Assembly: GCF_023824195.1 (NCBI RefSeq)
Contig: NZ_CP085442.1
Coordinates: 3,076,001 to 3,140,000 of the forward strand
Reading direction: 5' to 3'
DNA: 64,000 bases
Source of the DNA: Priestia megaterium
Lineage (GTDB): Bacteria; Bacillota; Bacilli; Bacillales; Bacillaceae_H
Shown in pieces: positions 1 through 64,000 of the stretch. The position numbers and the translations under genes were made by a program. The first letter of the stretch is position 1; every line of letters starts with the position of its first letter. The notes beneath the pieces are model-generated. The model did not search any database. It was not told the DNA's origin and saw only the letters and a program-made list of their open reading frames with translations.

Positions 1-123
1 CTCAAAACTCTCCCCTGAGAGAGGACAACCATATTCTCTTAACAGATCCAATAAATGATTGGATACCACCAGTTGATTTGCTTCGTGCTTTAATTCACTT
101 GAGTATGACAGCAGCTCATTCAT
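1..123 (-). CDS. N-terminal fragment of an unrecognised protein, cut by window edge
   Basis: An open minus-strand frame begins with ATG at 123 and runs off the left edge; only about 41 residues are visible, beginning MNELLSYSSELKHEANQ and ending near GCPLSGESFE. A purine-rich AGGGGA stretch lies a few bases upstream of the ATG and could be its ribosome-binding site. The helical start followed by a short REYG segment is loosely reminiscent of small nucleotidyltransferase-like proteins, but too little is present to name a family. It is divergent from the coat gene at 333. Confidence 0.45.
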   Translation of the reverse strand, partial: MNELLSYSSELKHEANQLVVSNHLLDLLREYGCPLSGESFE

Positions 124-332
124 GTTTTTTGATTCCCCTATCTATAGATCGTGAATTGTTATTGATATTCGCTTTTTTTTCATAAAACCCTTTCACTTTT
201 ACCTTTTAATTAAAATAACTAGATGTAAATTAAGTTATGTAGGGCAACATTTTATGAATAAATCAAGTTTGAGTATAAAACCTGAAGAATTTTAAAGACT
301 ATAGTCGATACCGATTTTAAGGAGGACTTAGT
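124..332. other. Intergenic region upstream of the coat protein gene
   Basis: This AT-rich stretch separates two divergent genes and must hold both promoters. No clear sigma-A hexamers are visible; a sporulation (sigma-E or sigma-K) promoter is expected for the coat gene but I cannot place it with confidence. The coat gene's Shine-Dalgarno AGGAGG lies about ten bases before 333. Confidence 0.35.
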
Positions 333-965
333 ATGAATAATCACGAACTTCCTACAAACATGCAAACTGGAGCTGTACCCCCACAATTGAACCATGGAGG
401 GCATGAACTATTTGACGTTCATGAAACACTTGCCGGCTCGATTAACGTAATGGATCAGTTTATGATGTTTAGGAAATATGTAAAAGAACAAGAGCTGCTT
501 GATATCATTGATCGGCAATATCAGTTTATTTTAAATGAATATAATTTAATCGTAGAAGCTTTTTCTACTGGTCAAAAGCCGGTCGGTTCTACACATGTAT
601 ATAACATGAAGCAGTCTCATACCTTTGTTTATGGCTTAAAGCCTTCGCAGCCTAAAAAGCCGAATCAGTCCGTTGAGGAAATTAATGAAAAAGGCATATC
701 AGGTCATATGCTAGGTCTAGTTAAGTCTCAAGCATCTCTTTTAACCATGACCGCTTTAGAAATAACAAATCCTGTTGTTCGCCGAATATTCGGAGACAGT
801 GTTCCTAATTGGATTGAAATGGCTTATGAAATTTCTCTTTATCAAAATAAACACCATTATTATCAAGTCCCGCAGCTTGCAAAAGAAGATATGCAGCAAA
901 TGATCACAAGTTTTGCAAAAGCCACTGCCTCTCCTCAGATGCCTAATAACCATAAGCTGCATTAA
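333..965 (+). CDS. CotF-like spore coat protein (coat F domain)
   Basis: A 210-residue protein with a flexible Gln/Pro/Asn-rich N-terminus (about residues 1-30), a helical core of the coat F type (about 30-190, with 'INVMDQFMMFRKYVKEQELLDI' helices and a 'NPVVRRIFGDSVPNWIEMAYE' segment) and a His/Gln-rich tail. Coat F proteins are deposited in the Bacillus spore coat; this one fits the family in length and composition, although the exact paralogue cannot be named. The start is supported by AGGAGG just upstream. It is monocistronic: a strong terminator, carried by the repeat that begins six bases after the stop, follows directly. Expression in the mother cell is expected from the family, not shown by the sequence. 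Confidence 0.8.
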   Translation: MNNHELPTNMQTGAVPPQLNHGGHELFDVHETLAGSINVMDQFMMFRKYVKEQELLDIIDRQYQFILNEYNLIVEAFSTGQKPVGSTHVYNMKQSHTFVYGLKPSQPKKPNQSVEEINEKGISGHMLGLVKSQASLLTMTALEITNPVVRRIFGDSVPNWIEMAYEISLYQNKHHYYQVPQLAKEDMQQMITSFAKATASPQMPNNHKLH

Positions 966-970
966 TTAAA

Positions 971-1212
971 AAGAGGCTGGGACAAAAGTATTTTAATTAA
1001 AGGAAGATCCGAACGAATTTGATCCTTAATCAAGAACCAAATTCGTTCGGATTTTTTCATTGGTATGGTGAATATAGGTTTAATGTTAATATATTTAGAG
1101 TTGCTTCTAGCTGTTGATGGGAGGGAAAGCGTAGCCTTGCACGGAAATCAACAGCAGTGTAACCAAACGATCCATACTAGATCATTTACTCAGTTTATTC
1201 GTCTTTAGATTG
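971..1212 (+). repeat. Dispersed intergenic repeat, copy A (internally deleted)
   Basis: Begins with AGAGGCTGGGACAAAAG directly after the coat gene's stop, carries a terminator hairpin, then a 'gcttctagctgttgat' block, a 'cggaaatcaacagcagtgtaac' block and ends in 'ttcgtctttagattg'. The same blocks occur in the same order in inverted orientation at 32798-33103 and 43390-43695. Copy A lacks the roughly 100-base GC-rich centre that the other two share, so it reads as an internal-deletion derivative. Confidence 0.85.
1007..1057 (+). terminator. Intrinsic terminator inside repeat copy A
   Basis: Stem ATCCGAACGAATTTG pairing with CAAATTCGTTCGGAT, followed by six T. It ends the coat gene transcript. 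Confidence 0.85.
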
Positions 1213-1648
1213 TATTGATTTTGTTATGTTTCAATCTCGTTTTGTGCATATATTTCAGAAAATGACAAAAAACTATGCATTTTGAATTATTTTCTGAATA
1301 TTTGTAGTATTTTGATTAATTATGTATTATAATACAATTAACTAATAGAAAGGAGTGAGAGATGCATCATATATACTCGGATTACAGTTAAAGGAGGTGT
1401 CATAACACGCTCGCAATACGTTTGCTAAAAGTCAGTTGAACTGTAGAACCGATATGTGATAGACCATGATGGTAAAGTTAAGATTAATTCCCCTAAATGA
1501 ACATGTAACATAATAAACTGCTTCTTTTTCTTTTATAAAGATAGAAGCAGTTTTTTTATGTGCGTTTTTCTTTTCCGGATTTAATACATGTTTTCTCCAC
1601 TTTGGCTAACACTTAAGATATACATTTACGTACAAGGTGGTGAATTTG
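1213..1648 (+). other. Long intergenic region with a possible short transcript unit before the CorC-type gene
   Basis: Holds a 13-bp imperfect inverted repeat (1250-1263 with 1289-1301), a TATAAT hexamer near 1330, two Shine-Dalgarno-like AAAGGAG motifs (about 1350 and 1394) and an intrinsic terminator at 1515-1558. The first AAAGGAG precedes only a nine-codon frame (MHHIYSDYS); the second has no usable start. The promoter-like hexamer plus terminator suggests a short RNA or a leader. I compared it by eye with known leaders (yybP-ykoY, M-box, T-box) and saw no match. Confidence 0.4.
1515..1558 (+). terminator. Intrinsic terminator before the CorC-type gene
   Basis: Stem AAACTGCTTCT with AGAAGCAGTTT, then seven T. 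It lies about 90 bases upstream of the next start codon, so it could end a small RNA or act as an attenuator. Confidence 0.7.
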
Positions 1649-2974
1649 ATGATCGCCGTAAAATTACTATTAGTCGCAGTTTTAATTGCATTAACTGCTT
1701 TTTTTGTAGCGACAGAATTCGCTATTGTAAAAGTAAGAAGTTCAAAAATCAACCAGCTTCTAGAAGAAGGAAATAAAAAAGCTGTATCTGCCAAACACGT
1801 TATTACGCATCTAGATGAATATCTATCCGCTTGTCAGCTTGGTATCACCATCACGGCTCTCGGGCTTGGTTGGCTTGGTGAACCGACGCTAGATCGGTTG
1901 CTTCACCCTCTTTTTACTACCTTCCATACGAATGAACCGCTTGCTGGTATTTTATCTTTTGTCATTGCATTTGTTGTTATTACTTTTTTACATGTTGTCT
2001 TGGGGGAATTAGCTCCTAAAACGTTTGCTATTCAAATGGCTGAACAAATTACGCTGAACTTTGCAAAACCGATTATCGTGTTTTACAAACTTATGTATCC
2101 GTTCATTAAAATATTAAACGGATCAGCTCGTATGTTGACCAAGATTTTTGGTATAACGATGATTTCAGAAAATGAAGCTGCTCATAGTGAAGAAGAGCTT
2201 CGCATTTTGTTATCTGAGAGCTTCGAAGGCGGTGAAATCAATCAATCCGAATATCGATATATGAGCAAAATTTTTGATTTTGATGATCGTTTAGCTAAAG
2301 AAGTAATGGTCCCTCGTACGGAAATTGTGAGTGCTTCCAAAGACGACGTCGTAGAGGTTTTTTTGCAAATCGCAAATGTCGAAAAATATACGCGCTATCC
2401 AATTGTTGAAGATGGGGATAAAGATAAAGTAATCGGTCTCGTTAATATTAAAGAAATTTATAATGATATTGTATTCAACGAAAAAGACGGCACCAATACG
2501 TTAGAGTCATACGTCAAGCCTATTTTTAAAGTAATTGAAACCGTACCCATTCATGACTTGCTTGTAAAGATGCAAAAAGAACGTATTCAAATGGCTATTC
2601 TTTTTGATGAGTATGGCGGAACCGCTGGGCTTGTCACAGTAGAAGATATTATTGAAGAAATTGTGGGAGAAATTCGAGATGAGTTTGATACGGACGAAAT
2701 TCCTTATGTACAAAAAATTAAAGACGATCATTATATTCTTGACGGAAAAATGCTCATTAGCCAAGTAAATGATTTACTCGGCACAGATATTAGCGACGAA
2801 GAAGTAGATACCATTGCCGGGTGGGTGTTAACCGAAAAGTTTGATGTGACCAAAAATGATATCATTCAGCATGAGCAATTTTACTTTAAAGTTCTGATTA
2901 TAGAGGATTTTCACATTAAGTATATAGAAGTAAAAAAAAGAAAGAAGAAAGAAAAAAAGGATGATCATCATTAA
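1649..2974 (+). CDS. CNNM/CBS/CorC-domain membrane protein (hemolysin C/CorC, MpfA type)
   Basis: A 441-residue protein with an N-terminal CNNM (DUF21) membrane domain of about four segments (residues 1-190), a pair of CBS domains (about 210-330, including 'MVPRTEIV' and the conserved 'EYGGTAGLVTVEDIIEEIVGEI') and a C-terminal CorC_HlyC transporter-associated domain, ending in a very basic KKRKKKEKK tail. Bacillus relatives include YhdP/MpfA, YugS, YqhB and YrkA; MpfA is linked to magnesium efflux. Which paralogue this is cannot be decided here. The frame extends upstream to GTG codons at 1637 and 1640, but AAGGTGG at 1634-1640 is an ideal ribosome-binding site for the ATG at 1649, so I place the start there. 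Confidence 0.85.
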   Translation: MIAVKLLLVAVLIALTAFFVATEFAIVKVRSSKINQLLEEGNKKAVSAKHVITHLDEYLSACQLGITITALGLGWLGEPTLDRLLHPLFTTFHTNEPLAGILSFVIAFVVITFLHVVLGELAPKTFAIQMAEQITLNFAKPIIVFYKLMYPFIKILNGSARMLTKIFGITMISENEAAHSEEELRILLSESFEGGEINQSEYRYMSKIFDFDDRLAKEVMVPRTEIVSASKDDVVEVFLQIANVEKYTRYPIVEDGDKDKVIGLVNIKEIYNDIVFNEKDGTNTLESYVKPIFKVIETVPIHDLLVKMQKERIQMAILFDEYGGTAGLVTVEDIIEEIVGEIRDEFDTDEIPYVQKIKDDHYILDGKMLISQVNDLLGTDISDEEVDTIAGWVLTEKFDVTKNDIIQHEQFYFKVLIIEDFHIKYIEVKKRKKKEKKDDHH

Positions 2975-2986
2975 TCATCCTTTTTA
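2955..2986 (+). terminator. Terminator overlapping the end of the CorC-type gene
   Basis: AAAAAGGATGAT pairs with ATCATCCTTTTT; the left arm is inside the coding sequence. The T-rich flanks on both strands would also serve spo0M from the other side. Confidence 0.8.
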
Positions 2987-3003
2987 TTTATTCAAAATCC
3001 CTT

Positions 3004-3957
3004 TTACCAATCGTCTCCTCCATCAAAAAAATCTCCATCCAACAGATCCTCCCCGGCTTCTTCAATATCTTCTCCAATTTCACCAAGCGCCGAGTCTTCA
3101 AACATATCATCCATCAAATTCTCAATGAGCAGCCCGCCTAACATACCGGCTGCAAAGCCTCCCATTGCTCCTCCTAGCCCGCTCATACGTGGGTGGTGTG
3201 AATGCTGATCATAGTGAGAAGGCTTATAATATTCATAGTCTCGAGGATTTTCCATCATCTCTTCCATCGCTTCTTCCAGCAAACGAGCGATAGTGGATGG
3301 CTGGCTTAGTTCATCATTTGTAAAAAAGAGTTCATTTTTTATTTCCCTCTCTCGGCCGAAAGAAGGCAAATCTAGCTCCAATAGCACGCGGATACCTTCT
3401 CGTTCAATGGCTACCTCAAACTCAACCTCATTTACATATCCCTTTAAGAAGTCTGTAGGAAAAAATGCAAATTCTTGTTTGTATCCGTTAAATTTTCCTG
3501 AATGATGTTTTTCTCTAAACCCAAGTGCTTCAAAGCCCTCTACTAGCTGATATAAGCTTTTTGGAGCTTTAATGCGCACCGGGTCCCGGTCTGTTGAGTC
3601 AACTCCCCCTTCAATATCTAAGTGTGTCTTAAAGAAATAGCTAACGTTGCTCGCAGAGATTGGAAGATCCAATGGTAAATGATATGTAAATGGAATTTCT
3701 TTTTTCTCGCCTTCATTAATTGTAAATGAAGAAGCTGCGCGCAGGCTTTCCACACGATGTGTATGCATTTGACCGCTTTTCAATTGAACTTCAAGCCAAA
3801 ATTCAACATCAATTAAATTAATATGTTGCTGAACGTTTCCACCTTGGATGACAATAGCTCCTTCAATTACATGACCGAGCGTATAGGCCGTTTCATTTAA
3901 TCGTAAATCCACTTTGGCAGCTCCAACTCCAATTTTAGCAAACATTTTTTTAAACAT
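3004..3957 (-). CDS. spo0M: Sporulation-control protein Spo0M
   Basis: A 317-residue SpoOM-family protein with an arrestin-like beta-sandwich N-terminal half (about residues 1-135, beginning MFKKMFAKIGVGAAKVDLRL) and the family's second beta domain (about 135-240). Spo0M modulates early sporulation and cell morphology in B. subtilis, where it is about 258 residues. The extra length here is a C-terminal extension with a His/Gly-rich segment ('HHPRMSGLGGAMGGFAAGM') and a strongly acidic tail (from about residue 275, many Glu/Asp). A GGAGG site lies just before the ATG. Single-gene unit between two terminators. Confidence 0.88.
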   Translation of the reverse strand: MFKKMFAKIGVGAAKVDLRLNETAYTLGHVIEGAIVIQGGNVQQHINLIDVEFWLEVQLKSGQMHTHRVESLRAASSFTINEGEKKEIPFTYHLPLDLPISASNVSYFFKTHLDIEGGVDSTDRDPVRIKAPKSLYQLVEGFEALGFREKHHSGKFNGYKQEFAFFPTDFLKGYVNEVEFEVAIEREGIRVLLELDLPSFGREREIKNELFFTNDELSQPSTIARLLEEAMEEMMENPRDYEYYKPSHYDQHSHHPRMSGLGGAMGGFAAGMLGGLLIENLMDDMFEDSALGEIGEDIEEAGEDLLDGDFFDGGDDW

Positions 3958-4023
3958 TTTTTTTCCTCCTCCAAAATGCTCTTACTATATATACGAAGTA
4001 TACCGTTTATAAGTTTCAACTTA

Positions 4024-4056
4024 CAAAAAAAGAACTCAATTTCTTGAGTTCTTTCT
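4024..4056 (-). terminator. Terminator of the His/Gly-rich protein gene
   Basis: On the minus strand AGAACTCAA pairs with TTGAGTTCT, followed by seven T. It lies between the His/Gly-rich gene and spo0M. Confidence 0.8.
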
Positions 4057-4096
4057 GCTAAATCAACGCTTCATTTTAATTCAATTATTTATTAAA

Positions 4097-4510
4097 TTAA
4101 AACACCCAGCCCCAACAGCAGCGACGTCTTTTACAACCACCGTGATTACCGCCGTGGTTACCGCCATGACCTCCGCCATGACAACCACCGTGATTACCGC
4201 CGTGACCTCCGCCATGGTTTCCACCGTGATTACCGCCGTGGTTGCCGCCGTGGTTTCCGCCGTGACCTCCGCCATGACAGCCATGATCTCCGCCATGGTT
4301 ACCATCGTGACCTCCGCCATGGTTTCCACCATGATGGCATTTTTTATGTCCAGAACGATGATCATCATCATGTTTAGGACAATGATCGTTATGCTTATAA
4401 TCGTTATGACAGCATTTTCCTTCATGGCTACTCTTTGGATCGTAGCCAGAAGTTTTGTAATAATACTGATTAGAACACCAGCAACACTTCTTTTTATTGT
4501 TGTAACTCAC
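4097..4510 (-). CDS. His/Gly/Cys-rich repeat protein, probable spore coat or metal-binding protein
   Basis: A 137-residue protein. The first 60 residues are rich in Lys, Cys, His and Asp; the rest is a run of about 17 tetrapeptides of the form HGGN, HGGG, HGGD or HGGC, ending in a Cys/Arg-rich tail (KRRRCCW). Such composition is typical of Bacillus coat-associated or metal-binding proteins; no enzymatic domain is present and no firm family can be named. The frame extends to an ATG at 4519, but the AAGG there touches that codon; the GTG at 4510 has AAGGATG nine bases upstream and is preferred. The repetitive DNA also opens long frames on both strands; this frame is chosen for its ribosome-binding site, following terminator and sensible composition. 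Confidence 0.6.
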   Translation of the reverse strand: MSYNNKKKCCWCSNQYYYKTSGYDPKSSHEGKCCHNDYKHNDHCPKHDDDHRSGHKKCHHGGNHGGGHDGNHGGDHGCHGGGHGGNHGGNHGGNHGGNHGGGHGGNHGGCHGGGHGGNHGGNHGGCKRRRCCWGWVF

Positions 4511-4660
4511 ATAAACCATCCTTATCTATAAATAAGATTTATATAGGCAATTTTATACCTATATATAAATAGATTATGTAAACTAGTACAAGGAAGTGCA
4601 TTGCTGTGGGCCATGACCTAAGCCTGTTTTTAGGAGTATGTACGGGGCAGATAAGACAAG

Positions 4661-4692
4661 AAAAAAAAGCCATCTAGAGATGGCTTTTTTTA
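4661..4692. terminator. Terminator of the first CBS-pair gene
   Basis: AAAAAGCCATCT pairs with AGATGGCTTTTT across a tiny loop, with long A and T tracts flanking it, so it can act in both directions. It overlaps the last codons of the CBS gene. Confidence 0.75.
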
Positions 4693-5109
4693 TATTTGAT
4701 TTTTCACTTTACTTGCGCTTTCTGCATAAAACTCTAGAATTTCTCTTCTTCTCACAATTCCAATAAATACACCTTGATCATCCGTTACAGGAACAAAATT
4801 TTGGTCAATTGCCTTTGAAAGGATGTTTTGAACTTCATCATATATAGCAACTGGGTTATAATCTTGATAGCGGTCAATCTCTGTTAATTTAATATTTTCC
4901 GTATCTTGAAAGCGATAGTCTCCTAGGCTTTTTAACTTCCAAAGAAGATCTCCTTCAGTAAGAACGCCCACATATTTACCATCATCGTCAACCAGCGGAA
5001 CTGTAGAATAGCGATGATACTCCATTTTTTCAAGAGCCTGCCTTAACGTGGATTGAATATTTAGTGTTACAACATCACTTTTTGGTACTAAGAAAAATGC
5101 AATATTCAT
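4690..5109 (-). CDS. Stand-alone CBS-domain pair protein
   Basis: A 139-residue cytosolic protein made of two CBS motifs (about residues 8-62 and 78-130) with the signatures 'HRYSTVPLVDDDGKYVGVLTEGDLL' in part and 'NFVPVTDDQGVFIGIVRRREI'. CBS pairs bind adenosine-type ligands; in Bacillus and Listeria small CBS proteins (DarB/CbpB) bind c-di-AMP. This is not DarB by sequence memory. A close paralogue, sharing most residues in both CBS motifs and the MNIAFFL start, lies at 36239-36673 as the last gene of the kdp operon, which suggests a potassium or c-di-AMP connection by association only. AAAAGGAG precedes the ATG. Confidence 0.8.
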   Translation of the reverse strand: MNIAFFLVPKSDVVTLNIQSTLRQALEKMEYHRYSTVPLVDDDGKYVGVLTEGDLLWKLKSLGDYRFQDTENIKLTEIDRYQDYNPVAIYDEVQNILSKAIDQNFVPVTDDQGVFIGIVRRREILEFYAESASKVKNQI

Positions 5110-5449
5110 TTTTTAATCTCCTTTTCCTTACCCGCTCATCTTACAATTTCTATTTATTTTTTCAGTTTTCGGCTTATTTTAATGTTTTAATCATACAAAA
5201 TGCAGCTCGCAGTTATCTTACATTTACAACTATAAGCTGTCAATCCTAAGCTATGTAATTTTGGCTTCTTATTTTCTTTATTACAGTACCCGTTTTCTAA
5301 ATAATCAAATCCTAATTTTTAGAAAAACACGTCTAGTTAAAATAATGGTTCCTGCAGCTGCTTCTTTATACTAATAAGGGCCGGAAGAGCTACTTTCAGC
5401 TCTTCTTCTCTGCGATAAGAACGCAACTGAACCTCATTATATGCTCTGT
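5110..5449. other. Intergenic region with no recognised gene
   Basis: About 340 AT-rich bases between the CBS gene and the esterase, both on the minus strand. A short AAGAGCT/AGCTCTT hairpin (5385-5404) is visible, but on the minus strand it has no T-run, so it is not a convincing terminator for the CBS-side gene's upstream neighbour. I see no supported ORF. Confidence 0.4.
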
Positions 5450-6421
5450 TTATACTTTTTGACTCATGAAAAAGTCCCACATGATTCGACTAGCGTTGGG
5501 GCCTTTAGGATCTGTATAGCTGCCCGCTGAATTTCCCCCTGACCATGCATGCCCCATTCCATTGATAATATATTTATCAATAGCCAATTCTCCCTTACTG
5601 CTTTCGTAGCGATATGTTGTATAATCCCGTCCAAAGAGAATTTTTTCTTCTCTCGTTTTAACCGGGCTATCTTGAATCCATCCATCTATTCTTCCGTTAT
5701 AAGCAAGATTATTAGTTGTAATCCACTGGTGAACCACTTGATCTGCATTGGCTACATTTACCGTAGAATCAGCGTTACCATGAAATACAATGAGCGGCAG
5801 TGGCTTTGCCCGTTTTCCCATTTGCTGATAAGCAATTCTCCCTTGTTTAACGGGGGAAGGACCTTTACTGGCCATGACAGAATACGCATTAAATACGTTA
5901 AGAGCCGCCTGATATTCGATACCTGCTGACACACCTATTCCAGCAAACAGTTCTGGATACGTTACCCCCATAACGATGCTCATTGCTCCTCCTGCTGACA
6001 GACCGGCAATAAACACTTTATTTTTCTGAATAAAGTGCATGTTTTGGACTTTTTTTACAATCCCTGCAATAATAGCTGGCTCGCCAAACCCTCTAATTTG
6101 ATGAAGAGGTTCAAACCAATTCCAGCATTTATTCATATTTGAGTTAGAAGACTGCTGTGGATATACGACAATAAATTCCTTTTCGTCGGCGAGCTCATTC
6201 ATTTGGGTGCCTATCGCAAAATCATCTGCATTTTGTGTACATCCATGCAGCATAACCATTAGTGGGTAAGATTTTAAAATATGATAGGATTTAGGTAAAT
6301 AGACCTTGAATTTTTTTCCTTTATGAGTATATGTTTTAAATGATTCAGATGACGCTTCTTGTTGTTCACTTGAAGACACAAGCGTTGACGTATTTATAAC
6401 ATTAGGTAGTGAACCCAACAT
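5450..6421 (-). CDS. PHB-depolymerase-family esterase (esterase_phd type)
   Basis: A 323-residue alpha/beta hydrolase. The visible catalytic elements are the nucleophile box GLSAGGA, an oxyanion motif MLHGCTQ, an acid in FHGNADSTV and the histidine in GMGHAWSGG. These match the PHB depolymerase/LpqC-like family, which cleaves poly(3-hydroxyalkanoate) or related esters. No signal peptide is present, so it is probably cytoplasmic, where it could act on storage polymer. The frame extends to 6511, but AGGAGGGG lies four bases before the ATG at 6421, and a CcpA cre site lies just upstream, so the shorter start is chosen. Substrate is inferred from the family only; a feruloyl- or acetyl-ester role is possible. 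Confidence 0.78.
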   Translation of the reverse strand: MLGSLPNVINTSTLVSSSEQQEASSESFKTYTHKGKKFKVYLPKSYHILKSYPLMVMLHGCTQNADDFAIGTQMNELADEKEFIVVYPQQSSNSNMNKCWNWFEPLHQIRGFGEPAIIAGIVKKVQNMHFIQKNKVFIAGLSAGGAMSIVMGVTYPELFAGIGVSAGIEYQAALNVFNAYSVMASKGPSPVKQGRIAYQQMGKRAKPLPLIVFHGNADSTVNVANADQVVHQWITTNNLAYNGRIDGWIQDSPVKTREEKILFGRDYTTYRYESSKGELAIDKYIINGMGHAWSGGNSAGSYTDPKGPNASRIMWDFFMSQKV

Positions 6422-6437
6422 GGTACCCCTCCTCTTT

Positions 6438-6453
6438 TTGTCAACGTTTTCAT
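6438..6453. promoter_or_regulatory. Perfect CcpA cre site in the esterase leader
   Basis: TTGTCAACGTTTTCAT matches the consensus WTGNNARCGNWWWCAW at every position. It sits just upstream of the esterase ribosome-binding site, a place where CcpA would act as a roadblock repressor, implying catabolite repression by glucose. Confidence 0.8.
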
Positions 6454-6635
6454 TTTTCTTCCCAATTACGTCCTGTATTACAATACTACATATTATTTCG
6501 TTTTTTTGCACGTTCTACATACTCTAAGAGTACAACTTGTGTTGGTTTAAGCCGTTTTTTATGTTCTTGAAATTTGGGATTTTTTTGCTATATATATACT
6601 TTATTACTATATATGAAAATTGTCACTATAATCAT

Positions 6636-6668
6636 GAAAAAAGGACAAACATGCCGTTTGCCCTTTTA
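6636..6668 (-). terminator. Terminator downstream of the glycosyltransferase remnant
   Basis: On the minus strand AAAAGGGCAAAC pairs with GTTTGTCCTTTT (one mismatch), followed by a T-run. It follows the decayed gene at 6806-6945 and probably was its terminator. Confidence 0.65.
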
Positions 6669-6805
6669 TTTGGACCTTGATGTTTAAATACCCTTTGCCG
6701 AATTAAGCCTCTATACTTTTATTATATGATGCTCCCTATCATTTATATGAATTTATTGCTCTTCATGTTTAAATCTGTAACCTTTACTATTTCATACTTT
6801 GCTTT

Positions 6806-6945
6806 TTATTCACCAAGTTTATCGTAGCAAACGGCAAGCTGCAGGTGCGGACGCCACGTTGAAAAAGAAGAATCTTGAAGATCAAATGTTTTCGTTTAAC
6901 CTCTTCTTCGTTCTTAACAATCATACAAAGGCTGATTGTAATCGC
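6806..6945 (-). pseudogene. Remnant of a family-2 glycosyltransferase with TPR
   Basis: Two recognisable pieces survive in different frames. At 6895-6945 the minus strand encodes AITISLCMIVKNEEEV, the classic N-terminus of family-2 glycosyltransferases. At 6806-6853 another frame encodes RPHLQLAVCYDKLGE before a stop, which resembles the TPR section found in the C-terminal half of such enzymes. Roughly several hundred residues between them are missing. A good AAGGAGGGG Shine-Dalgarno remains at about 6951-6960, but the expected start codon before the Ala codon reads AAA. Upstream site and downstream terminator persist, so this is an internally deleted, dead gene. Confidence 0.65.
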
Positions 6946-7072
6946 TTTTTTCCCCTCCTTTTGCTTAAATAGGTATAGCAAAGAGATGCTATTAGAGTAG
7001 ATTCCTTTATTTTGCATACATTTTTTAGAAAACTATGGTAAAAATAAGGCTTATCATATGGAGGTGAATAAA

Positions 7073-8617
7073 TTGGCAAATATCCCAAAGGATACTGAGC
7101 CCTACTGGCGCGATTATTTAAAGTTTCCAACATACCCATCTCTTTCAGAAAATCGAAAAGTTGATGTAGTAGTAGTAGGAGGCGGTATTAGCGGTATTAC
7201 AACAGCTTATTTATTACAAAAAGAAGGACTGAACGTGGCGTTAATTGAAGCTGATAATATTTTAAATGGTACAACCGGTCACACAACAGCAAAGATTACA
7301 GCTCAGCATGACGTTATTTACGACGAGCTGCTTTCACACATTGGCGAAGAGAAAACGCTGCTTTATTATAAAGCAAACGAACAGGCTCTGCAGTTTATGA
7401 AAGACTTAATTCAAACCGAAAATATCGACTGCGACTTTTCCGTACAAGATGCTTACCTGTACGGAGAAACGCTGGAGTTTGATCATCGAGTTCGTAAAGA
7501 GTTTAGAGCCTATCAGCGACTACATATTCCATGTGAATTTGCAACAGAGATTCCTTTTAATTTTGATATCAGAGCAGCAGCTATTATGAAAGATCAAGCT
7601 CAGTTTCATCCGTTAAAATATCTGCTTCATTTAGTAAAAAAATTCACAGAAAGCGGCGGATTGATTTTTGAAAACACCGTAGCAACGGATGTAGAAGAAA
7701 GCACGTCGCCCACCGTTGTCACAAGAGACGGACATCGAATTTCTTGCAAATATGTAGTGGCGTGTTCACACTTTCCATTTTATGATGGGGCGGGCTTTTA
7801 CTATACGCGCATGTATGCCAAACGTTCGTATGTACTAGCAGCAAAAGTTGAACAAGCTTACCCTGGAGGCATGTATTTAAGTGCTGATCAGCCTACTCAT
7901 TCGCTGCGTTCAACAAAAGTTGACGGAGAAGAACTCATCTTAATTGGTGGAGAAGGCCACAAAGCTGGACAAGGAATTAATACTATGTTCCACTATGAGT
8001 CCCTTCAGAGGTTCGCCGAAGAAAATTTTACTGTTCAACATTTTCGTTACAAATGGTCTGCACAAGATTTATTTACGCTTGATAAAATTCCATATATCGG
8101 TCCCATTAAAGAAAGCAAGCCGAATATCTTTATTGCCACCGGATTTAAAAAATGGGGGATGACTCATAGCACCATTGCAGCACATATTATTCGAGATGCA
8201 ATAACCGGAAAAGACAACCCATATGCAGAGTTGTATAATCCGTCTCGTTTTTATGCGGACCCTAGTCTTAAGCATTTCTTTCGTCAAAATCTTGATGTGG
8301 CTGAACACTTTATTACCGGTAAGTTTTCAATGCCTGAAAAAGGACTGGATCAGCTTCAAAATGATGAAGGGTCGGTCGTATATGTAAACAGCAAACGTAC
8401 GGGGGCTTATAAAGATCCTCAAGGGAAGCTTCACTGCGTCGATACTACATGCACGCACTTAGGATGTGAAGTAAATTGGAACGCTGGTGACCGCACGTGG
8501 GACTGCCCTTGTCACGGTTCTCGTTTCTCTTACGACGGATCTGTGGTAGAAGGCCCTGCTAAAAAGCCGCTTACACCAGTGGATGTCAATTCAAGCGATA
8601 AAAAAAGCACGCCGTAG
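7073..8617 (+). CDS. yhfW: FAD-dependent oxidoreductase with C-terminal Rieske [2Fe-2S] domain (YhfW type)
   Basis: A 514-residue two-domain protein. Residues about 25-370 form a DAO-type FAD-binding oxidoreductase with the dinucleotide motif VVVVGGGISGITTAYLL. Residues about 420-505 are a Rieske domain with both cluster ligand pairs, CTHLGC and CPCHGS. Bacillus YhfW has the same architecture; the substrate is unknown and electrons presumably pass between flavin and iron-sulfur centre. The frame begins at an ATG (7058), but that ATG is part of the ribosome-binding site GGAGGTGA, and the TTG at 7073 lies at the correct distance, so TTG is preferred. Monocistronic, ending in a strong terminator. 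Confidence 0.85.
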   Translation: MANIPKDTEPYWRDYLKFPTYPSLSENRKVDVVVVGGGISGITTAYLLQKEGLNVALIEADNILNGTTGHTTAKITAQHDVIYDELLSHIGEEKTLLYYKANEQALQFMKDLIQTENIDCDFSVQDAYLYGETLEFDHRVRKEFRAYQRLHIPCEFATEIPFNFDIRAAAIMKDQAQFHPLKYLLHLVKKFTESGGLIFENTVATDVEESTSPTVVTRDGHRISCKYVVACSHFPFYDGAGFYYTRMYAKRSYVLAAKVEQAYPGGMYLSADQPTHSLRSTKVDGEELILIGGEGHKAGQGINTMFHYESLQRFAEENFTVQHFRYKWSAQDLFTLDKIPYIGPIKESKPNIFIATGFKKWGMTHSTIAAHIIRDAITGKDNPYAELYNPSRFYADPSLKHFFRQNLDVAEHFITGKFSMPEKGLDQLQNDEGSVVYVNSKRTGAYKDPQGKLHCVDTTCTHLGCEVNWNAGDRTWDCPCHGSRFSYDGSVVEGPAKKPLTPVDVNSSDKKSTP

Positions 8618-8632
8618 GGCATGCTTTTTTTA
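8600..8632 (+). terminator. Terminator of the Rieske oxidoreductase gene
   Basis: AAAAAAGCACGCC pairs with GGGCATGCTTTTTT (one mismatch), followed by T-run; it starts at the stop codon. Confidence 0.85.
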
Positions 8633-8659
8633 TCATTATCAATGGATTCACATTTGAGT

Positions 8660-8911
8660 TTACTCTTTACATCCTTCTTTTCTAAAGTATCGATTATACA
8701 CCAAAACCATTGCATAAATGACTAAAAAAGAAAACGTAAAGATAATTAACCTTCCAGATTCAGGGACATGATCAAGATAGTCTGTTTCAAAAAACATAAC
8801 AAACATCAAAAATGGCAATAGAAACAAAAACCAAATAAAATCTCGATCCATAAACATTTTTATAAAAAATAAAATGGCCCCGATGTAGACAATCATCAAA
8901 AACATAATCAT
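8660..8911 (-). CDS. Small membrane protein of unknown function
   Basis: An 83-residue hydrophobic protein with three predicted membrane segments (about residues 2-19, 25-42 and 54-72) and a basic C-terminus (NRYFRKEGCKE). I do not recognise the family. The ribosome-binding site is weak: GGTGA lies almost against the first ATG, so the second ATG two codons later may be the true start. It sits alone between the Rieske gene terminator and the aromatic operon. Confidence 0.5.
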   Translation of the reverse strand: MIMFLMIVYIGAILFFIKMFMDRDFIWFLFLLPFLMFVMFFETDYLDHVPESGRLIIFTFSFLVIYAMVLVYNRYFRKEGCKE

Positions 8912-9046
8912 TCACCAAATTCTATTTAATACTAGAGGTGTTGTAATGATTATATCGGATTTCTCCGGCGAAATATAGAGTCATTGGTTTTAATTTTATA
9001 AATTCCTTATAACTTTCAAACTGCTATTTTAACATAATAAGGGAAT

Positions 9047-10318
9047 TTACTGCTGTAAAGACTCTAAGTGAGCAAAAAACTGCGGGTAAGAGACGGATAC
9101 CGCGTCACGATTTTCAATAATTGTTTCCCCTTCTGCAATACAAGAGGCAACAGCGAGCATCATACCGATACGGTGATCTCCGTGGCTGTTTACATTTGCC
9201 CCATGAAGTTTTGTACCTCCGTGAATAATCATTCCATCTTCCGTTGCTTCAATGTTAGCTCCCATTTTGGTTAACTCATTCACTACCGTATCAATACGGT
9301 TTGTTTCTTTGACTTTTAACTCTGCAGCATCTTTAATAACCGTGATTCCTTCTGCTTGTGTGGCAGCTAGTGCAATAATTGGGATTTCGTCAATTAGGCG
9401 TGGAATTAAGTCTCCTCCTACTTCTGTACCTTTTAAGTGAGAAGCTTCTACAACTAAATCTGCATAGGGTTCCGCTGTTTCTTTTGTTTCTTTGACTGTC
9501 TCGATCGAAGCGCCCATATTTGAAAGCACATCTAAAATACCCGTTCGAGTCGGATTCATCCCAACTTTTTGAATTTCAATGCGGCTGTTTGCAATAATAG
9601 CCCCCGCTACTAAAAAGAATGCAGCTGACGAAATATCACCAGGCACTTCTACATGCGTTCCTCTTAACGTTTGACCGCCTTCAATTGAAACGGTTAAGCC
9701 TTCTTCTTCCACTTTAACACCAAACGCCTCTAGCATACGTTCTGTATGATCACGCGATTTCGCCGGTTCCGTTACAGAAGTTGTTCCTTCCGCCTGCAGT
9801 CCAGCAAGTAAAATAGCTGATTTTACTTGTGCGCTTGCAACGGGAGATGTATAGTGTATACCTTTTGCTTTCCCACCTCGAATAACAAGCGGTGTAAAAT
9901 TAGCGTCTTTTCGGCCGTCTAAATGAATATTCATATCACGAAGTGGACCAGTCACACGCTTCATGGGGCGTTTGGCAATGGATTCGTCTCCAATTAACGT
10001 TGAATGAAAGGGTGTATTTGCTAAAATCCCCATCATGAGACGAATCGTGGTGCCCGAATTTCCGACATCTAAAATATCAGATGGCTCTTTTAGAGCTTGT
10101 ATACCTTTTCCTTTTACCACAACGCTTTGTTCATCAATCATCTGAATATCTACACCTAGTTTTTGAAAGCAGCAAATGGTGCTAAGGCAGTCGTCTCCTG
10201 GCAAAAATCCGTTAATCGTTGTGGTTCCTTCTGCGATTGAACCAAACATAACGGAACGGTGAGAAATGGATTTATCTCCTGGAATTTGAATCGTTCCTCG
10301 TAAAGCTTTTACTGTCAC
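9047..10318 (-). CDS. aroA: 3-phosphoshikimate 1-carboxyvinyltransferase (EPSP synthase)
   Basis: A 423-residue enzyme of the shikimate pathway that transfers enolpyruvyl from PEP to shikimate 3-phosphate (called AroE in B. subtilis nomenclature). Visible signatures are [12 protein letters not shown] near the N-terminus, GNSGTTIRL, the '[15 protein letters not shown]' segment and the C-terminal GDHRIGMM. Length and motifs match class II (Gram-positive) enzymes. The start is GTG at 10318 with AAAGGAGAG upstream. It is the last gene of an aromatic block, 15 bases after tyrA, and so shares its T-box-controlled transcript. Confidence 0.95.
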
Positions 10319-10333
10319 AATCTGTCTCTCCTT

Positions 10334-11191
10334 TTATGCGTGAAGCGAATCACGAAATTCTTTGGCATCTGAAAAGTAATCAAATAACTCGTGTCCGTCA
10401 CCTTTTTCTACTAATAGTTTTACTTGTTCCATTTCTTTCATCCAGTCATCAAGCAATGTTAAAAGCATAGAACGGTTTTGTTTTAATATGTCTCTCCACA
10501 TATGAGGATTGCTTGAAGCAATTCTGGTAATATCTCGAAAACCGCCTGCCGCCATTTCTGTGACAAGATGATTATTTGCTGAATATCCTTTGACTTGTCT
10601 TACAAGACTGGTCGCAATCACATGAGGTAAATGACTGACAACTCCAGTGATTTGGTCATGAGTAGCTGCATCAAGCGGTACAAATTGTGCACCTGTAGGC
10701 TCTAGCAAATGCATAAGCGCATCTATTTTTTCTTTTTGCTCATTTTCAAACGGCGTTAAAACATAGCGCGCCGAACAAAATAAATCCGCTCGTGCATTGA
10801 CTGCACCGCTCGTATGAGAACCAGCCATCGGATGCCCGCCAATAAATGAAATACGTTTCTTATTCAGCGCTTGGGCTGCTTTCATAATTTCACCTTTGGT
10901 ACTTCCGACATCCGTTACGATAACCGTTTCTTTAAGCTTCCAAGTAGAAAGGTCGTGTATCCATGCTGTCGTGTACTCTACTGGAGTAGCAAGCACGATA
11001 TAATCTGCTTGGGCTGCTTCTGTTTTTATATCTTCAGCTACATAATCAACGATACCTAGCTGGTTGGCTAATTGTACTTCATTTGTATTGATATCAGCTC
11101 CAACGACCGTGACGTGACGATGCTTCTTCATAGCTAGCGCTAATGATCCTCCAATAAGGCCGACGCCAATAAGTAATACACGTGTTTTCAC
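10334..11191 (-). CDS. tyrA: Prephenate dehydrogenase lacking the ACT domain
   Basis: A 285-residue TyrA that oxidatively decarboxylates prephenate to 4-hydroxyphenylpyruvate with NAD+. The Rossmann motif LIGVGLIGGSLALAM is at the N-terminus and 'GGHPMAGSHTSG' and 'HDQITGVVSHLPHV' mark the prephenate site. B. subtilis TyrA is about 371 residues because of a C-terminal ACT regulatory domain; here the protein stops at KEFRDSLHA, just where that linker would begin, and the next gene's ribosome-binding site follows immediately. I looked for ACT remnants in the other frames and found none. Start is GTG at 11191. It lies between aroC and aroA, without the hisC that separates them in B. subtilis. 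Confidence 0.92.
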   Translation of the reverse strand: MKTRVLLIGVGLIGGSLALAMKKHRHVTVVGADINTNEVQLANQLGIVDYVAEDIKTEAAQADYIVLATPVEYTTAWIHDLSTWKLKETVIVTDVGSTKGEIMKAAQALNKKRISFIGGHPMAGSHTSGAVNARADLFCSARYVLTPFENEQKEKIDALMHLLEPTGAQFVPLDAATHDQITGVVSHLPHVIATSLVRQVKGYSANNHLVTEMAAGGFRDITRIASSNPHMWRDILKQNRSMLLTLLDDWMKEMEQVKLLVEKGDGHELFDYFSDAKEFRDSLHA

Positions 11192-11211
11192 CTTTCATTC
11201 TCCTCTATTCA

Positions 11212-12378
11212 TTAAAATTGCTTTGCGTATTCTTCATGTTTTTTTACGTTTTCTTGAATTAACTGAATTCGATCTGCCCCAAATTGCTCGATAATAGCAG
11301 ATGCTAGTTCCCAAGCAATCACTGATTCTGCTACAACCGCTGCCGCCGGTACTGCACAGCTGTCTGAGCGTTCAATACTTGCAGCAAATGGCTCTTTTGT
11401 ATCAATATCTACACTTTGCAGCGGCTTGTATAAGGTAGGAATAGGTTTCATGACGCCTCGCACCACAATCGGCATCCCTGTTGTCATGCCTCCTTCTAAA
11501 CCTCCTGCATTGTTCGTTTTACGCGTATAGCCGTTTTGTTCATCCCATAGAATTTCATCATGGACTTCACTTCCCGGTCTGCGAGCTGCTTCAAAGCCTA
11601 CGCCGATTTCAACGCCTTTAAACGCGTTAATGCTCATAATAGCAGCAGCTAGCTTTGAATCTAACTTACGATCATAGTGCACGTAACTTCCCACTGCAGT
11701 AGGCATTCCTTCTACTACTACTTCCACTACGCCACCAATGCTGTCTCCATTTTCTTTTGCATCATCGATTGCTTTCATCATCTTCTGTCCCGCTTCTTCA
11801 TCTAAGCAGCGAACAGGTGACGCTTCTGTTTTTTCCTGAAGTTCTGTTAGGGACTCATATGCCGTTTTTTCAGCTTTCACACCGCCGATTTCAAGCACGT
11901 GACACGCAATATTTACGCCTACAGCTTTTAGTACTTGTTTGGCAACTGCGCCTGTGGCTACTCGTACCGTCGTTTCACGAGCAGATGAACGTTCCAATAC
12001 GTTTCGCATATCTCTGTGACTGTATTTAATCGCTCCATTTAAATCCGCATGACCTGGACGAGGTTTTGTAATTTGTCGCTTTACTTCTTCATCATGATCA
12101 ACTGGATCAGCACCCATAATATTTCTCCAGTGAGTAAAATCTTTGTTTTCAACGACTAAAGCAATGGGTGAACCAAGCGTCTCACCGTGGCGAACCCCGC
12201 CTTTAATCTGAACTTGATCTTTTTCAATCTGCATGCGGCGTCCGCGCCCATGTCCCTTTTGTCTTCTCGCTAAATCTTCATTAATATGTTCGGCTGTTAA
12301 TTCAAGCCCTGCCGGTACTCCTTCAATAATCGCTGTTAATTGAGGTCCGTGCGATTCTCCTGCTGTTAAATATCTCAT
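11212..12378 (-). CDS. aroC: Chorismate synthase
   Basis: A 388-residue FMN-dependent enzyme that converts EPSP to chorismate (AroF in B. subtilis). Signature motifs are [22 protein letters not shown] and [14 protein letters not shown], all characteristic of the family. First gene after an internal T-box leader (12407-12620) and followed by tyrA and aroA at short spacings, so the three are one transcriptional unit. The ribosome-binding site GAAAGGA lies before the ATG. Confidence 0.95.
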
Positions 12379-12406
12379 ATTATCGATTCCTTTCTGTTAT
12401 AAAAAA

Positions 12407-12620
12407 TAAAAAACTCGCCCCTACGTCGTAGGGACGAGTTTTTCTCGCGATACCACCCTAGTTGCAAACATTGCTTGCCACCTCGAATTGTTAACGATCC
12501 GCTGACCGCTCTGTAAAAGAGTACTCAAAGAGTGTAATTCGCTCACATTTTTGTACTGACTTCCACCAACCGTCAGCTCTCTGAGACAGGGAAATGTTTG
12601 CTACTAGTTTCTTATCACTG
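12407..12620 (-). promoter_or_regulatory. T-box leader of aroC-tyrA-aroA, tyrosine specifier
   Basis: The minus strand shows the T-box sequence AGGGTGGTATCGCG followed by a terminator (AAACTCGTCCCTAC with GTAGGGGCGAGTTT and T-run). Upstream the Stem I elements 'gagagctgacggttggtgg' and a specifier region GAATTACAC are visible, placing TAC (12536-12534) as the specifier, hence tRNA-Tyr. It lies only some 15 bases after the DAHP synthase stop and no separate strong promoter is visible, so it may act as an attenuator inside a longer operon. Confidence 0.85.
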
Positions 12621-12633
12621 TATCACTATGAAA

Positions 12634-13707
12634 TTAAGATAATTTTACTGCTGCACCTTTTAATTCTTCCATGAATTTGTGGAATTCAGGAATGTTCATT
12701 TGCTGTGCTGAATCTGATAGTGCTACTGCTGGGTCTGGATGAACTTCTGCCATTACAGCATCTGCGCCGATAGCAATCGCTGCTTTTGCACATGGTAATA
12801 GTAAGTCTTTGCGTCCTGTTGAATGCGTTACGTCTACTACAACTGGTAAATGCGTTTCTTTTTTCAAGATTGGAACAGCTGAGATATCTAATGTGTTGCG
12901 TGTTGCACGCTCGTATGTGCGGATACCGCGTTCACAAAGAATAATGTTTCCATTTCCGCGAGACATAATGTATTCAGCGGCGTTAATGAATTCTTCAATT
13001 GTTGCTGCCAATCCACGTTTTAAAAGAATCGGTTTGTCTACAGAACCTGCAGCTTTTAATAGCTCGAAGTTTTGCATGTTACGTGCACCAATTTGAATCA
13101 CATCTACGTAATCTAGAGCCGTTTCAATATCTTGAGGAGAAACAATTTCACTGATAATTGATAGGCCTAGCTCATCTCCTACTTGACGTAAGATTTTTAA
13201 CCCTTCCACTCCAAGACCTTGGAAATCGTAAGGTGATGTACGTGGTTTGAACGCTCCGCCGCGCATTAATGTAATGCCTTGTTCTTTAAGCGCTAAGCCC
13301 ACTTCTTTTACTTGTTCGTAGCTTTCTACTGCACATGGTCCCATTACAAATTCTAAGTTTCCAGGACCTACTTTTGTACCGTTGATGTCAACGATTGTAT
13401 CTTCAGATTTCTTTTTGCGAGATACAAGAAGTGCTTTACGGTGATCGTCTTCTTGAAGCTCTAAGCTTGCTTTGAAAATTTCTTTGAAAATATGCTGAAT
13501 TGTTGAAGCTTCGAATGGCCCATTATGGTTAGCTAAGATTTGATCTAACGATTTACGTTCACGAACTGGATCAAAGCGATTCACACCTTGTGTACCTTTT
13601 ACTTTTCCGATTTCTTGTGCGATTTCACCGCGTTTGTTTAATAATTCTAAAATTTCTAAATTTATTTCGTCGATTTGTCCTCGTAATTGTTCTAGTGATT
13701 TTGTCAT
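12634..13707 (-). CDS. aroG: Bifunctional chorismate mutase / DAHP synthase
   Basis: A 357-residue protein with an AroQ-type chorismate mutase at residues about 1-90 ([31 protein letters not shown]) fused to a class I-beta DAHP synthase (about 110-355, with '[10 protein letters not shown]', '[16 protein letters not shown]' and 'THSTGRKDL'). It catalyses the first step of aromatic biosynthesis; the fused mutase domain serves as the allosteric sensor for prephenate/chorismate in Bacillus, where the gene is called aroA. AAAGGAGG precedes the ATG. Two tandem T-boxes lie upstream, and a third between it and aroC. Confidence 0.94.
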
Positions 13708-13807
13708 TTTAAAAATCCTCCTTTGATTTTATAACCTTGAACGGATCTTCTGAATTAGTTTGTATTTAAAAATCCGTTTTACACCTACACAGCCGCTTAT
13801 GCGGATA

Positions 13808-14040
13808 TACAAAAAGTCCCTACTGATTGTATCAGTAGGGACGAATTGATCGCGGTACCACCCTAATTGCAAGCATTGCTTGCCTCTTCATTAAGATAAC
13901 GGCTATTGCCGCTTTTGACTATCGCCAAAAGAAAGCTCCAAGAATGTAATTCGCAATCTCTTTTGTACTGATTCGCACCAACCATCAGCTCTCTGTTACA
14001 GGGAAGATTTTGCTACTATGCTCTTTTCATCGCTTGTAAT
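13808..14040 (-). promoter_or_regulatory. T-box leader, proximal of a tandem pair upstream of DAHP synthase
   Basis: Minus-strand T-box sequence AGGGTGGTACCGCG followed by a terminator (AGTCCCTACTGAT complement with long T-run). The specifier region reads GAATTACATT, giving TAC (13948-13946), tyrosine. A complete Stem I (gagagctgatggttggtgcga) and a Stem III region are visible, so this is a full T-box and not a fragment. Confidence 0.88.
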
Positions 14041-14067
14041 GGATATAAAATTATAATGGACCGAAAT

Positions 14068-14312
14068 ACAAAAAGTCCCTACTCACCCTTAAGATTTTTC
14101 TTAAGAGTCAGTAGGGACGAAAATTCGCGGTACCACCCTAGTTGCAAGCATTTTGCTTGCCTCTTCATTAAAATAACGGCCAGGCCGTCTTTTCCTACTC
14201 GGAAAAGATGCTCAAGGAATGTACTTCGAAAAAATCTGTGTTCTGACTCGCAGCAACCGTCAGCTCTCTGATACAGGGAAATTTTTTCTACTAGTGCTCC
14301 TATCAACGCTCA
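14068..14312 (-). promoter_or_regulatory. T-box leader, distal of the tandem pair upstream of DAHP synthase
   Basis: A second full T-box directly upstream of the first: AGGGTGGTACCGCG, a terminator whose loop is itself a hairpin (CTTAAGA...TCTTAAG), Stem I 'gagagctgacggttgctgcga', and specifier region GAAGTACATT, giving TAC (14223-14221). The two aptamers share blocks such as 'aatgaagaggcaagca' and appear to be a duplication. Confidence 0.88.
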
Positions 14313-14514
14313 GTATTGACTATGTATGTGTACTTGGATAATCAGTTCCGATCGTTTGAAACTGTTTGTCGCTTCCAAGTTGTGTGTAATGTTGTGTGAT
14401 GTTGATTTGTATTATGAATGGTTTTTTTATCTTCGTCAACACTTTTTATTAATTTTTTTATTTTTTAAAAACCATTGCTCCTGCAAACCCATCTCTATCA
14501 AGAGTTTTGTCACT

Positions 14515-14977
14515 TTAATTTTTTTCAAACACGTATTCCATTTCAGAGTCATATTCAATAAATCCGTGTTTTTGATACAAGCTTTTTCCTGCGGATGAAG
14601 CGCTTAACCATATTCGATTCACACCACTTTTTTGGCAGTACTGCATCAAATGCTTTAAAATTGCTGAAGAATAGCCTTGTTTTCGGTAATCAAAAGCTTT
14701 ATACATGTTCATAACATATGCTTCTTTTCCTTGGAGGTTACTCGGTGAAGGCGGACGTATAAAAAAGACGATGCTTCCTGCTGATACAACTTCTCCATCG
14801 GCTTTTAAAATAGCCGTATAATTAATTATTTGGGTTATTTATATTTGCAGTAAAATATTCTTCTGTCGCTTTTTGAAACAGCTTCTCACTCCCATTTAAT
14901 TCTCCCAGTTCTTTCATGAGCAACATTCGCAGGTTAACCAGATCCTGAACGTTTTCTAACACCGCTTTTTCAACCAT
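14515..14977 (-). pseudogene. GNAT-family acetyltransferase interrupted by a frameshift
   Basis: The first frame starts at ATG 14977 (GAGGGAG upstream) and encodes MVEKAVLENVQDLVNLRML, then about 30 more residues to a stop near 14826 in an A/T-rich tract (aaataattaattatac). One base shift restores a continuous reading: INYTAILKADGEVVSAG followed by the acetyl-CoA-binding section 'YRKQGYSSAILKHLMQYC' and the C-terminal 'KSLYQKHGFIEYDSEMEYV'. The whole would be a normal GNAT of about 153 residues. The shift is either a real inactivating indel or a sequencing error in a short repeat. Confidence 0.75.
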
Positions 14978-15004
14978 CGCTCTCCCTCTTTTCGTCTCTT
15001 TTAC

Positions 15005-15034
15005 AAAAAAAAACTCTCATCATTCGAGAGCTTC
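15005..15034 (-). terminator. Terminator of the chromate-transporter operon
   Basis: On the minus strand GCTCTCGAATGATGAGAGT forms a hairpin followed by nine T. Confidence 0.8.
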
Positions 15035-15036
15035 AT

Positions 15037-15567
15037 TCACGCAAGAAAAACAGCTCCGTATACGAGTGCTCCGACAATAACGAACGCTGGATGCACGCGC
15101 AATTTTTCTAATAAAAGAAAGCTGGCTGCTACTAAAAATAAAGTTTGCCATATACCTGAATCACCGTATGAATTCATAAAAAATTCATATGCCATCAAGC
15201 CCAGTAAAATGGCGATAACGGGACGAATGTAGTTCGTCATTTTCTTAACATTTGGCGAATCTTTATACTTAAATAATATTCGAAGTAAAATAACTAAAAG
15301 TAAAACCGACGGAGCAATCGTTGCAAAAAGAGCAACCACCGAGCCCAAAATCCCTGCCTGCTGATATCCGATAAACCCCGCCATTTTTGTTGCAATCGGA
15401 CCGGGCAGCGCATTTCCAATTGCTAGCATTTCACTAAACTCTTTGACCGTAAGCCAATGGTAGTGATCCACGACTTCTTTTTGAATAAGCGGAATCGACG
15501 CAGGTCCGCCTCCATAGCCTAAAATATTTGAAACAAAAAACGCCATAAATAGCTGAATATAAATCAT
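15037..15567 (-). CDS. Chromate transporter, half-length subunit 2
   Basis: A 176-residue ChrA-family (CHR) membrane protein, of the short type that carries a single CHR domain, with about five or six membrane segments. The family motif 'GGGPASIPLIQKEVV' and 'GNALPGPIATKMAGFIGY' are both present. Short CHR proteins work as heteromeric pairs; the partner lies immediately upstream with a 4-base overlap. The pair is orthologous in arrangement to ywrA/ywrB of B. subtilis. Chromate or an unknown organic/oxyanion could be the natural substrate. Confidence 0.85.
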   Translation of the reverse strand: MIYIQLFMAFFVSNILGYGGGPASIPLIQKEVVDHYHWLTVKEFSEMLAIGNALPGPIATKMAGFIGYQQAGILGSVVALFATIAPSVLLLVILLRILFKYKDSPNVKKMTNYIRPVIAILLGLMAYEFFMNSYGDSGIWQTLFLVAASFLLLEKLRVHPAFVIVGALVYGAVFLA

Positions 15568-16148
15568 ACCGATTCCCTCTTTTGCTTGTGTTCAGCACTT
15601 TCGCCTTTTTTTCCTTTTCGTTTTAGCGGAATCCAAGCTGCTGCCATAAGAACAATAATAATGACCGCTGGATGGATATGGGCAAATTCCATTAGCCCTA
15701 AACTAATAATCAGTAAGATAATAGCTGGCGTCCACCCCAGACCAGACGTTGATTTTTTAAAAAAGTCCCACGTCATAACCGCGAGCATAACTCCTACTAC
15801 AGGAACAACTGCTTTGGTCATGCCCATAACCCACGGCTGATCTTTAAATTGCGTTAAAGTTGTTAACAGCAATACCATTAAAAAAACGGTTGGAATAACG
15901 GCTGCAAATAAAGCTGTCCCGAGACCCAAAATACCGCCGACTCGATAGCCGATGTATCCAGCCAGCTTTGTAGCAATAGGCCCAGGCAGCGTATTGGCGA
16001 TTGCTAATAAATCGCCAAATTCATCGTCATCCATCCACTTGTACGTATCGACCACTTCTTTTTTCACGAGGGGAATAGCTGAAGGTCCTCCTCCGTAGCC
16101 GAGCATACCTGAGCGAAAAAACGCTATAAAAATATCTAATTGTCGCAT
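15564..16148 (-). CDS. Chromate transporter, half-length subunit 1
   Basis: A 194-residue short CHR protein with the motifs 'GGGPSAIPLVKKEVVD' and 'ANTLPGPIATKLAGYIGY', about six membrane segments and a very basic hydrophilic C-terminus (KRKGKKGESAEHKQKRESV). Its stop codon overlaps the start of the second subunit (ATGA-type overlap at 15564-15567), indicating translational coupling. GAAAGGAG precedes the ATG. The YwrD-type gene lies directly upstream in the same direction, as in the ywr cluster of B. subtilis. Confidence 0.86.
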   Translation of the reverse strand: MRQLDIFIAFFRSGMLGYGGGPSAIPLVKKEVVDTYKWMDDDEFGDLLAIANTLPGPIATKLAGYIGYRVGGILGLGTALFAAVIPTVFLMVLLLTTLTQFKDQPWVMGMTKAVVPVVGVMLAVMTWDFFKKSTSGLGWTPAIILLIISLGLMEFAHIHPAVIIIVLMAAAWIPLKRKGKKGESAEHKQKRESV

Positions 16149-16172
16149 TTCTCGCGCTCCTTTCTCTGTGAT

Positions 16173-17783
16173 CTAATAAGCAACGACCGCTCCGTCCGTT
16201 CGCGCTTCTGTGCCACCGTATAATACACCTGTTTGTTTATCTCTTAAAATAATCTGTCCTCTTCCAAACGTATGTCTGCTCGTAGCCACATGAATATCAT
16301 GCCCTTTACGTTCTAATGCTTCTACAATATGTGAAGGCATTTCTTTTTCCACAAGAACCTTTTTATGCTCAATCCACTGCCATCTTGGTGCATCTAAAGC
16401 TGCCTGAGGATTTAGATGGAAATCGATCATATTCATGACGACTTGCACATGTCCTTGAGGTTGCATAAATTTGCCCATTACACCGAATGGACCTACAGCG
16501 CTTTTATTCTTTGTTAAAAATCCAGGAATAATGGTATGGTAGGTTCGTTTTCCAGGCTCTAATCGGTTATGGTGCTGTGGGTCTAACGAAAAATTATGCC
16601 CGCGGTTTTGCAGGCATATGCCCGTATTAGGCACGACAAGTCCTGAACCAAAATCCATGTAATTACTTTGAATGAATGATACCATGTTTCCTTCTCCATC
16701 AGCTGTCGCTAAATAGATCGTACCGCTATGAGACGGCTGTCCGGCTTCGGGAACAAGTGCTTTTTCCCCAATCAGCTCTCTTCGCTTATTTGCATAAGAA
16801 TCATTCAACAAATCTTCAACTGCTACTGTCATTTTATCAGCATCTGTAATGAATTTTTGTCCATCTGCAAACGCTAGCTTCATCGCTTCAATTTGCTTGT
16901 GGTATGTATCGACAGAATCTTTGGCATCAAATGAAAAGCCTTTTAGCGTATTTAAAGCTAAAAGTGCAATAAGGCCTTGGCCGTTGGGTGGAATTTCCCA
17001 CACATCGTATCCTCGGTAAGAAGTTGAAATTGGCTTCACCCACTCTGCTTTAAAAGCTGCTAAATCTTCTTTTGCTAAAAATCCACCGTATTTTTTCGAA
17101 AAAGCTGCTATTTTATCAGCTAAGTCCCCTCTGTAAAAAGACTCTCCGTTCGTTTCGGCAATTTCCAGCAGCGTCGCAGCGTGATCTGGTGATCGCCATA
17201 TTTCCCCTACTTTAGGAGCAGATCCATTGTTGGTAAACGTCTCAAACCAGTGCTTATATTCGTCACCTTTTAACGCGTGTGTAAATCGTTCAAACGCTCG
17301 TTCCCAATTGTACCCTAAAATTGGGGAGATTGGGAACCCTTCTTGCGCATAAGAAATAGCAGGCTGCAGCACTTCTTTTAGCGACAGCCGGCCAAAGCGT
17401 TTTGACAGCTCCGCCCACGCGCTCGGAGCACCTGGAACCGTAACAGGAACAAAACCGCGAGCCGGCATCTCTTTTATCCCCATGGCACGCAGAGCCTCAA
17501 TAGAGATAGAAGCAGGAGCAGGACCGCTCGCGTTGAGTCCGTATAGCTCTTCATTTATCCACACGAGAGCAAATGCGTCTCCGCCAATTCCATTTGACGT
17601 AGGCTCTACAACCGTTAAACAAGCTGCGGAGGCAATAGCAGCATCTACCGCATTGCCTCCTTTTTTCAACATTTCAAGACCCGCCTGAGCGGCAAGAGGC
17701 TGACTAGTTGCTACCATTCCGTTTTTTCCAAACGTACACGTACGCTGCGATGCATAGGGGTGTGTAAAAAAGTATTCGCTCAT
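16173..17783 (-). CDS. ywrD: Gamma-glutamyltranspeptidase-family protein (YwrD type)
   Basis: A 536-residue Ntn-hydrolase of the gamma-glutamyltransferase family. N-terminal 'GMVATSQPLAAQAGLEMLKKGGNAVDAAIA' is the family start; autocleavage and catalysis are expected at the Thr of 'HSGTIYLATADGEGN' (about residue 352), with the oxyanion region 'GSGLVVPNTGICLQNRG' downstream. There is no signal peptide, unlike classical secreted GGT, which matches YwrD. The role of YwrD is poorly known; cytoplasmic glutathione or gamma-glutamyl peptide turnover is possible. AGAGGAG precedes the ATG, and the chromate transporter genes follow 25 bases downstream, probably co-transcribed. Confidence 0.85.
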   Translation of the reverse strand: MSEYFFTHPYASQRTCTFGKNGMVATSQPLAAQAGLEMLKKGGNAVDAAIASAACLTVVEPTSNGIGGDAFALVWINEELYGLNASGPAPASISIEALRAMGIKEMPARGFVPVTVPGAPSAWAELSKRFGRLSLKEVLQPAISYAQEGFPISPILGYNWERAFERFTHALKGDEYKHWFETFTNNGSAPKVGEIWRSPDHAATLLEIAETNGESFYRGDLADKIAAFSKKYGGFLAKEDLAAFKAEWVKPISTSYRGYDVWEIPPNGQGLIALLALNTLKGFSFDAKDSVDTYHKQIEAMKLAFADGQKFITDADKMTVAVEDLLNDSYANKRRELIGEKALVPEAGQPSHSGTIYLATADGEGNMVSFIQSNYMDFGSGLVVPNTGICLQNRGHNFSLDPQHHNRLEPGKRTYHTIIPGFLTKNKSAVGPFGVMGKFMQPQGHVQVVMNMIDFHLNPQAALDAPRWQWIEHKKVLVEKEMPSHIVEALERKGHDIHVATSRHTFGRGQIILRDKQTGVLYGGTEARTDGAVVAY

Positions 17784-17826
17784 AGAAAATCTCCTCTTTT
17801 CTTTATATGATGAATAAAACGAATCT

Positions 17827-19077
17827 TTACAGACTAGACAACGCTACTTCTTCCTCGTAAACTTCTAATACTGCTTGCAAAGCAGAACCTGCATTCACGC
17901 TTGCCCCGTTTCGAATAAGCACTGCTTCAAGACCAGCCAATGTAAATAGAACGTTGTCTTTTCGACAGCTGTATCCCATTGTACCGATACGCCATATTTT
18001 TCCGTGCATCGGCCCAAAAGAACTTGCAATTTCAATCCCAAATTGTTCAAGAAGCGTAGAACGAACTGCCTCTCCGTCAATCCCTAGTGGAATTAACACA
18101 CACGTAACGGTTGGAACTTTTGAATTCTCATCGCCGAATAAAGATAATCCCATTGCTTTAATACCAGCTACAAGTGCTTTTTCGTGAAGGCGGTGCCTTG
18201 CAAACCTTTCCTCTAACCCTTCTTCTAAAATAATGCGCAGCCCTTCTCTTAAAGCATAGAGCATGGAAGTTGCTTCCGTGTGATGATTTAGCCTGCGCTC
18301 ACTCCAATAGTCTTGAAGCTGACTTAAATCAAAATAGTTGCTGATAATATTAGGACGCAGACGAACAGTTTGAGCATCCGCTTTTGTTGCGATTCCTTTT
18401 TCAACTTTTTTACGTTCCATAATAATTTTTTCAATACGATCATTGTACGTAATAGGTGCCATGCCCGACGGAACAGATAAACACTTTTGCGTACCTGCAA
18501 TCAATGCGTCGATGTTCCATTCATCTACTTTTACATCCGTACCGCCAATAGTAGCTACTGCGTCGACAATAAATAAGACATCTTGGTCGCGACATGCAGC
18601 ACCAATTTCTTTAAGAGGCTGAATTCTCCCTGTAGACGTTTCACCATGAACCATTGCAACAATTTTCGGATTTACTTTTTTTATTTCACGGATAACTGTT
18701 TCAGGGTCAAACACTTCTCCCCATTCGCATTCAATATTGTGTACATCAGCTCCGTAGCGCTCGGCAATTTCCGTTAATAAATAGCCGAAGCGGCCGAAAA
18801 TCGGGACGAACACTTTATCGCCAGGCTCAACTACACTTGCAAGAACTGCTTCAATCCCGGCTCTAGACGTTCCATCAACGGGAAAGGCCCATTTGTTTTT
18901 AGTTTGAAATAGTTCACGAAGCATTTCCATCGTTTCATTCATAATGCGCGTAAATGCGGGGTCAAACTGACCTAAAATAGGCGTTCCTAATGCTCTTAAT
19001 ACGCGTGGATCTGCTTCTACGGGTCCAGGTGTCATAATCGTACGCGGGGGTGTATGAAGCTGTTTTGTTATGGTCAT
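17827..19077 (-). CDS. pucG: (S)-ureidoglycine-glyoxylate aminotransferase
   Basis: A 416-residue PLP-dependent class V aminotransferase with 'PPRTIMTPGPVEADPRVLRAL' at the N-terminus, a PLP aspartate in 'FIVDAVATIGG' and the Schiff-base lysine in 'AGTQKCLSVPSGMAP'. Length and sequence match B. subtilis PucG (YurG), which transaminates ureidoglycine, an allantoin breakdown product, with glyoxylate. It is 12 bases downstream of pucF, so the two form an operon in the purine degradation pathway. CTAGGAGG precedes the ATG. Confidence 0.93.
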   Translation of the reverse strand: MTITKQLHTPPRTIMTPGPVEADPRVLRALGTPILGQFDPAFTRIMNETMEMLRELFQTKNKWAFPVDGTSRAGIEAVLASVVEPGDKVFVPIFGRFGYLLTEIAERYGADVHNIECEWGEVFDPETVIREIKKVNPKIVAMVHGETSTGRIQPLKEIGAACRDQDVLFIVDAVATIGGTDVKVDEWNIDALIAGTQKCLSVPSGMAPITYNDRIEKIIMERKKVEKGIATKADAQTVRLRPNIISNYFDLSQLQDYWSERRLNHHTEATSMLYALREGLRIILEEGLEERFARHRLHEKALVAGIKAMGLSLFGDENSKVPTVTCVLIPLGIDGEAVRSTLLEQFGIEIASSFGPMHGKIWRIGTMGYSCRKDNVLFTLAGLEAVLIRNGASVNAGSALQAVLEVYEEEVALSSL

Positions 19078-19089
19078 ATCAAATTCCTC

Positions 19090-20331
19090 CTAGTAGGCAA
19101 GCTTATATAATAGTTCTATTAAGACCTTTACTCCTTTTTCTAACTGTTCTCCTTTAGTGAATTCCTTTGGGGAATGGCTGATTCCATCTTGGCTCGGTAC
19201 GAATAGCAAACATGTGGGAACTCTTCGCCCGAATACTTGCGAGTCGTGTCCTGCACCGCTTACTAATTCTCGGGAGGAGATATTCTTTTCCGAGGAAATA
19301 ATTTTGGAAAGTTCAGATAATTCTTCGCTCATGGCGACAGGTTTTTCATCCATCCAGCAGTCGATATTTACTTCTAAGTGCCCTGCCGTTCGCTTTATAA
19401 TCTCCTTCATTTCTCGTTCCGCTTCTTGCAAAACTTTATACTCATGATGTCTTATATCTACCGTGAATTCTACATATCCCGGTATTACATTCGGTACATT
19501 TGGAGTGATTGTCATCTTACCAACCGTTACATATAAAGAATGCTGATATCTCTCACTTAATTCAATAAATTCTTTAGCAAGCTTGCAGCTCGCATAAAAT
19601 GCATCTTTCCGGACGTTCATTGGCGTTGTGCCCGCATGGTTACTTTCGCCTTTAACAGATACTGTAAATCGTTTCTGCCCGACGATACTAGAAACAATTC
19701 CGATATCACAATGGGACATTTCAAGCTGCTTTCCTTGCTCAATATGCAGTTCAATAAAAGAAGCGATGTCCGTACGGTATGGCTCACTATGAAGGCCTTC
19801 GCCGAATTTGAGATGTTTCATTGCGTCCTCCAGCTTAACCCCTTCTTTATTTATAACATGTTTTGCATCACTTTTGCTGTGTAATCCATTCATATTACCC
19901 GATCCCCAGTACGTAAGCGGAAACCTGCTACCTTCTTCTTCACAAAGTGATACGACCTCTAAGGTTTTTGTAGGGGTACCGTAATGTTCGTGTAGGTACT
20001 GCAAAGCAATGATACCAGCCACAACACCAAACGCCCCGTCATATTTTCCTCCGTTTATCACAGTGTCGATATGTGATCCTGTTAAAATAACTTGTTTTTC
20101 TGGACTCGTTCCTTGCAGACGTCCAAATAAATTTCCTACATCATCGTAATACGTCTTAAGGTGAAGTGTTTTCATTTTTTCTTCTAATGCTTTTTGAGCT
20201 GCATTCCACTGTTTCGTATATAAAAGCCTGGTGACGCCTTCTTTTCCATCTAATCCAAACTGTGACAACCAGCTGATGTTTTCTTCGATTTGCTGACAAA
20301 GCTTAGATTTCCCCGTCATATCTGCGACCAT
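19090..20331 (-). CDS. pucF: Allantoate amidohydrolase
   Basis: A 413-residue M20-type metallo-amidohydrolase that opens allantoate to ureidoglycine and ammonia. Metal ligands are visible in 'GSHIDTVINGGKYDGAFGV', 'LCEEEGSRFPLTYWGSGNM', 'IELHIEQG' and 'SGAGHDSQVFGRR'. The open frame extends to 20388, but AGGAGGGA followed by the ATG at 20331 fits a ribosome-binding site and gives almost exactly the B. subtilis PucF length (412). First gene of the pucF-pucG operon, divergent from pucR. Regulation by PucR and nitrogen status is expected from B. subtilis. Confidence 0.93.
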   Translation of the reverse strand: MVADMTGKSKLCQQIEENISWLSQFGLDGKEGVTRLLYTKQWNAAQKALEEKMKTLHLKTYYDDVGNLFGRLQGTSPEKQVILTGSHIDTVINGGKYDGAFGVVAGIIALQYLHEHYGTPTKTLEVVSLCEEEGSRFPLTYWGSGNMNGLHSKSDAKHVINKEGVKLEDAMKHLKFGEGLHSEPYRTDIASFIELHIEQGKQLEMSHCDIGIVSSIVGQKRFTVSVKGESNHAGTTPMNVRKDAFYASCKLAKEFIELSERYQHSLYVTVGKMTITPNVPNVIPGYVEFTVDIRHHEYKVLQEAEREMKEIIKRTAGHLEVNIDCWMDEKPVAMSEELSELSKIISSEKNISSRELVSGAGHDSQVFGRRVPTCLLFVPSQDGISHSPKEFTKGEQLEKGVKVLIELLYKLAY

Positions 20332-20388
20332 TGCTATCCCTCCTGCTATCTTCATTTTAAAAAAATGACTGATTGTTTTCATTAACAC

Positions 20389-20637
20389 TTTCTACAATGA
20401 TTTGGTGTTTTTTTGGCTACTATCACTAAATATGAAAAGTCTTATATACGTCACTTTTTCTAACATTATATGTTATTTATTTTATCTTACAGGATTAAAT
20501 ACACTTCTTCATTAACAATTTATACATTTTTTTCTGAAAATTTTATTTATTTTAACTAAACTTTCTTATAAAATAAAAGATAGATAAAGATACGCGCAGG
20601 GAAATGTGAGAATTTTTAACAAAAGGAGTAATGAATA
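20389..20637. promoter_or_regulatory. Divergent pucF/pucR control region
   Basis: Contains a palindrome TAACATTATATGTTA (20461-20475) and a CodY-box-like TTTTTTCTGAAAATT (20528-20542) that matches the consensus AATTTTCWGAAAATT at 13 of 15 positions. I could not find a good copy of the PucR box (WWWCNTTGGTTAA) by eye. Exact promoters are not clear. Confidence 0.45.
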
Positions 20638-22221
20638 ATGGAACTACAAACTCTTTTACGCATTCCAATTTATGAGAAAGCATCTGTAGTAGCCGGGCAA
20701 AAAGGAGTCACCCGCAAAGTACATAACGTCAATATGATGGACGCACCCGATATTTTATCTTTTTTAAAAGAAGGAGAGTTTTTAATTACAACGGGTTATC
20801 ACTTCAAAGAACATGAAGAAAGCTTAGCAAAACTTGTAGAAGGAATGGCTAAAAAGAAATGTGCAGGATTGGCCATAAAAACGAAGCGCTTTTTCGAACA
20901 CGTGCCTGCTTCTATTTGTCAGCTAGCTGATGAACTTCACTTTCCGATCATTGACTTCCAAACAGACGAAACGTTAGGCGCGGTTATTAACGAATCTCTC
21001 AGCTTTATTTTAGATAAAAAAACAGCCGAGCTTCAGCAAGCGATGGTCACACATCAGCTATTTTCCTCGTACATCTTACAAGGAAAAGGCATTGAGAAAA
21101 TTATGCAGTCCATTCAAACGTTATGCAATGCTCACGTTGCCCTTTTTGATACCCATGGCCATGAACTCTTTTATACAAACAGACGCGAACCTTTTTCACT
21201 CCCGATGGAAGAAGCGGTAGCAGGCGCTAAGCAGCTGTTTTTACGAACGTCGAAATATACAACCTTTTCCTTTTTACACACCAAAAAAACCGTTACGCTT
21301 TTTCCGATTGCTACTCATACAAGAAAGTACAGTTATTTACTTATTGAACACCAAGTTTCTTTATCCGATTCAGAGCTTCTAACGATTGAACAAGCGACAA
21401 ACGTTTTATCTTTCGAAATGATGAGACAGCAGGCTTTGTATGAAGCTGAACGGCGACGAAAAAACGATTTTTTCAATCAGCTTGTTAACAATTATTATAA
21501 AACGCTTGAAGATGCTTCCTTTCAAGCACAGATAATGGGCTTATCAGCAGGAAACAGCTATATTTGCGCCGTTGGGAAAATCCACTCTACATTCACGCCT
21601 TACAGCGATGATGATATGATCTATGAGCTCCTTCAATATGAGTTATCAGCAGATCATACAGAGGCCGTTTTGTTTTTCTATGACAATCTTTATATTCTTT
21701 TGTTTACGCCTCATTCTCAACCTATGATTATAGAATGCTTGCATCGCTTGCAGGAAGCTGTTTACCGTCACTACGATAAGCGAATGTCATTTGGAATTGG
21801 AAACCAAAGCCAATCCCTACTTACAATCGCTGACTCATATAAAGAAGCTGTTGAAGCTCTTGAAACCATCCATTTTAAAGATCAGTCGAAGCTTATTCAA
21901 TTTTATCAGCCAAAACAGTTTAAAGAACTGCTGAGGTTGCTTCCAGCAAACGATTTACAGGATTACTATTCTCAAACATTAGAAGGTTTGCTGCAGTATG
22001 ATAAGAAAGATCGCTCCATCTTACTTGACACGCTTGAAACATATCTAAATTCCAATTGCCAAATCTCAGAGACTGCTAAGCAGTTATTCGTTCACCGGAA
22101 CACAGTGATCTATCGAATCGAAAAATGCGAAGAGTTGTTAAAAAGACCTATTCACACGTCGGAGGAAACCCTTCGGCTGCGCGTAGCTTTTCAAATTTTT
22201 TCTCTTGTGCATGCTAATTAA
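20638..22221 (+). CDS. pucR: Purine catabolism regulatory protein PucR
   Basis: A 527-residue transcription regulator. Residues about 1-130 are the PucR sensory domain (LQTLLRIPIYEKASVVAGQKG), the middle is a GGDEF-like CdaR region, and the C-terminus is a PucR-type helix-turn-helix ('YLNSNCQISETAKQLFVHRNTVIYRIEKCEELL' region, about residues 470-505). B. subtilis PucR (531 residues) activates or represses purine degradation genes in response to allantoin. Divergent from pucF-pucG, consistent with direct control. AAAAGGAG precedes the ATG. Confidence 0.92.
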   Translation: MELQTLLRIPIYEKASVVAGQKGVTRKVHNVNMMDAPDILSFLKEGEFLITTGYHFKEHEESLAKLVEGMAKKKCAGLAIKTKRFFEHVPASICQLADELHFPIIDFQTDETLGAVINESLSFILDKKTAELQQAMVTHQLFSSYILQGKGIEKIMQSIQTLCNAHVALFDTHGHELFYTNRREPFSLPMEEAVAGAKQLFLRTSKYTTFSFLHTKKTVTLFPIATHTRKYSYLLIEHQVSLSDSELLTIEQATNVLSFEMMRQQALYEAERRRKNDFFNQLVNNYYKTLEDASFQAQIMGLSAGNSYICAVGKIHSTFTPYSDDDMIYELLQYELSADHTEAVLFFYDNLYILLFTPHSQPMIIECLHRLQEAVYRHYDKRMSFGIGNQSQSLLTIADSYKEAVEALETIHFKDQSKLIQFYQPKQFKELLRLLPANDLQDYYSQTLEGLLQYDKKDRSILLDTLETYLNSNCQISETAKQLFVHRNTVIYRIEKCEELLKRPIHTSEETLRLRVAFQIFSLVHAN

Positions 22222-22228
22222 GTATAAC

Positions 22229-22275
22229 TACAATAAAAAACGCCTGAGTGGATACTCAAGCGTTTTTTATTGTAG
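22229..22275. terminator. Long bidirectional terminator between pucR and the YqgV-like gene
   Basis: ACTACAATAAAAAACGCCTGAGT pairs almost fully with its mirror arm ending in TTGTAGT (one mismatch inside), giving a stem of over 20 bp with A/T tracts on both strands. Confidence 0.85.
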
Positions 22276-22285
22276 TGCATATTAT

Positions 22286-22600
22286 TTATTTCGCTTTTAA
22301 TTTAGACTGTACTGATTGTAATTTCCCAGCCATGGTATGATTTTCTTTATCACGGCGATCATCAATTCGTAAATTTGTACATACGCGCTGAATACCATTT
22401 TCAAAAGGTACTTCATGCATCTCTTGAACAATTTTTAGCAGCGTGCTTAATTCCCCTTCAATCAATGTATTCATAGGGGTTAATTGATATGTAATTTCAT
22501 CTTCATGCTTGGCCAACACTTTTTGAATATCAGCTACGTACTGACTCACGCTTGGCGTTTCCGTACCTACCGGAATAATAGTTACATCTACAATAGCCAT
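22286..22600 (-). CDS. yqgV: MTH1187-family thiamine-binding protein (YqgV)
   Basis: A 104-residue ferredoxin-fold protein beginning MAIVDVTIIPVGTETPSVSQYV, with 'YQLTPMNTLIEGE' and the conserved RVCTNLRIDDRRD. Proteins of the MTH1187/YkoF group bind thiamine or its pyrimidine; B. subtilis YqgV is 104 residues. The open frame reaches 22636, but AAAGGAGTG precedes the ATG at 22600 and the shorter protein has exactly the family length. Stands alone between terminators. Confidence 0.85.
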   Translation of the reverse strand: MAIVDVTIIPVGTETPSVSQYVADIQKVLAKHEDEITYQLTPMNTLIEGELSTLLKIVQEMHEVPFENGIQRVCTNLRIDDRRDKENHTMAGKLQSVQSKLKAK

Positions 22601-22682
22601 GTTATACACTCCTTTTATTTGTTCCCTAGTTATCATACCAAATCGCGCAAAAATTTCCTACTTTTACGTTTATGGTGCATAG

Positions 22683-22716
22683 AAAAAAGGAATAGTTCTA
22701 CAACTACTCCTTTTTG
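22683..22716 (-). terminator. Terminator of the NlpC/P60 hydrolase gene
   Basis: Minus strand AAAGGAGTAGTT pairs with AACTATTCCTTT (one mismatch), followed by T-run. Confidence 0.8.
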
Positions 22717-22724
22717 TTACACTC

Positions 22725-23900
22725 TTATAGGTAACGCTTTGCTCCTAAGTAACGTTTTGACCAGTAAGAGTTGCTTAGCGATGTGATTGTTACACCTGTT
22801 GAAGAACCTGCATGCATGAATTGACCGTTTCCGATATAAATTCCAGCATGACTAGCTCCTGGTTGGTACGTTTCAAAGAAAACGATATCGCCAGGCTGAG
22901 GTGAACTTACACGCGTACCAGTTTGATAGATGCTAGCAACTGTACGAGGAAGACTTACACCTACTGCATTGCGATATACATAGTTAAGGTAACCACTGCA
23001 ATCAAATCCTCCAGGCGCAGCTCCGCCCCAAACATAAGGTGTTCCCATAAAACGTTTACCGTATGAAATAACTTTTGAAGCTGAGCTTGAGCTTGTGCTG
23101 CTTCCTGTTGATGTTGAAGGTTTTGAGCTGCTAGAGCTGCTTGAATTTAATTTATTCAACGTATCTGGACCCGCTTCTCCGTCTACTAATAAACCATTTG
23201 CACGTTGAAATGATTTTACTGCACTTGTTGTAATTGAGCCAAAGTAGCCTGTTACACCAGCTGAGAAGTAACCTTTATTTTTTAGTTTTTGCTGAAGGCT
23301 GCTTACTGCTGAACCTTTCATACCTTGACGTAAAATAGTTGAGCTGCTAGAGCTAGAACCGCCAGTTGAAGCGCTAGAACCGCCATTTTTTAATTTACTT
23401 AACGTAGCTGGACCCGCAATTCCGTCCACAGACAGTCCGTTTGCACGTTGAAATGCCATTACTGCATTTTTTGTAATTGAACCGAAGTATTGAGTCGTAG
23501 TTCCTTTAAAATAGCCTTTATTCTTTAGCTGTTGCTGTAAAGATTGTACGTTTGGTCCAGTTGAACCAACGCGCAGCAATGAACTTGAGCTAATTGATGA
23601 ACTTGATGAGCTTCCGCTTCCTAGCAGCTTATTAAATGTAGATGGACCTGCAATACCATCTGCAGATAAACCATTTGCACGCTGAAACGACTTTACTGCG
23701 CTAGTCGTGATTGAACCGTAATAGTTTGTTGTTGTACCGTATGTAAAATAACCTTTGTTTTTTAATTTTTGCTGTAATTCTTTCACATCTGAATTACTTG
23801 TTCCTGGGTGTAGCGTAGCATCTCCTAAAGCAGCTTCACTAATTGTAGGTACTACTGTTAAAGATCCACATAACGCTAACGAATATATCAACTTTTTCAT
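22725..23900 (-). CDS. Secreted NlpC/P60 endopeptidase with three peptidoglycan-binding domains
   Basis: A 391-residue exported wall hydrolase. After a signal peptide (MKKLIYSLALCGSLTVVPTISEAA, cleavage probably near AALGD) come three PG_binding_1 repeats (about residues 35-95, 110-170, 190-245), each of the form 'LQQ(K/Q)LKNKGYF...YGSIT...AV.(S/A)FQRANGL..DG.AGP.T', linked by Ser-rich stretches. The C-terminal NlpC/P60 domain (about 270-391) has catalytic Cys in FDCSGY and His in SHAGIYIG and FMHAGS. It cleaves D-Glu-gamma-DAP bonds in peptidoglycan. AGGA upstream of the Lys-Lys start supports 23900 over 23924. A WalR-like box lies about 90 bases upstream. Confidence 0.9.
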   Translation of the reverse strand: MKKLIYSLALCGSLTVVPTISEAALGDATLHPGTSNSDVKELQQKLKNKGYFTYGTTTNYYGSITTSAVKSFQRANGLSADGIAGPSTFNKLLGSGSSSSSSISSSSLLRVGSTGPNVQSLQQQLKNKGYFKGTTTQYFGSITKNAVMAFQRANGLSVDGIAGPATLSKLKNGGSSASTGGSSSSSSTILRQGMKGSAVSSLQQKLKNKGYFSAGVTGYFGSITTSAVKSFQRANGLLVDGEAGPDTLNKLNSSSSSSSKPSTSTGSSTSSSSASKVISYGKRFMGTPYVWGGAAPGGFDCSGYLNYVYRNAVGVSLPRTVASIYQTGTRVSSPQPGDIVFFETYQPGASHAGIYIGNGQFMHAGSSTGVTITSLSNSYWSKRYLGAKRYL

Positions 23901-23988
23901 AAAAAAAGGTTCCTCCAATGCCATAATCTACTAATCTATAAGACGTTTACATTGTAACAACACATTATTACAAAATAACATCACTAAT

Positions 23989-24005
23989 ATTACATTTATG
24001 TTACA
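23989..24005 (-). promoter_or_regulatory. WalR-like box upstream of the NlpC/P60 gene
   Basis: The minus strand reads TGTAACATAAATGTAAT, a full match to the WalR direct-repeat consensus TGTWAH-N5-TGTWAH. WalRK controls peptidoglycan hydrolases such as LytE, CwlO and YocH in B. subtilis, which fits the gene downstream. More TGTTAC/TGTAAA half-sites follow toward the gene without the 5-base spacing. The rest of the 23901-24352 gap also holds repeated GTCGT inverted elements (24007-24087) of unknown meaning. Confidence 0.65.
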
Positions 24006-24352
24006 GGAAACGACAGTAGCGCAGCTGTATGGTGTATATTGTCGTAGTTTCTTGTCGTTCAACACTTAATAAGTTCGACAAAAAAGCTAATATATTCCAA
24101 TATTATTCCTTTTCCTACACTAATAATAGGTACAAAATCACCCGTAACATTATCTTTATATTTCAAAAAAAACAATTTATTTTTTTTTGAAATATGAAAC
24201 TTTTTTAAAATTTATTCGTTTAGCGAATTTGCTACCCTCTTTAGTAAAACAGCTTTTCTTCTAAAAATTTATATTATTTCCATATTAATGAATAAAAAAG
24301 CGAAGGCTGAAAAAATAGTCTTGTTTATGTTTTAAACAAGGAGGATTATTTT

Positions 24353-26047
24353 ATGAGCCATAAAGGCATTCATGGTACAAATGTTAGCGGATCAGGTGAC
24401 TCGGAAGACAAACGCTATACAGCCGGAGAAAACGAGCAAACGCTTACTACGCGTCAAGGTCACCCCATTCGTGATAACCAAAATTCTCGAACGGTAGGCA
24501 ACAGAGGACCTGCTACTCTTGAAAATTACCAGCTGATTGAAAAACTTTCGCATTTTGATCGTGAACGTATACCAGAACGTGCTGTTCATGCCCGAGGAAC
24601 GGGAGCTCACGGGTATTTTGAAACGTACGGAAAGCTTGGTGACGAGCCCGTTGAAAAATACACCCGCGCAAAAGTTTTTTCAGGAGCAGGCAAACAGACG
24701 CCCGTTTTTGTCAGATTTTCTACCGTAACTCATGGAAAGGACTCTCCAGAAACAATGCGAGACCCAAGGGGGTTTGCTGTAAAGTTCTACACAGAAGACG
24801 GAAACTGGGACTTAGTAGGAAATAACCTTAAAATATTTTTTATCCGCGATGCTATTAAATTCCCTGATTTGATTCATGCTTTTAAGCCCGATCCTGTGAC
24901 AAATCGTCAAGATACCGAGCGTATTTTTGATTTTATTTCTCACAACCCTGAGGCTATGCATATGATTACTTTTTTATTTTCACCTTGGGGAATACCTGCT
25001 AACTATCGGCAAATGCAAGGTTCCGGTGTTAATACATATAAGTGGATAAACAAAGATGGCGATGCGTTTCTTGTGAAATACCATTGGGAACCAAAACAAG
25101 GAATTAAAAATTTGACCCAAAAGCAAGCAGAAGAAATTCAAGCTAAAAATATCAGTCATGCCACTCAAGACTTGTATGAAGCAATTGAGAGCGGCAACTA
25201 CCCCGAGTGGGAACTTTGTATACAAATCATGGAAGATGGAGAGCATCCTGAACTGGATTTTGATCCGCTTGATGACACGAAAATTTGGCCGGAGGATCAG
25301 TTTCCATTTCTTCCAGTGGGTAAAATGGTCCTAGATAAAAATCCAAGCAACGTATTTGCTGAAACGGAGCAAGTCGCATTTGGTACGGGTGTGCTTGTAG
25401 ATGGGCTAGATTTTTCTGATGATAAAATGCTGCAAGGGAGAACGTTTTCTTATTCCGACACGCAGCGTCACCGGGTGGGAATCAACTACTTGCAGCTGCC
25501 TATTAATGCACCGAAAAAACATGTAGCAACAAATCAACGCGACGGTCAAATGGCCTATCATGTAGATGCTGCTCCAGGTCAGAACCCGCATGTGAATTAC
25601 GAGCCTTCTTCTCTTGGAGGTCTTCAAGAAGCGCATGACCATCCAAAACCTCATCAGCCTTATGTTGAAGGTAATGTAAAAAAAGAAAAAATTGATCGTA
25701 CAAATGACTTTAAGCAAGCTGGTGAACGCTATCGTTTACTAGAGGACTGGGAACGTGATGAGCTTATTCAAAATTTAGTAGACGGCTTAAAATGTTGTCA
25801 CCATACAGTTCAAACAAAGATGATTGAGCTTTTAACTCAATGTGATTTTGACTACGGCAATCGAGTAGCAAATGGCATCGGTCTTCTGATGCATGATGAT
25901 GGTTCTTTAGAAATTGAAATGGGAGCAGAAATGACTCCTACATACGGGAAATTGCCAAAAGAAGGCGGTTCACCATTAGGAAGCAACAAAGCTGCTGATG
26001 CGGTAGAAGAAGCTAATGAAAAAGGAAATGATGCTCATCCTTATTAA
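24353..26047 (+). CDS. katX: Catalase KatX
   Basis: A 564-residue monofunctional haem catalase. The distal His lies in '[12 protein letters not shown]', the active Asn in '[10 protein letters not shown]', and the proximal haem Tyr in '[12 protein letters not shown]'. It resembles B. subtilis KatX (547 residues), the catalase of dormant spores that protects during germination, including the start '[19 protein letters not shown]' and C-terminal '[13 protein letters not shown]' type segment. The protein is longer than KatX by an N-terminal leader (about 28 residues) and an Asn/Glu-rich tail. AAGGAGG precedes the ATG and overlaps an inverted repeat (CTTGTTTA/TAAACAAG). A terminator follows. Confidence 0.9.
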
Positions 26048-26084
26048 CAAAAAACATCCTGCAGCGACAGCAGGATGTTTTTTG
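26048..26084. terminator. Bidirectional terminator after katX
   Basis: AAAAAACATCCTGC pairs with GCAGGATGTTTTTT around a 7-base loop. Confidence 0.9.
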
Positions 26085-26094
26085 GGTTAAACGC

Positions 26095-26496
26095 TTATGA
26101 CCAAGTAACGGCAAACACGTGGTAGTCATTTTTTAACTGTGGCGCATCAATGGGTGTCCCGTGCTGATATCCTTGTTTAACTCTTTTAGGATGTAAGGGT
26201 TGAACCCACTCTTTCACTTGCTGTTTTGTACCATTTGCTAAAATATATACACAATCAGAAAATGCCCCGTCATTGTTTGGACTATCAACTTTTAGTACTT
26301 CCACTAACACATCTTGGACACACGTTTTTCTCTGAATACACATAAGCGTATGGTAGATGATATCAGCGGACACATCGTTATTTAAACGAAAGCCCACCTT
26401 TTTTTGTTCAAAAAAAGACGAGAATGAGACGATTGGTAATGTCTTTTTTTGTTCATACGCTTGAGATAAAATCTTGACAAGAACTTCTCCACTCAA
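26095..26496 (-). CDS. Protein of unknown function
   Basis: A 133-residue soluble protein that I do not recognise. It has a helical start (SGEVLVKILSQAYEQKKTLP), a mixed alpha/beta middle with two Cys (IQRKTCVQDVLVEV, FSDCVYILANG) and ends HVFAVTWS. The frame extends to an ATG at 26544 but that codon has no ribosome-binding site and lies within palindromes; AGAGGGA six bases before the TTG at 26496 supports the shorter form. Convergent with katX, sharing its terminator. Confidence 0.5.
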   Translation of the reverse strand: MSGEVLVKILSQAYEQKKTLPIVSFSSFFEQKKVGFRLNNDVSADIIYHTLMCIQRKTCVQDVLVEVLKVDSPNNDGAFSDCVYILANGTKQQVKEWVQPLHPKRVKQGYQHGTPIDAPQLKNDYHVFAVTWS

Positions 26497-26537
26497 GATG
26501 ATCCCTCTTTCTAAAAAACGCTTCATCACAACATATG

Positions 26538-26573
26538 TGAGCATTGATTATGCTCATAGGATAATATATTATC
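26538..26573. promoter_or_regulatory. Two adjacent palindromes upstream of the unknown gene
   Basis: TGAGCAT-TGATT-ATGCTCA (26538-26556) and the perfect 14-mer GATAATATATTATC (26560-26573). Their position ahead of the 26496 start suggests an operator and promoter region; the second resembles a Fur/PerR-type half-site arrangement but does not match either consensus fully. Confidence 0.4.
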
Positions 26574-26633
26574 ATAGTTTAATTCTGTGGTGTTAGTCTT
26601 TTTTGGGGTTTTTACACTGGGAATTATCCCCGC

Positions 26634-26738
26634 TTATTTCTTGCGTTTCCCTGACGTTCTCGCTACTAGCAAAAGAATTATTAATAAAATAAATACCCCT
26701 GCTCCTACAAACATATCATACAAGAAATCAAGCATCAT
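26634..26738 (-). CDS. Small single-pass membrane protein (34 residues)
   Basis: The frame reads MMLDFLYDMFVGAGVFILLI then LLLVARTSGKRKK. It has one membrane segment and a basic C-terminal tail, and a very strong AGAGGAGGAG site ends two bases before the first ATG and five before the second, which may be the true start. It lies downstream of the NSS transporter in the same direction but separated by a bidirectional terminator. Small partner subunits exist for some NSS transporters (MetS with MetP), so a partner role is possible, but the sequence itself is not clearly MetS. Confidence 0.6.
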   Translation of the reverse strand: MMLDFLYDMFVGAGVFILLIILLLVARTSGKRKK

Positions 26739-26755
26739 ACTCCTCCTCTTCCTTC

Positions 26756-26799
26756 AAAAAAAACGCTGTTAAAACCAAGCGTTTTAACAGCGTTTTTTC
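26756..26799. terminator. Bidirectional terminator of the NSS transporter gene
   Basis: AAAACGCTGTTAAAA pairs with TTTTAACAGCGTTTT, with A and T tracts on both sides. Confidence 0.88.
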
Positions 26800-26800
26800 G

Positions 26801-28138
26801 TTAGATAAAGCCTAGCATATTAATAAATACAATGATAATTAAAACAGGTGCGATATATCGAATGGCAAGAAGCCATAAAGAGAACCAGCGCTTCACATTC
26901 GTTGAACCGTGCTTAAATTCTTCAATTAGTACATCTTTTTTCATTTTCCAAGGAACAAAGATGGCAATTAAAAGAGCACCGAGTGGCATAAGGATATTAC
27001 TTACAAGAAAATCGAAAGCGTCAAAGATGCTTTTTCCAAAGATCGATACGTCACTTAATAAACCATACGATAGCGCTGAAGGTATTCCTACCACGAAGAT
27101 TAGCAAGCCCGAAATCCAAGATAGCTTTATACGCTTCTGCTGCTCTCCTTTGGCTAATGAAGCGACAATAATTTCTAACATCGAAAACGCAGATGTCAAA
27201 GTAGCAAACAAAAATAGCGCCAAAAAGAAAGTTTGAAACACAATTCCGAACGGAAGCTGTTCAAATATAGAAGGTAATACGATAAATAAAAGACCTGGTC
27301 CTTCCGTGGGTTTTACACCCATTGAGAAAACCGCAGGGAAAATTGCCAGTCCTGCTAGTAAAGAAATCAAAATATTTAACGCTGAAATTGAAATAGCCGA
27401 TTTTGGCAAGTTTTGCTGCTTAGATAGATACGAACTGTACGTAACCATAACTGAAACGCCTACGCTAAGCGAAAAGAATGCTTGTCCCATCGCAAACAAA
27501 ATGGTTTGGGAGGTAAGCTTTGAAAAATCTGGATACAAAAAGAAAGATACGCCTTCCATCGCCCCGTCTAATGTTAAAGAACGAATAATGATAATAATAA
27601 ATAAAATAAAGAGAGCAGGCATTAAAATTTTGTTTGCTTTTTCAATACCATTTTGAATGCCTCTTGCTACTACAACAATTGTTAAAAGAAGAAAAACAAA
27701 TTGAGAGATAACAGCACTTGTTGGATTAGCAATGGTCGAGTTAAATAAACTCCCGTAGTCACTTACTCCATTCAGCTGACCCGTGACGCTTGCAAAAATA
27801 TATTGTAAAATCCATCCCCCTACTACACTATAGAATGATAATAAAATAAAACATGTGATCACACCTAAATACCCGATTCCTTTCCATAGAGAACCGGGAG
27901 CAACTGCATCATAAGCACGAATTGCTTCTTTTTGTGTATGTCTACCTAGTACAAATTCAGCAAGCAAAAGCGGCAAACCAATAATTGCTGTAAACAAGAT
28001 AAACAGTAAAAAAAAGGCCCCTCCTCCGCTTGTTCCGGCTACATAAGGCAGTTTCCAAATGGCTCCGATTCCAATTGCTGAACCGGCAGATGCCAAGATA
28101 AAGCCGAGTTTTGATGTCCATTGTTCGTTTTGACTCAT
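26801..28138 (-). CDS. Sodium-dependent transporter, NSS/SNF family (YocR/YhdH type)
   Basis: A 445-residue membrane protein with about eleven or twelve segments. The first segment carries the sodium/substrate motif '[17 protein letters not shown]' of neurotransmitter:sodium symporters. B. subtilis YocR and YhdH have the same length; MhsT-like members import amino acids. The substrate cannot be read from the sequence. A ribosome-binding site is weak (GAGAAA before the ATG). A hairpin with a plus-strand T-run (28192-28216) lies in the upstream intergenic region. Confidence 0.88.
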
Positions 28139-28310
28139 TTTTTCTCACCATTTTTCTTTATTTATTCTGATTTGTCATACTATATCACACAACCCTTCTG
28201 TCGAAAAGGGTTTTTGTTGTTTTAACCCCCATCATGTGTTATGAATAGTATGTAGGTTTCCTTATTTATTTTCGTAACTAAAAAAAGTTTGACAGTTAGA
28301 GGTACAAAAA

Positions 28311-28763
28311 ATGACAAATCAGCAAGTAATACAGCAGCAATTTTTAGATAAGTTCCTTGACTTTATCTTAGTAAAATGTCCAAACTGCGAACTATGTGCG
28401 CGAGTTGTAAAACTGGATAAAAAATTGAGCGGGTCAACGCACTCATGCACGTGTCCTCACTGCGGCTATCTAGATGTCATCAACGCTGATAGCCAAGGAC
28501 CGTTAGAACTTTCTGAAGCAGTAGATCCTTTTTTTCAGCTTCCGCTTTACTTAGAAACAATATGCCCTGAACGTCGACTTTGGGCTTATAACTTAGATCA
28601 CCTTCAGTATATTGAATCTTATATTGAAGTTAAAACATGCGGGGCTTGTTTCGACGAGCTGTCGGTTGAACACTCATTGCCAGATTGGGTAATTCATAAG
28701 CAGGAAGAAGCATTAAGCGAAATTCAACGTTTAAAAGACACGGTCTTTTGCACATTCAAATGA
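28311..28763 (+). CDS. Unknown protein with zinc-ribbon-like cysteine pairs
   Basis: A 150-residue soluble protein. Residues about 23-55 hold CPNCELC and, after about 20 residues, CTCPHCGY, spaced like a zinc ribbon; a further CGAC pair lies near residue 109. The C-terminal third is helical and charged (VIHKQEEALSEIQRLKDTV). No family is recognised. The start ATG has AGAGGTA upstream. The gene stands alone, ended by a perfect terminator. Confidence 0.6.
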   Translation: MTNQQVIQQQFLDKFLDFILVKCPNCELCARVVKLDKKLSGSTHSCTCPHCGYLDVINADSQGPLELSEAVDPFFQLPLYLETICPERRLWAYNLDHLQYIESYIEVKTCGACFDELSVEHSLPDWVIHKQEEALSEIQRLKDTVFCTFK

Positions 28764-28770
28764 AGATAGA

Positions 28771-28805
28771 AAAGAAACGTTGCCGAAGAGGCAACGTTTC
28801 TTTTC
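28771..28805. terminator. Bidirectional terminator between convergent genes
   Basis: AAAGAAACGTTGCC pairs with GGCAACGTTTCTTT around a GAAGA loop; serves the zinc-ribbon gene and the lipoprotein gene. Confidence 0.9.
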
Positions 28806-29231
28806 TTACGAAGAACTTTCTTCGGTAAGTTTTCTTCGATAGTCCCCGGCCTTGTCGAACTCTTTTGCGGTGCCGACGAAAAAGTAGGTTACCGTATGAT
28901 TTTTGTTACCTTGAGTCGTTCCATGAATCATCTTCCCCTGCTTCAATTGCTTTCGCTCTCCATTTTTATTTACATAGAAATATTTATTTCTTGCCCAGCC
29001 GCCGCCGCTTAAAAGCGTTTTGGTTTTTCCAACTCCCTGGTCATTTACTTTAAATACAGTGTAGTCTCCTTCTGTCTTGCTGGGATTTCCGTTATCTTTA
29101 TCGTATTCGACCACAACCCATCCTTTGTACCCTTCTGGTATAAGGAAAATGCTCGGTTGAGACGTTTCATCTGGGCGTCCACATCCAGCTGCGATTATAA
29201 TCATTAAGCACAAAATGAGCCACCTTTTCAC
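28806..29231 (-). CDS. Lipoprotein of unknown function
   Basis: A 141-residue lipoprotein. It begins with a type II signal peptide (KRWLILCLMIIIAAGC, lipobox IAAGC with lipidated Cys about residue 17). The mature part starts with 'IFLIPEGYKGWVVVEYDKDNG', a beta-rich fold which resembles the DUF6843 group as I remember it (low certainty), and contains 'VTYFFVGTAKEF' near the end. The open frame is longer (to 29342), but AAAGGAG nine bases before the GTG at 29231 places the start directly before the signal peptide. Confidence 0.72.
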   Translation of the reverse strand: MKRWLILCLMIIIAAGCGRPDETSQPSIFLIPEGYKGWVVVEYDKDNGNPSKTEGDYTVFKVNDQGVGKTKTLLSGGGWARNKYFYVNKNGERKQLKQGKMIHGTTQGNKNHTVTYFFVGTAKEFDKAGDYRRKLTEESSS

Positions 29232-29420
29232 TTTTTTCAACTCCTTTCTCAATAAAAGACGTGCCTCTATACTGCTTTTAGTTTTTGTTGAAGGTAAGAT
29301 TATATTCTTTTTGCATCCCTCAATTTTTCCCAGTTCACCCAATCAAATATGCTATATTTACGTATTGTTTGTTACATACTATTAGCAGGCTTTTACAATT
29401 TACATGGGAGGATAACAAAA

Positions 29421-29567
29421 ATGAGCTATGTTTTTTTATTTATTTTGCTCTTTGTCATTCCGCTTTACACACAGCAAAAAATTGTTCGTGCCGACCGTGA
29501 AAATACACGTACATTATTACTAAGTGAACACGAGCAATCTGGACATAAAAAAAGCGATTCCCCGTAA
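29421..29567 (+). CDS. Small protein with N-terminal membrane anchor (48 residues)
   Basis: The short protein starts MSYVFLFILLFVIPLYTQQ and continues with a charged tail (KIVRADRENTRTLLLSEHEQ...). The first 17 residues form one membrane segment or signal anchor, and the rest would face the cytoplasm or cell surface. GGGAGGAT precedes the ATG at good distance; the longer frame from 29349 has no ribosome-binding site. The stop is followed at once by a terminator. Function unknown. Confidence 0.6.
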   Translation: MSYVFLFILLFVIPLYTQQKIVRADRENTRTLLLSEHEQSGHKKSDSP

Positions 29568-29588
29568 AACAGGAATCGCCTTCTTTTA
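29548..29588. terminator. Bidirectional terminator between convergent genes
   Basis: GCGATTCC pairs with GGAATCGC around a ten-base loop, flanked by A7 and a T-rich tract; it overlaps the ends of the small membrane gene and the DUF350 gene. Confidence 0.78.
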
Positions 29589-30002
29589 ATATGTTAAGCT
29601 TCCGGCCACAATAAGGCCGACGGCAACCGACGCTGCAAAAAGAGTTACTCCAACCGCTACATTTCCTTCTTCTACTTTTTTGGCTAGGCTCGTTTTAGGC
29701 GTCATGATAAATTCAATAATCCAATATGCCACTACTTGAGTAATGATACCTACTACTCCCCAAAGAGTTGCATCTAACAAATTTAAGCTGTTGCTCCATA
29801 CAGTAAAAATGACAATAGCAAGCCCAATTCCTTTTCCCCATAACTTCAAAGCGACCGCCACATTGCCTTTTTTTATGAGTTCACGGTCATTAAATTTTGT
29901 TGTTAATTCAAATACCATAACTCCGATAAATAATAGCCCTAACCCTACCGCTACGTGAGATAAAAAACTCCCTATACTAGCCCAATCAATCCATTGTGTC
30001 AT
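29586..30002 (-). CDS. DUF350 family inner-membrane protein (YjfL type)
   Basis: A 138-residue membrane protein with two tandem DUF350 units (about residues 5-70 and 75-138), each with two segments, and the recurrent '(K/E)GNVAV' turn at residues about 46 and 116 that marks the repeat. The frame extends to 30020, but AAAAGGGGA precedes the ATG at 30002. It is the last gene of a four-gene operon with an ATP-grasp amidoligase-like protein, a lipoprotein and a DUF4178-like protein; in E. coli the related yjfL/yjfM/yjfC genes cluster likewise. Biochemical role unknown. Confidence 0.82.
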   Translation of the reverse strand: MTQWIDWASIGSFLSHVAVGLGLLFIGVMVFELTTKFNDRELIKKGNVAVALKLWGKGIGLAIVIFTVWSNSLNLLDATLWGVVGIITQVVAYWIIEFIMTPKTSLAKKVEEGNVAVGVTLFAASVAVGLIVAGSLTY

Positions 30003-30016
30003 TTTTATTCCCCTTT

Positions 30017-31276
30017 TCATTTTAATCCAATCGGCAAATAATACGATTCGTTATCTGTAATTTGATTTCCAGCTCGGATTCCTACTGCGCTTGCTTTTCC
30101 ATTCAATAAAAAGCATCCGTACATGATATGAGCCTCTATTGCTTGCGTTTGCGTGTTCATTTTTGCAGTTGGCAAATGAATAAACTGTTGATACACAGCA
30201 GTGTATTCTTGATATGTCTTATGCTGATCTTCTTCTATTTTGATTCCATATTCATTATAAATTTCAACGGTATCTCCCTCACGACCAAAAGATGGTTTCT
30301 TCACAAATGCTTGTTTTCTTTCAATAAATGTATCTTCTTCTAAATACGTTGGTAAAAAGTACGTTTCAATGATGTGATGCTCTTCTTTAGTGAAGAAAGG
30401 ATGATGTTGTTCATGCAAAGCCCAAATGAGTGCTTGCACGGCTTTGGACTGCAGCAAAAATGCAGAAGGCGGATTGATTATGGCTACTTGTTTTTGCTGT
30501 GCCAATGTTAAAAGCATGTGTCCGACTTTTTCATGCGTGCTCGGATCTTCATCTTCAATTAAATGTTCAAGCGGATAAGTTTGGCGATAGAGTACGTCTA
30601 TTTTTTGTCCATATTGATCATATACGCCCGCTTCTATATATTCACCTTCTTCAACTGTAGAGGAAGGGACAATTCGAAGCTGCGATAATGGAACGTATGT
30701 AGCATCTACATCGGCTAGCTTCATTAAATAAAGAGTCGTTAGCTTATCTTCTTCATGTGTATCATGAGAAGAAAAAACGACGTTTGGATAGTTCGTTCTA
30801 TCGAGCTCGTTATAAGCTTCAAAAATGGCGTGTTTTAATGCTAAAGCAAGCTTTTTTTCTTCAAGCTTATTAGGGTTTTGTACTTGAAAATGACGACAGA
30901 CTAACTCATTTACATGAAATAATTCTTTAATGAACGTAGGCGTATCCGCATTTAGTTCTAAAAGCTTGATTTGATCAGTCGTAACAGCAAAATCAAGGCG
31001 CGAAATCACACTTTCTGTTTCCATCGTTTTCAGTCGTAGGTACGGGAGACTGTCTTTTGGAAATCCTAAAGAAAAAAGCGTCTGATCATCTAACGAACGA
31101 AGTAAAGGTGCAGTTTTAAAAAATAATTCCCCAATTTGATTTGCAGCTTCTTTAATAGAATCAATGATATGAGAAGACTCTATATGTACGTCATAAAGAG
31201 CATACTCTGTTCCGTATAAATCGTGCCAAAAATCTTCAATTTCTTTATAAAACATTTCTCGCTTTTCTTTATGCAT
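30017..31276 (-). CDS. ATP-grasp amidoligase, glutathionylspermidine-synthase-like (YjfC/YgiC family)
   Basis: A 419-residue protein of the GSP_synth ATP-grasp family. Recognisable parts are 'RLDFAVTTDQIKLLELNADTPT' (about residue 90-115, the conserved LE-N-D-TP motif), a 'NPPSAFLLQSKAVQALIW' region and the ATP-grasp segment 'FVKKPSFGREGDTVEIY'. Members ligate an amine or amino acid to a carboxylate; the E. coli YgiC/YjfC relatives lack the amidase domain of true GspS, as here. ATG overlaps the last base of the preceding lipoprotein's stop codon. Target of ligation is unknown; the Gly-ending lipoprotein next door is a candidate by context. Confidence 0.85.
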   Translation of the reverse strand: MHKEKREMFYKEIEDFWHDLYGTEYALYDVHIESSHIIDSIKEAANQIGELFFKTAPLLRSLDDQTLFSLGFPKDSLPYLRLKTMETESVISRLDFAVTTDQIKLLELNADTPTFIKELFHVNELVCRHFQVQNPNKLEEKKLALALKHAIFEAYNELDRTNYPNVVFSSHDTHEEDKLTTLYLMKLADVDATYVPLSQLRIVPSSTVEEGEYIEAGVYDQYGQKIDVLYRQTYPLEHLIEDEDPSTHEKVGHMLLTLAQQKQVAIINPPSAFLLQSKAVQALIWALHEQHHPFFTKEEHHIIETYFLPTYLEEDTFIERKQAFVKKPSFGREGDTVEIYNEYGIKIEEDQHKTYQEYTAVYQQFIHLPTAKMNTQTQAIEAHIMYGCFLLNGKASAVGIRAGNQITDNESYYLPIGLK

Positions 31277-31596
31277 TACCCGCCAAAACCGCCTTTAGAG
31301 CCGCTCCCAATTCCAGATTTATACGAGCTGCTTGATTTAAATGATTTATAGGCCGATGATGAGATCAACTGTTTTTTAGAGCCGTAGTAGCGGCCTCCGT
31401 GATAATATGAGCCGCTGTGCGAGGAAGAAGAATCTGAACAGTAGTACGTTTGGGTATCTTCATCCCATTTCCACCTGTCACACGATTTATCTTTCGGTTT
31501 AGCCGGTCTTGCCTGATCAGTTGAACCACAGGCAACGAGCGATGTCATTAAAGCTGTGGTCAAAACCCCGGCCATCATTTTTTTTGTTTTTGACAT
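31276..31596 (-). CDS. Small lipoprotein with Ser/Gly/Tyr-rich tail (YgiB/YjfM-like context)
   Basis: A 106-residue lipoprotein. The signal peptide MSKTKKMMAGVLTTALMTSLVAC ends at a lipobox Cys (about residue 23). The mature part has a small Cys-containing WKWDEDTQTYYC motif and then a low-complexity tail of Ser, Gly, Tyr and Lys ending GSKGGFGG. Proteins in the same operon position in enterobacteria (YgiB/YjfM, DUF1190) are also lipoproteins next to an ATP-grasp ligase. Overlaps both neighbours by one base (TAATG), so the operon is tightly coupled. Confidence 0.75.
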   Translation of the reverse strand: MSKTKKMMAGVLTTALMTSLVACGSTDQARPAKPKDKSCDRWKWDEDTQTYYCSDSSSSHSGSYYHGGRYYGSKKQLISSSAYKSFKSSSSYKSGIGSGSKGGFGG

Positions 31597-32054
31597 TACG
31601 CCTTCCCCCCTTCATACGTTACGCCTGTTTTTGTTACATATAAACTGTACACGCTGCGATCTTCATCAATTTCCGCAGAGTCTCTTTCCCATTCCCATCC
31701 ATTGTAGTATGTATAAACTGTTCCGATATAGCTTAATACGTCCAAATGCGTATAAAATGAAGAGACGAATAAAATCGGGTGTCCTCGAAGAGAATTTAGT
31801 TCGCGGACTTCTAACGTAATCTCTCTGTTATCATCTTCGACTTGCTCTTTCGGTCCATGTTCATGTTCTTTTACATAAATAATATGTATATCCTCTTCAA
31901 CTGCAGATGAAGTTTGTTTATACGTTACTCCTTCTTTAACAAAAAATTCGCATTCTCTTCTTGCTAAAATTTGTTCAAGTTCAATAGATTGATAGTGATA
32001 AATAGATACAAACGTATCATCAGGGTTTAGCAGTCGGTATTCTAACTTTCCCAT
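31596..32054 (-). CDS. DUF4178-like protein
   Basis: A 152-residue beta-rich soluble protein, starting MGKLEYRLLNPDDTFVSIYHY and containing 'WERDSAEIDEDRSVYSLYVTKTGVTYEGG'. This looks like the DUF4178 family, which often pairs with DUF350 and amidoligase or aminopropyltransferase genes. The frame extends to 32126 but AAAAGGAG precedes the ATG at 32054. First gene of the four-gene operon. Function unknown; family assignment by eye only. Confidence 0.65.
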   Translation of the reverse strand: MGKLEYRLLNPDDTFVSIYHYQSIELEQILARRECEFFVKEGVTYKQTSSAVEEDIHIIYVKEHEHGPKEQVEDDNREITLEVRELNSLRGHPILFVSSFYTHLDVLSYIGTVYTYYNGWEWERDSAEIDEDRSVYSLYVTKTGVTYEGGKA

Positions 32055-32137
32055 TGTACAACTCCTTTTGTGACTTTTTTGTGAACGTTCTTTAATAAAT
32101 ACGCACAGATTTTCAAAAAGTTTCAATTTTTCTCATA

Positions 32138-32170
32138 TAAAAAGGCTTAGCTTTAAATAAGCTAAACCTT
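32138..32170 (-). terminator. Terminator of the 153-residue membrane protein gene
   Basis: Minus strand AAGGTTTAGCTT pairs with AAGCTAAGCCTT (one mismatch), then T5. It separates the membrane protein gene from the DUF4178 operon. Confidence 0.78.
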
Positions 32171-32631
32171 TATTTTTTTATTACATCTGTCACAACTTCA
32201 TAACCGCCTGTGTATGGGTCGAATACATATTCAAGCATGCCATTTCCACGATTGACTTTAAATAGATAACGGTATTTTTTAGGGCTGTCTTTTGCTGGAT
32301 ATACGTATTTTCCTTTTTGGAACTGACTTAGCAAGAGCTGTTCTCTTTGCGCAAGCATTTTTTTTGCTTCATTATAACCATACAGCGGGAGATTTTTGGC
32401 ATAGAGAACCGGTACGAATACAAGCACAACGACTGAAATCGTAATAAGCCCTTGTTTAAACCACCGCATAAATCTCTTTGGATTTCGCGAAAGTAACATC
32501 GTTATGACAATTACTATTAACAAAGGAACAATATATACTTGAACATACGGAATGTTTGCAAATACAGGTCGATTAATCAATAAGACAATTACTTCGATAG
32601 CTGCTACTAATACTAAAATAAAATAGACCAC
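32170..32631 (-). CDS. Membrane protein with extracytoplasmic PepSY-like tail, unknown function
   Basis: A 153-residue protein with three membrane segments (about residues 2-20, 27-46, 58-80) followed by a soluble tail that includes 'YRYLFKVNRGNGMLEYVFDPYTGGYEVV'. The tail is reminiscent of a small beta-domain such as PepSY, but I cannot confirm it. The start is GTG at 32631 with GAGGTG about ten bases upstream. The gene ends in its own terminator. Confidence 0.55.
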   Translation of the reverse strand: MVYFILVLVAAIEVIVLLINRPVFANIPYVQVYIVPLLIVIVITMLLSRNPKRFMRWFKQGLITISVVVLVFVPVLYAKNLPLYGYNEAKKMLAQREQLLLSQFQKGKYVYPAKDSPKKYRYLFKVNRGNGMLEYVFDPYTGGYEVVTDVIKK

Positions 32632-32797
32632 TTACTCTTCACACCTCGACGATTCAATGAATTTTATATGTGTTAGAAAGTATTCCCACTCATGAATGAA
32701 CTCGTCTATTGTATCACAAGACGCAAAAAAAATATCTACGCTCGTCTATTTTACGGAATTCAGATAATAAAAGAGATTAAGACATAACGAAATCACC

Positions 32798-33103
32798 CCA
32801 ATCTAAAGACGAACAAATGGGATAAATGCGCTAGTATGGATCCCTTGTTACACCGCTGTTGATTTCCATGCAAGGCTTCGCTTTCCGCGGGCGGCCGCTA
32901 AGCCTCCTCGCTTTCGCTCCTACGGGGTCTCATCTGTGCCGGAGTCTTCGCCTTGCCCTCCAATCAACAGCTAGAAGCCACTACATACATGAAACCTACA
33001 CTCACCCTAACCATAAAAAAATCTGAACGCATTTGATTCTCCATCAAGAATCAAACACGTTCAGATCTTCCTTTAACTAAGCTACTTTTATTCCATCCTC
33101 TTT
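32798..33103 (-). repeat. Dispersed intergenic repeat, copy B (full length)
   Basis: Read on the minus strand it begins AAAGAGGATGGAATAAAAGTA directly after the TauE/SafE stop codon, carries a terminator hairpin (GATCTGAACG...CGTTCAGATTTTTTT), then 'gcttctagctgttgattgg', a GC-rich centre with a NotI site (GCGGCCGC) and SacII site, 'ggaaatcaacagcggtgtaac' and ends 'ttcgtctttagattg'. Matches copies A and C block by block. Confidence 0.88.
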
Positions 33104-33104
33104 A

Positions 33105-33992
33105 TTACGAAACTTCTACGTTTCGATTTTGATTATATTTTTTTCCTTGTAACAGTGAGTAAATGATCGCTGCTGCCCACACAATAAGTATGAATGCATA
33201 TACAGCTATCTGAGTTGAGCTGCTTGATACCCATGTATTTAAGAGTGTTCGAGCATTTGTTAAAATGATAAACCCACCAACAAGTGAACCAAGCAAGTGA
33301 GCTGGGATAATACGAACAAACCATGCAGCAATCGGAGCTGCGATAATTCCGCCAATCATAAGGGCGCCTACCCAGAACCAGTTTACCTGCTCCCAGCCAA
33401 GAGAAATTAAAAAGCCAAGTGTAGCCGAGACGGCAATAGCAAATTCACTTGTATCCACGGTTCCGACGACTTTCCGTGCTGTTGTGCCTTTTTTAGCTAG
33501 CAATACAGGCGTTGCTATCGGCCCCCAGCCGCCGCCGCCTGTAGCATCAGCAAATCCAGCAATTAATCCCAACGGAATGGACTGCTTCGTCGATAAAGGT
33601 TTGGTGCTCTTTTCTTCATTTGTTTTAAACGTAAATAAAAAACGAAATAACACATAAACTCCTAGGAGCAATAAGAATGTTGAAACGTAAGGCCTTACTG
33701 CATCTCCAGGTAAATTACTTAGAAAGCAGGCTCCTACAAAAGCTCCGATGGAACCTGGAATAATTAGTTTTAACACCATCGATTTATCTACGTTTCCAAA
33801 TTTAATATGCGAAACACCAGAAGCTGCTGTTGTTACAACTTCTGCTAAGTGAACAGATGCGGAAGCCACAGCTGGTGCAATTCCAAACGTTAAAAGTAGC
33901 GTAGTTGATGTCACCCCGTATGCCATTCCGAGTGATCCATCAATTAACTGAGCTAAAAAGCCAATAAGTGCAAACGTAATTAACTTTTTCAT
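33105..33992 (-). CDS. TauE/SafE-family exporter (YunE type)
   Basis: A 295-residue membrane protein with about eight segments and two internal TauE/SafE repeats. The first half shows 'QLIDGSLGMAYGVTSTTLLLTFGIAPAVASASVHLAEV'-type signature in part and the second half 'AGFADATGGGGWGPIATPVLL', the family's repeated D-GGG motif. It is thought to export sulfite, sulfonates or related anions; the substrate is uncertain. GGAGGG precedes the ATG. Its promoter and an attenuator-like hairpin lie upstream (34028-34137), and repeat copy B supplies its terminator. Confidence 0.87.
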   Translation of the reverse strand: MKKLITFALIGFLAQLIDGSLGMAYGVTSTTLLLTFGIAPAVASASVHLAEVVTTAASGVSHIKFGNVDKSMVLKLIIPGSIGAFVGACFLSNLPGDAVRPYVSTFLLLLGVYVLFRFLFTFKTNEEKSTKPLSTKQSIPLGLIAGFADATGGGGWGPIATPVLLAKKGTTARKVVGTVDTSEFAIAVSATLGFLISLGWEQVNWFWVGALMIGGIIAAPIAAWFVRIIPAHLLGSLVGGFIILTNARTLLNTWVSSSSTQIAVYAFILIVWAAAIIYSLLQGKKYNQNRNVEVS

Positions 33993-34027
33993 GTTGTCCC
34001 TCCACTTTCATCTTCTGTTAGAAAGCA

Positions 34028-34064
34028 CAAAAAGGCCTCCAACAGTTGTTTGCTAGAAGCCTTC
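34028..34064 (-). promoter_or_regulatory. Attenuator-like hairpin in the TauE/SafE gene leader
   Basis: Minus-strand hairpin AAGGCTTCTAGCA with TGTTGGAGGCCTT (13 pairs counting G-T pairs) followed by T5, about 35 bases before the start codon. Being inside the leader, not after a gene, it would abort transcription unless an alternative fold forms. The preceding 40 bases include 'cggacagctgatcggacataccg'. No known riboswitch class is recognised. Confidence 0.6.
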
Positions 34065-34107
34065 GGTATGTCCGATCAGCTGTCCGTTTTATGAATAAGT
34101 TGTTTAT

Positions 34108-34137
34108 ATTGTAATCCTAACTATTCCTAGAAGTCAA
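34108..34137 (-). promoter_or_regulatory. Sigma-A type promoter of the TauE/SafE gene
   Basis: Minus strand TTGACT (34137-34132) and TACAAT (34113-34108) with an 18-base spacer. Transcription would start near 34101 and read through the hairpin at 34028-34064. Confidence 0.6.
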
Positions 34138-34225
34138 CTGTGTTTTTAGTTTTTTCTTTTAGTCTATGTATACTGCTTGGTTATAGTATCAGTAAAATAA
34201 AATTCTTCTTGTTAAGTCAACAACA

Positions 34226-34264
34226 TAAAAACGACCGCTCACTTAATAAGGGCGGTCGTTTTTA
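34226..34264. terminator. Terminator of the old-yellow-enzyme gene
   Basis: AAACGACCGC pairs with GCGGTCGTTT, with A and T tracts on both sides; it overlaps the last codons of the gene. Confidence 0.85.
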
Positions 34265-35346
34265 TGCATGTCTTTCCAATGAGCCAGCACTTCAGGAGGC
34301 AAACTCACATCTTTATCTAATGACGTCACATCCATAGAAGTGGGCTCATCGCTATTTATCACTTTTTCTACCCAATCTGGCTGTACGACTAATGCTTGTT
34401 CAATCGTAATTAAATCCAGACCTTGCTCAAAAGCTTCTGCTACTTCTGTTGCCGTAAGTCCTCCTGTACCCACAAGAGGGACCTGGTGATTGACGTGCTT
34501 AATAATCGAAGAAAGCAGTGAACGATTTTCTTCACTACTTAAGGTAGGTTCATGCAAAGCACTGATATGTAAATAATCAATTTCTGTACGAACAAGACGA
34601 TCAATCCACTCAAATGTATCTTCCACTTTATTTCCTAAATAGCCTTTTTCTTTGGGCGCTAATGTATACCCCACAATAAATGGTTTGCCCGCATGTGCTG
34701 CTCGACGCGTCACTTCACGAATAACTTCAAGTGCAAAAGTGAAGCGGTTTTCTGCGCTTCCTCCATAAGAATCACTTCGTTCATTGGCTTGCCTTGATAT
34801 AAACTGCTGCAGTAAACATTCATTTCCTCCGTCAATTTCTACTCCATCAAACCCTGCTTCCATAGCTCTTGTGGTAGCTTCGCCAAACGCTTGAACAATA
34901 TAAGTTATATCGCGCTCGGTCATTTGAACAGGCTTTTTGCCTTTACGTTTGTGAGGCTTTTCACTCGGGCTAATTGCTTGCCACTTATTTTCCATTTCTA
35001 CGCATTTTCTTCCCCCGTGCGATAGTTGAAGAATCGCTTTAGCTCCTCTTCTATGAACGATTTGAGTCAATTGATGAAGCTTTCGTATTACCTGATCACG
35101 ATGAATGCCGATTTGGCCATGTGCTACTTGGCCATTTTCTGTGATAAATGCGGGGCCGATAATTACCGTACTGACGCCCCCTACTCGTTTTTCGTAAAAA
35201 GTCAGATCGATATCGGATATTTCCCCGTTTTCCCGTGAAGCGTATGTGAGTATAGGTCCCATTGCTAATCGGTTTTTCATCTCAAGAGCATCAACAAATT
35301 TAAAATGTTTGAATAATTTTTCATAGGCCGTCTTCAATTGGTTCAC
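34243..35346 (-). CDS. yqiG: NADH:flavin oxidoreductase, old yellow enzyme family (YqiG type)
   Basis: A 367-residue FMN-binding TIM-barrel enzyme. Family landmarks are 'LEMKNRLAMGPILTYAS' at the start, 'AILQLSHGGRKC' (substrate His pair region), 'GFDGVEIDGGNECLLQQFISRQANERSDSYGGSAENR' in part, and the phosphate loop 'VGTGGLTATEVAEAFEQG'. It reduces activated alkenes or related electrophiles with NAD(P)H. The length fits B. subtilis YqiG (372). The start is GTG at 35346, close behind AAAAAGGT. Monocistronic. Confidence 0.85.
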   Translation of the reverse strand: MNQLKTAYEKLFKHFKFVDALEMKNRLAMGPILTYASRENGEISDIDLTFYEKRVGGVSTVIIGPAFITENGQVAHGQIGIHRDQVIRKLHQLTQIVHRRGAKAILQLSHGGRKCVEMENKWQAISPSEKPHKRKGKKPVQMTERDITYIVQAFGEATTRAMEAGFDGVEIDGGNECLLQQFISRQANERSDSYGGSAENRFTFALEVIREVTRRAAHAGKPFIVGYTLAPKEKGYLGNKVEDTFEWIDRLVRTEIDYLHISALHEPTLSSEENRSLLSSIIKHVNHQVPLVGTGGLTATEVAEAFEQGLDLITIEQALVVQPDWVEKVINSDEPTSMDVTSLDKDVSLPPEVLAHWKDMHKNDRPY

Positions 35347-35398
35347 ACCTTTTTTCCTTTAGCTTGCCCATCTATAGGCGGAGTAGACATAGGCATAA

Positions 35399-35431
35399 AA
35401 AAAAGAAATACCTTTATTGGCATTTCTTTTT
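35399..35431. terminator. Terminator of the signal peptidase gene
   Basis: AAAAGAAATGCC pairs with GGTATTTCTTTT (one mismatch) with a T-run on the minus strand. Confidence 0.8.
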
Positions 35432-35984
35432 ACGTTGTTTTTCTTATTTTTTTGACGGGATAAAATACAAATTCGCTTTTTCCGACAATCCGTTTCTCAT
35501 CAATAAGACCTAGACCATTGCGGCTATCCATACTGTACAGACGGTTGTCACCCATTACAAATACTTCGTTTTTTGGTATTTGAACGGGTTCAAAATCTCC
35601 TGTAAGCTCCATATCCATGTTGTTGGCAATTTGACGATTCGTTTTTAAATAAGGTTCACTTACTTTTTTATCATCAATATAAAGCTGATCTTTTTTCATT
35701 TCGATTTTTTCACCTGGCAGACCGATTACTCTTTTTACATAATGCTTATTCTTAGCCTCATCTTTAATAATCACAATATCTCCGCGGCGAATATCATGGA
35801 GCGAATACGACAGTTTATTCACAAACAAACGCTCTCCGTTATGCAGCGTTGGGTTCATTGAAGCGCCTTCTACAATATACGGAGAAAATAAAAATGCGCG
35901 AATCATAAATACTAGAGCGATAGCGAAGATAATAGTTTTGAATATGCTGCGTAATTGATCGCTTTTTGTTTTTTCCGTAGTCAA
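35430..35984 (-). CDS. Type I signal peptidase
   Basis: A 184-residue SipS/SipT-like membrane-anchored protease. One N-terminal segment (about residues 12-32) is followed by the catalytic Ser in EGASMNPTLHNGE, the catalytic Lys in KHYVKRVIGLPGE and the box E motif 'MGDNRLYSMDSRNGLGLI' at the C-terminus. It removes signal peptides from secreted proteins. The start appears to be TTG at 35984 (AAAGGAG about ten bases upstream). The GDNR-YSMDSR motif has Tyr where Ser-Asn is more common, a small variation. Confidence 0.92.
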   Translation of the reverse strand: MTTEKTKSDQLRSIFKTIIFAIALVFMIRAFLFSPYIVEGASMNPTLHNGERLFVNKLSYSLHDIRRGDIVIIKDEAKNKHYVKRVIGLPGEKIEMKKDQLYIDDKKVSEPYLKTNRQIANNMDMELTGDFEPVQIPKNEVFVMGDNRLYSMDSRNGLGLIDEKRIVGKSEFVFYPVKKIRKTT

Positions 35985-36104
35985 TATACCTTGTCTCCTT
36001 TGTACAGCTCACTTTTCTTATGTAAAAAAGCAAGAAACCTCTTACTTTAACACTTATTCTAACTTAACCATAGAAAGAACTGAAATCAAATGTTTTATGT
36101 TATG

Positions 36105-36138
36105 TAAAAAAAGAACCTCTAACAAATGTTAGAGGCTT
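36105..36138 (-). terminator. Terminator of the kdp operon
   Basis: Minus strand AGCCTCTAAC pairs with GTTAGAGGTT, followed by seven T. It lies about 100 bases after the CBS gene and ends the kdp transcript. Confidence 0.82.
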
Positions 36139-36238
36139 ACATTACGCAAGTTTCGTCTTTACATCTCTTATTATAACATTAATTATATAAAAAGAGACTA
36201 CCTTTTATGTAAAAATTATGTTTTTTACGCAAACTTAA

Positions 36239-36673
36239 CTAAACCTTCACATTTAGAGGCGTTTCTCCATGTATAAAAAGTTGAGAGATACAATACTCTA
36301 TAATCTCTCTTCGCCGCACGAGTCCAATAAAAATATTTTGATCATCTACAACTGGTACAAAATTTTGTTCAGACGCGCGTGACAAAATACTTTCCATTTC
36401 ATCATTAATGGTGATAGGTTCATAATCGCGATGCCTTGGGACCTCTTCAATTCGTAGGTGTTCTAGCTCATGAAGTTCTATATGTTCTAGGCTTTTTAGC
36501 TTCCATAGCAAGTCTCCTTCTGCCAAAGTCCCTACATATTCTCCTTTTTGGTTAATGAGAGGTACAGAAGAGTAGCGATGATACTCCATTTTCTCCAATG
36601 CTTGACGGATAGTTGACTGTGTCGATAGTGTAACGACTTCTTTTTTAGGGAGTAAAAAGAACGCAATATTCAC
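36239..36673 (-). CDS. CBS-domain pair protein, last gene of the kdp operon
   Basis: A 144-residue protein with two CBS motifs (about residues 8-62 and 78-130), closely similar to the stand-alone protein at 4690-5109: both start MNIAFFL, share QALEKMEYHRYS and the C-terminal NFVPV.DD...IG.VRRREI. It starts with GTG at 36673 after AAAAGGAG, 36 bases downstream of kdpD, so it is cotranscribed. CBS pairs sense adenine nucleotides or c-di-AMP; its place behind a truncated KdpD and below two c-di-AMP riboswitches suggests a post-translational controller of K+ uptake. That role is inference. Confidence 0.82.
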   Translation of the reverse strand: MNIAFFLLPKKEVVTLSTQSTIRQALEKMEYHRYSSVPLINQKGEYVGTLAEGDLLWKLKSLEHIELHELEHLRIEEVPRHRDYEPITINDEMESILSRASEQNFVPVVDDQNIFIGLVRRREIIEYCISQLFIHGETPLNVKV

Positions 36674-36708
36674 TCATATTCTCCTTTTATTATACATCCA
36701 TTTTATTG

Positions 36709-37851
36709 TTATTGCTTTGCTGAATCTGAAACAATATGAATGTCGATGTTATGAGTCTGTCTCATAATCGTATTCACAATAGACCCTTTTCGAATCTCTT
36801 CCCACCTTGTCCTCGCTGATTGCCCTAGTAAGATTTGAGTAACACGATACTGCTTGGCTACGTTCACAATCACTGCAGCTGGTTTTTGCTTTTTAGCTTC
36901 TTCAACAATTAGCGATGCGTGAAAGCGATCAGCAAATTCCTGCCACTCTTTGATTTGTGCTTTTTGCCTTTCAGTTTGCTCGCCTGTAAAAACATGAAGC
37001 AGCAGTAAATCTGCTTTCAATCGGTTCGCCATTCTCCAGCCTCGTCGAATTAATTTTTCAGCTGTTTCACTGTATTGAATGCATACTAAAATGCGTTCAC
37101 AAATACCTGTTACGCCAATTTCATGCGCATGAATCAGCTTGCCGTCCACTTCATCCGCTACTTCTCTGAGCGTTAATTCACGAAGTGCATGGAGATTTGC
37201 GAGCTTAAAAAAAGACTGCAGGCTTTGTTCAATTTTATGGACTTCGTATATTTTTCCTTCACGAAGACGCTTTTGCAGCTGTTCCGGTGTGACATCGACA
37301 AGCTGAATTTCATCTGCTTGCTGAATAAATAAATCTGGCACTGTTTCACGAACTTTTACCTGGGTAATAGCATATACAAGATCATGCACACTTTCCATAT
37401 GCTGGATATTCATTGCTGACATGACTGAAATGCCTTGGTTGAGCAGGTAAGAAACATCTTCAAAACGTTTTTTGTTGCGGCTTGTCGGAATATTTGTATG
37501 AGCGAGTTCATCGATAAGAACAACTTTTGGCCGCCTTCTTACAATCGCCAGCAAATCAAGCTCTTGTAATTCTTTTCCTTTATAAAAAACGGTTTCTCTT
37601 TGGATTACTTCTAGATTTCCGATCATCGCCTCAGTCTCATTCCTGCCGTGTGGTTCTACATATCCAACTACGACATCTACGCCTTCTTTGACTAAATCGT
37701 GCGCATCTTGAAGCATTTTATACGTCTTTCCTACTCCCGGCGCCGCACCGATGTAGAGTTTAAGCTTTCCGCTCTTCTGATCATGAAGTTCACGCAATAG
37801 TTCTTCCGGGGTTTTTCTTCGAAAGTATGGATGAGCTTCTTTTTCCTTCAT
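36709..37851 (-). CDS. kdpD: KdpD sensor fragment: KdpD N-terminal domain plus universal-stress domain, no histidine kinase
   Basis: A 380-residue protein that covers only the cytoplasmic N-terminal part of KdpD. Residues about 20-230 are the KdpD family domain with Walker A GAAPGVGKT and Walker B VVLIDELAHTN; about 250-375 is the USP-like domain (ICERILVCIQYSETAEKLI). The four membrane segments and histidine kinase of full KdpD are absent and no kdpE follows. Truncated KdpD of this sort is known from other bacteria, including some Bacillus. In S. aureus c-di-AMP binds the USP domain through an SxS motif; that motif is not evident here. AAAGGGG precedes the ATG. Confidence 0.88.
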   Translation of the reverse strand: MKEKEAHPYFRRKTPEELLRELHDQKSGKLKLYIGAAPGVGKTYKMLQDAHDLVKEGVDVVVGYVEPHGRNETEAMIGNLEVIQRETVFYKGKELQELDLLAIVRRRPKVVLIDELAHTNIPTSRNKKRFEDVSYLLNQGISVMSAMNIQHMESVHDLVYAITQVKVRETVPDLFIQQADEIQLVDVTPEQLQKRLREGKIYEVHKIEQSLQSFFKLANLHALRELTLREVADEVDGKLIHAHEIGVTGICERILVCIQYSETAEKLIRRGWRMANRLKADLLLLHVFTGEQTERQKAQIKEWQEFADRFHASLIVEEAKKQKPAAVIVNVAKQYRVTQILLGQSARTRWEEIRKGSIVNTIMRQTHNIDIHIVSDSAKQ

Positions 37852-37904
37852 TGTTCGGGCCCCTTTATCACACTCGCTTCAGTACGCGAAGCGAGTGCAT
37901 GTAA

Positions 37905-38471
37905 TTAGCGTTCTTGTTGAACAGCTAAATTTAGCTCTACTACATTTACCCGTTTTTCACCAAAAGCTCCTTGCTGAGTATGTTCTTTGATCAGCTCTTT
38001 TAGCGTGTTGGTGTTAATGTGCGCTGCTTTTGCTATGCGCTCTACTTGTGCATATGCAGCTTGTGGAGTAATATCCGGGTCGAGTCCAGAAGCCGAATTT
38101 GTGACGGCATCAATTGGAATTCCGCCTTTTGGTACCTCATTTTCTTTTTTCCACGCCGCTACTGATTTCTCGATATGGTCCGTAAGATCTTTATTTGAAG
38201 GTGCTAAATTCAACGAGCCAGACCCTGCCCCGTTATAATCAATACTAGAGACTCTGCCATGAAAAAATGCATTGCTTGTAAACTGCTGCCCAATCAGCTT
38301 AGAACCGATAACTTGATGCTTGTTTGAATAGATTAAGCTGCCATTTGCTTTACTTGGAATAGTCATCTGAGCAATGCCTGTCATCACAACAGGATAAATA
38401 AGACCACAAAGAATTATCATCATAATTGTTAAGCGAACAATTATGCTTCCCGTTCGTTCTGTTTGTATCAT
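37905..38471 (-). CDS. kdpC: Potassium-transporting ATPase subunit C
   Basis: A 188-residue KdpC with one N-terminal membrane segment (about residues 10-32) and an extracytoplasmic domain bearing 'GSKLIGQQFTSNAFFHGRVSS' in part, 'NAASGSLNLAPSNKDL'-type and 'VTNSASGLDPDITPQAAYAQ' segments typical of the family. KdpC stabilises the KdpFABC complex and raises ATP affinity. It lies 13 bases downstream of kdpB and precedes kdpD. GAGAAGAAA precedes the ATG. Confidence 0.94.
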   Translation of the reverse strand: MIQTERTGSIIVRLTIMMIILCGLIYPVVMTGIAQMTIPSKANGSLIYSNKHQVIGSKLIGQQFTSNAFFHGRVSSIDYNGAGSGSLNLAPSNKDLTDHIEKSVAAWKKENEVPKGGIPIDAVTNSASGLDPDITPQAAYAQVERIAKAAHINTNTLKELIKEHTQQGAFGEKRVNVVELNLAVQQER

Positions 38472-38484
38472 CGTTTCTTCTCCT

Positions 38485-40560
38485 CTACATTACAAATGAA
38501 AGTATAAAGTCAATCGCTTTAATCCCAATGAATGGAACCAACACCCCACCTAACCCGTAAATGAACAAATTTTTTCGCAGCAGGGCGTTAGAACTCATCG
38601 GCTTATACGCAATTCCCTTCATGGCTAAGGGAATTAACAGCGGGATAATTACCGCATTAAAAATAAGCGCTGACAATACGGCAGATAGAGGTGAATTCAG
38701 CTTCATTACGTTAAGAGCCTCCATTTGCGGAATCGCCAAGGTAAACATCGCTGGAATAATAGCGAAATATTTAGCAATATCGTTTGCGATACTGAATGTA
38801 GTTAAGGCACCCCTTGTCATTAATAGCTGTTTTCCAATTGAAACGACTTCAATGATTTTAGTGGGATCAGAATCTAAGTCCACCATATTTGCTGCTTCTT
38901 TAGCAGCTGAGGTTCCGCTGTTCATTGCTAAGCCAACATCAGCTTGAGCAAGTGCAGGGGCATCGTTTGTTCCGTCACCTGTCATGGCAACTAGCTTTCC
39001 TTGCTGCTGTTCGTATTTAATCACTTGAATCTTGTCTTCTGGCTTGCATTCCGCAATAAATTCATCTACTCCAGCTTCTTTTGCAATGGTTGCTGCGGTT
39101 AGCGGATTATCTCCTGTACACATAACTGTTTTAATGCCCATTTTACGAAGTTCATCAAAGCGTTCTTTCATTCCTGGTTTTACCGTGTCTTTTAAATAAA
39201 TCAAGCCATAAATTTTATCATCAGCGGCGACGGCAAGCGGCGTGCCACCAGCTCCTGCAATTTCGTTTGCTTTTTGCTGTAAATCAGAGGGAACCTTCCC
39301 CCCATTTGACTCTACCCATGTCGTGACGGCGTCCACTGCCCCTTTTCGTACAGATACATCCTGTAAGTCAATGCCGCTCATTCGCGTTTCAGCTTTGAAT
39401 TCAACAAACGTTCCTTCGGTTTTTCTAAGATCATCCACTCCGATGCGAGTTTGAATAAAATCAACAACTGAGCGCCCTTCTGGTGTTTCGTCATAAAGAG
39501 AAGAAAAAAACGCCCATTTGTAAAGTTCACGTTCGTCTATGCCTTCTACAGTCGTTAATTGATGAGCCATTCGGTTTCCAAACGTAATGGTGCCGGTTTT
39601 ATCTAAAATAATTGTGTTGATGTCACCAGCTGCTTCTACTGCTTTTCCTGACATAGCAATCACGTTAAACTGCGTGACTCGGTCCATCCCAGCAATTCCA
39701 ATGGCCGATAATAATCCTCCAATTGTCGTAGGAATGAGACAGACGAGCAGTGAAATTAAAATAGCCGTGTCGAGTTGAAAATGTAAGTAGTTTGTAAATA
39801 CAGGAAGCGTCACAACAACTAGTAAGAAAATAATCGTCAGACTTGTTAAAACCGTATTTAGCGCAATTTCATTTGGCGTTTTTTGACGCTCTGCTCCTTC
39901 AACAAGCAAAATCATTTTATCTAAAAACGATTCACCTTGCTCACACGTAATTTTGATTGTAATTTCATCGCTGACAACTCTTGTACCTCCAGTTACAGAG
40001 TTAAAATCCCCGCCTGCTTCTTTCATAACAGGTGCCGATTCACCGGTAATGGCCGATTCATCAACAGATGCCAGTCCTTTAATGATTTCTCCATCTCCAG
40101 GAATCATTTCGCCTTGTGAAACGACGACGATATCCCCCTTTTTTAGTTGCGATGCCGAAACTTGTATCATCTGCCCGTTTTGAAGTTTATTAGCTGTAAT
40201 ATCACCTTTAGATTGCTTTAACGAGTTTGCCTGTGCTTTTCCACGTCCTTCTGCTAATGCTTCTGCAAAATTAGCAAAAACAATTGTAAAAAATAACACG
40301 AGGGATACGGCAATATTAAAGCCTGCGCTTACTGTACTTTCGCCGAAAAGATCTGGAATAATAGCTAAAAAAAGCGTAATAACAAACCCGATTTCTACTA
40401 CGAACATGATAGGGTTTTTTATCATCGTTCTTGGGCTTAGCTTGATAAAAGCCTGCTTTACTGATTGAATAAAAATCGATGAAGTTTGTTTATCTACAGA
40501 ACCTTGAATGTGGCTGTTACGATCCAATTCAAGATTATTTGTAAAATTCCGTTTATTCAT
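38485..40560 (-). CDS. kdpB: Potassium-transporting P-type ATPase subunit B
   Basis: A 691-residue P-type ATPase. The phosphorylation motif DKTGT (about residue 318), the actuator TGES (ITGESAPV) and hinge '[20 protein letters not shown]' are all intact, as is the GDNPLTA nucleotide region; about seven membrane segments. KdpB drives high-affinity K+ uptake as part of KdpFABC. The conserved Ser that is phosphorylated in E. coli lies in the TGES loop and is present. AGCGGAGG precedes the ATG, 21 bases after kdpA. Confidence 0.96.
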
Positions 40561-40581
40561 TATAATCCTCCGCTTTCTTGA

Positions 40582-42249
40582 TTACAGTGTCAAATACTCA
40601 GCAACCGGCCCAAGTACAAGCACTGGGAAAAACGTAAGTGCCCCTATAATAACGGTAGTTCCAATTAAAATGCCGCTAAATAAAGACGTATCCGTTTTAA
40701 ATGTCCCAGGTGTTTCAGGAACAAGCTGCTTAGATGCTAGTGAGCTCGATACCGCCAGCATCGTAATTAGTCCGAAGTAGCGTCCAATATACATAACAAT
40801 TCCCGTAGACATATTCCAAAACGGAGTTGCGTCACCGAGTCCTTCAAAACCGGATCCATTATTTGCTGCTGACGACGTAAATTCATACAGTGCCTGACTT
40901 AACCCGTGAAAGCCTGGATTTGATATACCTTCCATTCCTAAATGAGTAGTGAGCGCTACGGCTGTTCCTCCTAAAATTAGCAGCGGCTGCAGGATAAGCG
41001 TCACGGCAATGAGTTTCATTTCTTTTCCTTCAATTTTTTTACCTACGTATTCAGGCGTTCTTCCAACCATTAAACCAGATAAAAATACGGCGATGATGAC
41101 ATACATCATGACATTCATAAATCCTGCTCCGACCCCGCCAAATACGGTATTTAACATCATATTTCCAAGCGTTAATAACCCGGTAAGAGGCGTAAGGGTA
41201 TCGTGCATGGCATTGACTGCGCCTGTTTCACTCGCTGTCGTCACGATGGCGTACAGAGTTGACATGCCGACACCAAAACGAACTTCTTTCCCTTCCATAT
41301 AACCGCTCACTTCATTTAAATGAAAAGCATCAAGTCTAGGGTTGCCGCCCCACTCTGTTACAAACGCTGTACTTAAGATAACAATAAACAGCATACTCAT
41401 CGATATAAACAAGATGCGACCTTGTTTACGCTGTCCGATCATTTTTCCGTACGTAAAAGGAAGCGCTGTTGGCAATAAAAGCATAAGGACGATTTGTAAT
41501 ACATTGCTCCACGCATTAGGATTTTCAAATGGATGAGCTGAATTGACACCAAAAAATCCCCCTCCATTGTTACCTAGCTCTTTAATTGAAAGAAAAGAAG
41601 CAACTGGCCCCCTTGCTATTTGCTGTGATGCCCCTTCTAATGTATGGGCAGTCACAGTCCCGCTTAGCGTTTGAGGGACACCTAAAAACGCAAATAAAAT
41701 GCCTGTTATAAAAGCGATAGGAAGTAAAATACGCGTAATTGATTTTACAAAATCAACAAAAAAGTTTCCCATTTCCTTTCCTGCTAGCCCTCGAATAAAA
41801 GCGTTTGCTACTGCAAGTGCTGTTGCTGGTGCAGCAAACATCATAAATACAACGGCGGCCATCTGCGAGAAATAGGACAAACCTGATTCACCGCTGTAGT
41901 GCTGCAAGTTCGTATTTGTCATAAAACTAATGGCCGTGTTAAAAGCAAGGGCCGGATCCATTCCTTTAATGTGGCTTGGGTTAAGCGGCAGTACCCCTTG
42001 AAACCGGAAGATAAGATATACCACAAAAATCATAAACGTGTTCGCCAAAACGAGAGCAAGTGCATATTGCTTCCACGTCTGATTATGCCCTTTAATTCCT
42101 GCCGCTTTAAACATCACCGTTTCTATCTTTCCTACCAAGCTAGTGTTTTTATCGTTTGAAAACACATTCGCTATATAAATGCCTACGGGCTTTGCAATAA
42201 GCGCTACAAAAACAAGCAGCAGCGCAACTGATAGTAGAAAAATCCCCAC
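40582..42249 (-). CDS. kdpA: Potassium-transporting ATPase subunit A
   Basis: A 555-residue membrane protein with ten segments, homologous to K+ channels. The four P-loop selectivity regions are visible, for example 'MTNTNLQHYSGESGLSYF', 'LGNNGGGFFGVNSAHPFENPN' (in parts), 'TASETGAVNAMHDTL' and 'SAANNGSGFEGLG'. KdpA binds and translocates K+. Starts with GTG at 42249 after CGGAGGA; kdpF ends 18 bases upstream. Confidence 0.95.
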   Translation of the reverse strand: MGIFLLSVALLLVFVALIAKPVGIYIANVFSNDKNTSLVGKIETVMFKAAGIKGHNQTWKQYALALVLANTFMIFVVYLIFRFQGVLPLNPSHIKGMDPALAFNTAISFMTNTNLQHYSGESGLSYFSQMAAVVFMMFAAPATALAVANAFIRGLAGKEMGNFFVDFVKSITRILLPIAFITGILFAFLGVPQTLSGTVTAHTLEGASQQIARGPVASFLSIKELGNNGGGFFGVNSAHPFENPNAWSNVLQIVLMLLLPTALPFTYGKMIGQRKQGRILFISMSMLFIVILSTAFVTEWGGNPRLDAFHLNEVSGYMEGKEVRFGVGMSTLYAIVTTASETGAVNAMHDTLTPLTGLLTLGNMMLNTVFGGVGAGFMNVMMYVIIAVFLSGLMVGRTPEYVGKKIEGKEMKLIAVTLILQPLLILGGTAVALTTHLGMEGISNPGFHGLSQALYEFTSSAANNGSGFEGLGDATPFWNMSTGIVMYIGRYFGLITMLAVSSSLASKQLVPETPGTFKTDTSLFSGILIGTTVIIGALTFFPVLVLGPVAEYLTL

Positions 42250-42267
42250 GTTTTATTCCTCCGCTTA

Positions 42268-42348
42268 TTAAAATTGTTCTGGATTTAACAATACATATAC
42301 TAAATAAATTAAAACGAGAACTGAAATACCTAACAAAATGAACGACAT
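42268..42348 (-). CDS. kdpF: KdpF small membrane subunit (26 residues)
   Basis: The 26-residue frame reads MSFILLGISVLVLIYLVYVL then LNPEQF, one membrane segment ending in the typical Y-L/V-x-x-L-L-x-PE-x-F of KdpF. KdpF stabilises the KdpABC complex. It lies directly upstream of kdpA; the preceding small ORF stops two bases before its ATG, and the ribosome-binding site GAGAGGAG is inside that ORF. Too short for most gene callers. Confidence 0.85.
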   Translation of the reverse strand: MSFILLGISVLVLIYLVYVLLNPEQF

Positions 42349-42350
42349 GT

Positions 42351-42452
42351 TCACTTCTCCTCTCTTTCGTCTACTACATGAGACGACCAGCAAATAATTC
42401 CGTACATAGCAGCTGTTAATAGAGCAAGCGTTCCAAGCATGATCATATCCAA
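42351..42452 (-). CDS. Small membrane ORF upstream of kdpF (33 residues)
   Basis: The frame starts with TTG at 42452, six bases after GGAGGG, and reads MDMIMLGTLALLTAAMYGII then CWSSHVVDEREEK. One membrane segment and an acidic/basic charged tail. It ends TGA two bases before the kdpF ATG, so the two are translationally linked. Either TTG or the ATG at 42446 may start it. No such gene is described among standard Kdp components that I know; it may be a second small subunit or a coupling leader. Confidence 0.65.
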   Translation of the reverse strand: MDMIMLGTLALLTAAMYGIICWSSHVVDEREEK

Positions 42453-42658
42453 GTTGCTCCCTCCTAACTGTTTCTTACCACCAATGATAGTCTAAGTTTA
42501 GTGACTGTTTCTGTGCGTAAAGCATCACGTCCAAGTGAGCTAGCTGCGAAAGGTTATCTTTGATTGTTTAATCCTCACGTATTGTTGATCTCCTTTTAAA
42601 AGCCCTACTATATCCTCTTCAAGGTGCAGACATAACCTGCTCTCCTATTTTCCCCATT

Positions 42659-42697
42659 AAAAAAACCGCAGAAGAGAGTCCTCTTCCGCGGTTTAAT
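42659..42697 (-). terminator. Riboswitch expression-platform terminator upstream of the kdp operon
   Basis: Minus-strand stem AACCGCGGAAGA with TCTTCTGCGGTT (one mismatch) followed by seven T. It lies about 45 bases after the downstream c-di-AMP aptamer and about 200 bases before the first kdp-linked ORF, the position of an 'off' switch. Confidence 0.85.
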
Positions 42698-42741
42698 GCA
42701 CGACAAATAAGCCGTGATCGACACGAATTTTTTTACTCCCA

Positions 42742-42862
42742 AAACGCTTACGGAGTTAGCTGTCGGATTCGGGTTATGGAAGTAACCCTACTCAGTTAAG
42801 AGATTCACCCCTAGTACATACGTACAAAATATTGGGTCCCCCGCTCATAATTGATTAAGCGT
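42742..42862 (-). promoter_or_regulatory. c-di-AMP riboswitch (ydaO/yuaA type), downstream copy
   Basis: On the minus strand P1 is closed by CGCTTA and TAAGCG. Core blocks seen in order: GGGGGACCCA, AGGGGTGAATCTC, GAGTAGGGTTACTT, ACCCGAATCCGACAGCTAAC and TCCGTAAGCG. These are the conserved blocks of the ydaO class, which senses c-di-AMP. A terminator follows at 42659-42697, so high c-di-AMP (high K+) should stop kdp transcription. A c-di-AMP riboswitch controlling kdp is known in B. thuringiensis. Confidence 0.92.
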
Positions 42863-42886
42863 ATATTTGTTATTTAATTTTTAGAC

Positions 42887-43024
42887 TTAATTATGTTTTT
42901 TACTGCTGCGTTTAAAACTTTGATTAGCTAACGTAGACAAATAGCGGTTTGCTAGATCAAAAGATTGCTGATCGCATATTGCTCGATATTCAATCATTTG
43001 AATCATTTGCTTAGGTAAATGCAT
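42887..43024 (-). CDS. 45-residue ORF lying between two c-di-AMP riboswitches
   Basis: The frame starts ATG at 43024 after AAAGGAG and reads MHLPKQMIQMIEYRAICDQQ, then SFDLANRYLSTLANQSFKR and SSKKHN. It has no membrane segment; the middle looks helical and amphipathic and the C-terminus is basic. It occupies almost the whole gap between the two aptamers on one transcript. Its ribosome-binding site is the 3' arm of a hairpin (43031-43062) just after the upstream aptamer, so its translation is probably gated by c-di-AMP. Function and family are unknown; it could also be a leader whose translation tunes the second switch. Confidence 0.65.
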   Translation of the reverse strand: MHLPKQMIQMIEYRAICDQQSFDLANRYLSTLANQSFKRSSKKHN

Positions 43025-43030
43025 GTTGAC

Positions 43031-43062
43031 GCTCCTTTCGCCTATATTTTGAAAGGAACGCG
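43031..43062 (-). promoter_or_regulatory. RBS-sequestering hairpin after the upstream c-di-AMP aptamer
   Basis: Minus-strand TCCTTTC pairs perfectly with GAAAGGA around an 11-base loop and can extend with CGC/GCG beyond a two-base bulge. The 3' arm is the Shine-Dalgarno of the 45-residue ORF and no T-run follows, so it is a translational, not transcriptional, switch element. Confidence 0.65.
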
Positions 43063-43108
43063 CTATCCGCTATTATAGAAAACGGCCACGATTACACCAT
43101 CCTCTCTC

Positions 43109-43232
43109 TTAACGCTTACGAAGTTAGCTGACGGGTTCGGGTCAAGAAAGTAACCCTACTCAATTATGAGATTCACCCCTAATAATTGGGTCCTCCGCTC
43201 TTTCCCTCTCTTTCAGGAAAGACTCAGCGTTT
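43109..43232 (-). promoter_or_regulatory. c-di-AMP riboswitch (ydaO/yuaA type), upstream copy
   Basis: On the minus strand P1 is closed by AACGCT and AGCGTT. Core blocks: GCGGAGGACCCAA, AGGGGTGAATCTC, GAGTAGGGTTACTTTC, ACCCGAACCCGTCAGCTAAC and TTCGTAAGCG, in the same order as in the downstream copy. A longer P1-proximal hairpin (CTTTCC...GGAAAG) distinguishes it. It begins about 20 bases after the predicted transcription start. Confidence 0.9.
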
Positions 43233-43257
43233 CACTGTGGAACGTTTCATGAGAGTA

Positions 43258-43286
43258 ATCTTACTCCTGTTAAAATTTACTGTCAA
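43258..43286 (-). promoter_or_regulatory. Sigma-A promoter of the riboswitch-kdp transcript
   Basis: Minus strand consensus TTGACA (43286-43281), 17-base spacer, TAAGAT (43263-43258). Predicted start near 43251, directly before the upstream aptamer. No comparably good promoter is visible between the two aptamers, so both probably lie on one RNA. Confidence 0.78.
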
Positions 43287-43389
43287 CAACATTTTTTGAA
43301 ATTTTAAAAGCTTTATTTTTTTATGTGTATTCATTATTTTAAAATAATAGATTCGAAGAAAAAAAGGTTGTAATATAACTAAATGTATC

Positions 43390-43695
43390 CCATCTAAAGA
43401 CGAACAAATGAGATACATGAGCTGAACCGCTTGTGACGCTGCAGTTGATTTTCATGCAAGACTTCGCTTTCCGCGGGCGGCCGCTGAGCCTCCTCGTCGC
43501 TTGCGCTCCTGCGGGGTCTCATCCCTGCCGCTTTTCCCGCAGGAGTCTTCTTCTTGCCCTCCAATCAACTGCTAGAAGGATCTGAACAGGTGAAACCTAC
43601 GTTCACTCTAACAAAAAAAACGAACCACCAATCAAACATGTTGATCAATGGTTCGTTTTTCACTTCGGCTAAAATACGTTTGTCCCAGCCTCTTT
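43390..43695 (-). repeat. Dispersed intergenic repeat, copy C (full length)
   Basis: Read on the minus strand it begins AAAGAGGCTGGGACAAACG one or two bases after the MurG stop, carries a terminator hairpin (AACGAACCA...TGGTTCGTT with T8), then 'ccttctagcagttgattgg', a GC-rich centre with NotI (GCGGCCGC), 'gaaaatcaactgcagcgtcac' and ends 'ttcgtctttagat'. Shares all blocks with copy B. Confidence 0.88.
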
Positions 43696-43697
43696 TT

Positions 43698-44765
43698 TTA
43701 GATCATTTTCTCAATTTCATTTACAAGAATTGAAATGGCATCCGTTTTTGTTGCTTCACGCATTGTACGCTTCATCGTACTTGCCTGCTGCTGAAGCTCA
43801 TTTACTTCACGCAAAAACAATTCTTTTGTTAACTGTTCTTCTTCCACAACCATACAGTAGCCTTTTTTCTTAAAGGACTGTGCATTTAAAATTTGGTCTC
43901 CTCGACTTTGTGCTTTTGATAAAGGAATAATCATCATCGGTTTATGAAGGGCTAAAAACTCAAAGATGGCATTTGATCCGCCGCGTGTAATCACATAATC
44001 AGTCGCCGCTAGAACATCTGGAAGCTGTTCATTTACATATTCTAACTGACGGTAGCCCGGCTCTTTTTCAAGGCTTGTATCAACATTGCCTTTTCCGCAT
44101 AGGTGTACAATTTGAAATTTCTTTTGCAGTTCAGGCAAAGACTCTCGAACAATTTCGTTGATGCGGCGTGCTCCTAAACTTCCGCCCATAATGGTTAAAA
44201 TTGGGCGCTTATCATAAAAGCGAAGCCAGCTTTCCCCGTTCGCTGCGCTTCCGCTAAATAGCTCTTTTCGAATAGGTGAACCAACAACCTGCACTTTTTC
44301 TTTTGGAAAATAGTTTGCAGCTTCATCAAAAGAAGTGAAAATTTTAGTGGCAAATTTCTGCGCAATTTTATTTGCCAGTCCCGGTGTTAAATCACTTTCA
44401 TGAATGAACACGGGAATGTTTAGCGATTTAGCAGCCATTACAACAGGAACTGTGACAAAACCGCCTTTTGAAAACACAAGAGAAGGCTTTAACTTTTTCA
44501 GCACGCGACGTGCATCGCCAACTCCTTTTGCTACTCGAAATACATCTTTTACATTTTCCATATCTACGTAGCGACGCAGCTTCCCGCTTGAAATCGCATG
44601 ATATGAAACGTTTAATTTTGTAATTAATTCTTTCTCAATACCATTGTGAGAACCGACATAATGGATATCCCATTTTTCACTGTCTAATTCTTTCATAATG
44701 GCAATGTTTGGTGTTACGTGTCCAGCTGTTCCGCCTCCGGTAAAAACGATAACTTGCTTACTCAT
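43698..44765 (-). CDS. murG: MurG-type UDP-GlcNAc:lipid I transferase
   Basis: A 355-residue glycosyltransferase of the GT28/MurG family, with the N-terminal glycine loop FTGGGTAGHVTPN, the second loop 'GSHNGIEKELI' region, 'SKGGFVTVPVV' and the C-terminal GGSLGARRIN and 'ITRGGSNAIFEF' that binds UDP-GlcNAc. It adds GlcNAc to lipid I in peptidoglycan precursor synthesis. It is not in a dcw cluster, so it is probably a second MurG paralogue, as found in the B. cereus group. AGAGGAAG precedes the ATG. Its terminator is provided by repeat copy C. Confidence 0.88.
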   Translation of the reverse strand: MSKQVIVFTGGGTAGHVTPNIAIMKELDSEKWDIHYVGSHNGIEKELITKLNVSYHAISSGKLRRYVDMENVKDVFRVAKGVGDARRVLKKLKPSLVFSKGGFVTVPVVMAAKSLNIPVFIHESDLTPGLANKIAQKFATKIFTSFDEAANYFPKEKVQVVGSPIRKELFSGSAANGESWLRFYDKRPILTIMGGSLGARRINEIVRESLPELQKKFQIVHLCGKGNVDTSLEKEPGYRQLEYVNEQLPDVLAATDYVITRGGSNAIFEFLALHKPMMIIPLSKAQSRGDQILNAQSFKKKGYCMVVEEEQLTKELFLREVNELQQQASTMKRTMREATKTDAISILVNEIEKMI

Positions 44766-44942
44766 TTTTTCTTCCTCTCTTTACTTCACTTAATCGATCT
44801 GTTTTGACATCAATTTTTATCTGATCTTTTTAGCATGCAATCTGACATGTAAAACGATGGTTTTATTATAGCATTTTTCTTTTTACATATGTATGATAAG
44901 GCGTATAAAAGCATGCTATACTTTTCGTAAGGAGTGATTGTA

Positions 44943-45278
44943 ATGAACAAACCTGTACCTGCGGTAAAAGGTGATACAGTAGATTCAGAAACGCGCTGCA
45001 CGCACTATCATACTGATAAAGATATTATTGCAATAAAATTTTATTGCTGTAATACATATTATCCATGCTATCAATGTCATAACGGACATGCTGATCACGA
45101 CATTAAAAGGTGGCCAAAAGCTATGTTTAATGAAAAAGCTATTCTTTGCGGAGTATGCAAACATGAGCTATCAATTAATGAATATTTGGCCTGTAACTCG
45201 ACTTGCCCTCACTGCCGTTCTTCCTTTAATCCCGGATGCAGCCTGCATGGACACATTTATTTTGAACAAAAAAGCTGA
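44943..45278 (+). CDS. CHY zinc-finger protein
   Basis: A 111-residue protein with the CHY pattern: CTHYHTDKDI, then CCNTYYPCYQCHNGHADHDIKRWP, CGVCKHELSINEYL and CPHCRSSFNPGCSLHGHIYF. At least ten Cys/His residues can bind three zinc ions, as in the CHY domain of RCHY1 and small bacterial relatives. Function in Bacillus is unknown. AGGAGTG and the ATG at 44943 give the best start; the frame also opens at a GTG three codons earlier. Confidence 0.85.
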   Translation: MNKPVPAVKGDTVDSETRCTHYHTDKDIIAIKFYCCNTYYPCYQCHNGHADHDIKRWPKAMFNEKAILCGVCKHELSINEYLACNSTCPHCRSSFNPGCSLHGHIYFEQKS

Positions 45279-45300
45279 ACGACACATCGTTCAGCTTTTA
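45268..45300. terminator. Bidirectional terminator between the CHY and ArsR genes
   Basis: AAAAGCTGAACGA pairs with TCGTTCAGCTTTT around a short loop. Confidence 0.88.
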
Positions 45301-45612
45301 AAATAACTGCTCATCTATATTTATAATGGAAGGAATCAGCCCTGGAAATAATTCCTCAAGCTCTTCTAAACGCAGGGAATAATAGTGCTGCGTACCTTCT
45401 ATACGTAGTTTGATAATTCCAGCTTCGCGAAGTACTTTAATATGATGTGATAGCGTTGATTTTGACACATTTAATTTTTGATAATACGAACAGGTCTGCT
45501 CCTTTCTTGTCGCTAAACACTGTACAATTCGCAGCCGGTTAGGATCACTCAACGCGTGTAAAATAGGCGTTAATTTAATTTCAGATTTCGGTGGTTGATA
45601 AGGTTTTCTCAT
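45298..45612 (-). CDS. yczG: ArsR-family transcriptional repressor (YczG type)
   Basis: A 104-residue winged-helix regulator. The recognition helix is in 'SKSTLSHHIKVLREAGIIKL' and the wing in 'IEGTQHYYSLRLEEL', typical of ArsR-family proteins. One Cys sits in CLATRKEQTCSYY, a possible redox or metal-sensing residue. It is divergent from a ycnE-ycnD-like operon, as yczG is in B. subtilis. Two 18-bp palindromes of the form GTTCGA-N6-TCGAAC lie in the intergenic region, almost certainly its operators. The name is by position and resemblance and needs checking. Confidence 0.75.
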   Translation of the reverse strand: MRKPYQPPKSEIKLTPILHALSDPNRLRIVQCLATRKEQTCSYYQKLNVSKSTLSHHIKVLREAGIIKLRIEGTQHYYSLRLEELEELFPGLIPSIINIDEQLF

Positions 45613-45648
45613 GCTTAAAATATAACATAGCTTCTTTTGTGTATCAAT

Positions 45649-45666
45649 GTTCGATAACTTTCGAAC
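45649..45666. promoter_or_regulatory. ArsR operator 1
   Basis: Palindrome GTTCGATAACTTTCGAAC, near the start of the arsR-type gene; together with operator 2, spaced 61 bp from it. Confidence 0.75.
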
Positions 45667-45674
45667 TAAATTCC

Positions 45675-45703
45675 TTGCACTGTTATTTAATCGGTGTTAT
45701 AGT
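45675..45703 (+). promoter_or_regulatory. Promoter of the ycnE-ycnD-like operon
   Basis: TTGCAC (45675-45680), 17-base spacer, TATAGT (45698-45703). It lies between the two operators, and operator 2 covers its transcription start. Confidence 0.65.
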
Positions 45704-45709
45704 TTCATT

Positions 45710-45727
45710 GTTCGATGATATTCGAAC
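45710..45727. promoter_or_regulatory. ArsR operator 2
   Basis: Palindrome GTTCGATGATATTCGAAC with the same arms as operator 1, placed at the predicted +1 of the ycnE-like gene. Confidence 0.75.
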
Positions 45728-45816
45728 TTATCTTCATTTTAATGATAAATTGAATGAAAGATCAAAAACAAAACAAATAATATAAAGCACCATCATTATT
45801 AAAGGAGGAATCATCA

Positions 45817-46101
45817 ATGATTCATTTACAAGCTTCAATGAAAGTTAATCCAGAAAAAAGAGAAGAATTTTTAGAAAACGTACAAGAACTTATTAAGCAT
45901 TCTTTACAAGAAGAAGGAAACAGCAACTATCAGCTATTTGAAGATGCTTTTACACCTAACACATTTATGATGATTGAAGAGTGGAAAAGCGAAGAAGCAA
46001 TTCAAGCACACAATAAATCAGCTCACTTCCAAAGCTTTGTAGCATTTGCTCAAACTGGAGTACTTGTAGCACCTTTAGATGTAAAAACATTACAAGGTTA
46101 A
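45817..46101 (+). CDS. ycnE: Antibiotic biosynthesis monooxygenase-like protein (YcnE)
   Basis: A 94-residue dimeric alpha/beta-barrel (ABM) protein, starting IHLQASMKVNPEKREEFLEN and containing 'YQLFEDAFTPNTFMMIEEWKSEEAIQAHN', the core of the quinol monooxygenase family. B. subtilis YcnE is 95 residues and is induced by quinone-type stress. It may oxidise or bind quinones. AAAGGAGG precedes the ATG; the nitroreductase follows 29 bases downstream in the same operon. Confidence 0.85.
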   Translation: MIHLQASMKVNPEKREEFLENVQELIKHSLQEEGNSNYQLFEDAFTPNTFMMIEEWKSEEAIQAHNKSAHFQSFVAFAQTGVLVAPLDVKTLQG

Positions 46102-46130
46102 TAAAAACTTCGTTGAAAGGATGACGCATC

Positions 46131-46868
46131 ATGAATGAAGCAATTCGTACAATTCAAGATCATCGTTCTATCCGTCAGTATACAGACGAAACGGTAAGCG
46201 ACGAGCATTTAGATACTATTATTCAATCTGCTCAGTCAGCCGCTTCTTCTATTAATGGACAGCAAGTGACTATTATTAGCGTCCAAGATAAAGAAAAGAA
46301 GAAAAAACTTTCAGAGCTTGCCGGCAACCAAGCGTGGATTGACCAAGCTCCTCTATTTTTAATCTTTTGTGCAGATTTTAATCGTGCTAAGATTGCAGCT
46401 GAACTTAACGATGCCCCTCTTGGCGTAACCGATGGGCTTGAATCAATTTTAGTCGGGGCAACCGATGCTGGAATTTCTTTAGAAGCCGCAACAGTTGCAG
46501 CAGAATCACTCGGTTTAGGTACAGTCCCAATCGGAGGAATTCGCAGAAAGCCGCTAGAAGTCATTGAACTGCTAGATTTACCGGAATACGTATTCCCAGT
46601 AAGCGGCCTTGTGGTTGGACATCCGGCAGATCATTCTGCGAAAAAGCCTCGATTGCCACAAGCTGCTGTGCACCATCGTGAAAGCTATAATCACGACTTA
46701 AAGTCATTGATTCAAGACTATGATGCTGAAATGGCAGAGTATATGAAAAAGAGAACAAACGGTGCTGATGACCGCAACTGGTCACAAACTGTATCAGCTA
46801 TTTATAAAACCATTTATTATCCAGAAGTTCGAGCGATGCTTGAAAAACAAGGATTTAAATTCGAATAA
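46131..46868 (+). CDS. ycnD: NAD(P)H-flavin nitroreductase (NfrA2/YcnD type)
   Basis: A 245-residue FMN nitroreductase. N-terminal 'DHRSIRQYTDE' and 'SAASSINGQQ' bind FMN, 'LGLGTVPIGGIRRKPLEVIELL' and 'VFPVSGLVVGHPAD' are typical of NfrA-like enzymes, and 'KPRLPQAAVHHRESY' marks the C-terminal extension. It reduces quinones, nitro compounds and free FMN. Second gene of an operon with ycnE under the divergent ArsR regulator. AAAGGATG precedes the ATG and a terminator follows. Confidence 0.88.
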   Translation: MNEAIRTIQDHRSIRQYTDETVSDEHLDTIIQSAQSAASSINGQQVTIISVQDKEKKKKLSELAGNQAWIDQAPLFLIFCADFNRAKIAAELNDAPLGVTDGLESILVGATDAGISLEAATVAAESLGLGTVPIGGIRRKPLEVIELLDLPEYVFPVSGLVVGHPADHSAKKPRLPQAAVHHRESYNHDLKSLIQDYDAEMAEYMKKRTNGADDRNWSQTVSAIYKTIYYPEVRAMLEKQGFKFE

Positions 46869-46870
46869 CC

Positions 46871-46901
46871 AAAAGCTGCGATGAACATCGCAGCTTTTTT
46901 A
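46871..46901 (+). terminator. Terminator of the ycnE-ycnD-like operon
   Basis: AAAGCTGCGATG pairs with CATCGCAGCTTT, then six T in total. Confidence 0.85.
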
Positions 46902-46960
46902 TCTAATTTAACAGCGTGCTGAATAGACTAAAAGTAATACTCAATAAATGAGGTGTTTGT

Positions 46961-47398
46961 ATGGAGTTTATTTTAATTTGTAATTTTCTTTTAGGTGCAA
47001 CCGCAGCGTTTTTATTGGTACCGGCTTTTACAAAAAAGCACGCCCTTCTCGTGACTTTGCTGTCTCTCCTTTTCCTCCTTTCAATTGTCCCGACTTTTCT
47101 TCTCGCTAATCCACATATCGGCGTTTTACCTTGGGCTATTCGAGACGGTCTTCTATTGTTCGCCGCTTTACTTTTCTTTTATTTAACCTTCACTTTAAAC
47201 AGATGGAAAACGCTTTTGTTTTTTCTTCTATTTTTACTGTCGATTGCTCCTCTTGGCTACGTCGTATATGATGACTTCACGCATACGTATATAGATGCCA
47301 ATATTGGGCTTGGCCTAGGCTTTTTATTGACATGGCTCTTAACAGCTCTGTACAATATTTTGGCTATTCTTCGATTTTTTCGTCAGAAATCTCAGTAA
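46961..47398 (+). CDS. Hydrophobic membrane protein of unknown function
   Basis: A 145-residue protein with about five membrane segments (residues 2-20, 27-48, 59-80, 86-105, 115-137) joined by very short loops. No family recognised. The start ATG has TGAGGTG eight bases upstream. Stands alone between a terminator and the DUF4397 gene. Confidence 0.6.
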   Translation: MEFILICNFLLGATAAFLLVPAFTKKHALLVTLLSLLFLLSIVPTFLLANPHIGVLPWAIRDGLLLFAALLFFYLTFTLNRWKTLLFFLLFLLSIAPLGYVVYDDFTHTYIDANIGLGLGFLLTWLLTALYNILAILRFFRQKSQ

Positions 47399-47513
47399 AC
47401 ACGTCAAAAGTTAACAAACAAACGAATAGTTGATTTTATTTAGTATACGCTAACAACTGCACAGTCCTTCTCTTTACATAAAGCTGTGTATACTAAAAAA
47501 GGAGTGATACTTG

Positions 47514-48194
47514 ATGAAACGACTATTCGTAATGGTAGCAGTGATTGCATTCTTGGCCCTTAGCCGCATGTTAGTATTTGCTGCTGAAACACCTCCTGCT
47601 GCAGATGAGCGAACAGCTCAAAATGCAGAAGTTCGCATCGTTCATGCTTCACCGGATGCTCCGGCTGTAGACATTTTTGTGGATGACAAAGCTTTAGTAG
47701 AAGGAGCAAAGTTTAAAGATGTCTCCAACTCCCTGCCTTTGTCAGCTGGCTCTCATAAAGTAGAAGTATACGAAGCGAAGACAAAAGGAACAAAAGATTC
47801 CATCATCGAAGCTACCCTTGTTGTAGACGGTGGAAAATCGTATACAGTAGCCGCTGTAAATAAAGCAGAAAATCTTGAACTACAGGCTTTCACGAATAAT
47901 AAGCAAGGAATGGATGGAAAGGCAAGCTTACGTGTTGCTCATTTATCTCCTGATGCTCCTGCGGTAAACGTAGGTCCTAAAGGTGCTGCTCCTTTATTTA
48001 AAGATCTGTCTTTTAAAAGCATTTCAGGTTATCAAATAGTAAATCCGGGTTCGTATGATCTATCTGTTTCCACAGCAGATGGAAAAGAAATACTAAGTCT
48101 TCCTGGAACAAATCTTCAAAGCGGTAAAAACTATACGGTTCTCGCAGTAAATACTGCTGACAAGCTTGAGACCATTGTTTTACAAGATAATTAA
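47514..48194 (+). CDS. Secreted DUF4397 protein with two repeats
   Basis: A 226-residue exported protein with an N-terminal signal peptide (KRLFVMVAVIAFLALSRMLVFA). Two DUF4397 units follow: the first begins 'VRIVHASPDAPAVDIFVD' (about residue 43) and the second 'LRVAHLSPDAPAVNV' (about residue 137); both end in a 'GKNYTV' / 'GKSYTVAAV' strand. DUF4397 proteins are beta-sandwich surface proteins of unknown function. AAGGAGTG is at the right distance from the ATG at 47514; a TTG lies directly before it. Confidence 0.85.
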   Translation: MKRLFVMVAVIAFLALSRMLVFAAETPPAADERTAQNAEVRIVHASPDAPAVDIFVDDKALVEGAKFKDVSNSLPLSAGSHKVEVYEAKTKGTKDSIIEATLVVDGGKSYTVAAVNKAENLELQAFTNNKQGMDGKASLRVAHLSPDAPAVNVGPKGAAPLFKDLSFKSISGYQIVNPGSYDLSVSTADGKEILSLPGTNLQSGKNYTVLAVNTADKLETIVLQDN

Positions 48195-48195
48195 T

Positions 48196-48232
48196 TAAAA
48201 AAACGTCATTTCAATTGAAATGACGTTTTTTA
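48196..48232. terminator. Bidirectional terminator between DUF4397 and GrpB-like genes
   Basis: AAAAAACGTCATTTC and GAAATGACGTTTTTT pair around AATT. Confidence 0.9.
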
Positions 48233-48763
48233 TAGACTGCGCTGAATGAATTCCTCTTTTTTGTACTCATAGGTAGAAATATCGTTCCACAGTCGTTTTG
48301 AAAGCTCGTATTTCATACCTTCATATTTTTTTCTAGCACGTTCGCTCGAGCGTAACTGCTCCCTGAAATTAATTCGTTCATTCCAGTAAGGTGATTCACT
48401 GACCGTTACGTATACATGACTTCTTCTGGCATCATGTGGAATGAGCCTACGGGCATTTTTAGCTGTCATAATTGGAGGGTAGTGTGCAGCTGGAACGCCT
48501 TCTTTTAATAAGACAAACATCTCTTTTTCTGCTACATATACGTGAGATTTATTTTTTAATATAGCGCGCACTTCATTTATGTCTTCTTCGCGTTTGACTC
48601 CGATTAAAATATCAACGATTGGCGAACCTGCCAATCCTGGAACGGACGTGCTTCCAATATGTTCGATGTCTACTGAAAAATCTTTTAGTGTATTAAGCAA
48701 CGCTTCTTTTTCCATTTGATACAAAAGCGACCACTTTGTTTCATACTGAACAATCTTTCGCAT
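48230..48763 (-). CDS. GrpB/UPF0157 family nucleotidyltransferase-like protein
   Basis: A 177-residue protein of the GrpB family (UPF0157), a minimal nucleotidyltransferase fold. The motif 'IEHIGSTSVPGLAGSPIVDILIGV' contains the GSTS-V-G and D-I-L residues; 'RRSHVYVTVSESPYW' follows. Small GrpB proteins are related to the C-terminal part of CoaE fusions. Function unknown. GGGTGGA lies well before the ATG at 48763, so this is preferred to the GTG at 48775. Confidence 0.85.
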   Translation of the reverse strand: MRKIVQYETKWSLLYQMEKEALLNTLKDFSVDIEHIGSTSVPGLAGSPIVDILIGVKREEDINEVRAILKNKSHVYVAEKEMFVLLKEGVPAAHYPPIMTAKNARRLIPHDARRSHVYVTVSESPYWNERINFREQLRSSERARKKYEGMKYELSKRLWNDISTYEYKKEEFIQRSL

Positions 48764-49322
48764 ATCAGTTTCCACCCTTTCACTTTTTTATACTGTACCA
48801 TGTTTCAAAGTAAAAAGAAAGAATTTTCTAACTATTCACTTTTAGTTTATGCTACGAGCTTTACAGCATATAGACAGGCTTTGTATTATTTTATATATTT
48901 TTGTTATTTTTATTCTAAATGTTTCATAATTGTGGATGTTTCCTCCTCCAAAAGATAGATACGCTTTTATCTGCTATCTCTCCTCTATCATATTCACATC
49001 CGGCTGCTTTATACTATTTTACATTTTTTCTAGTATAAAACATGTCCTCAAAATGTCGATAAACAAAGGACTAAATGCCTTTAATATCTCTAAATTCCAT
49101 CTTTAACATAATTATATTTTACATTAATGTAAAATTTTATCGGTAAGGATGGCAGATAGTTCAAATTCATTATACAATTGAATTTCGACATATAGTATGA
49201 TGGATAATATCGGTATTATGAGATAATAGTAGATTTCACTCAAAATTTTGGACTATTTGCCGATATATGCTTTGTATACCAATAAACTTATGTTGAAATT
49301 TGTAATTTGCAAGGAGGAAAAA
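48764..49322. other. Long intergenic region between the GrpB-like gene and the amidase
   Basis: About 560 AT-rich bases with no supported ORF. The clearest element is an 18-bp perfect palindrome, TTTTACATTAATGTAAAA (49117-49134), which could be an operator for the amidase gene. The WalR consensus spacing is not met around it. The region includes the divergent promoters, which I could not place. Confidence 0.45.
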
Positions 49323-50843
49323 ATGAATAAAAAACATGTCATGTACACAGCCGTTTCTTCTGTTCTTTTAAGCTCTTCATTGCTTTTGCATTCGATTGAT
49401 GCAGATGCAGCTGAATCGGCCAAAGTAACTGCTACATCGTTAAATGTACGTGCAACGCCTAGTACAAGCGGTGCCATCGTTGGAAAAATAACGAAGGGAA
49501 ACACCGTTGATATAGTAGATGAAAGCAAAGGATGGGCTAAAATTACCTATAACGGTAAAGAAGCTTGGATTTCATCTCAATACATAAACAAAACGCAATC
49601 AAACAGTACGTCCACGGCAAATTCGACATCCAAGTCAGCAGTCGTTAATGCCAGTTCATTGAACGTTCGCTCTTCTGCAAGCACAAGCGCGTCCATCGTA
49701 ACGAACTTACCGCGTAATTCAAAAGTAACGGTGTTAAAAGAAAGCGGATCTTGGTCTCAGATTAAAACGGCATCGGGTCAAACAGGCTGGGTAGCGAGTC
49801 AGTACTTACAAGCAGGCTCTGGTTCTTCTGCGCCAGCTAAAGATTCTGGGTCCACGTCATCCAAGTCAGCGGTCGTTAACGCTAGCTCATTAAACGTTCG
49901 TTCTTCTGCAAGCACAGGCGCGTCCATCGTAACGAACTTATCGCGCAATTCAAAAGTAACGGTGTTAAAAGAAAGCGGATCTTGGTCTCAGATTAAAACG
50001 GCATCGGGTCAAACAGGCTGGGTGGCAAGTCAGTATTTAAAAGCTGATTCTGGACAGTCTTCACAACCAGCCCAGTCGATTCAAATTACAAAAGCTTCAA
50101 ATTTGCGCAGTCAGCCGAGCTTAAGTGCGGGAATTATTCGTGTAGCAAAAGCAGGTGAAAGATTCAAAAAAGTAAGCGAAACGAATGACTGGGTGCAAAT
50201 TCAGTACTCTGCAAGTCAAACAGCATGGGTCTCAAAAGGGTTAACAGCTGCGGCTGGTTCTACAACTTCAGCTAGTTCGCCTTCCCCATCTGCTTCTTTA
50301 AAAGATAAAATCATTGTAGTAGACGCTGGGCACGGCGGATATGACCCTGGGACTTCAGGAGGATCATCAATTGAGAAGAATCTAGCGTTAACAACAGCAA
50401 AACTTGTTGCAAGCCGCTTAGCTAATGCTGGAGCAAATGTATTTATGACGCGTTCAAACGATACTTTTATTTCACTGAGCGGACGGGTGAATGTTAGTGA
50501 AGCAAAGCATGCAGATGCATTTATCAGCATTCACTATAACGCTTCTACTTCATCTTCTGCAAACGGCATCGCATCATTTTATTACAGTGAATCCAAAGAT
50601 AAAGAATTAGCAAAATACATTCAAGAAAGCATGGCTGAAAACGCGCCTTCTATGAAGGATATGGGGGTTCGTTTTGGAGATTATTATGTTACTCGAGAAA
50701 ACAACCAGCGTGCTGTACTTCTTGAATTAGGCTTTTTATCAAATGCTCACGATGAGCAAATTGTTTCTTCTAACGCGTATCAGCAGCAAATATCTACAGG
50801 TATTTACCAAGGAATTGCTCGATATTTTGCAGCTAATAAATAA
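49323..50843 (+). CDS. N-acetylmuramoyl-L-alanine amidase with four SH3b domains
   Basis: A 506-residue secreted wall amidase. After a signal peptide (KKHVMYTAVSSVLLSSSLLL..., cleavage near DADAA) come four bacterial SH3 domains (about residues 32-90, 103-165, 180-242, 255-310), each starting '(V/A)..S.LNVRS.AS' and ending 'GW(V/I)(A/S)SQYL'. The C-terminal Amidase_3 domain (about 330-503) has the zinc ligands in VVDAGHGG, the SIEKNLAL Glu, SIHYNAS and the catalytic Glu in LLELGFLSN. SH3 domains 2 and 3 are nearly identical at the DNA level. AAGGAGG precedes the ATG at 49323. Confidence 0.92.
   Translation: MNKKHVMYTAVSSVLLSSSLLLHSIDADAAESAKVTATSLNVRATPSTSGAIVGKITKGNTVDIVDESKGWAKITYNGKEAWISSQYINKTQSNSTSTANSTSKSAVVNASSLNVRSSASTSASIVTNLPRNSKVTVLKESGSWSQIKTASGQTGWVASQYLQAGSGSSAPAKDSGSTSSKSAVVNASSLNVRSSASTGASIVTNLSRNSKVTVLKESGSWSQIKTASGQTGWVASQYLKADSGQSSQPAQSIQITKASNLRSQPSLSAGIIRVAKAGERFKKVSETNDWVQIQYSASQTAWVSKGLTAAAGSTTSASSPSPSASLKDKIIVVDAGHGGYDPGTSGGSSIEKNLALTTAKLVASRLANAGANVFMTRSNDTFISLSGRVNVSEAKHADAFISIHYNASTSSSANGIASFYYSESKDKELAKYIQESMAENAPSMKDMGVRFGDYYVTRENNQRAVLLELGFLSNAHDEQIVSSNAYQQQISTGIYQGIARYFAANK
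49630..50046 (+). repeat. Near-identical tandem duplication inside the amidase gene
   Basis: A 231-bp (77-codon) unit encoding one SH3b domain plus linker is present twice, beginning 'ccaagtcagc' at 49630 and at 49861. Runs of more than 60 identical bases include 'gtaacggtgttaaaagaaag' through 'caaacaggctgggt'. The closeness implies a recent duplication or ongoing gene conversion. Confidence 0.85.
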
Positions 50844-50872
50844 TAAAAGCCCTCATTATGAGGGCTTTTATA
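50844..50872. terminator. Bidirectional terminator of the amidase and rpsN genes
   Basis: AAAAGCCCTCAT pairs with ATGAGGGCTTTT, A/T tracts on both sides. Confidence 0.88.
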
Positions 50873-51142
50873 CTACCAGCTTGCTTTTTTAACACCTGGA
50901 ATTTGTCCTTTGTAGGCCAATTCCCTAAAAGCGATGCGTGACATTTCAAATTTTCTAAGATAGCCTCGCGGACGACCGGTAACGCGACAGCGACTATTTA
51001 AGCGCGTCGGTGAAGAATCTCTAGGCAATTTTTTTAACGCTTCGTAATCTCCTTTTTCCTTCAGCTCTTGGCGTAATTGCGCATACTTCGCTACCATCTC
51101 TTGACGCTTTTGTTCTTTTACAACTTTTGATTTTTTAGCCAA
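50873..51142 (-). CDS. rpsN: Alternative 30S ribosomal protein S14 (zinc-independent, RpsNB/YhzA type)
   Basis: An 89-residue S14 starting [20 protein letters not shown] (with a TTG start at 51142) and ending IPGVKKASW. It lacks the CxxC...CxxC zinc ribbon of the main Bacillus S14 and has the longer zinc-free form, like YhzA. It substitutes for the zinc protein when zinc is short. The frame opens at ATG 51154, but the TTG gives exactly the YhzA start and length with AAAGGATG upstream. A Zur box lies about 40 bases upstream, as expected. Confidence 0.92.
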
Positions 51143-51181
51143 ACTCTTTGTCATCCTTTCGTTTTATTAATTTTTTATTTG

Positions 51182-51203
51182 AAATACGTAATCATTACGA
51201 TTT
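51182..51203 (-). promoter_or_regulatory. Zur box upstream of the alternative S14 gene
   Basis: The minus strand reads AAATCGTAATGATTACGTATTT, matching the B. subtilis Zur operator core TCGTAATNATTACGA with one mismatch in the outer arm. It implies derepression under zinc limitation. Confidence 0.85.
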
Positions 51204-51554
51204 AATTATTTTGAGCAAGTTACTTTTAAAATTTAATCATATTTTCTTCATTCTTTCAACTTATTTGCTTCCACGCTTACATGCAGCCTACCCCAAGCTG
51301 CTGCATAAACATAAATAAAATTGTATGTCAAATGTAATTAATTCCTTCATCTCCTATATCATACAAAGAGCCCTACATATTCCATATTGTAGGAGGATTT
51401 GTATTTACAGATAATATTTCAATAATATTACAGTTCATTTACATATTAATAACTTCGACAAATTTAGCGGTTATCTAGTATATAATCATCTTAGAAATTC
51501 CAAAAATAATATTTTGCGTACTCAATAAAATATAAAAGTAAAGGTGATTAAAAA

Positions 51555-51830
51555 ATGAAATCGACTGGTATTGTAAGAAAAGTAGATGATTTAGGTCGTA
51601 TCGTAATTCCTAAAGAGTTAAGACGTGTTCTTGAAATAGATGTAAAAGATCCTGTTGAAATTTTTGTTGAAACAGATCGAATTATTTTGAAGAAATATGA
51701 GCCGAACGGTGCTTGTGCGATTACTGGCGAAGTATCTTCTGACAACGTAACAATCGCAGATGGCAAATTAACTTTAAGCCGCGAAGGTATGGAGTTATTA
51801 CTTGAAGAGTTAAAACAACGTAATTTCTAA
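51555..51830 (+). CDS. AbrB-family transition-state regulator
   Basis: A 91-residue swapped-hairpin DNA-binding protein starting MKSTGIVRKVDDLGRIVIP, with the AbrB core 'ELRRVLEIDVKDPVEIFVE', 'IILKKYEPN' and the C-terminal 'GKLTLSREGMELLLEELK' multimerisation region. It is close to both AbrB (about 94) and Abh (92) of B. subtilis; the paralogue is not decided. AAAGGTGATT precedes the ATG. The 350-base upstream region is AT-rich and contains an inverted repeat CCTACA...TGTAGG (51372-51393) of unknown role. Confidence 0.85.
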   Translation: MKSTGIVRKVDDLGRIVIPKELRRVLEIDVKDPVEIFVETDRIILKKYEPNGACAITGEVSSDNVTIADGKLTLSREGMELLLEELKQRNF

Positions 51831-51836
51831 TAATAA

Positions 51837-51872
51837 GAAAAGCAGCTGCTCACATGCAGCTGTTTTTCTTTT
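51837..51872 (+). terminator. Terminator of the AbrB-family gene
   Basis: AGCAGCTGC pairs with GCAGCTG around TCACAT, then T5. Confidence 0.8.
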
Positions 51873-51951
51873 TGTTAAAGTTTTTTCTTCGCTTTCTGAT
51901 TTTCAGATGCTATACTCAGAAGCGAAATACATAATAAAGGAGCCTTTCATC

Positions 51952-52413
51952 ATGACAGTTGAACAAATTACCCATCACTTTTTAGCACATCGAAACGTAA
52001 CTAATGAATTAATCAACAAAATTGAAGCAGGTCACTACGAATACAAGCCTGCCCCGACATCTATGTCCGCTTTTGACTTATCTACGCATATTTTAACATC
52101 TTTTTATGCATTTGCATCAGTGGTAAAATCCGGTGATTTATCTCCACTTGGACAAAAAGCTGATTTTAGCGGTAAGTCATTATCGGACCTTGCAGCTGAA
52201 TATACGAAAAAAACAGTAGACGTATTACGCTCACTTAGCGAAGATGATTTAAACAAAACAATTGACGCAACTGCAGCGTTTGGAAGAAAGCTTCCCGGAA
52301 GACAACTTTTACAAATGGCCATTGACCATGAAATTCATCATAAAGGAAATTTATACGTCTACGTACGTGAGATGGGTCATACAGATCTTCCTCTATTTGT
52401 TCAGTTCGGTTAA
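51952..52413 (+). CDS. DinB-family protein
   Basis: A 153-residue four-helix-bundle protein of the DinB/YfiT-like superfamily. The metal-binding His triad is visible: one in LSTHILTSF and two in 'AIDHEIHHKGNLYVYVREMG'. DinB proteins include bacillithiol-dependent transferases, which fits a Bacillus, but the substrate is unknown. The open frame begins at 51907; AAAGGAGCC before the ATG at 51952 supports the shorter start. Monocistronic. Confidence 0.82.
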   Translation: MTVEQITHHFLAHRNVTNELINKIEAGHYEYKPAPTSMSAFDLSTHILTSFYAFASVVKSGDLSPLGQKADFSGKSLSDLAAEYTKKTVDVLRSLSEDDLNKTIDATAAFGRKLPGRQLLQMAIDHEIHHKGNLYVYVREMGHTDLPLFVQFG

Positions 52414-52437
52414 TAGCTATAAAATAGTTCATGCTTG

Positions 52438-52473
52438 TAAGCGCCCAAGCTAAAAGTTTGGTGCGCTTTTTCT
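52438..52473 (+). terminator. Terminator of the DinB-family gene
   Basis: AAGCGCCCAA pairs with TTTGGTGCGCTT (mismatched interior) followed by T5. Confidence 0.7.
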
Positions 52474-52601
52474 TTGCAGTTTTCGGCATAATAAGTGAGA
52501 TATATGGTATAATTCTATCAATAACTTCATATCTACTATTCAAAGCTTGTTTCTTCTTATAAAACGATAGTCATCATCTTTTACAAAGGAGGAATCACTT
52601 C

Positions 52602-53369
52602 ATGAGTCAAACTGTTAATCAACAAAAAATTGCTCAAGTGTATCATCTTCCGTTTGTTTCTTCATTTGGAGGAAGTGCTATGAACCTTCTTTCTCCTCAA
52701 GCTGGCGAACATATTTTAGATATTGGCTGCGGCACTGGCGAATTTATTTCGCAGCTCAATAAGCTTCATGTCCGTGCAACGGGCATCGATTGCTCTGAAA
52801 ATATGATTGAACAGGCTCGTCATCAGTACCCAACTCTATCCTTTGAACAGTTAAATGCCCTTAACCTTCCTTATTACGAACAATTTGACGCAGTTTTTTC
52901 CAATGCAACTTTACACGACATCCGTCCCCCTCACCTTGTCATTAAAAACATTTACAATGCTTTAAAACCAAATGGCCGATTTGTAGCAGAATTTTGGGGA
53001 AAAGGAAACATGGACGAAATTTTCACAGAAATCATTCGTCAATTTAAAACGTTTGATATCCCGTATAATGATGAAGATTTCCCATGGTACTTTCCTTCTG
53101 TAGCTGAATATTCTTCTCTTTTGGAATCACAGAATTTTCAAGTCACCACGGCTATCCACTACAGCCGTCCCTTCTTGTTAAAAGGGGAAAACGGCTTGCG
53201 TAATTGGCTGGAAACAAATGCAGCCCCTCTTTTTGCTCACGTGACGACAGAAACAAAAAATGTCCTCATTACGCGCTTAGAAAATCGAATGCAAGACAAA
53301 CTATTTCAAAATGGATCTTGGCTAGCAGAAGCTAAACATATACGTGTACATGCTGTAAAACGAGATTAA
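52602..53369 (+). CDS. Class I SAM-dependent methyltransferase
   Basis: A 255-residue methyltransferase with motif I 'ILDIGCGTGEFISQL' and the post-I acidic residue in 'ATGIDCSENMIEQAR', motif II 'FDAVFSNATLHDIR' and a C-terminal cap (about residues 150-240). It resembles trans-aconitate 2-methyltransferase-like proteins; the substrate is not deducible. AAAGGAGG precedes the ATG. Stands alone between terminators. Confidence 0.85.
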   Translation: MSQTVNQQKIAQVYHLPFVSSFGGSAMNLLSPQAGEHILDIGCGTGEFISQLNKLHVRATGIDCSENMIEQARHQYPTLSFEQLNALNLPYYEQFDAVFSNATLHDIRPPHLVIKNIYNALKPNGRFVAEFWGKGNMDEIFTEIIRQFKTFDIPYNDEDFPWYFPSVAEYSSLLESQNFQVTTAIHYSRPFLLKGENGLRNWLETNAAPLFAHVTTETKNVLITRLENRMQDKLFQNGSWLAEAKHIRVHAVKRD

Positions 53370-53403
53370 AAAATGGACGTGATTCTATTCACGTCCATTT
53401 TCG
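53367..53403. terminator. Bidirectional terminator after the methyltransferase
   Basis: AAAATGGACGTG pairs with CACGTCCATTTT around a seven-base loop. Confidence 0.85.
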
Positions 53404-54065
53404 TTAAAGTGCAGCCAATATCCTTTTCCTCGAATCACTTCGATTTCTAAATACGTTCCTATTTTTTTACGAACCCGGTAAATCAGCGCATTCAGCTCTT
53501 CCGCTGCTACTAGAATTTCTCCATTTGACTCTACTCGTTCAGGCCAAACGCTTTTTTTTAATGCTTCTTTTGAAACAAATTGATTGTTGTATTCTAGAAG
53601 ATAAGCTAAGCACGCGTATTCTTTATCTGACAGAATATACGTTTCCTCTTTTACTTTTACTTTCTGCAAAATTGGATCTAATGTGTAAAATGGCTTATTT
53701 ATTTGTTTTAGCAAAGGTCCTAAATCGAGGGTTGCATCCATATCATCATTTCTAAATACTAAAGCTGCCTCCTCATTTGCTAAGGTAATGACATCCTGCT
53801 CTTTCAATAAACGAGGGGTTCCAGGCTGTAACTCTTCTCCGTTTACTTTAGTCCCGTGTTTACTAAACAAGTCTGTAATGAAAAATGCATTGCTTTCGTA
53901 CGTTACTTCAAAATGCTTGCGTGAAATGTAAGCACTTTGAAAGGCCAGATAAGGCTCCCATTCTTCACTGCTTCGTCCGATAATACAGGCTTTATCTTTT
54001 GGAATAGGCACGGAAGCTCCTTCATAAAAAGGAGCACCGTTCCGAATAATCAACATACCGTTCAT
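53385..54065 (-). CDS. FHA domain fused to an OmpR-type winged helix
   Basis: A 226-residue protein with an N-terminal FHA domain (about residues 5-105; landmarks CIIGRSSE, ISRKHFEV and 'TDLFSKHGTKVNGEELQPG') and a C-terminal Trans_reg_C winged helix (about 125-222; 'LSDKEYACLAYLLEYNNQFVSKE' in part and 'VRKKIGTYLEIEVIRGKGYWLHF'). FHA binds phosphothreonine, so this is predicted to couple a Ser/Thr kinase signal to DNA binding. The ribosome-binding site is weak (GAGTGTGAG before the ATG). No kinase gene lies nearby. Confidence 0.85.
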   Translation of the reverse strand: MNGMLIIRNGAPFYEGASVPIPKDKACIIGRSSEEWEPYLAFQSAYISRKHFEVTYESNAFFITDLFSKHGTKVNGEELQPGTPRLLKEQDVITLANEEAALVFRNDDMDATLDLGPLLKQINKPFYTLDPILQKVKVKEETYILSDKEYACLAYLLEYNNQFVSKEALKKSVWPERVESNGEILVAAEELNALIYRVRKKIGTYLEIEVIRGKGYWLHFNENGRE

Positions 54066-54384
54066 TGTTTGCTCACACTCTTTTTTTAAAATTTTCTGAC
54101 TCTTATCATGTAATTATAACACTCACATTTATTGAGATTTCTTCCAACTTTGGATAACATCATAGTATAGTCAGTTATATGATAAAGGTTGTTGTCATGT
54201 AAGTAAACCTTTAGAGCAGTCCTTTTCTAACTGGAAAAATACGTATTCTTTGCCCTGCTGTAACGGGGATACAATTTTTTTGTAAAATAATTTGATTTTT
54301 AGTAACTTTGACATATGTCCTCTCTTTTTAAAGCAGAGTAAAATAGGAAAATACGTGAAATATTTACATAATGGAGGAAGACCA
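54066..54384. other. Intergenic region before the 44-residue membrane protein
   Basis: About 320 AT-rich bases between divergent genes. It must hold both promoters, but none is clear by eye; a TTGACA (about 54309) has no well-spaced -10. No other ORF is supported. Confidence 0.35.
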
Positions 54385-54519
54385 ATGGGACGTTTGCCAA
54401 AAGATAGAGAAATTCAAGCGATTAAACGACGCGTTGCACTGGTATTGTTAATTATTGGATCATTTATTTTAACAGGTGCTAGCTTTAGCATTTATTGGTT
54501 TATGATGTTAAAAATATAA
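54385..54519 (+). CDS. Small single-pass membrane protein (44 residues)
   Basis: Starts MGRLPKDREIQAIKRRVALV, a basic cytoplasmic head, followed by one long membrane segment (LLIIGSFILTGASFSIYWFM) and ends MLKI. TGGAGGA precedes the ATG at 54385; the longer frame from 54292 has no such site. A strong terminator follows directly. Function unknown; conserved spacing of site, ORF and terminator argues that it is real. Confidence 0.65.
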   Translation: MGRLPKDREIQAIKRRVALVLLIIGSFILTGASFSIYWFMMLKI

Positions 54520-54537
54520 GATTTTTTTATAAAATAA

Positions 54538-54574
54538 AGAAAAAAGACATGGTTTTGTTCCCATGTCTTTTTTA
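54538..54574. terminator. Bidirectional terminator between the small membrane gene and cobT
   Basis: AAAAAGACATGG pairs with CCATGTCTTTTT around a TTTTGTTC loop. Confidence 0.88.
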
Positions 54575-54577
54575 GGT

Positions 54578-55615
54578 TTATTCTTTCTCAGACACTCCCG
54601 CAGATTGAAACGTGGCCATATTGGCAATCATCAGTGAAGCTGAGTGCAGCAGCGGAAATGTAACAGCAGCTCCACTTCCCTCACCTAACCGAAGATTGAG
54701 ATTGAGAAGCGGTTTCTTGCCAAGAAGCTTCATTGCACACGAATGACCTTGTTCAACAGATTGGTGACTAGCAAACATATAGTCTCTTGCTTGTGTATTG
54801 ATTTCTGTCGCTAGAAGGGCTGCAACTGTACAAATAAAACCATCTACTAAAATAGGAATACGGTGAGCAGCTGCCGCCAACATAGCACCTGTCATCCCGG
54901 CAATTTCAAGGCCCCCTATTTTACTAATAATATCAATCGGATCCTGAGGGTTAATGTGCCTGTTTTGCAGCGCTTCTTCAATCACGTTCACTTTGTGGCG
55001 CAGTTGTTCGTCAGAAATTCCTGTGCCCATTCCTGCAAGCTTAGAGACTTTTTCTCCTGTCAATACAGCTAAAATAGCCGTGCTTGACGTAGTATTTCCG
55101 ATGCCCATTTCTCCTACAATCAAACATTTAATTCCTTGGGCAATAAGCTCTTCAGCTTCTTCATATCCGACTTGAACAGCCAATTCTGCCTCACTGCGCG
55201 TCATCGCGTCTTCTTTATAAAAACTTGCCGTGCCCAGCTTCACTTTGCGTTGTACAAGGTCCTTATGGGAAAGGTCAGAAGCAATGCCGATGTCAATCAG
55301 TTTGAACTGGGCATCTATTTGCTGACTAAACACGTTAATAGCTGCTCCTCCCTGCAAAAAATTCAGCGCCATTTGTGCCGTTACGTCTTGCGGATAAGCT
55401 GAAACTCCTTCTTTTACAATTCCATGATCGCCTGCAAAAACGAGGACTCCCGGCGGCGTGACTGTCGGAAAAACTTCCCCGGTCATGGCCGCTAATTCAA
55501 CTGCTATTTCTTCGAGTCTTCCAAGGCTTCCTATTGGTTTGGTTAATGTATCAATATAGCGTGCCGCTTTTTCACCAGCGCTTGTTTGAAGCGCTGGAAT
55601 ATAAACGTTTATCAT
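54578..55615 (-). CDS. cobT: Nicotinate-nucleotide-dimethylbenzimidazole phosphoribosyltransferase
   Basis: A 345-residue CobT. Signatures are 'LTKPIGSLGRLEEIAVELA', 'VFAGDHGIVKEGVSAYP', 'EMGIGNTTSSTAIL', and the C-terminal 'RLGEGSGAAVTFPL' with the catalytic Glu. It makes alpha-ribazole phosphate for the lower ligand of cobalamin. It stands alone here; no cobalamin riboswitch or further cob gene is visible nearby, so the enzyme may serve cobinamide salvage or a pathway encoded elsewhere. AAGGAG precedes the ATG. Confidence 0.94.
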   Translation of the reverse strand: MINVYIPALQTSAGEKAARYIDTLTKPIGSLGRLEEIAVELAAMTGEVFPTVTPPGVLVFAGDHGIVKEGVSAYPQDVTAQMALNFLQGGAAINVFSQQIDAQFKLIDIGIASDLSHKDLVQRKVKLGTASFYKEDAMTRSEAELAVQVGYEEAEELIAQGIKCLIVGEMGIGNTTSSTAILAVLTGEKVSKLAGMGTGISDEQLRHKVNVIEEALQNRHINPQDPIDIISKIGGLEIAGMTGAMLAAAAHRIPILVDGFICTVAALLATEINTQARDYMFASHQSVEQGHSCAMKLLGKKPLLNLNLRLGEGSGAAVTFPLLHSASLMIANMATFQSAGVSEKE

Positions 55616-55777
55616 ATGTACAGCTCCTTTATTTCAGCAAATGTCTACCGTTTAATTTAACAGGATTTTGTTTATTCTGGCTAGTCTTTTTTAAAGTAGA
55701 TAATTGGATAGAGTTCCCAAGACTTAGTTATACTAGTAAGAGTTGCGTATAGGCAGTATTTTGAAAGGAAAGATTTT

Positions 55778-56644
55778 ATGACAACGAAACAGCACAAAAA
55801 GGAAAAGGCAGGTCGGCTCATTTATCGCTACATTATGATGTTAATTGGGGCTTCCCTGGCTGCCGTTTCTATCGAATTATTTTTAGTCCCAAATTCCGTA
55901 ATTGACGGCGGTATTATCGGTATTTCTCTAATTTTAGTTTACTTAACGAAATTGCCGTTCAGTCTTCTTATCATCATCTTTAATCTCCCTTTTTTATATA
56001 GTGGATACAAACAAATTGGTCGTAACTTCTGCTTTTCATCTATGTTTGCAGTTGTTGCTTTATCCATTGTAGAATCTCAATTGCACCATGTTCCAGCTGT
56101 AACATCTGAACCGCTTCTTGCTACTGTATTTGGCGGGCTGCTGTTAGGAGCAGGTGTAGGAACGGTCATTCGTCACGGCGGAGCGTTAGATGGAACTGAG
56201 ATTTTAGGTATTTTATTAACAAAAAAAATCCCGTTTTCTGTGGGCGAATTTGTGATGTTTTTAAATATCTTCATTTTTGCTTGGGCAGGGTTTGTGCTAG
56301 GTTGGGAACAGGCCATGTACTCTATCCTTACGTACTATATTGCTTCTAAAACAATCGATGCGATTATTCAAGGGCTTGATGAAACAAAAGCAGCTTTTAT
56401 TGTTTCAAATCACTATGAAGAGCTATCAGACGCTATTACGCATCGTCTAGGCCGCGGCGTGACGAAGCTGTATGGTAAAGGTGGATTTGAAGGTACAGAA
56501 AAAGAAGTCATATACGTAGTTGTGACGCGTTTAGAAATTACCAAGCTTAAGACCATTATTTCCGAAATTGATCCGCATGCATTTACAACCATTATGGATA
56601 CCCAAGAAGCGCATGGCGGTAAATTCAAATCAGCCATCCACTAA
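55778..56644 (+). CDS. YitT-family membrane protein with DUF2179 domain
   Basis: A 288-residue protein with five membrane segments in the YitT_membrane domain (about residues 15-210) containing '[14 protein letters not shown]' and '[16 protein letters not shown]', followed by a cytoplasmic DUF2179 domain (about 220-280; '[25 protein letters not shown]'). This is the usual long architecture of Bacillus YitT/YpjC/YvjA proteins, of unknown function. TTGAAAGGAAAG precedes the ATG. A second, shorter family member without DUF2179 lies at 59541. Confidence 0.87.
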
Positions 56645-56711
56645 CTTATACATAAGCGTGGATTTCTCTGAGCATGCTAATAGCTGACTACCCGTAAAGG
56701 AGCTCACCACA

Positions 56712-57068
56712 ATGAAAGAACAAATGTCCAACTTATTTCACCAATTAAAACAGTCGGTTTCCGATGTATCTGATAAGTTATATGACAAAGTACATACGCT
56801 GCAATCATCACCAGGAGTGAGTGTGTTTGAACTGTATGAATGGATTAAAGAAAATCCAAGCACAAGCGTACAAAAGCAAACGCTGCTCGGGATTTCGTAC
56901 TCTTTCTATACACTCCACGCAGACGGCGTTTTTTTCTATATGGAAACGAAATATGATTATTTACTTTACATGACTATTTATAGTCCAACACGTCATTATT
57001 TCACCTATCATTCTTACAGAGATTCTTTATCAACCGTGACTCCCTTGACGTTTCCTATTACTAAATAA
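56712..57068 (+). CDS. Unknown soluble protein downstream of YitT
   Basis: A 118-residue protein with a helical N-terminus (LFHQLKQSVSDVSDKLYDKVH) and an aromatic-rich beta C-terminus (YSFYTLHADGVFFYMETKYDYLLYMTIYSP). Not recognised. It begins 68 bases after the YitT-family gene with AAAGGAG before the ATG and is ended by a terminator, so it may be cotranscribed with it. Confidence 0.6.
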   Translation: MKEQMSNLFHQLKQSVSDVSDKLYDKVHTLQSSPGVSVFELYEWIKENPSTSVQKQTLLGISYSFYTLHADGVFFYMETKYDYLLYMTIYSPTRHYFTYHSYRDSLSTVTPLTFPITK

Positions 57069-57069
57069 T

Positions 57070-57099
57070 AAAAAGCTCCTCAATCGAGGAGCTTTCTTT
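57070..57099. terminator. Bidirectional terminator
   Basis: AAAAGCTCCTC pairs with GAGGAGCTTT around AATC; serves the unknown gene at 56712 and the small minus-strand ORF. Confidence 0.85.
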
Positions 57100-57105
57100 A
57101 TATGG

Positions 57106-57204
57106 TTATCTTCCTTTTCGGACTTTAAAGATAAACAGCGCAAGTAAAAAACCGCTCGTCGCAGTTACTATTTTCCACGCGTTTAAGATTGGATTTTTTT
57201 TCAA
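57106..57204 (-). CDS. Small membrane protein (32 residues, TTG start)
   Basis: The frame reads MKKNPILNAWKIVTATSGFL then LALFIFKVRKGR from a TTG at 57204, with AAGGAAGGAG seven bases upstream. One membrane segment between basic ends. The gene ends a few bases before a terminator. Missed by simple length cut-offs; function unknown. Confidence 0.6.
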   Translation of the reverse strand: MKKNPILNAWKIVTATSGFLLALFIFKVRKGR

Positions 57205-57396
57205 GGTCCTGCTCCTTCCTTGCGGCTATACTAAAAATAGGATGGCCGCCTTTCAAACAGCTAGTCCAACTTCTCCCTACTATTGATACGATCATCTAAC
57301 ATATAGCCCACCGACATTTTCATCAATTTCACTTTTCATACTATAACATATTTTTGCCATTTAGTAGAAGTCTTAAAAGTAAAAGCTGCACTTCTC

Positions 57397-57843
57397 TTAA
57401 AAAAAACGGTATTGAATCCCTGCATTTTCTTTACCGTTCATTTTGTGATAAAGGTTTTGAGCAACTTTATTTTCACTGCTGCACTCAGCGGTCATACCTG
57501 CAAACTCATACTTTTGAGAATAGGCAAGGCAGATCTTAAACAAACGTTCACCAATTTTATTTCCTCTGTTTAAAGGAGATACGTACAAGTCTTTTAAGAC
57601 GGCTGTTTCTTTAAAATAATAGGTGTTCCACGATACGTACACCGTCGCAAAACCTACTAGTTTCCCTTCCAATTCAGCAACAAACTGGATACCGTAGGAA
57701 GGATTATTCAATAAGCGCTTAATATGTAAAGTTAAAGCTTTCCGGGAAGGGTCAGGCTGCTCACAGAATTTTACTATATATTCTTGCATTAACGTAGCCA
57801 GTCGCTCTCGATCAGTTTCAACCGCTTGTCGAATGACAACCAT
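57397..57843 (-). CDS. GNAT-family N-acetyltransferase
   Basis: A 148-residue acetyltransferase with the acetyl-CoA motif 'LYVSPLNRGNKIGERLFKICL' (R-G-x-x-I-G), a substrate strand 'LVGFATVYVSWNT' and a C-terminal 'AQNLYHKMNGKENAGIQYRFF' typical of GNAT proteins. Substrate unknown. AAAGGAG precedes the ATG. No clear terminator follows before 57204. About 190 bases between this gene and the small ORF hold no other feature I can support. Confidence 0.82.
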   Translation of the reverse strand: MVVIRQAVETDRERLATLMQEYIVKFCEQPDPSRKALTLHIKRLLNNPSYGIQFVAELEGKLVGFATVYVSWNTYYFKETAVLKDLYVSPLNRGNKIGERLFKICLAYSQKYEFAGMTAECSSENKVAQNLYHKMNGKENAGIQYRFF

Positions 57844-58000
57844 TTAATCACTCCTTTTAGCTCAACGCTCTTAACATAATTCGATAGCCATACTTTTTTT
57901 CCTTTCGTTTTCGTGAAAAGCTTCCTACTTTTACAAAAGGGGTATTTAAAAAACAACCTTATACAGCTTATGCTTGAGGGAGGAAAATGCGGTGTTTCTA

Positions 58001-58030
58001 AAAAAAAGGTTGCACAAAGCAACCTTTCTT
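58001..58030 (-). terminator. Terminator of the MFS transporter gene
   Basis: Minus strand AAAGGTTGC pairs with GCAACCTTT around TTTGT, followed by seven T. Confidence 0.85.
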
Positions 58031-59198
58031 AGCCATAAAGCGCATAATTTCGTAAGAATAAACCTACACAGCCGCTGATTACAACCAGTCCTCCTGCTGT
58101 TAGAAACGCCGCCGTCACATTTAGCGAAGCAACAGCTCCAAGCAGCAGCACCGAAAGCCCAAACGTCACATATGAAACGCTCAGCGTAGCGGAAAGTACC
58201 TTAGAAAGCTTTTCTAAAGGAACGGCCGTTTGTGTAAGCGTGTAAGAACACGTAGCGCTTATTTGAAGGGCAATGCCAATAGCAAAACTAAGTAAAAGTG
58301 AAAGAAAAGGAGCAGACATCACTCCGAACAACAATGTAAAGAAACCTGATAAAAGGCTGCCTAGTGTTACGATATGATAAAGACTTTTCTCTTGTTCAAC
58401 TGAAATCTTCAACAAAATGAAACCTCCAAGAACCGTTCCAACAAAAAAACTGCTGTTGATATAGCCCCACCAAGCTTCATTTTTATTTAATATCTCTTTC
58501 ACAAACACGTAGACAATAGCTGATGCCCAAACGCCGGCAGCCATCCCCTCTAAAACCTCCATGACTAATAAAACCCGCAGGCGCGGATAATGCCAAATTA
58601 GCTTCCATCCCTCTTTTAACCCTTGTTTTTGCTTCGTTTTAGAAGAATGAACGTTAATGCGAATGGCCTGCATGAATACGAGTGACAAACTGTATAACGA
58701 AAATGACAGCCATAAAAGGCCAGTAGCATCCCAGCTAATGATCAGAAAGCTTCCAAGCGGATAGGCTGCAATTTGAATCGTTTGATCCGTGACATTAAAC
58801 ATACTGTTCCATTTTAACAGCTTCTCTTTATCTACTAAATGAGGAAGCATAGAGCTTTGAACCGGAGCTGCCCACCCATCGAAAAAAGCAATAAGCGCCA
58901 CGCAGCACAGCATGCTGATAAGCGACATATGCCACAAGAAAAACATAGACAAAACACTGGTTTTTAACAGCTGAGACACAACAAGAATACGCTTAGCCCT
59001 GTAGCGATCTATAAGAAAAGGCACAGTAAAACTGCTCAAAAACTTAGCAGTCGTAATGGTAAACGGAATGCATGAAAGGAGCACAGGAGAACTATTTTGA
59101 GCGTAAAGAATGCTGATTAACGCAACAATATATAATACATCTGCTAAATTGGCTTGGCTTTGACCAAACCATAAAAAAAGTACGGAACGATTTTTCAC
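58029..59198 (-). CDS. MFS transporter
   Basis: A 389-residue major-facilitator protein with about eleven or twelve membrane segments. It has the A-like motif near residue 62 ('FLIDRYRAKRILVVSQLL') and a central loop of about 25 residues (HSSKTKQKQGLKEGWKLIW). Closest resemblance is to bacterial MFS_3-type exporters that pump macrolides or enterobactin-like molecules; substrate is not inferable. Starts with GTG at 59198 after AGAGGGA. Confidence 0.82.
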   Translation of the reverse strand: MKNRSVLFLWFGQSQANLADVLYIVALISILYAQNSSPVLLSCIPFTITTAKFLSSFTVPFLIDRYRAKRILVVSQLLKTSVLSMFFLWHMSLISMLCCVALIAFFDGWAAPVQSSMLPHLVDKEKLLKWNSMFNVTDQTIQIAAYPLGSFLIISWDATGLLWLSFSLYSLSLVFMQAIRINVHSSKTKQKQGLKEGWKLIWHYPRLRVLLVMEVLEGMAAGVWASAIVYVFVKEILNKNEAWWGYINSSFFVGTVLGGFILLKISVEQEKSLYHIVTLGSLLSGFFTLLFGVMSAPFLSLLLSFAIGIALQISATCSYTLTQTAVPLEKLSKVLSATLSVSYVTFGLSVLLLGAVASLNVTAAFLTAGGLVVISGCVGLFLRNYALYG

Positions 59199-59540
59199 GA
59201 CAATCCCTCTTTCTTTTTAGTATGACTGAAAAGAAAGAGAATCCTACACGTAATCAACCCCTTTATATAGCGGCTTGCTCTTATCGACTTATTACAATCG
59301 TATGCTTTTTACAGAATACAACTTTTTTATATATTAAAAAATACAAACAGTTAAACAGTATTGTAAAAAATCAAGAAATTGTCGTGAAAACGAAGTTAGA
59401 TTAACTATAGGATATCAGAGTTATAGAATCAATACTTTTTACATAATTTTCTTTTTTCTTCTTCTTCTTTACTTCTAAATAACCTAAGCTTGCCATATAC
59501 ATAGATGGACGAGTACTCCTATTAAAATTTAACGTATAGG
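59199..59540. other. Intergenic region between the MFS gene and the short YitT gene
   Basis: About 340 AT-rich bases. A 60-codon frame (59222-59404) opens here but has no ribosome-binding site and unnatural composition. Divergent promoters must lie here; none is clear by eye. Confidence 0.4.
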
Positions 59541-60125
59541 GTGAGGAATATTTTTTCGAGAGTGGTTTCGATTTGCTGTGGCAGCTTATTAATTGGACTA
59601 GGGCTAAACGGATTTATTGCTCCGTATCACTTACTAGACGGTGGACTTATAGGATTTGGGCTTATCGTATATTATGTGTTTGGAACTCCTATCGGAATGT
59701 CCATTTTCTTTTTGAACGTACCTGTCTATTTATATGCTTTTTTTCGTCATCGTCAAAACTTTTTTTATGGAAGTATAGGTTTATTTGTTTCTTTTTTTAT
59801 GACAGAATGGCTGTCTATTCTCGAAGGCACGCTGGAGCTTCCTTTGCTCTTTAGCTCATTGCTTGGAGGCGCACTCGTAGGAATGGGAATAGGACTGATG
59901 CTTCGCTACGGCATCAGTTCGGACGGGCTTGATTTAATTGCCATTATTGTATCGGAAAAATGGAAAATCAATATAGGAATAACCATTTTTATCTTAGACA
60001 GTACGATTATGATAGTGGGCTTACATATTATCGGATTTACTGCTTTTTGCTACTCCATGCTTGTTATTACGATGAGCAGCATAATGATTATGCTCTTTAC
60101 TTCTCCGCGATGGCTGTCTTCATAA
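59541..60125 (+). CDS. Short YitT-family membrane protein without DUF2179
   Basis: A 194-residue protein with about six membrane segments, matching only the YitT_membrane domain: 'APYHLLDGGLIGFGLIVYYV' and 'RYGISSDGLDLIAIIVSEK'. The C-terminal DUF2179 of the longer relatives is absent and the sequence ends TSPRWLSS; this short form is also known in Bacillus. The start is uncertain: the GTG at 59541 has only GG close upstream, and a GTG a few codons later follows GTGAGGAA. A terminator follows. Confidence 0.72.
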   Translation: MRNIFSRVVSICCGSLLIGLGLNGFIAPYHLLDGGLIGFGLIVYYVFGTPIGMSIFFLNVPVYLYAFFRHRQNFFYGSIGLFVSFFMTEWLSILEGTLELPLLFSSLLGGALVGMGIGLMLRYGISSDGLDLIAIIVSEKWKINIGITIFILDSTIMIVGLHIIGFTAFCYSMLVITMSSIMIMLFTSPRWLSS

Positions 60126-60155
60126 AAAAACGCTGGAAGTTCCAGCGTTTTTTTA
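60124..60155. terminator. Bidirectional terminator
   Basis: AAAAAACGCTGGAA pairs with TTCCAGCGTTTTTT; the hairpin overlaps the end of the lipid kinase gene. Confidence 0.9.
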
Positions 60156-61037
60156 TCTGTTTCCTACTATCATATTTATGTGATTGGGGAGAACCGTAAT
60201 CGTTGAAGGTGTTGTCGTTTCTTTTTCTCCATCACAATCTACCGTTTTTTCAGGAGTGGTTTCGATATGGACTTCTTTTGCACGAAAATGCATAAGGTTG
60301 CTTTCAGGATTAAGCTGTTCCTCATCAGGGCTTGTTTGTAACCATGCCATAACCGGCTCGATTCCCATTTCTTTAATAACGAATACATCTAATAATCCGT
60401 CTTGAAATGAGCTGTTTCCTAGCATAGCGCGAGTTCCTCCTAAAAAAGGACCGTTTCCAATTAACACCATAACAGCTTCTCCTTCATAGGAAGCTTTTTC
60501 GCTCGTCATTTTTAATTGAAAAGGCTCTGCTTGATTTAAAGTTCTACCTACGCTCATGTAGTAAGAGAGCTTACCAAATTTCTCTTTATTTTCTTCTAAA
60601 ATATTTTCAGATACATCAGCTACGAGGCCGATTCCCCAAAAGTTTAAAAAATAATCTTCGCCATGTTTTCCAACATCCACTGCCTCCGTCTGCTTTTCTA
60701 TAATTTGCTCCACTGCTTTTAAAGGATTTTGATTCATTCCAATTGCACGCGAAAAGTCGTTGCACGTTCCTCCAGGTAAAATAGCAAATACAGGACGTTG
60801 CTGCAGCGGAGCAAGAGCATTGATGAGTTCATAAATTGTCCCGTCTCCTCCTGCTCCAATAATGACATCCGCTTTGCCTTCCAATTTTCTTACCAGATCG
60901 GCACCATCTCCAGGTTGCTCCGTTTTATATAAAGTAACCGTCTCAAATGCTGTGTTTAACCGATCACATATAAAGTCAATTTCATTTACTAATTTTTTGT
61001 TTCCTGCGTTTGGATTCAAAATCACTGCTGCCTTCAT
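60153..61037 (-). CDS. Diacylglycerol-kinase-family lipid kinase (BmrU/YegS type)
   Basis: A 294-residue soluble kinase of the DAGK catalytic family. Key motifs are 'AVILNPNAGNKKLVNEI' at the start, 'IIGAGGDGTIYELINAL' (catalytic GGDGT) and 'LPGGTCNDFSRAIGM'; the C-terminal lobe has 'VDVGKHGEDYFLNFWGIGL' and 'DGLLDVFVIKEMG'. It phosphorylates lipid or sphingoid-like substrates. AGAGGAG precedes the ATG at 61037; the frame's earlier ATG at 61058 is less likely. Which of the DgkB/BmrU/YegS branches it is cannot be decided. Confidence 0.87.
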   Translation of the reverse strand: MKAAVILNPNAGNKKLVNEIDFICDRLNTAFETVTLYKTEQPGDGADLVRKLEGKADVIIGAGGDGTIYELINALAPLQQRPVFAILPGGTCNDFSRAIGMNQNPLKAVEQIIEKQTEAVDVGKHGEDYFLNFWGIGLVADVSENILEENKEKFGKLSYYMSVGRTLNQAEPFQLKMTSEKASYEGEAVMVLIGNGPFLGGTRAMLGNSSFQDGLLDVFVIKEMGIEPVMAWLQTSPDEEQLNPESNLMHFRAKEVHIETTPEKTVDCDGEKETTTPSTITVLPNHINMIVGNR

Positions 61038-61225
61038 CTTTCTCTCTCCTCTATTCATATCATCCGTTTCACCTTTTTTCCCTTTCTTTTAAAAAAACAA
61101 ACCTTTTCAAATATGAACGTTTTATGAAACCATTCCAATAGTACTTTTTTTACTTTCAAAACCTGCTATAATAATTTTCGGACTTGTATTAACAAAAGAT
61201 GGTTATTGAGAGGAGCTTTCTATAC

Positions 61226-61690
61226 GTGTCAATAAAATGCATGACGCAGCTATTTGCAAGTTGTTTTGTTTTTTTACTTTCCTCAGTCGCTACTTGGTAT
61301 AACGGCTCTTCGATGCTTGAAGGACCTTTATCAGCTAGTTTGACCGGAGGGCTAACAAAGTCCTCGGCGGTTCATCACTATTCTCACATCGATTATTTGT
61401 TATATACAATTAAATTCCACCCTCAGTTTCCAATTATGATGATGGTGAGCGGAATTTATTTGATTGTATTACTATCTATTATTGGCTTCAAAAAGCGGTA
61501 TGGGTTGATTAGCTCCTGCTGTTTATGTATCACAGCTCTCTTATGCTACAGCAGCTATAAACTTTCACATACCCCTACCGAAGGTGAGCATGCCATGATT
61601 ACCTCTAGCTTAGCTGCAGCAAGTTTATGCTTAGCAGTCGGATTATTCTATTTATTAAAGCGATTTTATTCTCAAGAGGAATATATTTAA
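61226..61690 (+). CDS. DUF4306-like membrane protein (YjdJ type)
   Basis: A 154-residue membrane protein with about four segments (residues 5-22, 70-90, 97-115, 125-145) and a long external loop after the first segment ('SSVATWYNGSSMLEGPLSASLTGGL' region). This is reminiscent of DUF4306/YjdJ of Bacillus. GAGAGGAGC lies nine bases before the GTG at 61226; the frame opens further upstream at 61199 without a site. Function unknown. Confidence 0.6.
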   Translation: MSIKCMTQLFASCFVFLLSSVATWYNGSSMLEGPLSASLTGGLTKSSAVHHYSHIDYLLYTIKFHPQFPIMMMVSGIYLIVLLSIIGFKKRYGLISSCCLCITALLCYSSYKLSHTPTEGEHAMITSSLAAASLCLAVGLFYLLKRFYSQEEYI

Positions 61691-61697
61691 CCATATG

Positions 61698-61729
61698 AAA
61701 AAAACGTCGGATCTACCGACGTTTTTTAT
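61698..61729. terminator. Bidirectional terminator between the YjdJ-like gene and citA
   Basis: AAAAACGTCGG pairs with CCGACGTTTTT around ATCTA. Confidence 0.88.
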
Positions 61730-61747
61730 GTGAAATCAAGTTTATTA

Positions 61748-62851
61748 TCATTGATTTTGTTCAACTGGCGTATAACCTATATACGCAGACTGAGGTCGGT
61801 AAATACGATTATTTTCTGACTGCTCTACGACATGAGCTGTCCAGCCAACTACACGGCTTGCTGTGAAGGTTGGAGTGAATAGTTCAGACGGAAGCTCAAC
61901 CGCTTTCATAACCGCTGCAGCGAAATATTCTACATTAGTATAAATGCCTCTACCCGGCTTGTATTCATTTAGTAATTCAATGGTTTTATCTTCAATTTTA
62001 ACAATTAAGTCAAATAGCCCGTTGTCTCCTGAGATTTGTTTTGATACTTCTTTTAATGCTTCTGCTCTTGGATCATGTGTACGATAAACGCGATGACCAA
62101 ATCCCATAATTTTCTCTTTATTATCTAATTTTTTACGAACCCAAGGCTCAATATTCTCTTCATTTCCAATTTCATCAAACATGGTAATAACACCAGAAGG
62201 AGCTCCTCCGTGAAGCGGACCTTTCATCGCGCCAATTGCTCCGCAAATAGCTGAAACCATGTCAGATTCGGTAGATGAAATAACGCGTGATGAGAAGGTT
62301 GAGGCGTTCATCCCATGTTCAATTGTCAAAACAAAATATGCGTTCAGCGCAGTAACCAAACTTTGATCTGGAATTTCTCCATTAATCATGTATAAATAGT
62401 TTGCTACATGATCCAAATGCTCGTTAGGCTCTACTACTTCTAAATCATTCATTTTACGATACCAATAGGCAATAATGGTAGGTGTTACCGATGTAATCGC
62501 AAGCGCCTGCTCTTTTGTCGGTGGCCAGCTGTATGAAGGGTCTCCTAATGCTGATATACATGTGCGAAGCGCGCTCATCACTTCTGTATCTTTTGGCAAA
62601 CAGTCCATTAACGCAACAATATTAGCCGGAAGCGTACGATGAGTCACCATTTTTTGTTTAAATGCTTTTAACTCATCATGATTTGGCAGTGTGCCGTTCC
62701 AAATTAAATAAGAAACTTCTTCAAAAGAATAATTGATCGCCAAATCTTTCGCCCAATATCCGCGATAAATCAGCTGACCTTTCTCTCCATCAACATGCCC
62801 TACTTTTGTTTCAGCTGCAACGATTCCTTCTAATCCTTTAACGTATGCCAT
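61748..62851 (-). CDS. citA: Citrate synthase (CitA type)
   Basis: A 367-residue citrate synthase. Signatures are 'TKVGHVDGEKGQLIYRGYWAKDLA' at the N-terminus, the catalytic His in 'MKGPLHGGAPS', 'IMGFGHRVYRTHDPRA' and the catalytic Asp region 'YTNVEYFAAAVM'. It condenses acetyl-CoA and oxaloacetate. The length matches B. subtilis CitA (366), the minor, glucose-repressed enzyme, and the divergent LysR regulator has the place of citR. GGGGGAG before the ATG at 62851 fixes the start. A perfect cre site lies in the divergent region. Confidence 0.9.
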   Translation of the reverse strand: MAYVKGLEGIVAAETKVGHVDGEKGQLIYRGYWAKDLAINYSFEEVSYLIWNGTLPNHDELKAFKQKMVTHRTLPANIVALMDCLPKDTEVMSALRTCISALGDPSYSWPPTKEQALAITSVTPTIIAYWYRKMNDLEVVEPNEHLDHVANYLYMINGEIPDQSLVTALNAYFVLTIEHGMNASTFSSRVISSTESDMVSAICGAIGAMKGPLHGGAPSGVITMFDEIGNEENIEPWVRKKLDNKEKIMGFGHRVYRTHDPRAEALKEVSKQISGDNGLFDLIVKIEDKTIELLNEYKPGRGIYTNVEYFAAAVMKAVELPSELFTPTFTASRVVGWTAHVVEQSENNRIYRPQSAYIGYTPVEQNQ

Positions 62852-63084
62852 CTCAATCACTCCCCCAATTATTTTTAACAAACTGGCCCTTTTTTCTATG
62901 TACGGCTCGTTTGCAGAATGAATAGACTCACCTTAGTGGTGCACTATACCATTTTATTCCTCTTTCTTAATTGTCAGAACAGTATACAAAGTGAACATTT
63001 CAACACGTGTTATTTCTGCGCTTGCGGCTTTGTTTTACGGGAGAAAAAAATATTTTTCTAGGATTTTCTTCGAGGATGCTTTTT

Positions 63085-63100
63085 TTGTTAACGCTTACAA
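63085..63100. promoter_or_regulatory. Perfect CcpA cre site in the citA/LysR intergenic region
   Basis: TTGTTAACGCTTACAA matches WTGNNARCGNWWWCAW at all positions. It would give catabolite repression of citA, as known for citA in B. subtilis. The rest of the 62852-63261 region is AT-rich without other clear elements. Confidence 0.82.
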
Positions 63101-63261
63101 ATATGCGGGTTTCTAACGTATTTAGAGGAATTTGATGTACTATTTTTAGATGAATCACTATTCACTTCCTTATGTAAGAGTTTACATTTATTTGAATCAT
63201 AAGTAAAATAGATAAATAGAATAAATAGTATGAAAACTAAGAATACTAGTGAGGAGAATTT

Positions 63262-64000
63262 ATGGATATTCGAGAACTGCAACATTTCATGGAAGTAGTT
63301 AATCAAAAAAGTTTCACGAAAGCAGCAGCTGCAATTCACTTGTCTCAGCCAGCATTAAGTAAAATTGTAAAAAAACTAGAAGAAGAACTCGGCGTAGATC
63401 TTTTTGATCGCTCTACTCGAAAGCTGACGTTAACCGATGCAGGACAGATTGTGTATGGGCAAAGCCAAAAGCTGGTATCCACTCTTCACGAGCTGCATGC
63501 TCTGTTAGATGATTTACGGAATCTGCCTACAGGAGATATTAAAGTAGGAATTCCTCCTTTAGTAGGGACTGTTGTTTTCCCAATGATTGCAAAAAACTTT
63601 ACATCAAAACATCCTCAGGTGAAATTAGAGCTTGTGGAGCTTGGCGCAAAGCGAATTGTCGAACTTGTAGAAAACGAACAAGTAGACCTTGGCATTATCG
63701 TGTTGCCTATTCAAAACCCTCTTTTTCACGTCTATCCGTTTATTGAAGAAGAGTTTAATTTATACATTCATCATGGGCATCCGCTGGCAGCTAAATCAAT
63801 CGTTGCTTTGAGCGAGCTGAGAGAAGAGCCATTTGTCCTGTTCAGCAAAGATTTTTCTCTTCATGATCGCATTATTCACGAGTGCATTCAAGCTGGTTTT
63901 CATCCGAAAATAGCGTATGAAAGTTCGCAATGGGATTTGATTATTGAACTAGTCGCTTCTGAATTAGGTATTGCAATTTTACCAAAGTCCGTGTTTCCGA
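63262..64000 (+). CDS. LysR-family regulator, cut by window end
   Basis: At least 246 residues are visible. Residues about 1-60 are a LysR helix-turn-helix ('SFTKAAAAIHLSQPALSKIVKKLEEELGVDLFDRS' in parts) and from about 90 the substrate-binding domain begins ('GDIKVGIPPLVGTVVFPMIAKNF'). The protein continues beyond 64000. It is divergent from citA like CitR in B. subtilis, but the sequence looks more like the YwbI/CidR branch, so I do not give a symbol. GAGGAG precedes the ATG. Confidence 0.85.
   Translation, partial: MDIRELQHFMEVVNQKSFTKAAAAIHLSQPALSKIVKKLEEELGVDLFDRSTRKLTLTDAGQIVYGQSQKLVSTLHELHALLDDLRNLPTGDIKVGIPPLVGTVVFPMIAKNFTSKHPQVKLELVELGAKRIVELVENEQVDLGIIVLPIQNPLFHVYPFIEEEFNLYIHHGHPLAAKSIVALSELREEPFVLFSKDFSLHDRIIHECIQAGFHPKIAYESSQWDLIIELVASELGIAILPKSVFP

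Follow-up and report, generated by a model that had tools for sequence, protein, structure and literature searches.

The window, i.e., the whole 64,000-nucleotide stretch of Priestia megaterium DNA analyzed here (contig NZ_CP085442.1), contains a kdp operon, encoding a potassium pump, on its minus strand, as are all features of its leader described below. Domain searches assigned kdpF (42348–42268, PF09604), kdpA (42249–40582, PF03814), kdpB (40560–38485, P-type ATPase domains, named from its position), and kdpC (38471–37905, PF02669). These genes are followed by a truncated kdpD (37851–36709), in which KdpD and Usp domains were matched and the kinase domain was unmatched, and by a CBS-domain gene (36673–36239, PF00571). 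The ATG start of kdpF was assigned by reading; the listed 41-aa ORF starts at 42393. Directly 5′ of kdpF lies a 33-codon ORF with a TTG start (42452–42351), which is hydrophobic by eye and matched no family. Look-alikes, also judged by eye, occupy the same site in the genomes G008, G009, G020, and G055.

The leader of this operon consists of a promoter, a first c-di-AMP aptamer, a hairpin holding an SD sequence, a small ORF, a second c-di-AMP aptamer, and an intrinsic terminator. An initial annotation had proposed this order of parts ahead of a kdp operon, and the Rfam, folding, terminator, and domain searches bear it out, including the 45-residue ORF between both aptamers (43024–42887, ATG start). 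The leader structure is real, conserved, and recurrent.

Aptamer 1 (43239–43097, 108.9 bits, E-value 5e-25) and aptamer 2 (42871–42731, 97.4 bits, E-value 8.2e-22) were identified with the Rfam model RF00379, and the gap between the two matches is 225 nt. Both matches span the whole model (1–134 of 134) and score far above the gathering score of 38, in agreement with the earlier claim of two complete ydaO-type aptamers; the coordinates first given for them (43109–43232 and 42742–42862) are the cores of the Rfam matches. Both copies thus have the sequence and secondary structure that define this riboswitch class. In the ydaO/yuaA riboswitch, the last hairpin offers its loop for pairing with the 3′ tail. 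This loop–tail pairing is recovered across 71 aptamers, with a mean score of 14.3 versus a permuted mean of 12.8 (maximum of 200 permutations, 13.3), and loop and tail pair in both window copies. The window aptamers probably bind c-di-AMP. The purine-rich tail of aptamer 1 (43110–43097) can pair, according to folding and tail-pairing scores, either with the last aptamer loop or partly with the anti-SD arm of the hairpin that follows. By reading, the tail of aptamer 2 (GGGAGT) has two possible partners, the last aptamer loop and the terminator on its loop side, and the tail–terminator pairing appears in the window’s best fold without the terminator.

Aptamer 2 is followed by a strong intrinsic terminator (42694–42659), in which a stem of 14 pairs (42694–42663) precedes a T run. 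As anticipated in the initial annotation, the downstream aptamer therefore ends in a transcriptional gate (gate 2), and domain matches place kdpFABC after it, with kdpF next in line. According to the parts of PMC6488665 cited here, kdpFABC of Bacillus thuringiensis is down-regulated by a terminator-bearing c-di-AMP riboswitch, and KdpD is truncated in all 12 species possessing both KdpD and the riboswitch. The window leader resembles this system in its aptamer class, in the terminator between aptamer 2 and kdpFABC, and in the truncated kdpD. However, the B. thuringiensis leader, as presented in those parts, has one aptamer, whereas the window leader has two, with the small ORF and the SD hairpin between them.

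A single promoter upstream of both aptamers had also been claimed, and one site was indeed predicted there (43286–43258, TTGACA-17-TAAGAT), with GGAG abutting the −10 element; G008 and G009, two other genomes of the genus, carry identical bases. No other minus-strand promoter-like site was predicted between this site and the terminator, hence none between the aptamers, which is a weak test because four sites were found in the region and 2.8 are expected in shuffles. The terminator search found no terminator between the small ORF and aptamer 2. From the sequence, both aptamers probably lie on one transcript. With one mismatch allowed, GGAGTAAKAT precedes 29 of the 72 aptamers that are single or come first in their leader, versus 1 of 21 located behind another aptamer, and occurs in 26 of 1860 shuffled sequences. 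The longer pattern TTKACA-N13-GGAGTANKAT has 29 matches in 61 whole genomes, of which 24 precede a same-strand c-di-AMP aptamer by 5–115 nt; as a control, the reversed pattern was run and matched once. The other five precede genes without a potassium-related look, one of them encoding a CorA-like protein (names by eye). In the window’s own genome, a like GGAG promoter pattern has two matches, both ahead of c-di-AMP aptamers. On these counts, GGAG directly before the −10 element is a mark of the predicted promoters of c-di-AMP-riboswitch leaders, and a promoter-level regulator or a special promoter type for this regulon is possible.

The small ORF looks like a real, protein-coding gene on the basis of comparison with its relatives. 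Against G009 (50% identity), Ka is 0.41 and Ks is about 1.8, which is near saturation, and conservation over 44 codons amounts to 26 first, 33 second, and 22 third positions. The low Ka relative to Ks and the least conserved third positions argue for selection on the protein. From the G008 ORF (91% identity), that of the window differs at seven sites over 138 nt (Ka 0.046, Ks 0.09), which is not enough to show constraint. A single-sequence prediction gives the product as one helix (pLDDT 91.6), which carries little functional information. The ORF matched no Pfam or NCBIfam family and no plasmid sequence, and its alignment against genome contigs gave no confirmed relative. Among 10 genomes of the genus, three bear KdpA (the window’s, G008, and G009), and all three keep the full layout with the ORF.

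Similar arrangements are found farther away. In G012 and G015, members of another genus of the same family, an aptamer pair 216 nt apart surrounds an ORF 32% identical to that of the window; this pair precedes other genes, and the sole KdpA match is at a different site, preceded by one aptamer. In G324, which belongs to another family, an aptamer pair 480 nt apart encloses a 43-codon ORF and is followed by kdp; the ORF has 37% identity to that of the window in the alignment and ends 15 nt before aptamer 2. Homology of these ORFs to the window ORF is weakly suggested: the window protein alone as query found G008 and G009 and missed G012 and G015, and the G012 and G324 ORFs were members of the profiles that later scored them. 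Outside the profile, a second small-ORF copy of 49 codons, roughly 2.5 kb 5′ of the aptamer pair, was matched in G012 (E 5e-7; L149 2583–2434, minus strand) and in G015 (E 4e-7); Rfam gave no c-di-AMP aptamer beside the G012 copy. Of 29 genomes of its family searched for the small ORF, G324 was the only one to give a match. Weak matches in G050, G056, G071, and G108 look like chance and were rejected.

An 11-bp hairpin (43061–43029) contains the SD sequence of the small ORF (AAAGGAG, 43038–43032) in its 3′ arm, confirming that an RBS-hiding hairpin follows the upstream aptamer (gate 1). The folding energies of this hairpin are −15.0 kcal/mol in the window, −18.2 kcal/mol in G008, and −13.2 kcal/mol in G009, and 5, 0, and 9 of 2000 mononucleotide shuffles, respectively, fold as well. 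Between the window and G008, two pairs are altered on one side with the pairing kept, and the SD of G009, despite its different sequence, is held in a hairpin of similar strength. Opening the SD would cost 8.2, 11.4, and 9.6 kcal/mol in the window, G008, and G009, respectively, in the folding model. Terminator loss at last aptamers is also expensive in the model (11.6–28.4 in seven of eight cases; in the eighth, L185, with a value of 4.9, the sequence was cut at an earlier T run), so that a high SD-opening cost alone is no bar to regulation. In the best fold with an open SD, the aptamer tail pairs with the anti-SD arm in the window and in G008, and this pairing is unused in G009. When the tail–arm pairing was forced, the SD was still mostly paired elsewhere in G009 and partly so in the window and G008. 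In the equilibrium fold, the SD is paired with the aptamer tail either free or locked; ligand control of gate 1 would thus have to be kinetic. By reading, the loop-pairing part and the anti-SD-arm part of the window tail overlap by only about three bases.

A search of the gap found no terminator between aptamer 1 and aptamer 2 of the window. A gate element between aptamer 1 and the small ORF occurs in all six genomes in which the ORF was observed between two aptamers. In G324, a terminator lies after aptamer 1 and ahead of the small ORF, at the place matching the SD hairpin. G012 and G015 carry a terminator there as well (AACAAGG/CCTTGTT, then CCTTTTTT), which in both genomes was identified by reading and in G012 was not listed by the terminator finder. 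This apparent swap of terminator and SD hairpin across lineages is the best indirect evidence for ligand control of gate 1, under which the SD hairpin of the window may stand.

A search of 397 genomes of the order gave KdpA in 58. According to Rfam, the 58 kdp leaders comprise 20 with at least two c-di-AMP aptamers on the same strand, 34 with one, and 4 in which none was found, including L200, for which only 650 nt were covered. Within the 20 tandem leaders, the gap is 48–85 nt in 11, and some pair is separated by 225–1044 nt in the other nine. The nine long gaps hold the small ORF (four genomes), a 92-aa ORF (G020), or an ORF of about 130 residues (G176, G096, G141, and partly G201; grouped by eye), which indicates that the order aptamer, gene, aptamer, kdp recurs. 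The initial annotation knew of no precedent for this order of parts, but that the layout stands alone is unsupported in view of the 20 tandem leaders among 58, the nine of these 20 with a gap of at least 225 nt, and the 77 published doublets reported in the consulted portion of PMC9481103. The leader of G020 (L062 10288–10010, minus strand) is a triple c-di-AMP aptamer leader before kdp, with the 92-aa ORF between aptamers 2 and 3; its product is weakly HPr-like, below curated cut-offs. ORFs of about 130 residues, similar to one another by eye and with no confident family, occur in or just 3′ of c-di-AMP aptamer leaders in L060 (9881–9474, minus strand), L061, L151, L155, and L161.

Doubled c-di-AMP sensors are therefore known already. 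In the sections consulted of the 2022 survey that reported the 77 doublets (PMC9481103), most doublets have a terminator between the aptamers, tandem means that no intervening ORF was observed, and gaps above 300 nt were dropped. The window leader resembles these doublets in having two c-di-AMP aptamers on one leader. Unlike the survey definition, it has a conserved 45-aa ORF in its 225-nt gap and, unlike most of the doublets, its gap is without a terminator. Since an unannotated ORF could pass the no-ORF criterion as worded in those sections, a Priestia leader might be among the 77. The same sections describe bi-mechanism tandem riboswitches, e.g., SAM-II/SAM-V, in which a same-ligand pair places two gate types on one gene. 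The window would share with SAM-II/SAM-V the single ligand and the combination of one transcriptional and one, here putative, translational gate. In SAM-II/SAM-V, as outlined there, the transcriptional gate comes first and both gates act on the same coding region, whereas the window has its putative translational gate in first place, acting on a small gene of its own, and the terminator precedes kdpF. In the open-licence PMC literature, as judged by titles and abstract starts, no recognized ORF between two c-di-AMP aptamers was found. What is new is a pair that seems to guard the small gene ahead of the pump. Same-ligand switches guarding successive genes on one RNA may have been overlooked, as the survey, in its consulted sections (PMC9481103), required no intervening ORF.

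We propose, with about even confidence, that the window carries one potassium-responsive leader in which two serial OFF switches for c-di-AMP guard a gene each. At high c-di-AMP, aptamer 1 would fold and its purine tail would be taken up, so that the SD hairpin would form unopposed and no 45-aa protein would be made. Aptamer 2 would fold likewise, its tail would be unavailable to disrupt the terminator, and transcription would stop before kdpFABC. When c-di-AMP drops, the small protein would be translated and kdpFABC transcribed; the OFF direction is the probable one for both switches. Because the small ORF precedes the terminator, it could also be expressed from terminated RNA and might respond to a c-di-AMP level different from that of the pump. 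That one leader gives two outputs is plausible, and the question of whether a single second messenger can set both from the same transcript could be tested cleanly here. The leader also directs attention to a small protein linked with the control of potassium uptake by c-di-AMP, and this protein may have a role in that uptake. More tentatively, the arrangement may be a cassette gated by c-di-AMP, whose first riboswitch would control a small, helical, so far undescribed protein acting on potassium uptake, so that one signal would set pump and modulator at different thresholds from one RNA, with the first gate swapped between lineages (terminator or SD hairpin) and the gene order kept.

The aptamer pair might instead only steepen kdp control, with the SD hairpin as a fixed brake on the ORF that is not worked by aptamer 1. 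This is how the published doublets are interpreted in the consulted sections of PMC9481103, and both the 11 ORF-less tandem leaders with gaps of 48–85 nt and the SD that stays paired in both tail states of the folding model are consistent with it. However, as aptamer 1 of the window is without a terminator, it is not evident how it could act on kdp by itself, and the protein-level selection on the ORF and the gate element kept before it across lineages also count against this explanation, which we consider rather unlikely. An independent aptamer 2 and kdp, with a promoter of their own and with aptamer 1 serving the small ORF alone, would fit G012 and G015, where the pair with the small ORF is unjoined to kdp. 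In the window, however, the promoter search gave no minus-strand site between the aptamers, the GGAG-type promoter is typical of first or single aptamers rather than of those following another (29/72 versus 1/21), and no terminator was found between the ORF and aptamer 2, which makes two unrelated units highly improbable.

Alternatively, the two aptamers could communicate, if the state of aptamer 1 were passed on by ribosomes translating the small ORF or a tiny ORF at the aptamer 1 tail, with ribosomes near the stop codon hindering the folding of aptamer 2. The ORF stop lies 15 nt before the aptamer 2 match in the window and in G324, and nearer to it or overlapping in G009, G012, and G020. Moreover, a start codon is present at the tail of 18 of 22 non-last aptamers versus 4 of 21 last ones, a count in which one last aptamer without an anchor (L186) was omitted and the single aptamer L157 was taken as last. 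In a wider set, the counts are 19 of 23 non-last aptamers (including L164 at 694, where Rfam gave no aptamer and the pattern match is therefore probably spurious) and 3 of 23 last ones. However, 21 of 55 other single aptamers also have the start codon and the genomes are related, so that the contrast is weak, and about 25 nt separate the window ORF stop from the first helix of aptamer 2. A further point against such a relay is that RNA polymerase in Bacillus presumably runs ahead of the ribosomes, and we regard the relay as improbable.

As the start codon is shared by so many single aptamers, a rule that it marks first-aptamer tails was rejected as unspecific and is kept as an idea only. It would include, as a weak candidate, an 8-codon GTG micro-ORF of the window (43089–43063) that ends at the SD hairpin. 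In the short-gap kdp tandems L179, L180, L182, and L184, the aptamer 1 tail is followed immediately by GTG and a tiny A-rich ORF (e.g., VNIKKEK). Elsewhere in the window, Rfam located tandem T-box leaders and a third one nearby (14315–13834 and 12627–12427, minus strand). Upstream of the kdp leader lies a GC-rich stretch with the complementary parts CTCCTGCGGG and CCCGCAGGAG (about 43560–43455, minus strand), which presumably resembles a dispersed repeat of Bacillus genomes.
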